64,000 nucleotides of DNA from Apteryx mantelli (lineage: Eukaryota > Chordata > Aves > Apterygiformes > Apterygidae). The translations under genes were made by a program, and so were the position numbers. Below are positions 1 to 64,000 of this stretch, piece by piece. The DNA is taken from positions 90,018,007-90,082,006 of the forward strand of contig NC_089978.1 in NCBI RefSeq assembly GCF_036417845.1, written 5' to 3'. The notes beneath the pieces are model-generated. The model was not told the DNA's origin. It saw only the letters and a list, made by a program, of their open reading frames with translations, and searched no databases. How positions within the stretch are numbered: position 1 is the stretch's first letter; the number at the start of each line of letters is the position of its first letter.

Positions 1-241
1 GGCGGCCCTCGGGGAAGCGCCGCGCACGTCACGTGTGCGGGAGCCGCTTCCCACACCCCAAACTGGGGCTCCGGCTTCGCCCGCTGCCGCTGCTTTATTA
101 GCATTAGCGACAATAATTACGATTTTTAACCGCGGCCCGTGCGGGGGCCCGGGGTGACCCAAGGCCACGCACCCCCCCCCCCCCCACGCCCGGGTCCGCC
201 ACCGCTTAATATCCGCGTCGCTCCCGTCCACCCCCCCCAAC

Positions 242-265
242 CACACACACACACACACACACACA
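242..265 (+). repeat. (CA)n microsatellite in the ZFX promoter
   Basis: An uninterrupted CA dinucleotide tract of about 12 units. It lies about 60 bases after a run of 14 C residues (172-185), inside the CpG island and upstream of the presumed first exon. Confidence 0.95.
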
Positions 266-689
266 AATAGAAAGTTAAAAAAAAGCAGAGGGGCAGCGCG
301 GGCCCGCCGGCCGCCCGCCCCTCCCGCCGCCGGGCCCGGGCCGCGCCGCAGGCCGCGCCGCGGGATGGCGGCCGGGGCCGGCGGAGGGCGGGGGAGGCCT
401 GCCCGGGCGGCGGCGGCACGGAGGGGCGGGCGGATCCGCGGGGCAGCCGCTCCGCGTCGGGGGCGCCCGCCGGGCCCTCAGCGGCGCTTGGCGGCGGAGG
501 CGGCGGCAGGAGGAGCCGCAGGGAGCCGAGCGCCGCCGCCGCGCCTCCCCCCCCCCCCACCGCCGCCACCCCTACCCGCGCCGCCTCGGCCGGCCCGGCA
601 GCCGCCCCCGGCCCTGCGGCGGCCCCGGCCGCGGCGGGCGGTTGGCCCGAGGCGGCGGGCAGCGGCGGCGGCGCGCTCCCTTCCGCATT

Positions 690-902
690 TTCCTGGGTCT
701 CTCTCGGGCAGTGACGTGATGTGCTGACGGCGGGCCCGGCCCGGGGAGCTTGGCCGCTTCCACTCAGCTCCGAGCTCGGCCCCTCCCTCCCCTCCCGCCC
801 GCCCGCCCCGCCGCAGCCGCCGCCGCCGCCGCCGCCGCGCTCGGCCCAGTCGCGCAGAGAGAGGCCGCGCCGCGCCAAGCGCCGCCGCCCGCCACCCGCA
901 CG
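690..902 (+). other. ZFX: Non-coding first exon of ZFX (5' UTR), start approximate
   Basis: A consensus splice donor (ACG|GTAAGC) sits at 902/903 in the centre of the CpG island. The coding part of ZFX begins only after an acceptor at 6861-6862, so a 5' untranslated exon is required and this is the best donor seen. The 5' boundary is a guess placed near the CRE-like motif. Alternative first exons are possible. Confidence 0.55.
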
Positions 903-3900
903 GTAAGCAGCCCGGGGCCGGGCCCCGCCGCCCGGCCCGGCCCGGGCCTTCCCCTGCCCGCACCAGGCCGCAGCGCAGGCCCCGAGGAGGCCGCAGCTAG
1001 GCCGCGCCAGGGCTCCGGCAAAAGAGCGGGCCGCAGGGCCGGGGCCGGCGGGCTGCGCGCCCCCAGCGCGGCCCTGGGCAGCGGGGGCGGCGGCGGGAGG
1101 GGAGCGGAAGCGCGGCGGGGGGGTTGCGGGCTCGGGGAGAGGCGGGCGAGGTCGGTGCCAGGCCCCGGGCCCGGCCGAGGGGGGTTCGGAGAGTGTCTGG
1201 AGGAGGAGACAAAATGGCGGCGCGCGGGGGGGGGAGGCGGAGGGCGCCGGGCGCCATCTTGAATTAATCGTTCGGCGTAGCCAGTGTCTCGGTGCAGGCC
1301 GGGCCGGGCCGGAGGGGGGAGCCCCTGGCCCCGCTCATCGCAGCGCCGGGCCGCGGGCTCCGGAGAGGGAGAGCCCGTAGCCTCCCCACCCCCGCTTCTC
1401 CTCTCTCTCTTCTCCGCCTCTCCCTCCTCCCCTCCGCGGCGCCTGCCAGCCAGCGAGTCGCAGGGGAGCTCGGCGCTTTCCGGCCCGCGGCGGCTTCCTG
1501 TGCTGCAGCGCCAGGGCTGTCAGCGGTGCCCCCTTCTCCTGCGGCGCCTGGCCCGGCCCCGCCGCACGGCCGCTCTCCTCTGCCGCTGGGCCGCGCTGGT
1601 TTTCGGCTGTACCTGACGCGCTCCTTCGCCCGGCCGCCCTGCGAGAGGCGCAGTGCCCCCCTGGGGGACACCCCTTGGTACTGGGCTCCCCTCCGAGCAT
1701 CTCCTCTCCTGCAGAGACTCCCAGCAGGGTGGCGCGTAGCTTTCAAAGGGACGCTCCGGGCTGGTTATTTCCCTAACTCAGGTTCTGTTAAAAACGAGCT
1801 TAGGTGTCACCTGATGCACAACATCTCTGTGAAATCTGGAGGAAGCCACTTTTTTTTTTTAACCTGTATCTGCAAATGCCCACACCACTGACCTACAACA
1901 AAAGAGAAAAAAAGACTGTAGTTTTTTTTTACTAAATCACAGTGAAAACAACAATACTAATTCTTCTGCCAAAACAGAGGGAGATGCATAATGAAATAAA
2001 CAGCTAAATGATTACAGTCATATTTGTAACATTGTTTTTATTCTTCCATTTATTCATCTAATAATCTTGGGGGCTATTTCCCAGATAAGCATTAGATGTT
2101 ACAGGAGTATAATTTTTAACCTTTCATGTGCGTGTGACTGAGAGTGTGTGTGTACATTGCATTCTCCATAAGTGGGTCATGTAGGGAGAGTTATTACACT
2201 GCAGCAGTAGTGTTCACTGAACCCATAGTTGTCTCATAACCACAGTGAAGCTTTGGGTAGCTCGGGGCTCTAACCCAATTGGGACATGCAGGGCGTGCTG
2301 CAGTTTTTAATGTGATGTAGCAAGGCATGATGGGAGCTTGGTTGCAGTTGTACATTAGGTCGTCTTAGCGTAGGTAGGGGCTGGGGTTTGGACATGGGGA
2401 ATTTTGCTGTTTATGCCTTGCTTTTTCTGGGGTGGGGCAGAGTTTTGCCGTGCAGTAATTTGCTTTATGCCTCTGTCCACAAATGAACAGATGTACTGTT
2501 CTTTCCTTAGCAGTAGACAAAGGAATTTCCTATGGATTTCTTTTTCATTAAGGTGGCTTTTCTGAGGTTTCTCCTTTTTATCGTTTCCTATATTGCCTTT
2601 TTTTGAGAGGGAACAGAGAAACTGACCATTTCTGTGGCGTATTAAAGCTTTTTCTTCTAAGTAGCTCCATTTTTAAAGTTGCCCTCTCTTCTTTAAAATA
2701 TGGCAGCTCATCCATTTCTTCTTATTTCACCTTGATTACATTGGTAGGCCTGTTAAGTAAACTATTTGTAATGTGATAAGCTATTGAAATGTCTGCATTG
2801 CTTTTTTTTGACTGACTGACAAGATGAGATTTAGGGAAAATCCACCATTTTATTTTATAAAGTTACTTTATTGTATTGCTAATAGCTTAATACCATTTCA
2901 TCTGCGAATATATATTTTCCTATGGGCCCTTCCACTTGAAAACATTGCCTTGACTTTCACAAAAGCAAAACCAAGCAAAAACTCTCAAGGCATGTACCTT
3001 GAATAAGCAGTTAAAATAGTCAATTTGTAAGAACTACTTTTACAGACTGAATTAGGTATATTTCAGTCATATTAATTCTAAATCTGTGTGAAGCTGACAT
3101 AGGCCCAGAGCCAAGTAAAAGATGTAGGTGCTTAATTATCCTTTAGGAGATAGAAAACCTGGCGTTAAGGGCCTAGGCTTTTTCTGTTGTACCCAGTGGC
3201 AGTTAGGAGAACAGCTCCCAAATTCCCTAGATTTGAACCATGAGACATGTAGATTTGGCTGTTGAGAAGGACTAAGTGTAGGGACATGGCTGGGTACCTG
3301 CTTTTCTTCAAGAGTTTAGGTTCCCAAACCAGAAATGAAAATTGCTTCTGTCTGCTTTGGTGCCAGCACCTTCTCCTGAGGTAAGTGTCTACCAGAATTA
3401 CTTGAAAGAACTAAGAGGAGTTCCTGCCCATCTTGAAACCTTGCAGGAAAATGAACTGCTGAAGTTGCCTCTTTGCCTTATATCGCAGAGTTTAAGGTAT
3501 TTGCCAAAGAGTTTGAAGACCTGGGTTTGGTGTGGTGCTTACGGTGAGAAACTTTGATATTTCTCATGTCAGAGAACAGCGTCTTCATCACGAAGCTGCA
3601 GGTTGGTACAGCACCGTTGGGAATACCGTCCTTTGCATTGCTGAACCTGGACCACTGCGCTGATTCGCTGATCAGAACAAGCAGGAAGAAACACAGTATT
3701 TTCTCATCTACTGGTTAGAATGTTCAAATCCTGAAATGCTTTCAGGAAATTTTTAGGGGTTATTTTTTTTCCATCCATGGACAAATGCCCTGATGCCTTT
3801 TTGGATTGCAGATTTGGATTTGGGTACCTTTATCATTTGAGACGGTTTAGCTAAATCCTGGTTTAAATGTTTACCTCCTCTTTTAGTGCTCTTTCTGTAG

Positions 3901-6862
3901 CAAATTTCTCTCTGTGGGGGTTTCTGTGCCTAAGTGGAGGACTATTAAGGTCTTTATTGTCCTGCACAGCTATAGGGATTTGCATACATGAATCTGTTGG
4001 CACGATCAGTGCACAAAAGTGCAGGAAATCTTGTTGCAGAAGATAAGCATTCAGTGAAGAGGTTGGGTTTTTTTTTCTTTTTCTTCTGAACAAGTACCAA
4101 AGCGCAAGTCTATGGCGTTTTTAAGACTGGGTCTTGAAAACCTACTTGCCTGAGAAACTTCCTCAGTCAGTCTGTGCATAACATGAGGCTTCATTTTGCA
4201 AAATACTTTGTCTCTGTAGTTGAAAAGAGCACGCTAATACAGAGGAGGCAGTGCTGTTATGCTGCATGTGTGGTTGAAGGTCTGCGTTGTCACTCTTGGT
4301 GCTGGAGTCTTGATGAAGTTGCACCATCAGGAATGCTACAGAGAGCTGTCAATTTTAACAGCTGTTGCTTACATTCTGGGCAGCAGTGAAAGTGGCAGCA
4401 ATGGGATGGCATCAGCGGGCTTGTTCTGGAAACTGAGAAGTAATGGAGGTGGCTTCTGGGTCTTATAAGCAAAGAGGATGCAGAAATGGAGGATGAAGGA
4501 GAGCCTCCATAATAGAGACAGCAAGGAGTCTGAGGAAAGGATAGGATAGTAAAAATATATGCATGAATCATAAGAAGTAGGAATTTGTGGTGGAGTGGTG
4601 GCAGGTGGGTGATGAAAGCAGGAAATGGAGAAAACGAGTGCCACTTCCTTCAGGAGCTCCTGGTGTACTGACACTTCAAGCTAGTTGAGTTCCAGCTGAT
4701 CAGAGGCTAGTGCTATGACTATAACCCTCACAAGCACAGTCAGAAACAGCATCTTGACTTTCCCCAGAAACCTGGAGAGTGAGTGCTAACTTCTTATGTG
4801 GGTGTTGCCTGAGGAGAGAAGAGATTTATTTCCACCAGTTTTTAATCCCCTCTGCCTCCTCCAAGAAAAATATCTGGATTGCTGATACAATCTTTGCTAC
4901 AAAGTGACTTCTAAATTTATGAGCAGCGTAGTTTTGTGTGAATGATGGGAATGCTCTGTAGTTACAAGGTGGGGGAAAGAGTAAATGAGTGAGTAATGAA
5001 GATAATGCAGATAAAGATACAAGAGCTTGGAGAAAAGCAACAGAAAAGAATAAACACTGAAAACAACACAGAAAAGATGACACTGAACAGGAAAGAAATT
5101 AGTAGTTGACTAGGTCTGTACTTAATAGGTAGAAATGAACAAATTTGGGCCTGATTAATTCTTGCTTAAATAGCTGTGTGAAACCTTGTTAGTCTGTTCT
5201 TGCTTCTCTGGCATGACAGAAGTTGATGTGCCATCAGTCAAGCTATAATCTTGTATCTGAGACTAAGAAACACTTTTCTTTTGCTCTTGATCTTGAAAAA
5301 GCATCTGCATCAATAGATGCTCCTGTTAATAGTGGATGCTTGACAGAAAAGCTTGGCATTCAGAATAACTATGAAATTATCTGTGTCCAGTTGGACACCA
5401 CAATGATTTGTTAGCACAGCTGTCTTTAAAATCTAGGCTCTTCCCAACTGAACATCACACAAGAAGTAGGGAATCCCTTGGAAAAATACTACACAGCAGC
5501 TGTTTTCACTTTAGTTTAATTTCTGGTTATATTTCATCCTCAACTTTTAAAAATACATTTTTCTGATTTATAAATTAGGTGGTTAGCTGTAAAGAGTTGA
5601 GAAATTTGAGCTAGAAAGAAGGTGAAGTCTAGAAAATACTTACTACAGGTTATGGTTATAGTGTGTTTTGAAGTAGTTGATAATTTTTTCTTTTTCATGG
5701 AAATTATCCCTGTAAAGACTGAGTTGACATAATTTTTAAAAAGGTACGATTTATGGAAACCTTGAACAGAATCTTAATGCCTCCTCTGGGCCTATTGTGA
5801 TAGTATCACGGAAGTGGGGAGGTTCCTGCTCATCACTGTGAAAAGTGTTTATAGGAAGGAAAATCACTGAAGTCCATACCTTCCACTTACTTGTACAGTT
5901 CTTCCTATGAGCAGAAACATTCAGCAATATTCTGTTGCCTCTTGCTGGTTCAGCACTTGGGAAACTAGTTGGACTAAGTTCAAGGGACTAGTACAAGTTT
6001 ATATGAGATCACATTTTAGCCAAATAGCCTGATCCTTATTATAATGCATATATATAAGCAGCAAAACTTAAACAGGAGTTGTAGCTTTTAGCAAGTATTT
6101 CAGCTTTGTGGTTTTGTTTCATTCTTTTCTTAAGAAGAGTAAAAGTCTTCAGTTGCTGTTACGCATTGAAGAAATGTTGACATTCTGTTAAATAATAGAA
6201 GTCTGGTAGAATTTGACATTTAGTACTTTCTGAGAACTGGTGGTATTTTTACTATAAAAGCAAATTGACAGTTTGTCTTGGGGCAGGTGGCTTTTAAATA
6301 TTCATACATCTGAAATTCAAAAATCCATGATGTAATGTTCTGGAATTGGCTAACACTGATGATTTCAATCTCTGAAGTGACATAAGAGAAATAGTAATTT
6401 CCTCTGACTGTCCAAGTTTATGAACGTAGGGGACATCAAGAGTGGTATGCATTACTGTCTGTTAGTCATCTACTTTTAGCTTAAACTTCTCAAGCTTTCT
6501 TGATTTGAGAATGCTGTGTCCCCACCAACCAAAAAGACTTGAGTGTGAATGTGCCCAGGCTTTCCCTTAAAAACATTTTTCTTTGTAAGAATATAAGGAA
6601 ATCACATTTTTCATATCCCTTTCTTGATCTCACGCTCCTCTTGTTCAGGCCCTGGATGTGTGGTGCTACAGAGTAGTGTTTCTGGAATCCCAAGCAGAAG
6701 TACTCTGAAATCTGGGCCGTCTTACAGCCAAGAGGTGTTTTTTGTTGACTACCTTATGCCCAGAATTTCATCTTTTCATATGACGACTATTGTACAGGCA
6801 GAGATAGTCTTCTTAGTATGATAGTTACTAGTTAAATAACCTTTCTTCTTTACCTTCTACAG
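903..6862 (+). other. ZFX: ZFX intron 1
   Basis: About 6 kb between the presumed 5' UTR donor and the acceptor of the first coding exon. The first 800 bases remain in the CpG island and the rest is AT-rich. I see no convincing coding exon, RNA gene or recognisable young repeat. Extra untranslated exons could be hidden here. Confidence 0.6.
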
Positions 6863-6890
6863 ACACTGTGACTGATGAGAGTTAAAGGCC

Positions 6891-9800
6891 ATGGATGAAG
6901 ATGGGCTTGAATTGCAGCCACATGAGCCAAATGCGTTTTTTGATCCAACAGGTCTGTCAGGAGATAATACATAAATAAGTGTGTTCACATTAAATATTGT
7001 TGACTGCTTGTAGTTTATTTTGTCTTTACTTAAAGGTGTCAGTGATTTTGTATAAGGTGGTCACTTTCAATTTTTTGTTGGTTTTGTTACTCAGAGCAAT
7101 ATGAATGAGCTGATTCAGTGAAGTGTTAGTTGTTTGGATATTGGAGAAACTGCAGAATCGCTTGTGTTCTAGTGCTTTATCAGCTACCCTGTATGTTTAC
7201 CTGTCTTAATTACTTGTATGCTATTATGATGGTTTTGCTAAATGGCTACCTAGTGTAAAAGTTGGAGTCAAATAGAAGTAATTTCAGTATTAAACACTTG
7301 AGTTAGTTTTATAATTTCAATGCTATTTTAATTATGTTTTTCAGGAGCTGATGCAGCCCACATGGATGGAGATCAGATTGTTGTGGAAGTACAGGAAACA
7401 GTATTTGTTTCAGATGTAGTGGACTCAGATATAACTGTGCATAATTTTGTTCCTGATGATCCAGATTCTGTAGTAATCCAAGATGTCATTGAGGATGTTG
7501 TTATCGAGGATGTTCAGTGCCCAGACATCATGGAGGAGCCAGATGTGTCTGAAACTGTCATTATTCCTGAACAAGTGCTGGACACAGATGTAGCCGAAGA
7601 GGTTTCTTTGGCTCATTGCACTGTCCCAGATGACGTTTTAGCTTCTGACATAACAGCGGAAGCAATGTCAATACCAGAACATGTACTGACAAGCGAGTCA
7701 ATGCATGTACCTGAGGTTGGACATGTAGAACATGTAGTTCATGATAATGTTGAAGAGGCAGATATCGTCACTGACACTCTGGGAACAGATGTTGTTTCAG
7801 AAGAAGTCTTGGTGGCAGACTGTGCCTCAGAAGCAGTGATTGATGCCAATGGAATCCCTGTGGAACATCAAGATGATAAGGGCAACTGTGAAGATTACCT
7901 TATGATTTCCTGTAAGTGTCTGGGCAAAGCCATAAAAATTCTCGGGATATTGGCCTGGGTGGTGTTTGAAATAGCTGGGGAAGGGTTTATAACAATGCCC
8001 AAAATAGAGTTTCTGTATTATTTAATGAAACAAAAGTCTCACAAATATGTTCAAAAAAACTTTTTTTTTAGGAATGTGTAACAGCTAAAAGTTCTCATGA
8101 AACTAATGGAGAGGAATACTAGCAAATGCATGTCTGATTATAAATTATTTCTGTGGCATTTTATAGAATATGAACAAAAGAGTAAGAATTCCAGTAGGCT
8201 AAATGCTATATACTTAGAATGAACTGAAAGAAAATAAATATGGCATTGTTTGAACATACACGTATGTGCAGATTAGTAAGATTACTGCCAAGCTATTAAG
8301 AAAGCAGCAAAACTATTTCATGGAAAAGGGAGTCAAAAAACTTTTTTCGAAGTCTAAATGATATTTTGTTATCTTTGTCTTGTTTTTTGCTATACTTCCC
8401 CCACCCTCCCTTCCCATTTATAGTTAGATACCAGCAGTAATGTTTTTCTTTGCTATTAGGATGTGTTCTCTTTTTCTTGATTAAGCAAAGGATGTGAAGG
8501 AATGCTGCTAATAAAAAGAATAGGTATTGCTGCTCATAGCTGAGAAGCAACCTTAAATATCTTAATCTCCCTTCTCTTAGAAACAGTGGCACAATCCATC
8601 TGAATCATGATATTTTCAGAGACTTCAGGTGGGGAGTGGGGAAAGAACATAGCAAATCATCGGGCCTTTTTGTGCTAGGGATATCCATTTGTGCAAACTA
8701 GAACTTACTCTTAGCATATTATTTATTATAATGCTTACTCAATGCAACACCTAGGAACATCAGAGTGTCGCTGCTGGATGTTTGTTTGTCATAGAAATAG
8801 AAAAACTTTTTTAGGCTGGTTAGCTTGTTTAATTGCCATTTCAGATCACTTCAAGTTTGTCCAGCATTAAATGATGCCATTGATGAGGCATACTTGATGC
8901 TCTCTATCATTTAATTCCACTGTTACTTTTTTTTTTTTTGGACGCTTCTTTTTAAATGTATTATAACTTGTTTTAATTTTATATTCTGTGCTTATGGATT
9001 TTAATGTTGCTTCTCCTTACCTAGGATCACTGCATTTCTTAATTTATCATCTCTTGAGTTCCTTGAGTAACCTTGTGCAGCCATGTTTTGAGTTTATATG
9101 AGGTACAGTTAATTCTCTATTATCTGGGAAAACAATGAAATGGGATAATGCAAAATATAAATAATACAAAATATTGTAAAATTAAGCTGCAAGAATATGC
9201 AGAGGTGAAATGGAGAGGAGATATCAGGGATGCTGCTGAGTGTGGAGCACAAACATCCCTGAAATAATAGTTATCCAAACCAGTACATGCCCTCTGTGCA
9301 GTACAATACAGTGCAAATGTAATTTTCTAATTTGAGACCCCAGGTAGTTCATATGAAAGCAGCTCAAATGCTTCTGCACTTGCAGCATAGTTAACAACAA
9401 AGTGGATAATCCACCCGTGGATAATTGAGACCTGACTGCGTAGGGGCTCTGCTGATGATCCTTCACTGATCCTTATCCTTGACAGTAGCACTTTAAGTTG
9501 CTGTTGCTCCTGCCCGTCTGCTCACTCTTCCCCTGCAGGTTATCATCCTAAAGCATGGACAACAGAGGGAGGCTTCTGGGGTTGCTGGCGTGTGAACATT
9601 TTACAAACTGGTGTCTGCATAAATTCAAGCAACGGGCGGCATAGATGCGTTAGATGTCCCGTTCAGCCATTGCCAGTGTAGCCTCTGATAGTGGGACAGA
9701 CATGGATGAGGACAGAGTGTATTGGCAGATGCCATGTTGCATGATCCCTAAAATATGCGACAGCGAGGAAGACTTTGATGTATCTGTTGTCAGTAGGTGG

Positions 9801-12800
9801 TAACTGACAGAGAACATAGGAATTTAATGATTCAGTTGTATTAGGATATTCTCCATTTTCAGTCACATATTTCTGCAGACATGTGAATTCCATACTTTAT
9901 TTAATATTAAATGCTTCTTGATAGTCTTGCAAAGTACTTTCTTTAGCTTCAGAACCTTAAATAAGTCAGCACTTAAAACAATCATTTTGTTACAAAAAAT
10001 GTCTTCTTTATTTGTGTTTAAATTATTAAGTGTGTGCTACAGTTCATTTTAAAGGGAAGTTCCCTATTACCACCTACTGTGTTTAAAGCCTGCCTAACAA
10101 GTTCTTCTGGTTTTGAAGTCAGAGGCTAGTACTTTCCCGTCAAGACTGTCTTTCCAAATAGTCTCTCCGTTGTAGAGAAAACATTATTTGAATTCATTTC
10201 CATTTCTTTGCATTGGCAGTGTGTGTGTTTCTTGATCTTCTCTGTTGACTCTCTCTGTTCTTCAGTTCTACTTAGTAGTCAGGGGTTTTTAAAAGATAGT
10301 AACGTCAACCCAGTTTTTGATTTTTCTTCTTAACCTGTAAGTTCATGCTTGATTCTGGCAGACCTCCTTGAATTGCTAGGGCAAATGTTGGAATAGAATT
10401 TTGCCTGCTGTTATAGTAGGCAAATGTTGCTGCTTCCCAGATCTGGGAATTTGACTGCATTCTTCAGAATGCTTTTTCCCATCTTCTTTTATCTTGTCAC
10501 TTGAAAAGCAGGGATTAACACCGTTTTCCTTTTGTGGTCTTAGGTTTCTCAGTCTATATTCTGCAGTCATAGGCAAAATCCTTTGCTATCTTCTTCCTAA
10601 CTTTTGGTTCTCTTTGTGTTTTCATTCCTGATGAATTGTGTCTACTTAGCTTTTTTAAAACAAGATCGTTTTCTTATTTTATCCTGTAAATACCTTTTTT
10701 GAAATTATTAAGTATATGTACTTCTCTTACGTTATATTTCTGCTTTCTTTCATGGTTTCAGACTTTCGTCTCTTCGAAGAGCACAATCCCCATGTGTTTC
10801 ATTCTGTGACTTTCCTTCAAGAAACTCACTTACTATTTTAATACTTCTTTTTCCATTTCCATTTAATTTAGCCTCTACATTGCTATGTCTTTGTGTTTTC
10901 ATTCCCAGGATAATGCTTCTTGACACAACTTACATCATCACTTATCTTTTGATGTGCTCACTTACCTCTTTTTTGGGTACTTTGCCTTTGCCCTCAAGCT
11001 GGCTTTTTGGTCTCTGGTAGATTTGGGACACTTATGCCAGAACTGAGTCAGGTATTTGTTCATTCAACAGAGGATGCAAACTGTTACTAATCAGTTGCTT
11101 GAAAGGATTCCGGGTTTGATAAATCATTTTTTTTTCACATAAGCTATAACAAATTAGTTCATGAGGATTCTCCATAAAATTTGGTCAGAAAAGGATAAAT
11201 TGTCTTCTGGCACACACCAGTCCAAATTGGTTGGTGGTAAATTTTAAGGCTTGGAAAATCATTTCCCCCAAGTGAAACGGTAATGGTGAGATTAGTTAAT
11301 TTTTTAGGAAAAAAAAAAAAACAAAAACCAAATGTCATGGACTAATAGAGCAGAATAGTACCTTACAGCTAGTCATGTGGTGGGAATTAAGATTTTTGCT
11401 TGTCTGGTTTTATTCAGTTTGGCAAAGTAAGACATGTCCTTTGTCATGAAGTAGGCAAAAGGTTGCACTCTGGTGTACGCGTATTTAATTGCAGTAAAAC
11501 TGATAAGGCACAGAGAAGAGTAGCCTCACAAAGTTTACGTTTCCCTTGTAACCTGCAGATTTCGGAAGTTATGTGATGTTTACAAATACAGGGGCTATGT
11601 TATGTCCATATCTTTGCTTTGAGTTAGAAATGTCTTTGTTTGTTGTATCTGAATTAACACTTTTCATTGCAGGAGTCAGAACCTGGCATACTCAAAGAGA
11701 TAAAATAATGATTACGTTGTTTCTTAGGTCTAGATGAAACATACCTTTCCTCATCCTTGGATAATATGTTTAAGTTGAAAGTGATGGACCTAATCAACAA
11801 AACCATAATGCTCATGCCTTCATTACTGCCATGCAGTAGACTTTTATGCAAGAAAACAAAAATGGTTTTATTTGCTTTTTTTAGCTTAAAGTTAAGTGCC
11901 CATCTCTTTTCCCTGGAAATTTCTACAGATGCAGCAAACCACGTTTTTCTTTCTGTGGGGTAGAACTTGCTGCCATGCTTTCTTTCTGATCATTAGACAA
12001 GTCCTGAGTAGGAGTGGTTGCAACTAAGGAAGCTCAGGGAGTTGACACGTCGGGTGAAGGGGACCAAGAGCTCCTTTGCTCTGAGTAGTGCCCCAGAGCT
12101 TTGTCTGTTTTGTGTGCTGGGGAAGGCAGAGCAACACGGCCAAGTGTTAGATACCAACTCAGAGCTAAGGAAATTCTGCCCTGAGGGGAGCTTCAGACAC
12201 ATGGGCTATACAGTTGCTCACGTGTGATGGCAATGGTATTAAAATTGAAATAGAACAGATTTATTTTCTCCCACAGGTTGGGAAACTTGCCTTGCCATTA
12301 ACAAAATAACTGGGCAGTAAAATTAATTTTCTCAGTGGACTAGGAGTTCTCTGCTATCAGATGAACTACAAGTAAAATGTATATATCACAGATACCTGAA
12401 CAAAGTCCACTTGGGGAATACAGCATGCTTTTAATCTATTTTAGAGAAAACATGATAGTAAGCAGTGGCCTTTTTCATTAAGAATGGTTAAACAGGGCTG
12501 TTTCTTTTGTAAGCAGACAAGTATGTCACGATATGCATTTTGTTAGCAGTGGAGGGAATCGTTTGGGAACATAAAGGATGAAAAAATAGATGTTTTTTGT
12601 CTACTTGCTCCATATACAGATTTTGAGGTGTTAAATTCTGTTTTGACACCAGTTTTTCTTAAATATCTCTAAAAGAATTGTCTTAGTGTGATAGGTACTA
12701 ATGAGCTGAGGTGCCTTAGTGCTAAAGTAAATTTTATCTTTTTTGTTCCTTTAATTTTCCTCATTTAATCCCATGTAAGGGAGAAACTGTAGGAGAAAAA

Positions 12801-15800
12801 AGCTTTTGAAAACCAATAGAAAATAAAGACAAGTACAAATCTTTGCGGTTTTCTAGTTAGAGGTAAAAGGCTGCAAGGCTACAAGATCTATATATGCTGA
12901 GCTATTAAATATTGGATATAAAAAGCTAAAGCCAATTTCTTGAGGAAAACTTCTGCATCATGGTTGAACAAATGACATACCATTTAAGCAGATGCACTAT
13001 GCAGGATCTTGGACTACTGTTTATTTTCTGGTACAGGGAAAGTGGCTTGAGCTGGATTTTAAATATTGTTTTTATTATTATTGATGCATGGGGGCTTGTT
13101 TCTGTCCCAAGAATGCAGTTGGATGTATTTTCATAGGAGAGGAAAGATACAGGAGATAGTTATATTGCTTGGATGTTAAAAATTATGACATTATGTAAGT
13201 TGGTTACTTTAGGTATAACATTTTCTGGAAAACAAATGCCGTTGTAATAGAATAAATATTAAACAAATGATCTGTTGTTAATAGCTTGTTTTTCTTTGCT
13301 TGACCCTTTATTCCTTCTTTTCTTATCTCTTGGACTCTTTTTGTTGTTTTCTCCCTATTGTAAATGGTGACTAGATAGGCTTTAAATAGGGATTGTGCCC
13401 TGTCTTTCACGTTGTGGGAACCTTTCTCATCTGTGCTTTTAATAAAAAAATCAAGCATTACCTTTATATGGAAATCATTATTATAATATTGGAAATACAT
13501 ACTTTTTTTTAGTTGTTTCTTACAGCTTGCAATATATAAAGAGCAGGCTCATCAATCAGTGAAATCTATGAAGAGCGTTAGCAAACTAGGCGTAGACTGC
13601 ATTCTTGGAATTTATTTTACACAAAATGATGTCGTTTCTAATAATTTTTCTCTCTTTTTTTTTAACTTGGAGAATTAGTCTGAAGCTACCCTTTTACTCA
13701 AGCCACTAGCTAGTAGAGAAAACATAATAATATCATACATTTAGTTTCAGTTAATATCTAATTTATATACATGCACAATGTATGACAGCATTGGAAAAAT
13801 GCCATTCTGATTTTTTTTTCTTGTATGTGACTTGTGATTAGTTTAATAACTGCCCAGTGTCTATACTAGAAAGGAAGTGGTCTCTTATAAACTTAACTAA
13901 TACTTAAAAATACCTCTTTTTTTTTTTTAATTTCAAAGAAGAAGAATGTAAAAAAAAATAGCAGTCATCCATGGGTGAGATAGGTATGCGTAGGATCCCT
14001 TGATGGGCTATGAATTTGAATGAAAAATTCAACCGTCATCAGAGTTTCAATTTCAACATTGATCAGTCATGTATTTATGAGTCTCATTCTCTCTGATTAT
14101 GAGACTGTGATACATGGAAAATGCAGAAGCATAGGGGAAGTGTTAAACAGAAATGAAATTTCATAAATGCTACCAGAACATCAGTGAATCTGTATGGATA
14201 AATGCTTATTTAGTCACAGAACAAAATATCATGGAAATGGGGCTTTGCTTGAGAGAGAGACATTCTCTTTTGCCTTGTTTGTCTCTCCTTCTGGTTTTTA
14301 TCTTCTTGTATTCCTTTTTCTTTTTCTTTCCACCCTACTTTTTTTCCTGCTGTTGCCTCTTTGCTACTGTACTGCTGATCGTCTTACTTTGTCAAGCCCC
14401 TCAAGGACTTCCGTGTTTCAAGCATTGCCATCTGTCAGTGAAATTTTTTTCTTTCATACGGGGAAGGTTGGACTATTTCTGCATGTCTCTTTCACTACAC
14501 TTTAATGGAACTGTTAAATAATATTTAAACTAAATAGCTGTTGCATTTTTAAAATGCTGTTGAGTGGAAAGGGAAGTTAAGGATAAACTATAAATTGTAT
14601 AATAAATCTTCTAAGTCATGTTGTTTAACAGATGACTTTGAACCTTGGAGAACTTCTATCTGTTGTTTTTAAAGAATAAATAGAGCGTATTTTTAAAATC
14701 TAGAATTCTTCTGTTTTACAGATATCATCAAGGGATAATTCCGTAGATAGATAATTTATCTGTTTTTGTTAGAAAAAACAAGCCCGTCTCATAAGGTGCA
14801 CATAGGTTTGGTGTGTTTTTTTATATTACTTCAGCTGTAATTTTTCTTCCTTGAGTCTGTTCCAGCAGCAGTTGAACTTGGTGGCAGAGTTTCCCTTTGG
14901 CTTCAGTGATATAAAATCAGTCTACACTGATTTGAAAGCCTTCCAAGTATACATGCATGACACTGGAAACAGCCAAGTTAAAGGAGAACAACTGTATAAA
15001 TCTAACATAGGAACCAAAGCGAGTTTAATTTTTTGTCAGAGTTCTAGTGACATTTGGTGTTTCATGCATATGCTAAGAAATTTATGAAAGTCAGTTCAAT
15101 AACTGAATAGACCTACTGTGCAGCGCCATTGTTAATATGTTCCAAATAACATCTTAAGGTTTTTACTTTTGAAATGCTCTGGGATTCAGAAACAGCATAT
15201 TATGTTGCACCTTGACGCAAAATCATTTTTTTTTAACACCATACTACTTGCAACTGGAAGCATTCTGTACGGTGGCCATTGATCATGAATTTGGAAAAAT
15301 AGCATTAAATGCTTTTCTGCTGCTATTTTTCTGCTGAGAGTGATAGATTAACTTATTTCAGTGCTTCAGAATTTAATATGCTACTTCATATTTCTTTTTG
15401 ACTAATGATATGTCATTGAGAAATTGTACTTGCATACAATTCTTTATGTTGATACATGAGACAAGATGTGGAAGTTTGATAAAAATACTTTATATAGTCA
15501 TGATGGCAAGAAAATAATAGTAACACTTGAAGCTTTTTTAATTTGTTTTTTAGTAGATCTTAAAGTAAATAGTAAATAGTAGGTTTGCACAGTTAGTGAG
15601 TAGCAAAACTATGATTAGTTATTGGGGTAGTTTCATGAGTGCCAATAAAGTGAGCATACTACATTAAGTATTTTGTATATGGTAGGCATGGTAGTTTTAA
15701 AAAAAAATCTACAGTATTTATTGTACAGTTCTTACACTTCTTTTAGTATAAATTTTATGTCTGATTATCATGAATCAAAGTTATACATGGCTCTGAGGGA

Positions 15801-18800
15801 GACATAGCAGCCTCCAAAAGTAACTGAATAAACCGTAAAGTCAAAAATTTCAAGTATGTTGTCACGTTAAGAGTTCTTAAGTTAAATAAATTCAAGACTA
15901 TGAGAAACTTCTGGGCTTTTGAAATTGGGAGATTCCCTGAAGGTCTTGAGATACTGGATTTGATTTTGCCAATGCATATTTAGTAATTTGTCTTGAAAGC
16001 CTATGTTTGGTAAAGTAAGATTGTGTGTGTGTGTGCAAGTGTAGTGTACTTCTTAAAAATCAGAAATGTGATGTTCTTTTTAAAGTTGTCATTAGCCATG
16101 TTTCTGTGGGAGGCCAAGACAAGTTGCAGCAATTCAATTTGAAGTTTGTTGTCAATGTACTTTTGAAAGGAAGAGAACAAAATTCAGCTGATAGCGAGGA
16201 GAGTATATAGGGCCATAGTATAAAATCCAGTGCAAGTCCCTTTCTGTAAGGGCACGATGAACGACGAGTTGAATAGGTTCACCCGTGCAGCAGTGTCAGG
16301 GCAGGGCTTTGGATCTTTGTTCCTTCCATCCCTTGGCTGTTGGGTGGATGAGAAAAGGCGGATGTTTCTCTTCCTGTAGTTTTCATTTCTAGTCAGCTGA
16401 AAAAGCAGTAATAACACTGCTTTGCAAGGAAGCAAGTCTTACTCTGTTCGGTGGAAATAGTACCTCTTGCATTAGAGACAGGGTTGAGCAGCAGGTAATG
16501 CTTCTGGAAAAATCAGTTAATAGATTGTTAGATGAGGAGGAGAAAGCAGTCAAAATTGAGAATGGGTGAAATTATGCCATAGAGTAAGTACTAATGTGCT
16601 ATTTTCTTCCCACCATCTTGCTGCAGATCACTGTTTCCCCACTAGCCTTGTGTGGTGCGGTGCTTGTGCTTCTAGTTGTATGACTGCAGCACTCTTGCAG
16701 TTCCCTCTGAACTATGGCTTGAATTTATTTCTGTGTTTATTGTTGTTGTTTTCAAGGATATGAAAAAATATGGGTAGGTTCTTTATCACAATGTAATTTC
16801 AAACTGCTCTCAAATTTCAGTAATAAAGTAAATTGTCTTTCCTATCTGTTTGTTTATATATGATTGGATAATTATACTGACTTGTTTTTGTAGTGGATGA
16901 TGCTGGTAAGATAGAACACGAAGGTTCTGCTGAAATTACCATGGAAGCAGAGTCAGAAAGCGGCTCTTGTAAAGTGGATGGCATTTGTCCAGAAGTCATC
17001 AAGGTCTATATATTCAAAGCAGATCCTGGAGAAGATGATTTAGGTAAAATATGCTCATTTTAGAATACTCCAACCTGACATTTGAAATTTTGCATAATTA
17101 GAGACTGTGGATTCTTTCAAAAGTCAGCTGTAAAGAGCTATGGGTCCAAATGTTAAAGAATTATAAACTTTCAGTTTTCTGCAGTTTAGAATAGAATTTA
17201 GTCAAAGTACCTTAAAAATATTTCCTAATTCTTCCTAATTAGGAGGCACAGTAGACATTGTGGAGAGCGAGCCAGAGAATGATCACGCAGTCGGATTACT
17301 TGATCAAAATAGCAGTATTCGTATTCCAAGGGAGAAAATGGTTTACATGACTGTAAATGATTCTCAGCATGAAGATGAAGATTTAAGTAAGTAGGTGGCT
17401 TTCATTTGGGGACAGGGATCTTCACTTTCAACAGTGCAGTGTTCTTATTAATTTTTTCTTGATTTCTTTTTCTCTTAGATGTTGCAGAAATAGCTGATGA
17501 GGTTTATATGGAAGTGATTGTAGGAGAGGAGGACGCGGCAGTGGCCCATGAACAGCAAATTGATGACACTGAAATTAAAACTTTTATGCCCATAGCTTGG
17601 GCGGCAGCTTATGGTAGGTAGTATTCAGACAGTGACACTGACTGTAGCAAAATGTCTGGGTTTGCTTTTTTTTGGAGGATGGTGGAGTATTTGTGCTTTT
17701 GTGTGTGGGTTTTTTTTTAAAAGATTTTACATTAAGAATGGTTTCTCGGCATAATGAGCCTTAAAATTAAAAAGGGAAGAAGAGATAAGCTGTAAAGCAG
17801 GCTTCTTTTTGTTTCTATTTTAACAGGCTATTTCCTTCATATTTTCATGATGTTAGAAGGGGAAGTACACAAGCTTTCAGCTGAAAAATTGTATCTCAAG
17901 TATATCTGTCCTTCACAATTTTAGGACACAATAAGAGCTGGCTTGGGAATAAAACTGAATATTTATATTTTTTGAAAAATGGCAAATGGGAATGTTTAAG
18001 ATTCAGCTAAACATTGAAACACTGACCCCTCCTTGATTTAAATGTGTTCTAGAAGGAATATATAATTATGTGTTTTCACACATGGAAATAATTAAAAAGA
18101 AGCCGAAGGGAGACATCCTAAAATTGTAGCAGGACCTTTGAGAATATTTCCAGCATTCAGAACTGTTTTCCTGAATCTTAGTACCTGGGCGCCAACTGGT
18201 GCACAAACTGATTTCCATAACTTGCATGAGCTGATAGAGCAAAATCTAGTTCTTAGAAATGTTTCTGTATTGTCCCTTCCTCCTAAACTTACTTTGGCTA
18301 AATGAAGCAGAAGAAATAGTTGAGTAAAGGACAATACTTCAGTATGTGTATGCATGACATGGATTGTGTCAAATGTCAGGGATGTGCTGTGAATGCAATA
18401 GGGGGCTGGAATCATGAAAGTAAGTCAAGGGAGAACAAGATTTCAGGAAGCTGGATGTGTTAAAAGTTGCTTAGGAGAAAAGTGAGAATGCACCTAGAGC
18501 ATTATCTTTGGCCAAATGCTGGTGAGCAAAGTTTTAGTTGAGAGGAATGGGCAGAAGCCAGGTTGAGTGGGAATTCAAAATGAAATTAAGTGAACTCAAG
18601 ACAGCAGTTGTAGACAGCAAGCTGAGTGATTTTGAAGAAGAATGAGAAAATTGTGCACGAATATTAAAAAAAGAGAGATGGAATTTAAAGTGGAATTTAA
18701 GAATACGGGAAACAGTAGAGTGATCGTATTGTCAGCAATAAAGCACCTAACATGTGAGGTGAGAGGTTAGGAGGAAAGGGAAGAAACAACGAAGCATGAA

Positions 18801-21800
18801 GGCATGAAATGACTGAGGTTTGTCACCTGCACTTCTCACAATTCTCCTCTGCTTAAAGAGGGTCTAAGAGCTGATACCAGTGGGATCTTAAAATGTGAAA
18901 CCTGTGTTGCTGCTGTATTGTAGCAAAGCCCAGGTCCACTGTGTTTTACATTGCAGCATGTTTTGCAAATTTATTCTCGCGTTAGAAAATGTTTTAGGCC
19001 TGTTCTGCGTTACATTCCAGAAGGACTCTTCACGCACCTGTTGCAAACTATGCTTTCTGCGTGTGAGATGGGGAAGGGGTTTTGGGCATTCATGTCACTT
19101 GCCACATTTGCTGTTCAGCACTTTTGCTAGCATATGAATAGAGTTTTCAGGCTCTGCACGTGCCTGTTGATGGCTATGGTTCTTCTCACATTCGGTCATA
19201 AATATTTATTCTCTGCACTCTACAAAGGGAGCAGCTTTTGGGCATCTTGCATTTTCTTCCACTTTTGTCTTCATGTTTTATTTGCGCGCTCTTCTTTCAC
19301 TAGGTGCTATTGCCTTCTCCTGATTCAAGTAAATACTTCTCCACAAAATTTGTTCTTAAAATTTACTTATGCGCTTAAATCACCAAAAGTAAAACAAATA
19401 GCCAATAAGTATCTTCCCAAGTATATAGATATTTACTTTTATATATTTACTTTTAATTCTTGTGTTTGTTTTACATCGCATGATACCATTTGTATGTGAG
19501 GCAAAGATGGTATTTCCCTCTTTGTGTTATACAATACTGTACATACTCTTTGTTTCCAATATAAATAACTTGTAAATGTTAAAATACTGATGCACAAACA
19601 GTATGTTGGATGCTTTGTATGCAAATTTGTGGCTGTTCAGAATGACTCATTGTTCACAGTTCCAGTTCTGAAACTCAGTGAGTGAGGAACTTCAGTCAGG
19701 TGATTTCGGATGTCTGGAAGTGAATGGGAGCTCACACATTAATGGATATATCAGGGCTGAGTAGAAAATCAGGCACAATAAGTACTGTGACGTGCTTGTG
19801 TTTACTGACATGAAACATTTTGGGCATAGTTAGTAACCAAAGAAATAGAAAAGAATCCTGCATTCGAAGGAGAACTTTTTGGGAAATGGAAATCTGTTTA
19901 CTCCTGTAAATCGTGTAGGGCTTTAATCTAACAAAGCCAACACTTCCAGGTTCATAATGCCAAACAATTCATAAATTACATACAGAGCAGTTTTGCAGCT
20001 CATCCTGTATGTTATTATGGTTTGATTAAATGTCAACCTAATACTTCATCTTGCCATTTTTTTAATTACCGTTGTAGAGTTTGAGGTTCAAATAATATGT
20101 GGAGTGATGACAGCAGGTAACTTTTTAACTTATCTTTTTAGGTAATAATAATGATGGGATTGAAAGTCGGAACGGCACTGCAAGTGCTCTTTTGCACATA
20201 GATGAGTCAGCTGGACTTGGGAGACTGGCTAAGCAAAAACCAAAGAAAAAAAGGAGACCTGAGTCTAGACAGTATCAAACAGGTGAGTATTTAGTAGCTG
20301 TCTACTCTGGTTTGTATAGGTACTTATCTGTAAACAATTGTATTTTGTTGATAGGTTGTGCAATGTCATATAGAAAAGAACGATTATTTTGCTTGATTAT
20401 TTATTTATTCCTCACACACAAAGAGGAATTATTTTGTTGGCAACACTTTTACCTCATAGACAAGTGCATATTTTATTGTAAATTTTTTAAAGACATAGTA
20501 GGTTTGTGGTTTTTTGGGGGGGGGGGGGCGGGGGGGGAGAGATTTGGCATCAGAGCTTCCAGTAGAGGGGAAACTCTGCCATAGAAAGAACAGTATCATA
20601 GCAAAAGGTTAAAGGCCTATAAACTTAATTTCCTACACTAATTTTAATATAACTTTTTAAAAGCTGATGTTAGACAACTAAACAGTGTTGAATAATAGTA
20701 CTTTGAAAAAACCCTTTTTGTCTTTATTGAGAATATAGAAAACAAACTTAATACATTGCATTATATCAACTCAATAAGTAACTGGAAAGTCTGAACTTTG
20801 CATGTTATGTTAGGTAGTGTAAATTCTATGCCCTTTTTTGTTTTACTTGTGAAATAAATTATCTTCAGGTTCATTCCAGTGTTCGTTCTTGCCTCTGTAA
20901 GAACAGATAGGCTATTCTGGCATTATTTGATTTCTACTGCTACTGCATTATGGTCTGAATAATTTATTTGGTCTGATAAAGCTGAAAAAGCACATGACTG
21001 TTTGTTTTAGTAGCCTTGACTTAAGTTATACTAGAAGTTCCTTTCCCAAATTGTGACTTGACTGTAGGAATTCTGTTTTCTCTAACTCTCAGTTAGTAAA
21101 CCAGGCAAATTTTATCCTTGAAGCTTGCTTTTTGTATTTCCAGCTACCTAGTAAGTTCTCTTTCTAAAACATTTTTGGAAAAGAGAGTGTTTGAGCATGC
21201 CTAGACAAATTCAGGATAAACAAATTCAGGCTGATGGATCAGTGCAAAAGAACAACTTCCAAAGCTTTGAGGTGTCCTCATATGAAACACGTTCTCCCTG
21301 ACTCCTACTTGAATCTCTCTTCTGATCGTAATGGCGACAGATGGCACAAGGAGGAGGTGTTAGTTTGGGGGCATGTGAATTGTAGTCAGTGGTAGGTGAT
21401 TAAACTGCCAGATTAAACTTCATCTACCAATTCACAGAAAGCAGATGAAGATTATGTGATATACTTACTATATTATGCTCAATATAACACGTTGGGTTCT
21501 GTTCTTTGCACCAGCATCAGTTTCTGCATGTATTTAATGTGTGAACTCAGTCAGAATGCATTAAAATAGAAATATTGGAGGGGAAAAACATCTGCATACT
21601 ACTTTGGTTTTCTGCATCTAAAATGGATAGTTTCTTTTTCTCTCTTGATAATAATAATTAATGAAAACAGTAATTCTGTCAATTTCTTACACCTAAACCA
21701 GTAACGAGCTTGATTATTACACAGCAAAGTATGTGTCTGTGCCTTTATATGATGAGTAGAATCAATTCATTTTCTTAACGTTGAATTAAAATTCTGTTAT

Positions 21801-23406
21801 GATGGCTTGCTGTTTCAGGTTGTTATATTCACAGATTGTGTCATATCATTTCCTTCTCTGATTAAAATTATAGTTTCTAATTAAAAGACAATATTTAAAG
21901 ACTCTTAGAAGTTTAATAACTGTTAAGTTGAATTTTTACAAATTCCTTTAATATAATTCATGTGACATTTTTTTTATTTGGAGAGGCACACATCCTGCTG
22001 AATGTTTCTCGCTTCACAGTACTGCCAAATGCAGAAGTTCTGAAACTGCAGCTGTTAACATTGTAAAACTGACTAGCGATTCTGTTTAATAAATATAGGA
22101 AAGTTGCATTTAATGATACATACAAACTTGATCTTATTTAACAGTTCAGCTTATTGTTAAGGTTAAGATATGAAATGTATTGAAGTGTAATATTTATCAA
22201 GTGTTCTGTTGTTTTTCAGCAATAATTATTGGTCCCGATGGTCATCCGTTGACGGTCTACCCCTGCATGATTTGTGGAAAGAAATTTAAATCTAGAGGTT
22301 TCTTGAAAAGGCACATGAAAAACCACCCGGAGCACCTTCTTACTAAGAAGAAATATAGATGCACAGACTGTGATTACACTACGAATAAAAAAATAAGTTT
22401 ACATAACCACTTGGAGAGTCATAAGCTGACCAACAAAACGGAAAAGCTTATTGAGTGTGATGAGTTTGGGAAAAGCTTCTCTCATGCAGGAGCTTTATTT
22501 ACTCACAAAATGGTGCACAGGGACAAAGGAGTTAATAAAATGCACAAGTGCAAATTCTGCGATTATGAGACAGCAGAACAAGGATTACTGAGTCGTCACC
22601 TTTTAGCTGTCCACAGCAAGAACTTTCCTCATATTTGTGTAGAGTGTGGCAAGGGATTTCGTCATCCGTCGGAGCTCAAGAAGCACATGCGAATCCACAC
22701 TGGTGAAAAACCATACCAGTGCCAATATTGTGAATACCGATCTGCCGACTCTTCTAACTTGAAAACTCATGTAAAGACTAAACATAGTAAGGAAATGCCA
22801 TTCAAGTGTGATATTTGTTTCCAGACTTTTTCAGATACCAAAGAGCTACAGCAGCATACGCTTATGCATCAAGAAAGTAAAACACATCAGTGTTTGCATT
22901 GTGACCATAAGAGCTCAAACTCAAGCGATCTGAAACGACACATAATTTCAGTCCACACAAAAGACTATCCTCATAAGTGCGATATGTGTGATAAAGGCTT
23001 TCACAGGCCTTCGGAACTGAAAAAACATGTGGCAGCTCACAAGGGTAAAAAATTGCACCAATGCAGACATTGTGACTTTAAGATTGCAGATCCGTTTATT
23101 CTGAGTCGCCACATACTCTCAGTTCACACAAAGGATCTTCCATTCAGGTGCAAGAGATGTAGAAAGGGCTTTAGGCAACAAAATGAGCTGAAAAAACACA
23201 TGAAAACACACAGCGGCAGAAAAGTTTATCAATGTGAGTACTGTGAGTATAGCACTACAGATGCCTCAGGCTTCAAACGGCATGTTATTTCCATTCATAC
23301 AAAAGACTACCCTCACCGTTGTGAGTATTGCAAGAAAGGTTTCCGAAGGCCTTCAGAGAAGAACCAGCACATAATGCGGCATCATAAAGATGTTGGGCTG
23401 CCTTAA
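6891..23406 (+). CDS. ZFX: ZFX, C2H2 zinc-finger transcription factor (spliced, 7 coding exons)
   Basis: Coding exons: 6891-6951, 7345-7911, 16894-17043, 17243-17386, 17479-17613, 20142-20282, 22220-23406. All introns are GT-AG and all junctions are phase 1. The sum is 2,385 nt, giving 794 residues plus TAA; human ZFX has 805. The start has a strong Kozak context, with an in-frame TGA at 6876-6878. Residues 1 to about 350 form the acidic activation region, rich in D/E/V, and match ZFX closely. A basic nuclear localisation segment (KQKPKKKRR, about 383-391) is in exon 7. Exon 8 encodes 13 C2H2 finger positions from Cys415 to the end, the ZFX/ZFY signature. Twelve fingers are intact; finger 3 (479-499) has Phe482 in place of the second Cys (codon 22465-22467). 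The protein binds DNA in the nucleus and activates transcription at CpG-island promoters. Compared with human, the polyalanine run after GEEDA and the repeated GHV motif are contracted, explaining the shorter length. ZFY-type paralogs are the only alternative; autosomal bird genomes carry ZFX. Confidence 0.97.
7912..16893 (+). other. ZFX: ZFX intron between second and third coding exons
   Basis: About 9 kb of AT-rich intron with many T-rich runs. I see no extra exon with ZFX similarity and no clear mobile element. The reading frame of the preceding exon stays open for about 150 bases into the intron, which is chance. Confidence 0.7.
17614..20141 (+). other. ZFX: ZFX intron before the nuclear-localisation exon
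   Basis: About 2.5 kb, AT-rich, with no supportable exon, RNA gene or recognisable repeat. Confidence 0.7.
20516..20537 (+). repeat. Long G-run (13 G, C, 8 G) in ZFX intron
   Basis: A run of 13 G, one C and 8 more G, preceded by TTTTTT, about 235 bases downstream of the donor at 20282/20283. On the transcribed (RNA) strand it can form a G-quadruplex. Its surroundings are AT-rich, so it stands out. The tract length may be uncertain from sequencing. Confidence 0.9.
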
Positions 23407-24327
23407 AGTCTCTTTCACAGACTTACGGCTGGAATTATAAAGGAATTTTGCCTTTCAGGCAGTTAGCTTATTTTAAAGCCAATCACCTGCGATCACACAC
23501 AAAAAAAAAAACAACAAAAAAACATACTGTGCATTTGATTTGTTGCTGTATAAAAATAGGATTATTGCTTCTAGTTGACTTTTATACCTTTTGTTCAATA
23601 GCGTGTTCGGAATTCTATTCAGTTTGTTTAATAAATGAAGAAAAGATGGCAACAATAAAGTTGCATTTAATAAAGTAAACCCTGTCTCATACTGAATTTT
23701 TCAACCGTAATAGTTTATTTATATATATTTATCTTACTGACCTCGTTGATACTCACAGTGTCCATGTTAATGCAGTTTTGTCGTGAGTTTAAAAAATACG
23801 AAATTTCTTTTGATAAAATTGTCCGAGGTGTGTATAAAATGGGGAATTGTGATGTTGAAGATACAGTCACTAGGGCCCACCTAATTGTCTTCTTGTGACT
23901 ATACAGACTTTGTGGCAGGTTAACTATTTTACATTTGAGGAGTTACACATCTAACATTGAAAAAAGCTATTCTGCATTTTAATTCAGGTTTCAAAGGTAA
24001 AAATTAAAAAAAAACAATGGTTTGGGGCATTTGTTATCTTTCTTTCCTTTGGAAGATTTAAAAATATGCTCAGATATTATGTTTATTATTCTGTGCTTCT
24101 TTGTCTTTGAAAGGTTGTGTGCTACAAATTAGTTGCTTTTTTCAATTTACTGCTGACTTAATGTTGGAAACATGAAATATTGCTGTTCCATTTGCAGAGT
24201 TGGTAGATTACAACTGTTTGTACATGCAGGTAAATGTACTTCAAATTTAATGGTTTTATGTATATTAATATTTCTTCGAAAGAGCAGTATGTGGGTCAAG
24301 TCACATTTTTATTGTAAATTGATATGA

Positions 24328-24333
24328 AATAAA
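24328..24333 (+). promoter_or_regulatory. ZFX: Candidate proximal poly(A) signal (AATAAA)
   Basis: Canonical hexamer about 920 bases after the stop codon. It could give a shorter ZFX mRNA. Confidence 0.4.
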
Positions 24334-25673
24334 ATTTAAGACCAAGAGGTGCCTCGATTTTGGAAATTAGATACTTACAGTGAGAGCTTCAGGTGGGAAC
24401 GGAGTGGAGCAGATAGGTTCATAAGGAATAGAGATGTTTTTATGGAGGTATCCTTAATAAGAAAAGTAACTTGTGACAGTAACAGAACTGTTTCTAAATT
24501 GAATGTTTTTCCTGAGCCATTAGCAGCTGCATTAAGCTGCTGTTTATTAATTAGTACAGTATCCAGAATTAACCCAGTTCTTTTCATCTGCTTATAAACA
24601 GCTGGGAGAACATTACGATTATTACATGCAATTTTGCCACCTGAAGATTATTATAAACGAGCACTCCGCCGTTTGCTAATAGCCGTATAAATGTAAGAAG
24701 CATGAAGTCATGTATCGTGGCAACAAATGTCGAAATGCTGTTGTTACCTGGCGGAGTTCAGGGCCCAGTGCCACTGCCCTTCCTCAAATTCCCACCGACG
24801 CCACTGGCTCACTCGGGACTTCAGAATTTGGACCCGACTGTAACTAGCAGATTTGGGTAGACTGTAGCCGATAATGCCGTCACCCAGTGGGAGATGCCTT
24901 ACGCTCAGTGGCACGGTTTGCTGAGGGAGCAGGTTCAGAGCCTGACCCAGTGTTCGCCCTAGTTTCCAGGCAGGTCAACTTCCCGCTGAAATGCAACAGG
25001 AATTGAAGTAATGGTTGCAGGTTTGGGGTCATAAAGGGACAAAAGTTTCCTTTCAGCCGTTCATCTTCTGAACAGTTTGTATTCTGTTGTTACTGAGACC
25101 TATCGCTCAGTCCTTTTGTTTCACTGTAAGCCCAAATACTTGTGTTTAATTTGAATTCTTCAGTTCAGGCGCGTCTAATGCCGTGTCATTATCTTTCTCT
25201 GTTGTATAATGTTTTTTTTCTCTTGATGCCTGTTTGTCAATGCCGCCAGACTTGTCCAGTGTGCTCTTGTGTAATACTGGTGGTAGCAGGCCGTGAGCCT
25301 TGACTGTAACGCGTGAGTGAGGCGTGCTGCTCTGCGCCTTCGTTGAAATCCCCAGCGAAGTCGGTGGAGTTTCTGCGTGGCCCTAGCTGTCTGCCCGCTG
25401 CCTCCTGATTGCCAAATCAGATGCATTAAAAATGCAACAGATATTTTCCATTCAAATCTTGCAAAATATATCTTTGTTTGACTTTATGCCCCTCTTACCT
25501 TCAAGCTTTTTGTAACTGGAAACCTAGAAATGTACCAAATTTGCATAGATCCCCATAATATTGCTGAGGATGTTAGCCATTTTGAACTTTATTTTTTTAA
25601 ATAAGCTGAAAGACAAAGAACACAATTTTACACATTTTCTTCCTCTTGCATAGCCTGGAATCATACACATCCC

Positions 25674-25693
25674 TTTTTTTTTTTTTTTTTTTT
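25674..25693 (+). repeat. Poly(T) run in ZFX 3' UTR
   Basis: Twenty consecutive T residues. This could be a simple repeat or the reverse-orientation tail of a degraded retrocopy; no body is recognisable next to it. Confidence 0.9.
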
Positions 25694-26076
25694 AGTACAA
25701 TGTTGAAACTTTTTTTTTAATAATTAAGGGTTTGGTCAAGTGGATTTTGTAAAATGTATTTGTCTGTATAAAGAGAAAATGAAATTATAGTTATTGTTAA
25801 TGTACTGACATTAGTTACAGTTAGTTTTAATTCTTAAATAATTTGATTAGCAAATGCTATAAAATGGATGTTTCAGTTTAATGTTTTAAAAAAGGTACAG
25901 ATTTTTACAAGGACATAATATAAATTATTGTTCTGTAGAAAATACCCTGTTAAATATTGTATACGTCCTGCCCTCTGTACACTTTGTAAAAAAGACAAAA
26001 GAAAAAACAAAATACATAGAATCATATAGGGATGTGTGACATTATTGTAATTGTGTACTTGATAATAACGTGAAAA

Positions 26077-26082
26077 AATAAA
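26077..26082 (+). promoter_or_regulatory. ZFX: Candidate distal poly(A) signal of ZFX (AATAAA)
   Basis: Canonical hexamer in an A-rich context followed by T-rich sequence, about 2.7 kb after the stop. The AT-rich UTR-like block ends soon after, and GC-rich patches start near 26,500. Confidence 0.6.
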
Positions 26083-29000
26083 AATCAAAATATTTTCCTG
26101 TTAATGAACGTTTAGTCTATTTGATGCCAGTACTGAGATTAAGTGTTGTTCTTAGGGATACATTCATCTTTAATGCACTTTAGCTCATTTTTCTACTTCC
26201 CATTTTTCAGCTCATTTTGTACAGTACTAGGATACAAGTGATTAAATCCTTTGTTTGGTGAAACAAATTTACTAATAAGTCGACAACAGTGAAAGATGGG
26301 ATTTACTTCAGCATAGATGACAGCTCTTCGAAATCCATTCAAATGTCTGCTTTTCTATTAAAGGATGAATGTCTGTTAAACTTTTTATAACGCCTTAATC
26401 TTTTTCAGCAAGATGTGGTTACCTACTAAGTGCTACTACACTGACCAAAAAAGAAATCCAGAGTCAAATAAGGTGTCGCTGAAACTAATCGAATAAAGCA
26501 CCTTTCCTCGAGCCTGCTCGGCTGGCGGGTGGGCGGGCAAGCCCCGCCGGGAGCCTCGGGGCTGGCCGCTCGCAGGTGCTCGCCCCGCTTCGGCCACGCT
26601 GGGCACCTCGCGCGAGGAGCCACAGAGGCAGGCTCTCACTGGGTCTCCGTGCGGGGTCCCTCACGGCGCCCCAGATGGGGTTATGGACGGTGAACCGGCT
26701 TCTCCCGCTGCTCTAGTGAGGCTTCAGCCTAGGTAGTTGCACAGTGCCTGTGGGAACTTGGCTGGCAGCGGTGCATCCAGAGCAGGTCACACCACTTTAG
26801 TAGTACCGAACGTCAACCCATTCCCCCATTAACCTTGTCGCAGAGCTGCTCTTGGGTGTTGCTGCCCCGCTGATGTCTGAGAAGCGAGGAGGTGAGATGT
26901 GGAGGTGCTGTGTCTGCTGTCCCAGATGTCTTCAGCATACTTAGGCCAATTGGTTTGCGCCAGCATGACACCTGTAGGAAACGCGTACTTGTTCGCTCCT
27001 AATCTCAGTTCACGATGCAGTGAGACGCGCGTTGGGCAACTATTCGTAATAAGAAGCTGTCGCTGCAAGCCGCCAGCAAGCTGCTTTGGTGTGTTTTGTT
27101 TCCTTGTTTTTGCCATCTACCTGGTGGTCCTCAGCCGGTCATCTCAAAATTGCATGTTGAGTCAGAGTTACGCTGGGCACTGGAGAATAAATAAATCTAT
27201 TTCTGGCTGCTGTTAGAAGACAGGAACAGGGATCAGCCATTCTCACTCATGTCGACTAGTGAATTCTCCCCTCCTGTTGGATTTACTCAGCTGTGAAACC
27301 CTCGCTGCTTCTCTGCCACTACTGAAGTATTTCCAAGTCACTCAGGTGCCTGCAGCTCCGCTTGGGGGATGTCTCCCTGATTAATCCATGGTAGCAAAGG
27401 CAGGCACTGAGTGTGGCGAGATGGAAAAGCGTGGATGCCAATTTAAGAGTTCTTTGAAAGCCTTATTTGTGAGCCAAAAAGCTCTCCCACTAATTAGGGA
27501 AATAAGAAGCTGGCTAACAGCTCACTGTGGTCCACTGGTTTATTGAAGGTAGTTATTAAAATTAAATAATACATAATAGGAAACACAGCCAAGTAGCAAT
27601 TAATATGTTAACAGTTAGGTAGAAAACTGATCAAGGAGTGGCTGGAAGCTGATACACAGGTCAATAAAGTGGTCAGGAGCAAAGAATTAGCTGTTGTTCT
27701 TAATTTCAGAAAACGCAGACAGGCTATAAACTTATTGCCAGGTGGAGAAATTTGGGGGCAGTTGGTTTTTTTAAGTGAGGATTCAGAAAAGGCAAAAGTT
27801 TCAATATTTTTTTTTCTTTTCTAAAAGGAGAAGCATTTTGTATCAAATGAAGCTGGGGATGTTTTTTCCAGACCAGAGGTAATCAAGAATGCGATTAATT
27901 TCTGTAAGTGATAAGCATTTTAAAAACTGCGAGCACAAATACCTTGTACATGAAAGGGTTGAGAGGCCACGTAGCCTATAGGGATTTGTAATATTTGTTG
28001 GAATCCCAAAGAAACTCCATGAATTTGGAAAAGCGTTACCATTGTATCGAAGACAATGCTTGGTGAACCATCTTGTCACGAGTTCAGGCAAAACGGGAAT
28101 CAAGAGTAACGGAATAAAGAATTAGTGGCCTCAGGAATAAGTAAACAACGTAAAGGGGACAGAGAAAGAGGTAATCACAAAGAAATACATCCTATGTTAT
28201 AGATGCAAGCGAAGTGCCTCGCTTGGTAGCACAGCAGTGGCTGGCTGGACCGTCCTGGCGCCGAAGCCTAGGCACCCGGTGGCCACCCTTGCCCATGCCA
28301 GCACCTCCTCTGGCGGCATCCTGCGCTCAGAGCTGTCTGCGCAGAGCCCCCTCCCTGCTCCGTGCCACGGAAAAGGTGCCTTTTTGGGCAGGCCTCCCGC
28401 TGCGGTGGCCTCACCCCCTTGCTCGAGGGATGGCTTTTCTGCCTCAATGCCCGGAGCTGCCCGAGTGCCCCGTGCCGGCCAGGGGCTGAGGTGCGTTGCC
28501 GAGTGTCCTCCAGTCTGCTGGGGAGGGGACCGGTGCTTGGAATTAGGTTTCTGATTGAAACATTAAAAAATGGGGCACCAGAAGGCATTTGGGGAGGTCC
28601 AGGGCAGCCCATCGTGTGCAGGGATTGCCAGTACCATGCAGGCCCCGTGGGGACCCTCACCGAGCGCTGTGGTGCCACCACGCCGCAAGGGACACTCGGC
28701 GGCAGCACCCTCCCATGGGGTTTTCTGGCTGCACCCAGCGGACAAGACGCATGCTCTGAAAAAAATACACGCAGAAAGAGGCGATGACGCTGGTGTGATG
28801 TGTGAGAACGGAGATACCACAGACCGGATTTCAATCTCACACTGGCATGAGTCAAGAAGAATTTTATCAAAGCTGATATGTAAAGGCAACGTTAAGAAAA
28901 CAGGGATGCACATGTCTGACGCGGCCCAGGAAAACAAGGAATCTGAGCGCTGGATCTATTCAAAACGATGGTGCACAACTAACAAGCACTCACAGGGACG

Positions 29001-32000
29001 GGAGTTGGGCTCTTTAGCAGCTCAAATGGTTGGCAGAACCGGAGAGATCTAAGAGTAAAGAAATGATGTATTCCCAATTGAGGAAATTAATCTATAATTT
29101 ATAACGAAATTTCATAAATTTAATATATTTTGTCATTACAGTATAATGATGGTATGTGTGGTCAAGAGCAACCCTTTTCCTCCGGGTTTCAGAGTAGTTC
29201 CCGGGCTTGGGGCTACCCTCCAAGTTCAGCAGCTTCCCACGTGCAGGCCCAGCACCCGGGAAGCCGCGCGCCCAGTGGAGCGCCACAGCCCAGCAAGCAC
29301 CTGCACTCCCGCAGCTCGGTGGTGGGGTTTCTCTGCGACCCGAAGGTGAAAGCCCAAACCGGGGCAGAAGCTGCTTGGCGCCCAAGGGCAGGTAGGAGAA
29401 TCCCTGGTACGAGTCCAGAAAGTGAAAAAAAAACGTTGAACAGCGGCTCCTTTCTTTCGCTAGCTATTTCTCCTCGCAGCGGGAAGCTCCTGAAAGGAGC
29501 TGCGGACAGGCTAAATGCGGCAGCATTACCTGCTCAGCCACTTGCAGGGGAAGTTACAGAAAGGACTGGCAAGGAAGAAATTTCCTTCCTGGCGCGGGGA
29601 GACATGAGGACGGTGGTGGGGAAGGGGAAATCAGCAATCAAGCACCAGGCGCGTTGCGTTTCCCAGTGTGGAAGACACGTTCCCAGGGAGGAGAAAACCC
29701 CTGTAGTTGAAGAAACATGCCTGGCACTCCAGCGAGGGGAACGACTTGACCTGCCGCCACCATTTAAATAAACTCAAATGGGAGAGGATGAACGATGTCC
29801 CTTAAAACACACACACTCCCATGAAATCCATCAGTCTTTGAGAGGTAAAAAAATTTTTGGCAAATAATGTCTGTTTAGCATGTCACATGGTTAATTTGAA
29901 AGAAAGCTATATGAACTCGATCTTGACTTGCAGTTTTGGATTCGATAGGTGCCTGTTAGAATTGAGTTTCAGGTACCTAAAAATAGAGTTTTTTTCCTTT
30001 TTTCTTTTTTTTTTTGGAAGAACAAACACCAAGCTGCTGTGCAAGTGCCTGGTAAGATATCACTACTCCCATAAGGCTGTGCCTACATGAACAAGCAGGG
30101 CGGCTCAACAGAAGAGAACCTGTAGAGAAGAAGGCTTGGTGCTGGGGACGCGGTGCCCACTCTAAACCCACGTCAGTGTTTTCCAGTGTCCCTCCGCAGA
30201 GCAGGGTGCCTCTGGAAAGGCTCCCCACCAGCCAGCAGTAAGTGTGGGACCATCCCAGGTAGGCAGGAGAGCGCCTGGGGGATGACAGGGCGGCTTTAGC
30301 CCCTCATCCCTCGGCGCCCGGGGTAGCTCCCGGTGGGGGCAACACGCTGGTGTTAACTCCTGTTGGTGTCGGAGCCCTCAGCCCGCCTGCAGTGCGCGGC
30401 TGTCGCCGCTGTCCTTGCTGCCCCTGACAAAGGGGCCGGTGCAGCACGGCAAGGCGCAAGGCTGCTGCCTGCTGGCAAGTACGGTGCCTCCGGCAGGTGG
30501 GATTTTTCTTCCCCGTCACAGGATTAAGTAAATTCTTGTATCCGAATCCTCATCAGACCTGACCATACTTAGCCTGTTAGCACTAAGAGGCTTGAGAGCC
30601 TTAAATCGGTGATCCTTTTAACGGGACCGGCAGCAGCAAGTGCAAAGTGACTCTGCCCAGAAGAGGCTGCTGCCTGTAGGAGAGAAACTTGTGCTTGTGC
30701 AGTTTTGTCTGGAGCAAACCCTCAAGCCCTGGTCTCAAGCAAACCGTCCCTCGGAAACAGCTCCTTCGAAAGATTTGAATGAGCTCAAGCTCGTGTGAAG
30801 GACCACTGCTCCGTTAGTGCGGTGCTATTGCAGTAAAGCATGGCCAGAGAGGAGGGGCACATTGCTTTAAGAGCATTACTTTGGCCAGCCCAAGCCCTCT
30901 TGATTTCAAAAGGCTGCAGTCACTATGATGAACCCCCGTGGAGCAGTGTCAATCAGCATGAAGTGGGAGATGCTGCCTTTGCGTGGTGGATTTCTTGTGG
31001 GTCAGGTCAGTTCAGGATGACAGCAAAGATCCTGCTGCGTGGGTCGCTGCGTTTGTCCGTCCCCAGCCATCCTCCACCGTTCTGCCTTGGTGGTACACCT
31101 GAGTGAAGGAGGCCTCCAGCCACCCAGCCCCAGCCCCATCTCAGACCAGCCCAGGGCCATCGGTCCCTGCCCCACGGTGCTGCAGCAGTGCTGGCTCCAG
31201 CCCCGCCACGGCCCTGCCCCTGCCACCTTGCGCTGCAGCCCTTGGAAAGGTGGCCCTGAGATACTGGGGTAGCAAAACAGTCCTAACTTCTCCTAAGCCC
31301 CTCACCTTTGGGCCTGCAGCGACTCACAAATGGACCAAACCCAGTTAGAAATCAGTGTGAATCAGCAGCTGCAGAAGGTGCTGCCCTCTTCTGCAATACC
31401 GTGGTACGTGGAGAAGTGCCCGCCAGGCACAGGAGATGTACTAATGTAACAGCTCTGGGAAGAAGCGCCAGGCACTCACTGCTCTTAGGCTAGGAGCAAG
31501 CACTGCAGAAAATTCATGGCAAAATAGAAGATACATATAGTGGAAGTCCCAAAGACCCCACGTGGCCCTGGTCACCTACAAACGCTCACATCACCGGATT
31601 TGGTGCTCACAAACCCAGGGTAGCAAGCCCCACCACCAGCTCTCACAACACACCAGCCGGTTTTAGGTACAAACCCTTCTGTCCGCAAACTCATACGTGT
31701 GTGCAGCCCCCTGGCCAGGGCTTTCCACGCCCCCAGGGCTCCCTGCACACGTGTCCCCTGCACTTGGATCCCCCCAAAGACTGCTCCAGGCCATCACTTT
31801 GCTGGTTCTCTGCTGGCTCTCTGCAAGCAGACCCGCTGCCCATCCTCAGGCGGCCTGTTGCACCAGGGCCTGGCGGGGGTCCACACGCCTCCCCAGAAAC
31901 AAGGCTGGCCTCAGCGCAGTGACTTGCCGCTGCAGCTCAGGGGTCGCTCTGTGTGGTCGCTGTGGGCTGAGCGCCAGGTGTCCCGAGCCCTTGCGGCAGG

Positions 32001-35000
32001 GGCGCAGGGCTGGTGCCCGCTGCGGGACCCCCAAGGGGACCAGGACCCCCGGGGGGGCCGCGGGCGGCCGAGGCCGGGAGCCCTGGTCGCTAGGTGGCAA
32101 CAGGGGATAAGGCCAGGCAGGTCTCCGCGGCGCCGGGGTCCCGGGCAGCGGCGTGCCTTTGCAACAGGGCCCTGGAGGGAGGCGGGTTTGGGCGCCCAGT
32201 TTGCTCCAGGAGGGGCACGTCCCTACCGCACGCTCCTTGGGGAGCCAGGGACAGCCGCGCGCCGGGGACCGAGGGCCAAACCTGCCTCGCAGCAAATGAT
32301 TTCATTGAAATCAGTGGGGTTACTGGCACGAAGCGACCAGGCTTGGGCCGCTTGCTTGGAAAGGGCCGCACCGTGTGTCGGCAGCAGAAATATGTATTAT
32401 TTTTATGGATAATATTTCAACAGTCACAGAGGCGAGGGTTTCCCTGCGGAGGTAATCACCCCTCAGGAAAGTGGCATGAGCAGTGGCCCCTACAGGCAAC
32501 AGCTGCTTTGGTTCCCAAGAATTAAAGATGTGCTCCCACGCCGGCAGGGAAGGGCGACGGACCTCCCCACAAACCTCTCGCTCAGGCTCTCAGCAAGCGA
32601 CACCATGGAAATGTCACTGGTGGCTCGGGCACAAATCAGCATAAATCCATGGTGCCGCTTCACTAGCGAGGGATGTTAGTTAATGCAAAGCGAGGATGCA
32701 ATTAGGTGCTGTCTCCATGGTACAGGCAAATTCACTCCTCACAGCTAACGCTGTGATAGCGAGTACCAAAGGAATTAATGATTCACCACTTAATTTCCTC
32801 TTCCCCTACTCCCTCTGCTTTTCCTCTGCTTTAATAAACTGGTCTGGAGCCAACTGCAACATCAGGTTAGTAATGACTTTAAGCACCATTTATGCTGCTA
32901 TCGTGGCAATTTAAATTGTCAATTTCTATTAAAAGGTCTAACTCCAAACGGTTTTAGCTGGAAGCATCAGCACTGACAGTGCAATTAAATAAAGAAACTC
33001 TTTTCTTGGGATGTCAGGGCAAACTCATGTTAAATAAGGGTTCAGGAGTATCTTGCTAATTTAAACTACAGTATAGCTTTCTACTGAAGAATAATACCTA
33101 TTTCAGGGATTTTTTCCATGCTGTGACAGGTTTCATTATCATTGCAAGAGACTTAAGCAGTGATGTGCCAAAGGAGTCCAGCAGTCTTTGAAAACCACTT
33201 CTCTTCACTATAAACATGAATAAAAAAAAAATTGCATAAGAAAAAGCCATTATTTCTCAGCATATACTCCTGAAAAGATATTCGTCCTGTTCCTGAAGGA
33301 CTCTAATTTACAGCCTTGCTTGCCTCGCGACAGCTTGTAAGAACAATTTTTGTTGTTGGGCGTACATCTGATTCTTTGTCTGTAGCTTTATCAGTCACCC
33401 TTTAGAAAGGTACCATGTATGGCACGCTTTGCACGTCTCACAGTCCTTTTATCTAAGGCTCTGAAGTCCTTTATAAAGCATGTTATTCTGGAGGAAGAGA
33501 GCCTCCACCTGTGTTACAGATCACCAGTCTAAATCACACCCAATTCCTCAGCTGACTGTAAAAAAAGCACCTTCTGCAAGCTGTGCACAGCAGCTGCGGT
33601 GACCAGGTCCGGCTGGCCCGGCAGCTTCGTCCCTGCTTGCTCAGCCTCCAAATCGCCGCCCCTCTGCCTCCAGCCCTTTCCTTTGCTCCAGGCATAGGTT
33701 GGTACTCCTTTAGCAAACACCCCTGGCTTCCTGATGGCTGGTCTTCAACTCCACCGTGCGTGCTACGCTGCTTACCTTTTAGAATAAAATAAAACCCTTT
33801 TGCTGTATAAGGGAAGAACTTACTGCTATTTTATGTGCAAAAAGTGTTTGACATCCTAAAGGAACTATCAAATGTTAATATTATAAACTAAAACACAAAA
33901 ATAATATGTTTGCTCAGCTTTGTTATTTCCCTTATTCCTGTACCGCAGGCAGCCTGACAACATGGCCTTTTTAATTTTTTTTGAAACAGTTACTAGACAT
34001 CAGACTGCAATCTTTGGTGTCTGTGTCTGAGATGAGAAGCTGAAGAATATCTGAACAGCTTTAATGGTTTGTATTTTATTTTAACAACCATAAAGCTTCT
34101 TCAGTGCATCAATGTCCCTTATGTTATGTCCAGTATGGTTTCTCTGAATTGTATTAGATGTGCTAGAAATAAATGAGTCATAACATTTACGCTCCCTCTC
34201 TCCCATTCTCAGTTGCTACAGTTATTGCTCTGAAGGGCCCAGAGATAGTCATCTTGAGATAAGTATCTATATGAGGGTCATGGATATGACTTTTAAGTCT
34301 AGACAATTACATTTCTAGCTCCAAAGCACTCCACATTTTACCACTTTACTGCAAAGAAAAAATGCAGCAATGGAGATGATTGATTTATGGTTGACCCTTA
34401 CAAAAATAATATGCAAAGGACAACGTTTGAAAGTAATTTTCTTAACAGAATTATTAATATTTTTCTGTGTTTTTTTTAAGAAAGGGAGAGCAAGCAGACA
34501 AATTCACTGGTATTCTGAGGATAAACTAAAGGAAGGTATTGCATAGCTATGGAGCAAGGGAGTCTGGGGTACATCTGGTTAGGATTTTTTGTTTAAAATT
34601 TTTGTCATCACAGAAGTGGTAAATCTATTTATTCAAAACTTTTTGTGAGAACACCCCAGTTTTCCAGTTTTAGTGGAGCTCTCTCTATGCAAAGTCTGCA
34701 TGCTCCCTCTCCCCAACATTGGTCTTCCCGCTAATTTTTCTGTCTCCAAGTGACTTTCAAAGACCTTTATTTTCCAATGCATGAGAAAACTTTTTTCCCT
34801 GAAATACGAAAAGATTTTTGAGACAGAAAAAAGCATTTCCTGTCCTGATCTAATTTTGTGTTAGAAAAGAAAGAGATCCTGGAAATGAGATTAGACAGAG
34901 GCAATCATAAAGGACACAGAGTGCATGCAGTATGGCCATGGACATGTGAAACGCCAACATGCTCAAATAGTAGTCCAAGCAGGTGAGGGAAAATGAGAGA

Positions 35001-35641
35001 GATGCAAAAAATAAGTTACCGTCTTCCCTCTGCAAACGTCCACATGGGATTGTAAATTGGATGTACAGTATGATAATACATGGTGTCAATAAGAGAGCGC
35101 TACCTTTGAGAGCACCTTAAGAGCATAAGGCATTACCTTTTTACTAATGAACAGAGCTTCATCAAAGCCCTGTGCAAGTTGGAGGGTACTTCAATTTTTA
35201 CAGAGAAGGTAGGAAACAAGAAAACTGGGCCCAACTTCCCCAGGGAGATCTTCTACATGGAAGCAACCTGTTAGCGACAAGTTTTGTGTGTCTTTTTTGG
35301 ACTTCGCTGTGGTTAGGTGGAGTAGGGCCTCCTCTCTCTGCATTGCTGCTCCATGGAAGAGCCCCCGGGGCTTCTCCATCAGCAAAAAATGCATGAGGCC
35401 ACTGTTCCTGCACCCCCCCCTTGCACCCCTGCAGCCATGGTCTGGCCTGATGGGCTTCGCTTTTGGCCTTGGAAGTACTTCGGGGAGATAGTCTGGGGGA
35501 CTAGGCTCAATCTCCCAACCACACTTGCACAAGCAGCTGCCAAGGCCACTGCTCCCCATCTCAGGAGCTGCTGAGCCCTGGGAGCCAGATGTTTTGCAGG
35601 CTAGAAGAGGAAGCAGGGGAGGAGAAGGGACTTCCTGGCAG

Positions 35642-35644
<3 letters not shown>

Positions 35645-35674
<30 letters not shown>
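35645..35674 (+). repeat. (GT)n microsatellite
   Basis: Fifteen uninterrupted GT units in intergenic DNA. Confidence 0.97.
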
Positions 35675-35676
<2 letters not shown>

Positions 35677-35739
35677 GCAAGCCAGGAATAGCAAGATGCC
35701 AAATTCCCCAGCTCTATCCTACACCACCCCAATCCCACT

Positions 35740-35841
35740 GATGGTGGATGATGGTCCCCGTGGTGTCAATGATTCACCATGATGGATGATGATCATGATG
35801 ACCAGGATGATGATCACCATGATGGATGATGATCACCATGA
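35740..35841 (+). repeat. GAT-rich minisatellite
   Basis: Imperfect repeats built from GATGATCACCAT and GATGGATGATGATC units, immediately after the GT microsatellite. Frames through it encode only low-complexity Met/Asp-rich peptides. Confidence 0.85.
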
Positions 35842-37729
35842 CAGAAGCCCTTTGTGGGAGGCAGTTTGGCCTTGCCTGCATGGATTTGGTCGCCACCATG
35901 GTGTAGTGCCTGGGCATGGAGGCTTCTTTGCGCTGCCTCTGCTACAGGTCAGCAGCCCACCTCTGGGGCAGAAATGTACCCATCACACTGCCTAGACCTG
36001 CTGGCATATTTCCTTCAGCTGAGGGACCATGGCAGGTCCACTCTGCTGTGCCCATGTGGCCCTCAAAGTCCTACAGTCTGGGCATACGCTTAAGCATGTA
36101 AGTAACTCCATCTCTACTCAGCCAGGTACATCTGGATGGACTTCCCCTTAGCCAAGGTGTAATTCCCACCAGGGCAGGCACAGATTCAGGTGTAATCAGC
36201 CAATAGCTTGCTTTGGTTTTGATCCCCTCTGCTCAAAAACAGAGTGCCTTTCATTTTGAGACTTTATCCAGGTTATGCAACTGTTAGGTAATATTTGTTC
36301 ATGTGTTCTTACTGCAACAAAGTAATACTCCCAACGAAGTAGATAGTCTGGATTGTACAATTAACGGCTTTATGATGATTTTGTCCAAACAACTCTGATT
36401 GCAGGGAGTGGTTCTATCCTGTAACACCTAAGGAGCCTGTCAAAGTTAAACCAAGTTAATAGCTGAAGATATGCAATCTAAAGGTGCCTCTTTTGCTCAC
36501 CTAGCCCTTCTGTCAGGACTTGACTGGGGAGGGAAAAAGGGCCGTATTTAAACCGGGTCGCTCAACTCCGTTCCTCCACTTCTCATCCTCCAGCGCATAA
36601 GAAAATTACACTTAACTCAGTGAGTTCATTTTCCCAGCTCATTCTCAAACATGAATCAATTGCCTTAACAAACATTATTTTAACTGAGGGTAGAAAACAT
36701 TTGCAAGGTGGACATGGAGGATAACATACAGTCCCTCATTCCTAAGCTCATCTATAGCTATTTTACCCTCTTCTTCCCTCTGGTGGGGCAGCCATCACTG
36801 GACCCTCCACAGTAACACTAGCCCGTGCGTTTGGGACCATTAGGTCTCGTGACTTAGGCTGCTGCCGGGGCTGTGTGCAGGGTCCTTCCCTCTGCCCTTG
36901 TGCCTTTAACCATGTTTTGCTCCCGCTCACCCCAACAGCCAGGAAACCCCACAGCTCCTCCTGTTTTTCAGACCACCAGAAACAGCTTAAGAGCTTTTTT
37001 CCTGCAGCTGGCAGGGGCACCCATGGCTTCCCCAGCTCTTCCTTCCTTGGGCTAGGTGATGACCGCTGTGCCCCAGTCTTGGGTCTATCATCCCCTTCCC
37101 CATTTATTGCCAGACATGCAGGCAGGTCAGCTCGCCCAGACTGCTAGCCTCGGCTGCAAGTAGCAGCTCTGCTTCACTTTAAGGTATGACTCTTAACAGA
37201 AACATTTCTCAGCTCGAATGAAACAACATGGGCAACACTAACATCTCAGGCCTGCCTGTTGGTCCTTTCTTCCCATCTCCCTTCCTTTCCATGAGATACC
37301 TATAGAGTCCCCTTCTTTTTTTTAGGTTCCCCTTCCCCTCTGAAATCCTGGCAGGGAATGGGGTGGGGACAAGGGTTCACTTCTGCTTTAGACTTTTGCC
37401 ACTTCAGTGGGTTGTATCAAATACGTGAAAGACAATGATGTGAGTCATATTCCATGACTTTTTTCAAGCATATGGGAAGATGCTGCTAGTGCAGTTTATT
37501 TCTTGTTGATCAGTATGTATCTGATGTAGATGTACGTGTAAAAATATGACAGCATTTTAAAAATATTTGGTATACAAATCATACACAGGTATGTTCATAA
37601 ATCAGAGAAGGATTGCAGAAGTATCCATGTTCTATAAATAAACATCTCTAAATCAGAATATCCCAGGGATGCAGCTGAGCATGTAAAATGATTGGTGGGT
37701 GTAGGTTATAACACATATAGGAGGAGAGG

Positions 37730-38110
37730 CTGAGAGAGCTGGGACTGTTCAGCCCGGAGGAGGGAAGCTTGGAGGGGATCTGATCAATGTGTATAAATAC
37801 CTGAGGAGGGGAGTAAAGAAGACGGAGCCAGACTCTTCTCAGCAGTGCCCAGGGACAGGACAAGATGCAATGGGCACAAACTGAAACACAGGAAATTCCA
37901 TTTAAACATAAGAAAACACTTTTTTCACTGTGAGAGTGGTTGAACACTGGAGCAGGTTGCCCAGAGAGGCTGTGGAGGCTCCACCTTTGGAGATACTCAA
38001 AACTTGACTGGACGCAGCCCTGAGCAACCTGCTCTGGCCCACCCTGCTCTGAGCAGGGGTTTGGACAGGACAATCCCAGAGGTGCCTTCCAGCCCCAAAT
38101 ATTCTGTAAT
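37730..38110 (+). mobile_element. CR1 LINE, truncated 3' end
   Basis: The block matches the 3' untranslated end of avian CR1: the segment around GCTGAGAGAGCTGGG (37739 on), the block around CAGGTTGCCCAGAGAGGC (37953 on), the TTGGACAGGACAATCCC block near 38060, and an end at ATTCTGT (38100-38107), the usual CR1 terminal motif. It is severely 5'-truncated, as most CR1 copies are, and lacks a poly(A) tail. This element is the strongest evidence that the window is avian. Confidence 0.9.
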
Positions 38111-41100
38111 TGTGTGTGATACAGTGTGATAGCATGCTGTTTCTCTAGGACAACATCACTTGCTATTTTATGGATGTCCTATGCATGGGTGACAGGAGTG
38201 GATGGACAAGAACCAGTACTGGAACACCACTGTAATAGATGCCATCCACTGGCACACAAATTCAGTGAGTTGCTTTAGCAACTGGCATATTTTTAAGCTC
38301 CTGGACCGGGTATTGACTTTGCTGCATAATGGCTTAACAGAGACCCTCTCAGCTGGCTCCACACATTTTTAGACATGTCAATAACTTTCAAGTGGGATAG
38401 AAATGGCTTCCACAAAGGCTACTATAGGCAATGGGAACTGCAGGCAGAAAGCAAATAATGGTGGGGAAACACTCCTGTTTCAACTTCTCCTCTTCTCAGT
38501 ATTGCAAGAGAGGCACATTAATGCATTTAGGAATGCTGTTAAGTATATAGCAACACTGTGCTTTAGGTCTATCTAATTTTAAACACAAGATGCATTATAC
38601 CTGACTTTTGGAAAGGGAACAGGTTTGTCAAGTGTTGCAAAAACATCTCAAGAATGATTAAAACCCAGAAATTTGGTATAACTACATTTTTGTCAGTATT
38701 CTAGCTTATTGGATTAACAGGTTGCAAACCTGGTTCACAGAACTGTGAGATTTAGATAAATACATACCTTTTATTGTTTTCTATTTTTAAAAAGTCTTTA
38801 GTATATAGTTCATATTTCAGTACTTTTTTCTGATAAACAAGTCTGAAGAAATGGACTTCTATATTAAGCAAAAGCTGAAATTCTTGCAGAAAATGAGACT
38901 TCAAGAAAAATACCAAGTATGATGAAGTTTCCATGCTATCTTGAGAGATAAAAATGTGGCTTTTTGCAAGCATTTCACTGAATGAGTTTTACTGTTATGA
39001 AGGTTTTTAGCCATAGTAAATTCAAAGCAAATACTGTCAAATGTTTGCATGATTTACTTTCAGGACATGCAAGTATGTTTGCACTTCAGAAATCTGACCC
39101 TAAGTATTACCTGTCAGTCAGACAAGCTAATATTTTTCTACCGTGAGTTTTGAACACTACCCCAAATACACAGCTCAGCATTCAAGCGGAACTTATTCAG
39201 CTTCTTGCTTCCACCTACAAAGTCAGAATGAATTGCTGGAGAGTAAATATCAAAGGAACTGTAAACTGTATGTAAAATTGGAGGACAGAGGGAAAAGAAA
39301 CAAAGGCATCCGATAATTTATTCTCTGCAAATTATTATGTGGGAATGACGTTTCTGAAAGGAAATGGATACCATATTATCCAGCTGTCAGCAAGGGCTGA
39401 AAGATGCTGGGGGAGCTGTGATGGTTGCTATATGAAGCTGCTAGATAACTTGTCAAAGGAAGGGAAGAGGCAATTGGTGGCAAGAGGAGATAATATAAGA
39501 GGCAAGTGGAGGTAAATCAGAAAGAAGATGTTACAGTAAGTGGGAGCTAACAGATGCTGCCATGGGAACTGGCAAACAAGAGAAGAAAACTTACTCGTGT
39601 CTCACATACACCACATACCCTGCAACCTAAAACATTAATGGAAACGAGTTATCTCCTGGAACAAAAAGCTATTCTAATAAAATAAAAAAGCATTGGGGGA
39701 AGAGAGAAGGACACTATTAGGAATGTAAGCAATATGTGAAAATATTTAGTGAATTCATCAAACTCAAGAGAAAGTTGTACAGAAAAAGTCTCTGTAGTGG
39801 CTGGCTCATAGCATGTTAAAATTGCTTTTGCCTTTTTGAGCCTAGCTGCCGTTAAAAAGCTGTCTAAAGTTGCTGTATTTGAGCCATAAATTTGCTTGGG
39901 AAAATAAATGTATCTATTAAATTATCACTGACATGTTAACGTCTCAGATCTGAAGGTCTTTCACATCTGAAAGCTTGCCTGGCTTTTTTTGGCGTCCTTG
40001 GTTGGGCAAATAAATTATCTCTCCCTACAGACTTTGCCTCACTAGCATGAAGAACATTTGCTTTTCTTTCTCTTTCCCTCTTATGATTTTTTCTTATTTT
40101 AATGATCTTTTTACAATGATCTTTTTTCCCTCAGGACCTCTGGTAGCAACACAGGAGGATGTGTCTGTTACATGTCCCGAGAGGAGATGATGCAATTTAA
40201 GAGGAATATGTAACAGCTGTTTTGAGAATGGTACAAGAAATAAAATAAAAGCAGCCAGCAGTAAAGTTTCTAGTTGCTCTAAAGCATCTCTTTCCTTCCT
40301 GAAAGAGATGAAACTCACCTCAATAGGGTGTGTGCATTTACCTATATGGGTATACATATGCATACACATACAGGTTTGTCTGGGGAATAGTGTCCTGGAA
40401 GAGGCATTAAAACTGTCTTTGCTGATAACTCAAGCTGGGCATCTGGGATACGCTGCTGTGACTATCCTCAGTCATGCAGAAATGCCACGGAAATCAACTT
40501 GCTAACTTCAGAGCAGCCTGAAAGCGGGAGAAGATGTGGACGGCCTTCTGCTAAATCTCAGCCACTGGCTGTTGGCCGAGCGAGGAAAGTCCTGCAGCCC
40601 CAGCCGCGGGGTGAAGCACAGGGCAGCGCCAGCTCCCCGTCACCTGCGTGCCAGCCCTTGCCGGCAGCCTTGTAGGCACGCACTTCTCCTACTGCGCCTC
40701 AGCCTGGCTTGTGGGTGACCTTCTCCTCCTCCTCTTCCCAAGTGACAGGGCTGCCTCTGGCCAGCTCCTGCGGCTTTGCTGCCGTGGCTGGCTGCAAATT
40801 TGTCCCACTGGCAGAGCAGGGCCAGGTGGGGCTGTGAGGGTGCAGCTGGGGCATGTGAGCACCCTTTGGAAGGTGCAATTCGCAACGCATATCCTATCCA
40901 GAGCCAGGTTACCCCAATGTGTCCTTATCCCGAGATCCCACCAGGTCAGATGTGGAAGCTGTGGAAATGCAGGTGTACCAAACCCTGACATTTGGAGCAG
41001 GAGTTTCTATCATAGCTAGAAAGATGTGACTGGGAACTCCTGAGCTGTCTATTGGCAGATACTACTCCTGTTTCCTTACGGAAAGACAGGGTCCGAGTTT

Positions 41101-42208
41101 CACCTAACGGAACAAGTGCTGATCATTTGTTCAAGAAACCCCTTCTGGGTTAGGCCAAATGTGACATCTTGCAAGTCCTGCTTCACTCTGGCCCTGCAAA
41201 TCAGAGCCTTAATTCATGATCACTCCAGAGTCTGCGTCTCAGTTCAGGGTGACTATGGTGTGTGCCGATGTCCTGTGTGTGTATTTATCCTGAATGAAAG
41301 AGGATGACAAATTAACATTTTGAACTAACTTGGATAAATGTGTCTGAGAAGTGGAAGAAAGCTGCATTCAGATAAAATGCAGGTACATAGATACTTAAGT
41401 AGAGGACAATACTCATTCCACCTATTCCACATCAAATTGCTTTTCACTTCTGGCAGGTCTTCTCTAATTTGCTTAATGCATAATCTTCTATATCAATGGA
41501 TAATGAAAGTTAATTTTGCCGGGAGTATGTCGGTGTCGCTTAGGCAGAGCCACATTAGAGGGTGGCATTTTTGTGGCATATTTATTTAAAGCATCAGAAA
41601 TAAAATCAGGGCTATTAAATTCCATTTATAGGTTTGAGAGGGCAGAAGTACATAGAAAATGAAACTTCTAAATATAAATATATGCTCACTGCAGTGTTGC
41701 TATTTATTTTCCTCTTAAGGCTGGTAGGAACCTATTCTTTCAATTATTTGGTGATGAATTTCTGTATTACTTCAGATTCCATTTTGCTCTTTGGACAATC
41801 ACAGATTTCTAGCTGTATTCCCTGACAGCTGATAAGATATATAGTCATTTGTGGTTCACTAGGTGCAAGAAGTAACTTGATCTGAATTCATCCTTTGGCT
41901 AATATAAACATCATATAATGTAATTATGCAGTGTCTCTCTCTGTAAATAAAGTCTTGAACCCTATACTTTGGAACAAATTACAACAGCTCTGCCCAGCAA
42001 ATCTAAACATATTTGAGTTCAGTGACTACTTTTTAAAGAGCCCTTGAAAGATTATAAGTTTACAGATATGAATAGTAATGAAAGAATTCACCCATCTACT
42101 TTTATGGTGATCAAGAAACATTTCAGTGTTTCTTGTCCTTTTGAAAATCATCATTGCAAACATTTACAGAGCAGAGGAAACCTTCCTCTGCTCTGCTCTG
42201 TGGCGAGT

Positions 42209-42275
42209 ACAGTTATTGCCATTGCACAGATGGAAAAACTGAGGCTCAGATTGTGTGACTTGTGCAATAGGGTGG
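42209..42275 (-). mobile_element. MIR-like SINE core fragment
   Basis: The stretch around CACAGATGGAAAAACTGAGG followed by GTGTGACTTGTGCAA has the order and spacing of the reverse complement of the MIR core (ACAGATGAGGAAACTGAGG, then TGACTTGCCCAAGG). It is diverged, as expected for a very old element. Confidence 0.5.
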
Positions 42276-45200
42276 AAGAAATCCTTGCCAAAACCAGAAA
42301 GACACCATAGCTACTGTGAGTTATCTCTGTTGTATTCACATGACCAGTATTTCTGTCCCTGTACTTGCAGATACAGTGGAAACAAAACATTTAAACTTAT
42401 TTCCTACCTGCAAGGATATACACTGTCTAACCCTTTGCTCTTAAAGGCAAATTACTTTTAGAGCTCAACACGCTGGAAGCTCTAATGTTTTTTCCTTAGG
42501 CAGATCTCAACTGAAATTTTTTTGTAGACTTCTGTGTGTGTGTGTTGGGGGGGGTGGGGGTAATACAAGCCCACACAATGTGAAAGACGTTTAGAGAACA
42601 GTATCATAAAAAAGCAGAACAGTACAGGTTATTCATTATCAAGGCAATACTAACAAGATGTGACTATTTAGCTGTGACACAATGGAAAGCAGAAAAACCA
42701 GCCAGCCCCCTGTGAAGGACCTTGCAGCTCTCTGCTACACACCCCTTTCCACCGGGCTGCCACTGTCTGTCTCTGCGAGCTTGGGGAGAGCCAGTGAAAC
42801 ACCGAGGAGGGCGACTGCGCAGGCACACCTAAGCACGCCAGCTCTGTGAGGTGAAACCCTTCATATGTTGCAATGTGTTGTCAAATATTCTAAAAGCTTC
42901 CGAGGTGCCTAGGAGAGTTACAAGGTCTTTTATAATCGAATGGCTATTTTTTTTTCTTCTTTGTAGAACCGCAAAGATTTTAACAAAGTTTATAAAGTCC
43001 TGGCAGGCAAGAACACCCCCCCACCACCACCACCCTCAAAAGAAGAACTGCCCCTGGCTTGGCAGTTTTCTTCAGAGAGCATGCGTGTCCAACACACGAG
43101 TCAGAGGTGCAGACTGCAGACACCATTTGCACAGAGAAGGGGAGTTGTGCCCCAGCAGTCTCTCACTCTCTGCTTGCTAATAGTTTCATAGGTTTTATTT
43201 ATTTTTCTGTGACCTGTATATCATTTCATATCATTGCAGACCATTAGTTATTCCTATCCAGTTTTGTTATTTGACTACAGTGTAACTTCCAGCTTTGCTC
43301 TAGAAACAGCAAATCTTTCAACTATTACAAATGTGTGCTTAATGTTTTATTTTAATAGTTTTGGTTTTCACTTTCAGCCAAACTGCCTTTCAGACAGTTT
43401 TGCTTCTCTTCCCCAAACCCCTCCACTATTCCTGTTGGCTCAGCTTGTGTACAAACTGCAAGACCTAACTTCACATTTGAATGCCATTTGTGCTGCAGTA
43501 CGTTTGTGCTCTTCTTTCACCTTCACAGTTCAGTGCAAACTCAGACATTGCCTATGGGTTTTCAATATGTTTTTACAGCCATGAATTTCCCATGCACATA
43601 GGGACAGCTGTAAAATTGAGGTAGCCTTCAAACAACATCAAATTGAAAACAACAATTTTTTTCTGATTGTCACTTTTAAAATCTATTTTCCATTAATTTC
43701 TCACAGGAGAAAACTTTAGGAGCTCATCTCCGGTATTACTTTGAAAGCCAAAATTAAGGTTCATATTGGAGGAAGACAAAACAGATAATACAGACAAACA
43801 GCTTAAGTTCCCCAGTCTTTACTTGTAAGGTACTTGCAAACTGGAACCCCCAAGTTTCAGCATTTCACAAGTTGTGTTTATATAAAGGTAATAACTACAG
43901 TTTCGGGATATAGCACTGATTTTGTACATACACAGTTCAGACTTCTGACTGTGCCCGATCTCACTGCTCCAGTGACTAAACCCCATACCAACAAGGCCTT
44001 GCATGCACACAGGCATGTTCTTTTCTCCTTGTTTGCTAGTGTGTGGTCTGGTTGCTACAGAAAAACAACATACCTCTAGCTTTGGGGGGTGTTCTGTTCT
44101 GGTTTTATGGCATTACAGTTTCACTGTTGTGTGTGCATAGTTTGGGTGTTTCTTTTTTCTTCCCCACAACAGCAATACAGAAGGAGCAAAAAGCATTTCC
44201 ATCATGTTACAACCTGTGGGAAGAAATGCATGACCCATCTTGCCCAGCACCCGACTGTTGTGGAAAAAGCAGTCTAGTCTTCAACTGCAGTGTGCCTGAG
44301 ATGACATCTTCCTGTCAGAATTATATTCGTAACCTCTGAAGAGACACCTGCTTTCCTCTCCAGGAACAGCATAGCTGTTTTGACTCTAGATAACCTATCC
44401 CATAAAGAGGTCCTTAGTTTCTGTTAAGGTCTGCTGTCCTGAATTAAGATGAAAAGCAGAAACATTTATAAACAAAAAATAAATAAACCAGTTTTAGTGT
44501 GCAGTTTCCTCATTTTGAAACACTGCATTTTGATTTCCATCATTCTTTTTTTTTTATTTTAATCAGTTTCAAAATGTTTCAGATGTCAAAATTTGTTTTT
44601 GAACAGCAGATGCAGAATTGTTCATGTAGGAAATGTCAAACTGAAATGTTTCCACACAAAGCAAAGTTAAAAAATAGTTTCAGGTTAAGAAATCTGTTAA
44701 AAGTTGCCCTCTTATCAGAAGCTTCAGTTCAGATGAACTGGCTTTTTGACATTAAAAAATTCTCAGAATTCCTGTCAGCCCTCATCTAGAAGTTGCGGAT
44801 TATAAATCAAGGCTGGGAAGGAAAAATCTATAGAAATTTATTCTTAGGAAAGAACATCTTAATCCTAATATATTCATTTCGATGCTGAAGATCTGTGAGG
44901 TTTGTCTTTGCCCATCAGTGCCCTTGGACACATATGAGATGCTCACAAAGTGGCACTTACATGATCCTTAAGACTTATTTGTCTTACTGCTCATCACCAC
45001 TCCTTTGGGGAAAAACTTCTCCCATTGCTGAAAAGCTCTGCAATCAAATATATGTACTTTACCACAGCGATGGCAGAGAAAATGCACTACCTGCCTCTGT
45101 TCCACCTCAGGTTGCTGATTGTTGGCTACCCCTCTTAACGCCAATTTTGGGACCTAATTTTATAAGGTTCTTTCAGCTCTTTGTTCTACTATGAAGTACT

Positions 45201-47850
45201 GTGAATTTCCTTAGTGTTGTTCCACTCCTGCATCCAGTCACTCATGAGTTACTTTGGAAAGGTAAGACAAGGCAGATAATTACTGGCATCTAGATGGAAG
45301 CGTAACAAAGTATTGCAAAAAATGATATTTAGTTTGATTCTGCTTCTTTATATTTCTCCCCTATATTGACTGCCAGAAACTGATTTGCTATTTTGGAAGT
45401 GAGATAAAATCAAACTTGCATTCATCTTCAGATTTGATGAAAGCCTCTGTCTTTTCTCTTTTATTACTTCTGTATTGAAGTAGACCAAGAGTCACTATCT
45501 AAATTTTCCTCTTAAAAGCACAGATGTAAAGCTTCTGGCAAACCCAATATTCTTTTTTTTATGTAGAAATTTGCCCATCTGAATAGACATGAAAATGACA
45601 ATTCAGCTTTGTTACACTGATTTATTTCATTGTAGTCATTGTATTTCTTTATTTTTACAGTTGCTATCCAAATAAAAGCAAATTCCATTATTAATCTATC
45701 CGTGATATAGGTGTTCCTTATTTTACATTAATGAGTCACCTTTTCTGAAAATAGTAATTTTTTATTGGCAGTAAGTGAAAAGTCAACAGCTTTATAGTGG
45801 AAAAAGGCCAAGTTACACCTCAGTTTAACTGTATAGTATGATACAGCCGAGAAGCAGGGTTTAATTGCATTATTAAACCTGCACATGCTTGTGGAAGCTG
45901 GACAATTTTAGCCAACTTTCCTTGGCTGGCTGGGTGTTCAAATTTGTGAAAAATCTGATATACAGTCCTACGATATTGAAAAACGTTGATTTATTTTTCT
46001 AATATAAACTTCCCTTGTTAGTTTGAACTCAGCTGAACATAATTTTTCCTCCGTGAAACCATTTTGACTGTTTCCCATCTGCAGTGATGACAGTGACAGT
46101 CTGCTAGATTTCCCTACAACCAGCATGCTTTAGCCTATTCTGTATTTCCCGTACTATGGAGCTTAGAGGTTGCCTTGTGATAGCCTGCAGCATCTCTTGC
46201 TGTTTGGTTTATGGGCCAGGAATGGCATCAGGACTTCTGTGTATAGGCTTGGCCTATATGTGACAAAGGGGCTGTGTCACCTTCTGAGAGCCAGTACGCG
46301 TCCTTCGTCCTTCGGGGAGGCACCCCAGGTGGCATTATCTCCCACTGACTGTGCTCTGGGAGGAGAACGATCACAACAGGCACGTGTTCAATGGAGCTAA
46401 GAGAATGCAGTTATTCCAGTGAGGCAGGTTAGTGAAAGCCATCCTAAGAGGGGAAAAGAGATAAAGATGATTGTGTCGATCTTTAAAAGAAGAGTGCGCT
46501 GGCAATAAAAAGGGGCATGTTCCTTGAGAAGAAAAAAAATGTGAACAGGACAGCATTTGGAAGGAGGCTGAACCACAAAGAGCTCTAAAGTCCCCAGTAA
46601 ACAGAGGCAGGGAATTGTATTCACAGGCATTTTTTATTCTGAGTAACTACGTATATCTCTTGACCTGTCTAGTCTGACAGGTGACTGATTCATAAATACT
46701 TTTCTACTGCTGAAGTTGTTTTTTGTGTCAAATATCATGCATTAAACTAAAGGGTTAAACTCAAAACTGGAATAGTGAAACTGGCAGAAAGATGTACTTA
46801 AGCACAGGGGGATTTGAAGGGTTTGGCATTGATCTAGGGGCCTGGCATTTGGCTTAGAGGCTAGGGCCCAGAGGGCACTGCTGAAGAGCCTGTGCTAAGC
46901 AGGTGTGCACAGAGCAGCAGACCTCAAACTGTGGTAGTTGATGGGTCGTGGTATGTTCTTCAGTGTGATTTATTTATCATTTCCTTTTGGCTACACTGAT
47001 CTGCAAGGAAGTTTAAGGACTGCCAGTTAGACCAACCCTTGCTAGTCCCAGAATTCAGGAAGTACTAGCCCAGAATGTGAGCAAAAGATGATGCCATGCT
47101 CCATATTTAAGGCAACTTACTAAGGAAGTGGATCTAATGTGTGACCCAAAGATGACAAAATGATGTTGCTAACAAGGAGAAATTGCAGTAGATTTGTGGT
47201 ATTTTGGTTTTAGACTCTATTCTGTGCAAGGAACTCCAGCAGAAGAGAGAGTAGCATGGATCTCTACAACAGCAGTTGGGCATTAATCCTTAATCTTTAA
47301 ACTTCAGCCAGTTAAACTCATACAAGTTCATGAGACAGGAAATCCTCTAATGCTATGTTCAGTGTATACTGCAATATTTGTTCCTAGTATTGCTGAATGA
47401 CTAAAATATCACAGTCAAATCCAGAATCATTACTATGTGAATTATTCTAGGCACTGTTACATCAAAGCAGACTCTGGCTTTCTTTTAAATATGATAAAAT
47501 AGCCATCAGTTCTGTCACTCCCATACTTACTGCATGTATTTCTGTAGCAAAAGCATTGATAAACCTGTTTCATTCAAATATGGGACTCACAGGAAAGGAA
47601 TTTTTATTTTTAGCTTTCAGGGAATGCAAGAAGCTGGCAACCAAAACAGCAGCAGATAGGAATCCTGTTGCTTCTGCTCAGGAAGAACCCTCGAGGGCCT
47701 TAGGCCATCCTTCCATCTCAGCAACTCCTGACTTGAGCTTTCAGTCACATTTCAGAATAGGTGATCATCTTCAAATATTTTGATTTAAAAAATCATGTAA
47801 ACTTGGGGGAAAAGTATGGTGTGTTAAGGTTATTAATGGCTATTTCCCCC

Positions 47851-47910
47851 ACAGCTGGCAACTTCATCTTCAGCTAGCATCTCATTCAAGCTAGCAACTC
47901 ATCTTCAGGA
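47851..47910 (+). repeat. Short imperfect tandem repeat
   Basis: Two to three imperfect copies of a unit like AGCTAGCAACTCATCTTCAG occur in 60 bases. It is probably slippage-derived, with no function suggested. Confidence 0.6.
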
Positions 47911-48594
47911 GTAAAGAGACTTCCAAATAGAAAACGAGCTAGAATTATGTTTCAAGAATTTTGTCTGTGTCTTTTCTGTAACTGGGAGCAGAAGATATTC
48001 TTGATATTGGATGCTCTGGGAGGCCTGTGAAGTCTGCCCAGACACCACGTTCTAACAGTCAGTTACTGCTACAAGCCTCTCGGTGAAACTATAAAGCTCT
48101 TCATGTTTCAGTGTAGTGAAAATGATGAGAGGAATGCTAGGGACAACTCAGAATAGATGGCTTTGGTTTACAACCCCATGTACAATGCTCCTGATGGTAA
48201 CAGAACAGGCTATCAGTAGCCCCTTCTGTCTCAGTCCCAAATCCTGCCATACTGGAAGGAATCTGCCTCTTCTTAAACGAGTACCTGCTGATGTTTAGCC
48301 ACTGAGCAGCTCAGTTCATCTGCGCATCCCTGTGTTCCTGTTGGCAGCATTTTGGTGTCCAGCCTGTCCTTCCTCTGAAAAGTCTGGGAATCCTGTGAAA
48401 ACTCCAAGATGACAGGTTTTACTGCAAAAGGCCTGTGGTGCCTATGAAAATCCCACACTCCCTAAATTTCCTCCATTTTGTTCAAGATCCTGGAATACTA
48501 CCTTGATGCAGGGAGGCCTCCATACATATTTAAGGTGTTTTGTGTGTTCAGTTCCTTACCGACACTCCTTCACGTATTTTTGCCATGCTGATTC

Positions 48595-49135
48595 TTGAGC
48601 TGTCATTTCTGAAGACTCCAAGACCTTTTTGGTCTCCGTGGTGGCTCCAAGACCTTTTTCCTGAGTGGTAATAGTTAACTGCTGTGTAAGCAGTTCGGGG
48701 TGTCCTCCTTCCCCTGTACACTACTTTGCATTTAATGATACTGAATTTCACCTGCTGTTTTGTCACCCAGTGCTATAACAATCCTGCTTCTCCTTGCTGC
48801 CAGGTTTGGTCTGACTATCCAGGACAACTTGGTAGTTGGTGCCAAGGTGTCACCAAGCTCCATCACTTCATTATTCATCATTCCCTTTTCCAGGAAACAG
48901 CCTGAATATATTGCACAGCACAGGCCCCGGAAAAGATCTCATAGGCATCCTATCAGCAGATGAAACAAATGTGGGGAGGTGGAGAAACCCTTCATGTATT
49001 CCTACCCTCTGTTTGCTCTCCTTCAGCCAGCTATTAGCTCATAAGAGTGTGCTGCTTTTCACCTCATTGCCGCCAAGATTCTTGAAAAGTCGTTGGTGAG
49101 GACTAGTGGAAAGTCTGCTGAAAGTGTGCTACACT
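48595..49135 (-). mobile_element. Ancient CR1/L3-type LINE fragment (reverse transcriptase region, antisense)
   Basis: Successive blocks match old CR1/L3-type elements read in antisense: CCAAGACCTTTTTCC (about 48647), CTTTGCATTTAATGATACTG then AATTTCACCTGC (about 48724-48753), TTTGTCACCCAGTGC, CCTGAATATATTGCACAGCA (about 48901), TATTCCTACCCTCTGTTTGC (about 48997) and TTGGTGAGG...GAAAGTCTGCTGAAAGT (about 49093). Read on the - strand this is the CR1 reverse-transcriptase region, with many stops and indels. It ends about 650 bases before the SLC51A-like start codon. Confidence 0.75.
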
Positions 49136-49399
49136 GACCGGGCAGCTGAGCGCCTCCACGCACTCCTGCGGAGAGTGCAGCGCTAAGGGCTGCTCTGACA
49201 AGGCTGGGGTGAAGCTGGACACAGTACAGGGGAATCCAGGCTGCTCCTGGGCTGATTTCCCTTTCCTCCTTGGCTCTCAGGCCGTGGTCCTGGACAAGAC
49301 CTGACCCAGACAGGCTGTTTATTCACCTTTTTTTTCCTGTGGCTCTATCTAGGCTTGCGAAGCAGGGGTGCAGAGGGATCCAGTGGCTTCACAAGCAGC

Positions 49400-50480
49400 C
49401 ACTCCATGAAGGCCGAGCAAAACCTGCTTCCAAAGCTCCGCAGCTTCCTGGCACACGAAGCCGGGGGCGAGATGCTGCCGGCAGGTGCCCGACGGGAGCG
49501 GCTCCTCCCCCGGGGCTCGGCACTAGCCAGCCCGCGGGTGCCCGGGGCCGCTTGGCGCCAGGCGGCAGCGCGGGGGCCGGGCTGTGCGCGCCGCCCCGGC
49601 TCCCCGCGGCTCCGCGGGCTAATGATTAACCGCCCCTCGGGCAGCGCCGAGCCGCCCGGGTGCGCGCACCGCGGCCCCGCAGTTCCCGAGGGGCCGGCCG
49701 GTCGGCAGGCACCGGCTCCGCTGCCGCCTCCCCGTCCCCGTCCCCGCTTCCCGCCGGCGCTGCCAGGGCACGGCGGCGGCGGCCGGCCATGGAGGGCGAG
49801 GCGAACGGGACCCTCCACCCGTCCTGCGGCGCCAGCGAGCCGCCCCACTCGCGGGAGCTCCTGCAGAGTAAGTGCCGCCGCGCGCGCGGCCGCGGCGAGG
49901 GGCGAAGCCCTCGGCGGGAGCAACGGGCTCGCGGCCGCCCTCCCCTCCCCCCCTTCCCGGGGGAGCCGTTAACGGCTGCCGGCGGCGCGCGCCGCGCTCA
50001 ACCGCCACTGGCGGCGGTTGGGCGCCGCGCCCTGCCCCCCCTCCCCCAGCGGGGGAAAGCCCGAGGGGAGGCGGAGGGCCCGGGGGCAGCGGGCGCGGTG
50101 GGGCTGCGCCGGGCGGAGGGAAGCGGCGCTGCGGGCACCTCCCTCGGCGGGAGGCGGCGGCACGCGGGGGCTGGCGCTGGACTCGCCCCGTGCCCGGGCC
50201 GCCGCGGTGAAGTGGGGCGAGCGCGGCTCTTACCAGGGCGCCGTGCCCTCCTCCGTGCCGGCCGGCCCTCCCCTCCCGCCCTCATGCCCACTCGGACTCC
50301 CCCAAAGATGCACCTGGGCTCCCCGGGGGCACGGCTCGGATCCCCTCCCAAACACGCAGCGCCCCCGTTCAAAAGTGCGGTAAATGTGTTCGCGCTTTCT
50401 GAACAGGCCGAGCGGCAGCGAGCATAGGGGGGCCCGTCACTCTGCGCCGGGACAGAGGCGGAGGAAGGCAGCCAAACGCA
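49400..50480 (+). promoter_or_regulatory. SLC51A-like: CpG-island promoter of the SLC51A-like gene
   Basis: A sharply bounded GC- and CpG-rich kilobase containing the start codon (49789) and first donor. No TATA box is seen. An AT-rich HNF1-type palindrome at 49618-49630 interrupts the GC-rich sequence. Long overlapping frames on both strands here reflect composition only. Confidence 0.8.
49618..49630 (+). promoter_or_regulatory. HNF1-type binding site
   Basis: GCTAATGATTAAC differs at one position from the palindromic HNF1 consensus GTTAATNATTAAC. It lies 159 bases upstream of the start codon in otherwise GC-rich sequence. HNF1 factors activate transporter genes in liver, kidney and intestine, the tissues where organic solute transporters work. 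Binding is inferred. Confidence 0.6.
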
Positions 50481-53400
50481 GCCGCCTTTGCTGCCCTCGC
50501 TGAAGGCCTGGCTGGGGACCAAGGTCTTGGTGAAATGGGTTGCCATGGCGCTGGCTTTGCTGCCTTTGGCTTTGGGGAAGAGAGACGGGACAGCAGGGTA
50601 CTGAGTCCAGAGCTGTGAAGGTGGTTAGAAAACAGTGTGGACAGGGGGAAGGCACTTGGGAGAGAGAGCCAGGGCTTCCTGGTAAATGCCACACTGAGCA
50701 CTAAACCCACAGTCTGCTCTCAACCCCACTGGTGAGATTTAAGGTCTGTCCAGTGAGATCTGGACTGCAACAAAATCTAGAAGTGATTTTTTTTTTTTTA
50801 AAGCACATTAGATTAAAAGGCTAGGAAGACTCTTGCTTACCTGTGCAGGCACCGTTTGGTATGTCTTAGATATGTTCCTGCCAAGGTAGGCCCAGGTTGG
50901 TGCAGGTGATGACCACATACACTTCCTAAATTAAGTATGACTTCATTGCAGCGCTTGCTTCTATCTCCAGAAGTTACCCAGTGTTAAGGGAAAAGGAAAA
51001 AAAAAAGAATTTGTTGGTGGCAAGTTTTATCCCAGCACAAATACACCAGGACCTTATACTTTCATTGCTCCTGTACCCCATAAACTTCTACTGAGCCTCT
51101 AAAAAGTTTGCATACCCAAGAAAGACAAACATGCGTTTGAACATGGAAGCAAAGAACTAATACTGAGTAAATAAAATTTTGCTTGTAGTTTGCCTGGTAA
51201 AGTTCCCAGAATAGCTTCTGTTGTTTGTTTACACTCATCTAAGAACATTTGTCCTAGAAGTCCACCTTTCTGATGGAGACTTCTGCATAATGCCATGCAA
51301 ATGTGGGCGCTTATTCTTCATGCATGCTGTCTGTGGATCCCCAAAAGATTTATTTATTAACTTAAGTTTAAGTACTTGAATCTTCCTGTTGAGTCAATGA
51401 TCCATGTCTGTAGCTAAGGATGAGTGCAAATCTTTGCAGGAATAGGACTAAGTAGTCCCTCCGAGAGGCTGTCTTTACATTAAACGTTGGGAATACTTAT
51501 GGTTTGAAACGCACTGTTTTGTTTTCCTTTTACGTTCTGTAGGCCTTGACCTGGCAGGTATTTTTCTCTTTGCAATCTTGACTCTGATGACGCTGATTGC
51601 CAGTCTGGTGTTTGTGGAGGAAGTGGTCTATATCTATAGAAAAATCCCCTCCTCCAAAAGATCAATCTTAATTTGGATAAACGCCGCAGCTCCGGTAAGT
51701 GTTGTGGAAAAGAGATAAAACTGAGTGTTGAAAATGCCGTTTCCCTGGAAAATCTATATTTATTTTGTGAACCTGCTTTACCTCTGCCCTTACTACAATC
51801 CTCCTCCCTTTCTGTATAGGTGATTACTACTACCTCATGCATTGGGATGTGGATTCCTCGCTCAACAATGTTTACAGATTTCACAGCGGCAGTGTGAGTA
51901 TTCTACTTGTTTCTAGACATTGCACCGAACCCTGAATTTCTTCCCTTTAAACATCTGCTACTCTTGGTAAACACAGTCATTTTGTAAATTTAACAATTTA
52001 GTAATTTTTAGTTTTAGTTTGAGTTGAAATCTCTTGGCGGCTCTTTTATGGTAAGTGGGAAATGCTGAAGTAGTTCCCAGTGCTGCAGCCCCCTAGTGTG
52101 GAACTGCTAGTATGAAAGAATTGTGACTTAAATGTAATTGAACTCTTTGATTGACAGCAGCTTTAAAGTAGTACTCTTTCTTTTCTCCCTGTGAATGTCA
52201 TGTAGAATGAGATTCTGACCTGTGACTTCTGTACTGTGCTTTTATTAATGATGAGCTGTAGAGGTCTATTTTTAGTGGTGGCAAGTGAACCTCCAATAAG
52301 TATATCAATGTAAAAATGTTCTGCAGTTGTCCTGATAAAAGCACTTTCTGCACGAGCATGACAGCTCTGACATGAACAGGGAATAACAGAAAAATGTGGT
52401 TCCTGGTTCCTGGAGGTGATGGTGTAGCCCTTGTAGGCAAAGCCTAGCAGGGGGATGCTGTGTGGCGGTGTGCACTCCAGGAGCGCCGAGATGATTTTGG
52501 AACCCACTGCAGGACAGAATCACAAACTCTCATGGTTAGCCTTACCCCATAACACACTGCATTTACAAAGAGAGCAGAGTAAAAAGGAGGGAAAACACAG
52601 TAGGAGGGAGCACTGCTAACGCATAGCAATTTGTGCAGCAAATTGCAGATTGCCAGAGACTTCCAAGGATCCAGTCCTATGGTACTTTAATCTTAATTCC
52701 CCCTCCTCCCTTGCCCCAGATGCAGGTTCCTGTCCCCTTCCTTGCACCACCACTCACACTTCTCCAGCTGCACAGTGAGCTTGTTCAAGGAGCCAGTGCA
52801 ATTGAAGAGGACCTCTTCTATTTTGTGGATTTCTGTTTGTTGGATTTTAGTGGATCGGTTCCCTAAATCAGTTGGGGGCAGGGAGGAAAGGATGGTTGCA
52901 CAATCTGTAGTTCCTGGGAAGGGTTGAAAATGTGCAACTGGTGAAGGAGGGAGAGGCGGAGTTGTAGCAGTCTGTGCTTGGATCTGCTTTGGCTGCAGAG
53001 GAACCACACCCTGACCAGGACAGCACATATGATGTTAGCTAAATATATATATGAATGTAGCCATGTATTTTTTTGTAAGTAGAAATAGGACTTGTTCTGA
53101 AAAGTTTGGACCAGTCAGGACTAGCTAACTGATACAAAAACATGGCCCTAATGACTTGGGCCAGAAATTCCTGTGCTTAAATACTGACTCTGCCACCAAG
53201 CACCAGTGTGGCTTTGGGCAATTCAACAACTGCTTTGTGTCTCAGTTTATTCCTCTTTCAATGGAGTTATAGCAGTTCTGGCCCTCCAAGGTGATGGGAA
53301 GCTGATGATTTTTTACAGCTAGTGCTAGAATTTCTGCTGATTGCAAAGCACAAGCTTTAAAAACCCTCAACAGCAGAAGGTACTAGCCTATGCAGGCATA

Positions 53401-56400
53401 TGAGAGACATGCAGGAAAAGTTCAAGCTGGCATTTTCTTCCTCTCCTAGATTTTTTGCCATAGTTATCCACAAGTTCCTGCTGATGATGATTAAAGAGTG
53501 CGGCGGTCAAAAGCTATTCCTCAGGCGGTTTGAAAATGGTCGCTTCAAGATCAGTACAGGCCCCTGCTGTTGCTGCTGCCTTTGCCTCCCTGGTGTGCGC
53601 ATCACTAGGTGAGTTGCCCTTTAAGATTTCCCAGCTGGAAAACTGCTGCTGGAATCCAGCCAACTTGGCAAGGCCACATTTACAGCAAAGGGCCTCCCTG
53701 CTTCCTGAAAACACTCTCTTGGCTCTTGTGATTGAGATCTCCTCTGTCAGTCTCAAGCTGTCTCTTTTAAACAGTACCATCACTTTATTAGGGCTGTACA
53801 ACACGGCTAATTTATTTCATTTTTATTAATGCAGAATTTTGCTTAAAAGTAGAGAGCATGAGATAACTCATTTTTAACCCAGTGCAGTGTTCCCACTTGC
53901 AGTCATGTTGAGCAATGCGTTATCCCTCCAACTAGTCCCGTTCTTTTCCAAGAAACCATTTGTGTACTAAGCAGTAGTGTGTGGGAGGGGGAATTTCCAT
54001 TCTAGAAACAATAATAACTGAGCTTTCAGTTTCTTTTCATACCAGAAGAGAACAAATGACTCCAAATTGAATACTTTCCACAAACAGAATTTTCAAATTG
54101 AGGTTGACTTGAAAGAAAATTTCTCTTACTTTGATAAATTTGAAATGCTTCATTCTGATTTTAACTTTGAAAGTACTTCAGATTAAAATAATTTTTAGAA
54201 CAAAAAAGGTGTAATTCCTGGAAAGCTTTGATCTCCATGAAATGGCATTGTCTAGTGAGACAAAACCAAATATTTTATTCTACTAAACTAATAAGGCACT
54301 TCAGGGAAGGGTGGTAAGGATGGGGAGCTGCACCTACAGATAGGAGCCAATATACTGTACCATAAACCCTGCCTCCTTCCTGCATTGCGTGGTAGGGCCC
54401 CTCCTCCAGCTAGTATCATGCTGTCATTTACATGCTTCTCCACAATATTTGCAGCCTGAAAGCCTCAGCGATTTCCCAGGGCTTTTCTACTGGCACAGAG
54501 TATGGGAGTGTTTCTCACATTAAGAGCAAAAAGCTCAAGGATTGAACGTGCAAGATACAGAGAAGTTTCTACGAGGGCCTGGACATTAATGCTGGAGGGA
54601 CCTCAGGGACTTTATGGTCTAGTTAAGTGAAAGCAGCAAGGAGAATGCAGCCTACCTCACTGTCAGTCCAGTGAGAGCTTATCCAGGAATATGAGAGGGC
54701 TGGTGATATTAGCTTGTAGCTGTCCATTTGGAAAAAAATAAAAGCTTCTTTGCTCTGCAGAAGAGCTTAGGGCTCCTTCTCTTGAGTTTGTAGTACTGGG
54801 AAACTTATCTGCTGTTTATGCTCCTGACTTCCAGCCTTTTCCCATTACAGGTAACAATGTTTTTGAAAAATGGGCAAGGTATACCAGAGAAAGATCAGTC
54901 TCGGATTCCTTCCACAGATATCTTCTGGGGAAGCAGGGAGCTACTCCAAGGGAGGAACTCATTCTTTAAAAATATGGTATACTATCAAGCGGTCCGGGGA
55001 AGGTAACAAGGTACAGTGGACAGATGAGGCAGTGTAACAAGCCATACAATGGAGAGATGTGGCAGGAGAAATCTGAGGGTAAAGAATGGTAGACCTGTGT
55101 TGACAAGGAAAAAAACACCTGGTGTTGCAGTGACAGCACTGTTTGTCATGTTATTCTTTAAAGCCCTTTGGGAATAATGAACCTTTGAAAAGGTGTATGC
55201 ACTAAATGGCTGGCCTGTTGTAGGCCATTCCACAAGTGTTTGTGCTGTTCATAGTCCCATAGTTATTAGCTATCTTAATTGAGCAATTCAAGTAATTCCT
55301 GTTTCATGGCTATATGCTGTAACGTATATTAAATGGCAGCCTGTTGTCTGCTAAGGCATCTGTGATGGGAGTCTCAAGGGATCAAGAAACTGCAGTGCAG
55401 ACAATAATATAAAAGAGTATGGGAAATGCACAGTAATAGACTAAGACATGAGCCAGCTGTAGCAGCCAAAGCTTGTCCTGTGAAGACCAAAGGTGAGCTG
55501 AAGTCAACTTTCATGTCCGTTGTTTGCCTGTGCATCTGCCCCTTTTCTGGTGATGTTTAATATTGGATGGCCAGGTTATTGTATATGAGCTGCGTTCTGA
55601 ATAAAGATTACACTGATAGATAGGAGAAAGAAAATCCTGAGCTGTCCTGCTGGCCATGTGCAGTTTACCAAGGGAAGGCTAGCTCCTTTCTCCTGTTAGG
55701 TACAGAGAAGCAAAACCAGATGCTGATGCAGTAGTATTCATGATGCATTGAAAAATTACCAGTCCTTTCACCTAAGTCTGTGTAATTCCTTTTCTTGATT
55801 TACCAGACGACTAAGAATTAGCTGAACGGGAAGGTAGAGTCAGATAGAAGCACTGCACATGACATGGATTGAAGCTCTGTAGTAGTTTGCCATTCAGCTG
55901 CAAAGGCTGAATTGCTCAGTTTCATCCGAAAAGTGAAATAGTAAGGCAATGTGACAGAGCGAGTGGCGTTATCATTCAGAGACCCATTATGCTGCTACAG
56001 GCTCCCTCATTAGCTCTGGAGCAGAGAAAGACATCACATTTTGCCCAGCTTTGGTTAGTAGGTAATTGGTGCAGAATAAGAGTACTATTTTTGTAGAGGC
56101 TCTACTAAACAAGCATCTGGGTAATTCTTGGAAGGATTTTTGTATCTTGAAGCTGTTCCTCCCCAGATATTAGCCATGTCCTGTAGGACTGTAGGAGTGG
56201 AGAAATTTTACTGTCTGACAGTATCCAAAAAATGTTATTAAGGTTGTTAATTGGCCTGTGTGACTTTTTTTTTTTTTTTTAATTTGTCAGGCGAACCCTC
56301 CTTTGGCTGAAGTTGGGCACCTTTCAGTTTGCTTTCTTTCGACCTGTGCTCATGTTTCTATCAATAGTGCTTTGGACCAATGGCGATTACAGCCCTTATA

Positions 56401-59400
56401 ATGTAAGTAAATATTGTAATGAGCAGCAGCCCACAAAGTCCATAGTTTTGGGGCTGATGTTAGTATCTTGGCCAACACCTAAACTGTGGGATCTGGGAAC
56501 ACTTCCAAGTATCTCCTGACATTGTTCTGTTAAGAAGAGATCCTGAAGTGTATCATTTCTCCCTTCCCCTAGACTCTTGATTTGCTGGCTTCTCTTGGAA
56601 AGAAACTGAGTGTCAGGGTGGTTTGGGCATCAGATTATGCTCCAACACATGGCCCAGTCTATATGGTGTGGGGATCAGGACTGCAAGATGGCCTGTGAGA
56701 TGTACCTGCCCTGTTTTGTAAGATGCAGCCTTAAGAAACATGTACTGTGCATAAACAGGAAACCTAATTAAGTATTTTTCTGCAAGTTGTGGAGGTTTTT
56801 TATATCCTTGCAAGGTAGAAAAGATAGTAAAGGTAGTACTGTACTTTCACTTTGTACTGTGTAAGCTGCAAGATGATGGAGAAGTAGGCTCTCATTGGGT
56901 TGCAACAAGTGCTTTGAGCCAATATTTAGGATCCTTGCTACAGCTGAATAAGCTATAACATTTCCCTTGATGTCAGTCTTTTCAGTAACGGTGTCTTAAA
57001 AATAGACATTTCAAACCTTTATTGTGGTGTGGCTCATGCAGACACTTTCTTCTTTTTTGCCATTAAAGAGTCAGTGAGTCCAGAGGGGAATGCTGTACAA
57101 ACAGGACCATCCCACAGCATTAAGAATTCCTTGCAAACTTTAAAACAAGGCCTGTGGAGCACATGAGAAAGCTGTGTTCCCTTTGTGCCTTCCTGTGGTT
57201 GAAAGGTTTCATGATCACCAAAGCTGAAGAAAGTCTGTAACTGCTAAGAATTTTGCATCTCTTGGGTAACTCAGACTAAAAGCAATACTGTATTTTTTGT
57301 GTTGTTTCATGGTACTAAAATAAATGACCCCTCTAAGATGTCACGTTGTGAATGCTCTCATGAGCTGCTGAGCCTTCTCAGGTGCTGCTGCAGTCAGGTT
57401 GAGGGGTCATGTCACTTGCTGCCTTTGCAGGACTGAACAGATTCACCCAGAGGGTGGGAGTGCTATGGCACCGCTCCAGTTAGTACTGTGCACTTTCCAG
57501 TGCAAACCTGAGCAACCCCTGCTAACTTCAGCTTTTGTGGAGACAGAAGCAAGCATTTTAATGTCTGCATCCTCCAGTTCATAACGTCTACCTTGAAATA
57601 GTAAAATTTACATTGTCAAGTTTTATAAGTATGTTTGTTTGATTTGCTTCTCAGTTATCTCTTAAAGGAGCTGCGATATGGATTAGCTGCTTCATTGGTA
57701 TCCTTACCATTATTGCTCTGTGGCCAGTTGGAATCATGTTTCAACAAGTTAGGGCTCTCCTTAACTGTAAGAAGATCATCCCTAAGTTTGCTCTTTATCA
57801 GGTGAGAAATTTAACATTTTTGGTAAGCGTTTCTATTACTGTTGATACAATGCTGTCTCTCTGGTTCTTGGTCCTTTATTTAAAGGTTATGTTTTTTTTT
57901 TTTTCCATAAAACACACTGTACAAAGGCATATTTTTACCTGATTAAAACTGTACTGCATCTATTCAAAGCATTCTCCTTGGCTGCTGTTCAGTTTAGCGT
58001 GAGCTGAGTTACTTCTGGTCTCTCAGAAGTGCTGGAGATTTGAGCTGTTTAAAATCCGTTCATCTTTAGGCTGTGGAAATCAAAACACCACCTTCTGCAA
58101 GGCTTGAAGGAAGCTTTGGACATGCAGTATCCTGAAACACAATGTTAAAATGCTGGTGTGTACTTAAAAACTAGGAGAGGATGTGGAGCATTGTGTGGGT
58201 GGCTTTTGTTTGAACTGTTTTAGCAGGGCATGGTGTTCTGTTTTGAAAGTATTTTTCTTGGCCATTCTGCATTTCAGAGTTAGATAATAATGAAAATACT
58301 GTCTGGGAATCATTAAACAATAAAGAAAAGAACCAGATAGTTAGGCTGAATAAGTCCAGGGATAGGACCACCCTCTCCCACATAACCCTGAAGAAAGAAA
58401 AAGAGTAAGGTAGAATCCCTGGATATGCATCCTGCTTGTAGAGGACATGTAGAAAGACTGTGCATCAAGGTGTCTGTTAAGAAAATTATTAAATGCTTAT
58501 AAATGCAATAGACAGGATGGTAAGCAGTCGTCACATCCGCAAAACTGCATTAGTGCGAATCCAAGTTTAAGATGGCAAACTCCGTTCATGTGAGGGTTTA
58601 TATCCAGGCAATAACACCAGCAGCTAAAGAGACACTCTTGATATCTCCAAAGCAGAGAAGGTCTAGCTCAGTGAATAGCAGGTAATATGATGCATAAGTG
58701 ACTACTGTCGAACCCAAGCTGCAGAGTCCTTCATCCTTCATTCCTTCTGGCAAGGAAGCCACTTCTGTATAACTTGGGGAGCACCACATCTCCCTGCTCT
58801 GGCAAACAGATGAGCCAATAAAAGAAGCATGCCTCAAATACTTCCTCCCACTAAGGGAGAGCATGAGCTCATAGTTAGATTAATGGGAAGCGTTTTAAAC
58901 CTTTTTAATCTAATATTCAGAGCTCAATATTGGTTTAAATCCCAGCAGGGAGCTCTGTATATTTTGCAGTTCCAGAATGAAGTGCTGAGATGAATCACTT
59001 TTAGAATAGAGAGGTTTAATTTAGTTATCATATGCACAGCAATATCATCCTGACCAAAGGATGCATCCTTCAGAATGGCAGGCAGCCTGCTGGTAGATGG
59101 GAGGTGAGGAGGGCAAGAAAGGAAGAATGAGGTGAAACAGGGTCTATTATGAAAGCAGAATTGGTGTGTGAACTATAATCCTTCTGCTGGTAGCTAAAGT
59201 ATCTGTTTTCTCTTCCTGCTGCAGTTTATCCTCATTCTGAGCCAGCTGCAGGCAGCTATTATCAACATCTTGGCTATGCAAAGAATTATTCCCTGTATTC
59301 CACCACTCTCCTCTTCAGCAAGAGGAGCACGTAAGTTCTTTTGGAAGGGGGTGTTCTTCATTTACTTACAGAGGTGTCAGTTCATTATTGCTAACTGCAG

Positions 59401-59991
59401 TATCTGGCGTTTTCCTGAAATATTAATTTCCTGGGATCGCGTAGCCTTTTGAGAATCTCAGCTTTTATTTAAGAACAATAACAAAACTTTTCTAGCTCTC
59501 ATAGTTGCAGATGAAAGCTTGATAGTGAGAAGAGTTAGAATCAGAAATCAGAGGACAAGAAACCAACAACTATAATTATTGTTAAATCTCATGGATTTTG
59601 GATGCGTATCTTACTGCATGCTTATGGATGGGCAATACTTTAATTCTCTGATATTATTGCTGAGTGTGAGATATGCTCCATTATGGGAGTAGGGTAGTAA
59701 AATTTGTCCCTTTTGCACAGACAGGAATGAATAAGCTATTCATTCCTTGCCTGATCCTCATGTTCCTGGGTTTTTTTTGCTTTTTTCCCCCTCTTTTTGG
59801 CAGATATGACCCAACAGCTTCTCATCATGGAGATGTTTCTGATAACCCTAATCTCAAGGGTGGTCTATCGGAGAAGATACGATGATCTAGAGCCTCCAGA
59901 GTGTACCCCTGAAGAAGGCGGGGACAACAAGCAGACTCCTAAGATTATCCTGAATGGTGCAATTAGTGAAGATGGATTGCTGGGGGTTTAG
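49789..59991 (+). CDS. SLC51A-like: Organic solute transporter alpha-like protein (spliced, 8 exons)
   Basis: Exons: 49789-49867, 51543-51694, 51820-51893, 53450-53608, 56291-56402, 57655-57801, 59225-59330, 59804-59991. All junctions are GT-AG with matching phases. The sum is 1,017 nt, giving 338 residues plus TAG; human SLC51A has 340. The ATG has a strong Kozak context and is the first in-frame ATG. Rough membrane segments: 28-52, 66-86, 97-116, 164-184, 197-218, 239-260 and 278-297, the seven-pass OST-alpha layout. Family landmarks are GMWIPRS (about 86-92), the cysteine cluster [11 protein letters not shown] (139-149), GTFQFAFF (164-171), KFALYQ (236-241) and RVVYRRR before the cytoplasmic tail. 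An N-glycosylation sequon NGT (6-8) is near the N-terminus. SLC51A pairs with SLC51B to export bile acids and steroid conjugates across the basolateral membrane; that this protein does so is inferred. It is clearly diverged from canonical SLC51A, so it is probably a paralog. No frameshift or stop is seen; it looks functional. Confidence 0.9.
49868..51542 (+). other. SLC51A-like intron 1
   Basis: The first 600 bases belong to the CpG island and the rest is AT-rich. No exon or recognisable repeat is seen. Confidence 0.7.
52163..52992 (-). CDS. Unidentified antisense coding candidate in SLC51A-like intron 3 (two exon-like blocks, partial)
   Basis: I do not recognise this product. Block A (52992 down to 52758) follows an acceptor-like CTCTGCAG and ends at a donor GTGAGT. 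It stays open for 78 codons plus one base and has a proline-rich stretch followed by a predicted helix with heptad-like hydrophobics (around [14 protein letters not shown] and [11 protein letters not shown]). A second possible acceptor with an excellent pyrimidine tract lies at 52863, giving a shorter 105-base exon. Block B starts at 52506 after CTGTCCTGCAG, in the matching phase, and is open to a TAA at 52163. Its first 100 bases are unusually GC-rich for this intron, and the peptide contains [16 protein letters not shown]. The joined frame is continuous. No start codon exon, further exons or family match was found. It could be a nested gene, a decayed gene remnant or chance. Confidence 0.3.
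53175..53275 (+). mobile_element. MIR-like SINE fragment
   Basis: The stretch has the MIR core order: ACTGACTCTGCCACC, then GTGTGGCTTTGGGCAA, then GTGTCTCAGTTTATTCCTC and a run like CAATGGAGTTATA. This corresponds to the MIR consensus GGCTCTGCCACT, TGTGACCTTGGGCAA, TGCCTCAGTTTCCTC and AAATGGGGATAATA. It is diverged but colinear over about 100 bases, 175 bases upstream of exon 4. Confidence 0.65.
53609..56290 (+). other. SLC51A-like intron 4
   Basis: About 2.7 kb, AT-rich, ending in an 18-base T-run and a strong acceptor. No exon or clearly recognisable repeat is seen. A short segment near 54590-54625 weakly resembles a CR1 3' end. Confidence 0.65.
56403..59224 (+). other. SLC51A-like introns 5 and 6 (either side of exon 6)
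   Basis: Apart from exon 6 (57655-57801) this is AT-rich intron with no supportable gene or recognisable mobile element. Confidence 0.65.
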
Positions 59992-60744
59992 AAGATCCCT
60001 GTGCTCCTGCTCTGCAGGAGCTGGAAGCTCAGCTTTAGGAGCTTTTATATCCTTGCAACACAAATAACCACTGCCCATGTCAGAACAGCTTCTGACATAA
60101 ATACCTGTGAGCTATACTGAAAGGACCAATGAGTGGAAGGATAACCCCCTTTTTTCCTCAGTGATATACACATGGTGTGAGCGTTTTCATACCATGTAAT
60201 TTAGTAAGATTTCATACCATGTAATTTTATCCTGTTGTCAAACACTTGATGGCGACCAAACAGTCTCACAATGTGAATTTTTTTTTTTAGCTATTTGAAT
60301 GGCTATGATTTAGAGTTAATCCAGAGTCATTCTCTTTTCATCTTTTTTGATTTTTGTTTTAAGCCTATTTCAGGTAGGCTGGATCGCTCTCACAGGTCTA
60401 ACACAGCATTTTCCCATCTGTCCTCCATTAGAATTTATCATCTCTCACTCTGTGCCACAAGCTCATTATAGCTAATTTGGGTCAGTAAATATATTTGCAC
60501 ATGTTCGTTCCGAAATCCCCAAACCTGTCCATGCCCTCCACCTACATAAATGATTATCTCCTCAGAGCAAGATTTTCACATTCTCTGGCAATTCACATCC
60601 TAACTCAGTAAATACACAGTTGCTGTTTGTAAATATATAATTGACACTGGCAGATGTTCTTCCTAGGGAAGGCAGATTCTCAGTCACTGATCTGGAAAAA
60701 GAAAGTAAGGGTTATGGCCCAAGGTGTGTTCTGTCACTGCTGTA

Positions 60745-60840
60745 TGATGTTATGTGGTTCTTCAGTTCTGTACTTGGAAAATGGGAATAAGGATACATGG
60801 GATCCTTGTGCAAAAGGTGTCTATGAAGATAACTATTATT
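60745..60840 (+). mobile_element. Possible MIR-like remnant
   Basis: The stretch CTTCAGTTCTGTACTTGGAA followed by AATGGGAATAAGGATA resembles the MIR 3' segment CTCAGTTTCCTCATCTGTAA, AATGGGGATAATA. The match is short and less convincing than the other two remnants. Confidence 0.35.
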
Positions 60841-62381
60841 GAAAGGAAGCTTTTCCAGAAAATTCTTGTCTCCCAGCTTATCCACCCCACCTCTGGCCCG
60901 CCCAGGCATCCAGTAGAACTTGAAGTACTATTAGACCTTTTGACTTCACATCCATTAGTCTGTTTTGCTTAAATCAACTTCTGCTTTTTGCAAATGGTCC
61001 TGATGTTCTTGGATGACCCTAATTGCTTTGATTTAGTTCAGTATAATTTGTAATATGATATTGTGTTACTCTGTTTAATAAGCATGTGGATATTGTGTTT
61101 GCTGGGAAAGGAGTTGCAGTACCATATGCTAGCATTTGTCTCTCTCCTCATCTAGTCTGATTCCTAGAAGTAAATGCCTAATCCATGCAGCATGGATGCT
61201 TATTCTATATGTAGACTGGGAAAATGTTTCATGTTAGAAAATGTGTTATTATCATCTTTTACCTATATTATGTCAAATACAATTTGCCATCAAAGCAGAG
61301 CTAGGCAAATAGTGGGGTTATTTTTGGTTTACAAGGAATTCCAAAAATACTTTCAGTTTGGGAGCTGGAGGTGGAAAATGAAATATTCTGTAAACCTCAG
61401 CAAGTTGGGAGGTTGGATTAAACAAAATGTTTTCTTTCCTTTAGATTGAAGTCAGAAATAATATTTTCATTAACAATAGAATAATACCATTTTACTGGAA
61501 AAAATGAATTATTTTTGTTTTGAAAAGGTTGAAAAAATTTTATACTTAATTTTTTTCTAAGCAGGTAGTCTGGGAAATTAACACAGATTCTTGAACTGCA
61601 TTAATGTGATAGAATTTGTATTTTTCTTAAAAAACAATTTGGATGAAAATTTTCACCCTAGAGCATGTCCGTAGAGTTAACTAGGGATCAGCTTATATAT
61701 TCTTAATACAACAAACTTTGTTAAAGTATTTTAACTTTATAGCTATTAGCATATTTCTAATGTTGCATTATATCTGGATACACAAGGCCACAGATACATT
61801 AATAATGTTGCTCTTCTGGACTTGCAGAGTGGTTCTTAATTTCATAATGGCATAGGGGATGGCTGGCTGTGACTTCAAGAAGCTTCAAAATTGGGAAATA
61901 TTTGGAGCCAGTAAAGTATCTCTGAATTCCTGTGGAAAACAGTTTAATTATTAGAGTGAATGGGACAAAAGAGCATTACTGGAAGAGGCTTTCTATAGTG
62001 GTTCTGTAAGTGGTGTGCCTTGGTGAGCAGGGTCTGTTGCATGGCACAGCAGACCCACACCACTGCATGGACACTGCATTTGGAAACAGGCAGAGCGTAG
62101 GAAGAAGCTGAGCTGGGGGTGGTCTCTGTACACCCAGCGAAGGTGGCTGCCAGGGCACAGAAGGGTCTTCACCTTCACACGTGCTGCCTTTGAAGCACTC
62201 GTTCAGGGGACAAGATCTTCTATCACTGTTGGCCTGGTATTTGTCATGTCTCTAAAATGCCCATTAAAGTATATCTTTTAAACAGCAATGTGAGCCTAAT
62301 TTAGCCACAAGGATCACTAGCTCTTGTACTTTTGAGTAGATATTAAATGTTTGTCTTGCTATTTATCTAACATATTTGAGC

Positions 62382-62387
62382 AATAAA
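62382..62387 (+). promoter_or_regulatory. SLC51A-like: Candidate poly(A) signal (AATAAA)
   Basis: Canonical hexamer about 2.4 kb after the SLC51A-like stop codon, followed by TG-rich sequence. It is the best visible candidate for the end of the long transcript. Confidence 0.4.
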
Positions 62388-62405
62388 ATGTACTGTCAGG
62401 TGATG

Positions 62406-64000
62406 ACTGTCAAGCAGAGTTGGCAGCAAAGACATTTCTTTTTACTATGTGCAGTCACGGAGGTCTAATTCCAGAAAGCACTTGCTCACACAGAACCCTT
62501 TTCAGAGCAAAATTGGAGACACTAAATCTTAAATATGTGCCTAAGAGCTTTCTTGAACCACAGCTTATGTGAATGCAGTAGAATGTATGGAGTTTACTAC
62601 AAATTTCTTATTTTTGAGCTTTTTAAAGGAAGAATTCCTCCCTCATCTCTGGCTCAAACCTATAGCTTTAACCTGCGTAATCTAGGTGTCCCTCCCTAGC
62701 TGGGTAGGAGTCTGGGAGCTAGCAACCGGGGCAGCAGGTGGCCTGCATTGCAGTACATTCATTTAGGTGCTCTTGAAATTAAAACGTTGGAAATCCCAAC
62801 ATCCAAGTTGTACCTTAGGCAATCTGCGCATGGAAGAAATGAAACAGAACACAGGAATTTCCTCCACTCTCAATTTTGATAAGGATCCCTTTCTCACCAG
62901 CAAGAAAAATTGTTTTCAATTATGTGATGATGGTGATGAAAGCATTTGAAAACATTTAACAAAAGCTAGACGATAACAAGTTTCACAACTCATATTTTAT
63001 ACAGCTGCTATAAAGTAATAAGTCTTAAGGTGAGCCTATAACCTTTAAGCTACGTTTACTTTAGATTATAATGTGAGGAGGGATAAAGGTATTTTATTGG
63101 TGCCTTTTGTGGTGATAAAAGGCACCAACACCATTAAACAGAAAGATAGGAATAGATGCACAGAGATATGTGATCAAAGGTTAAAACAGCATTTGGAGAG
63201 ATTGATGAGAACGTAGAGAAAAAAATTAGCTACATGTTTTGGGTGGTCAAGCAGTAAAAATATGAGAATGAAAGCAAACACTGATAACGAAGTGTTCCAG
63301 AGTATAACATACAGTTATGTAATAAGAACGGCATATACAGGAGAGGGCAGAATTAATGCTAGCACTTTGTAATTCTGCATCACTGGCTTTTCAAAAAAAA
63401 AAAGACAACTGCTCAGTGCATTTCTTTTGCATCTATCATTCAAGCGGGGGTGTTTTTGTTTGTTGTTTGTTTGACAAAACTAAGTGAATCTCTCCCGCTC
63501 CAGAAGGCTGTGAACTCCCCCGTGAACCTTGAACTCCCTCCCACAGCCCTCCTGGCAGTGGCAAGCTGGCATTCCCCATGCAGGGTTAGCTAACAGGGCA
63601 ATTAGGTGTGTATTTAAGTGCATTCTTGTGTGTTTCATATGTCTTGCCAGCAGCAAAGAATTATGACTGGCTCCCCAAGGGATCTGTTCCCGGTGATAAG
63701 AGGGTATTCTGATGATTGTAGACCTTTCTATCCCTATATCCCCCCTACAGTTGTCCCCTCTGTTCCTGGACACTCACACTTGTCCCTGCCTCATTCTCCC
63801 TGCTCAGAGAAAAACTTGGGTGCTCCCCAGGCTGGCCTCTGTGTTGTATTGCAAGGGAAAATAGGCAAAATATTGTTAGGCCATTTTTTTCTCTGCTAAG
63901 TCACACCTTAATATAGCTCCCAACAGGTCACAGTGCAGCCTCATTAGTAGATACACTGGCTCCTTCCACAAACTCTTCTCATTCTTCACTTCTCAAAATC
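62406..64000. other. Intergenic DNA downstream of the SLC51A-like gene
   Basis: AT-rich with short frames only. I see no exon of a further gene before the window ends. A perfect hairpin at 63097-63128 is listed separately. Confidence 0.6.
63097..63128 (+). repeat. Perfect 12-bp inverted repeat (hairpin)
   Basis: TTGGTGCCTTTT and its exact reverse complement AAAAGGCACCAA are separated by an 8-base loop. The stem is too short for a typical microRNA precursor. It could be the core of a small non-autonomous DNA transposon or chance. Confidence 0.8.

What the first reader, a model, noticed from the sequence alone, without database searches (positions are those of the whole stretch)
49789..59991. 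An intact SLC51A paralog sits next to ZFX and may be a 2R ohnolog lost from the human locus
The eight exons join without error into a 338-residue OST-alpha-type protein, yet it differs at most positions from human SLC51A. In human, SLC51A adjoins PCYT1A on 3q29, whereas ZFX is followed by PDK3 and PCYT1B on Xp22. PCYT1A and PCYT1B are themselves paralogs, so an SLC51A relative beside ZFX fits one duplicated ancestral block. The human ZFX-PDK3 interval has no such gene. This would be a second, little-studied bile-acid/steroid transporter alpha subunit.
Basis: partly seen in the sequence, partly recalled or inferred. Interest (0 to 1): 0.75.

Follow-up and report, generated by a model that had tools for sequence, protein, structure and literature searches.

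The report
Second OST-alpha gene beside ZFX
A kiwi genome carries, beside ZFX, an intact sister gene of the bile-acid and steroid exporter subunit SLC51A; the two copies look like the product of an ancient duplication of a chromosome block early in vertebrate history, and the copy seen here appears to be missing from placental and marsupial mammals.

Summary
Eight exons at 49789-59991 (+) join into an intact 338-residue OST-alpha-family protein. The genome is brown kiwi. [quoted passage not shown] my paper searches found none that treats it as an ohnolog. The two copies share 38.1% identity, seven of seven intron positions and phases, and five identical exon lengths. Each lies tail to tail with a PCYT1 gene, PDK3 standing between on C1; IL1RAP and IL1RAPL1 lie 1.4 and 2.4 Mb away. 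Relatives nearer to it than to SLC51A occur in sharks, ray-finned fish, amphibians, sauropsids and monotremes; no named therian is among the 120 listed of 515 hits. A 2R-age ohnolog lost on the therian line is the best reading. The root of the tree, OST-beta pairing and transport remain unresolved or untested.

The parts
49501..50500 (.). CpG-rich stretch over the promoter region and first exon
   Evidence: two 500-base bins with GC 0.82 and 0.76, CpG observed/expected 1.01 and 0.84
49789..49867 (+). exon 1, start codon, exit phase 1
   Evidence: gtaagt donor
51543..51694 (+). exon 2, exit phase 0
   Evidence: holds most of the first long predicted helix (residues 30-60)
51820..51893 (+). exon 3, exit phase 2
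   Evidence: 74 nt, same length as in the C9 SLC51A gene
53450..53608 (+). exon 4, exit phase 2; holds the GPCCCCCxC motif
   Evidence: 159 nt, same length in the C9 gene; skipped in RefSeq isoform X2 P0021
56291..56402 (+). exon 5, exit phase 0
   Evidence: 112 nt in both genes
57655..57801 (+). exon 6, exit phase 0
   Evidence: 147 nt in both genes
59225..59330 (+). exon 7, exit phase 1
   Evidence: 106 nt in both genes
59804..59991 (+). exon 8 with stop codon
7344..8006 (+). ZFX exon with the acidic activation region (upstream neighbour)
   Evidence: PF04704 199.7 bits
22219..23403 (+). zinc-finger exon of ZFX (upstream neighbour)
   Evidence: zf-C2H2 families; assigned to ZFX by strand and order after the PF04704 exon

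Best explanation
[not shown]
Against: The root is not fixed. With kiwi TMEM184 exon pieces as outgroup (a 9.7-unit branch) the tree ends in an unresolved three-way fork of sharks, of C + third fish type + lamprey (83/90) and of bony-vertebrate Z (98/93): type Z with sharks is then not a rooted clade, and a root on C is not rejected (p-AU 0.067). Lamprey placement is weak (p-AU 0.19 for lamprey with C, 0.185 for lamprey outside). No type C was seen in fish or sharks in the lists, so many losses are needed. Of linked pairs outside OST-alpha and PCYT1 only IL1RAP/IL1RAPL1 was confirmed; the CLC family gave no usable pair and neuroligins did not complete. A large segmental duplication of the same age would look alike. 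No data bear on transport; the OST-beta family gave no match in the kiwi genome at E <= 0.001, with an empty control.
Confidence: 0.78

Rival explanations
1. A recent bird- or sauropsid-specific duplicate of SLC51A.
For: Both copies are present in birds and reptiles.
Against: p-AU 2.65e-32 for bird-only and 0.003 for tetrapod-only; near relatives in monotremes, amphibians, ray-finned fish and sharks; 38.1% identity within one genome.
Confidence: 0.01
2. An ancient segmental duplication (block copied with PCYT1) before or near the jawed-vertebrate ancestor, not a whole-genome duplication.
For: The same local anatomy would result; only three pairs (OST-alpha, PCYT1, IL1RAP/IL1RAPL1) were confirmed.
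Against: The IL1RAP/IL1RAPL1 pair lies 1.4 and 2.4 Mb from the OST-alpha copies, so the block would have to be more than a megabase long.
Confidence: 0.1
3. Types C and Z arose within bony vertebrates (after sharks split off), and lamprey and the third fish lineage are misplaced by long branches.
Against: The outgroup branch is 9.7 units long; without it sharks, ray-finned and tetrapod Z are one side of a branch at 100/93, and lamprey and third-type fish lie on the other side.
Confidence: 0.09
4. An OST-alpha homolog that no longer transports, kept for another role.
For: No activity data found; nine positions are conserved within each type but differ between Z and C.
Against: 46 positions are at least 90% conserved and identical in both types, among them most of the cysteine motif and W, P, G and Q positions; the predicted fold is full length.
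Confidence: 0.12

Closest known systems
Human SLC51A (OST-alpha), cryo-EM 9ljg/9uo2/9unv
   Same: PF03619 domain, seven helices, GPCCCCCxC motif, predicted fold TM 0.82-0.86; the kiwi gene of its type has the same 7 introns
   Different: paralog, not ortholog: 36.6% identity, other locus (ZFX-PDK3 instead of PCYT1A)
Canonical SLC51A of kiwi, C9:13069438-13072021
   Same: 8 coding exons found, same intron phases, tail to tail with a PCYT1 gene
   Different: 38.1% identity; span about 2.6 kb (5' end open) against 10.2 kb; GC3 0.81 against 0.54; its start codon was not resolved
Ray-finned fish and shark proteins annotated as OST-alpha / slc51a
   Same: same side of the tree as the window gene, 28 of 31 ray-finned and 5 of 5 cartilaginous rows, 100/93; Goodea copy next to PDK3
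   Different: several fish carry more than one; 3 of 31 ray-finned rows form another lineage with lamprey (98/87); with an outgroup the sharks' place is unresolved
E1BTD2 of chicken (PMC4592991, passages read)
   Same: OST-alpha-like gene between EIF2S3 and PCYT1B on GGA1; its residue F129 is also F129 in the kiwi protein
   Different: sequence not compared here

Membership tests
OST-alpha family (SLC51A / PF03619) | PF03619 domain over curated cut-off | tested here: met
   167.9 bits, cut-off 24.9, residues 36-300 of the spliced protein. Searched exon by exon in the genome the family model did not pick up the window gene
OST-alpha family (SLC51A / PF03619) | seven-helix fold of solved OST-alpha | tested here: met
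OST-alpha family (SLC51A / PF03619) | conserved cysteine motif and family-invariant residues | tested here: met
   46 columns at least 90% conserved and identical in types Z and C, including G139-P140, C142-C145 and C147; third-type and lamprey rows not counted
OST-alpha family (SLC51A / PF03619) | obligate OST-beta (SLC51B) partner | tested here: inconclusive
   PF15048 gave no match in the kiwi genome at E <= 0.001 and none in the controls
OST-alpha family (SLC51A / PF03619) | bile-acid / steroid transport | not testable with these tools
   needs expression and uptake assay
Ortholog of human SLC51A | same clade as human SLC51A to the exclusion of the paralog | tested here: not met
   separate groups, 100/99 and 100/100; canonical gene elsewhere in the same genome
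2R ohnolog pair | both copies in one genome, unlinked | tested here: met
   C1 and C9 in kiwi. By stated contig length also on different contigs in Tachyglossus, Rhineura, Paroedura and Carettochelys and on two short scaffolds in Alectura
2R ohnolog pair | paralogous neighbours | tested here: met
   PCYT1B/PCYT1A tail to tail; IL1RAPL1/IL1RAP within 2.4 Mb. The CLC family was also looked at and gave no usable pair
2R ohnolog pair | duplication older than tetrapods | tested here: met
   tetrapod-only origin rejected p-AU 0.003
2R ohnolog pair | duplication older than the jawed-vertebrate radiation, with the root placed by an outgroup | tested here: inconclusive

The most novel reading that the evidence does not exclude
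Three OST-alpha ohnologs (Z, C and a third type now seen in lamprey, reedfish, sturgeon and bonytongue) existed in early vertebrates, each with its own substrate or tissue. The genes called OST-alpha or slc51a in the sharks and most ray-finned fish sampled are the ZFX-side type that therian mammals lost, so much fish OST-alpha work would concern a gene without a human ortholog.
Probability: 0.4. Interest if true: 0.65.

Novelty: new member of a known kind. Interest (0 to 1): 0.5.

Why it matters
If type Z transports, most jawed vertebrates have two OST-alpha routes for steroids and bile acids and therians kept one. It would change how fish and bird 'SLC51A' data are carried over to humans, since the fish and shark genes sampled here are nearer to the copy that therians seem to lack. 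It also gives a clean, intron-for-intron pair for testing how a transporter subunit splits its job after genome duplication.

Tried and rejected
Bird-specific duplication: rejected. Tetrapod-specific duplication: rejected, p-AU 0.003. C plus the third fish type without lamprey: p-AU 0.028; third type with the Z side without lamprey: 0.185; C with lamprey: 0.194; lamprey placement left open. TMEM184 rooting: unresolved. CLC channels as a linked pair: C1 and C9 both hold CLC genes, but I judge them (recalled) to be of different subfamilies, so they were not counted. Neuroligins (PF00135) were asked for repeatedly and never answered. OST-beta: no match, control empty. Rfam on the window: 0 matches at gathering scores. 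A DHHC part fused to a fish OST-alpha prediction is closest to DHHC20, so it is no evidence for a C-type neighbourhood. An unnamed type-Z protein (P0093) among the 120 was checked in case it was therian: it branches outside the tetrapods (85/76, long tip), not with monotremes; two other unnamed rows, P0108 and P0117, have teleost proteins as their nearest (75-86% identity in the seven best rows). Papers: (ten answered searches of the open-licence PMC library, the cap). Six papers were opened, all for passages only: PMC13157367, PMC4592991, PMC7011509, PMC10900267, PMC4924846, PMC6151027. One search listed 4 papers with the phrase 'solute transporter subunit alpha-like', of which three were opened and PMC13295433 was not; in the passages seen none treats the gene as an ohnolog. 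A claim of absence from print rests on these searches alone.

Full report
What is there. The window lies at C1:90018007-90082006 of a 1.50-Gb assembly. C1 is 222926480 bases long, the same length as the contig of the Apteryx mantelli protein P0021, and P0021 equals the window protein except for skipped exon 4, so the window is brown kiwi. The eight exons, with gt donors and ag acceptors, give 338 residues without a stop, in family PF03619. A CpG-rich stretch covers the first exon. ZFX lies upstream on the same strand.

The second copy. With the Apteryx owenii canonical protein (P0227) the kiwi genome gave 10 matches: 8 on C9:13.069-13.072 Mb at 70-96% identity and 2 on the window gene at 37 and 39%. 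The joined C9 gene has 8 coding exons; its first exon is open at the 5' end and no start codon was assigned. Seven of 7 introns share alignment column and phase with the window gene, and exons 3-7 have the same lengths. Identity is 122 of 320 aligned residues, 38.1%. The PF03619 model itself gave 14 matches: on C1:164.76 Mb, C16 and C5, which I take to be TMEM184 genes (recalled, not tested), and one on the C9 gene; it gave none on the window gene, whose exons evidently score too low one by one.

Neighbourhood. On C1, in order: EIF2S3 (+), ZFX (+), the window gene (+), PDK3 (+), PCYT1B (-); on C9: SLC51A (+), PCYT1A (-). The PDK piece scores 270.7 bits to PDK3 and 200.6 to PDK1. The PCYT1 pieces score 369 (C1) and 413 (C9) bits to choline-phosphate cytidylyltransferase A; that the C1 gene is the B isoform follows from the lower score and from chicken, where PCYT1B lies next to the OST-alpha-like gene E1BTD2 (PMC4592991, passages). 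EIF2S3 was found with a recalled sequence only. TIR-domain hits include IL1RAPL1 at C1:92.48 Mb (225.9 bits) and IL1RAP at C9:14.44 Mb (181 bits); another C9 TIR exon at 14.43 Mb is of that family without a clear best. In the fish Goodea a run-on prediction joins OST-alpha to PDK3 (253.5 bits against 200.1 for PDK1).

Distribution. One search listed 120 of 515 hits: birds, turtles, crocodilians, squamates, tuatara, amphibians, echidna, platypus and ray-finned fish; no named therian is among the 120, and of three unnamed rows two are teleost-like and one branches outside the tetrapods. One search with human SLC51A scored only the 7998 candidates sharing most words and listed 120 of 284: mammals, echidna, gavial, turtles, squamates, tinamou, kiwi, and some unnamed rows. 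One search listed 110 of 110 at E <= 1e-6 among proteins of about 332 residues or more that share words with the sturgeon query: it added sharks, chimaera, lamprey, bichir, reedfish and a frog type C.

How it likely works. By family and fold it is the alpha subunit of a facilitative exporter that needs OST-beta (reported for SLC51A; PMC4924846 passages). Whether type Z pairs with the same beta subunit is open, and I could not find OST-beta in the kiwi genome by the tool at hand. A rainbow trout paper names two alpha genes, slc51a1 and slc51a2; slc51a1 was high in fat tissue and raised by bile acids, slc51a2 low there but higher in hypothalamus (PMC13157367, passages). Which types these are was not settled, though the O. 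mykiss protein sampled (P0248) falls on the Z side.

Verdict. Real, intact, annotated in databases, apparently unstudied as an ohnolog in the papers searched.

Noticed in passing
P0285, P0287, P0289, P0290: A third OST-alpha lineage: sturgeon, reedfish and bonytongue proteins group with sea lamprey (98/87); it may be a third ohnolog or the fish counterpart of type C.
   Followed up: partly
window 53450-53608: RefSeq isoform X2 of kiwi (P0021) skips exon 4, removing 53 residues in frame including the cysteine motif; other birds have records of about 285-290 residues in the hit list that were not examined.
   Followed up: partly
chicken GGA1, E1BTD2 (PMC4592991): A nonsynonymous F129I variant in the chicken OST-alpha-like gene is listed among candidates for a meat-pH QTL (passages); F129 is the same residue in kiwi.
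   Followed up: no
[quoted passage not shown] the column heading was not read, it may be a dN/dS ratio.
   Followed up: no
P0288, P0291, P0294: Three fish predictions carry a DHHC palmitoyltransferase domain fused to OST-alpha; the one tested (P0288) is nearest DHHC20, so a DHHC gene likely neighbours some fish copies.
   Followed up: partly
Z_echidna, Z_platypus in the tree: Monotreme type Z sits on a long stem (0.54), i.e. faster evolution in the mammal line, which seems to have kept it only in monotremes.
   Followed up: no
P0093: An unnamed type-Z protein on a 1751-base contig branches just outside the tetrapods (85/76); it may come from a lobe-finned fish.
   Followed up: partly
window 55003-55065: A two-copy 33-base tandem repeat in intron 4.
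   Followed up: no
kiwi C1 gene versus C9 gene: The C9 SLC51A gene is compact (about 2.6 kb, GC3 0.81) while the window gene spans 10.2 kb (GC3 0.54).
   Followed up: no
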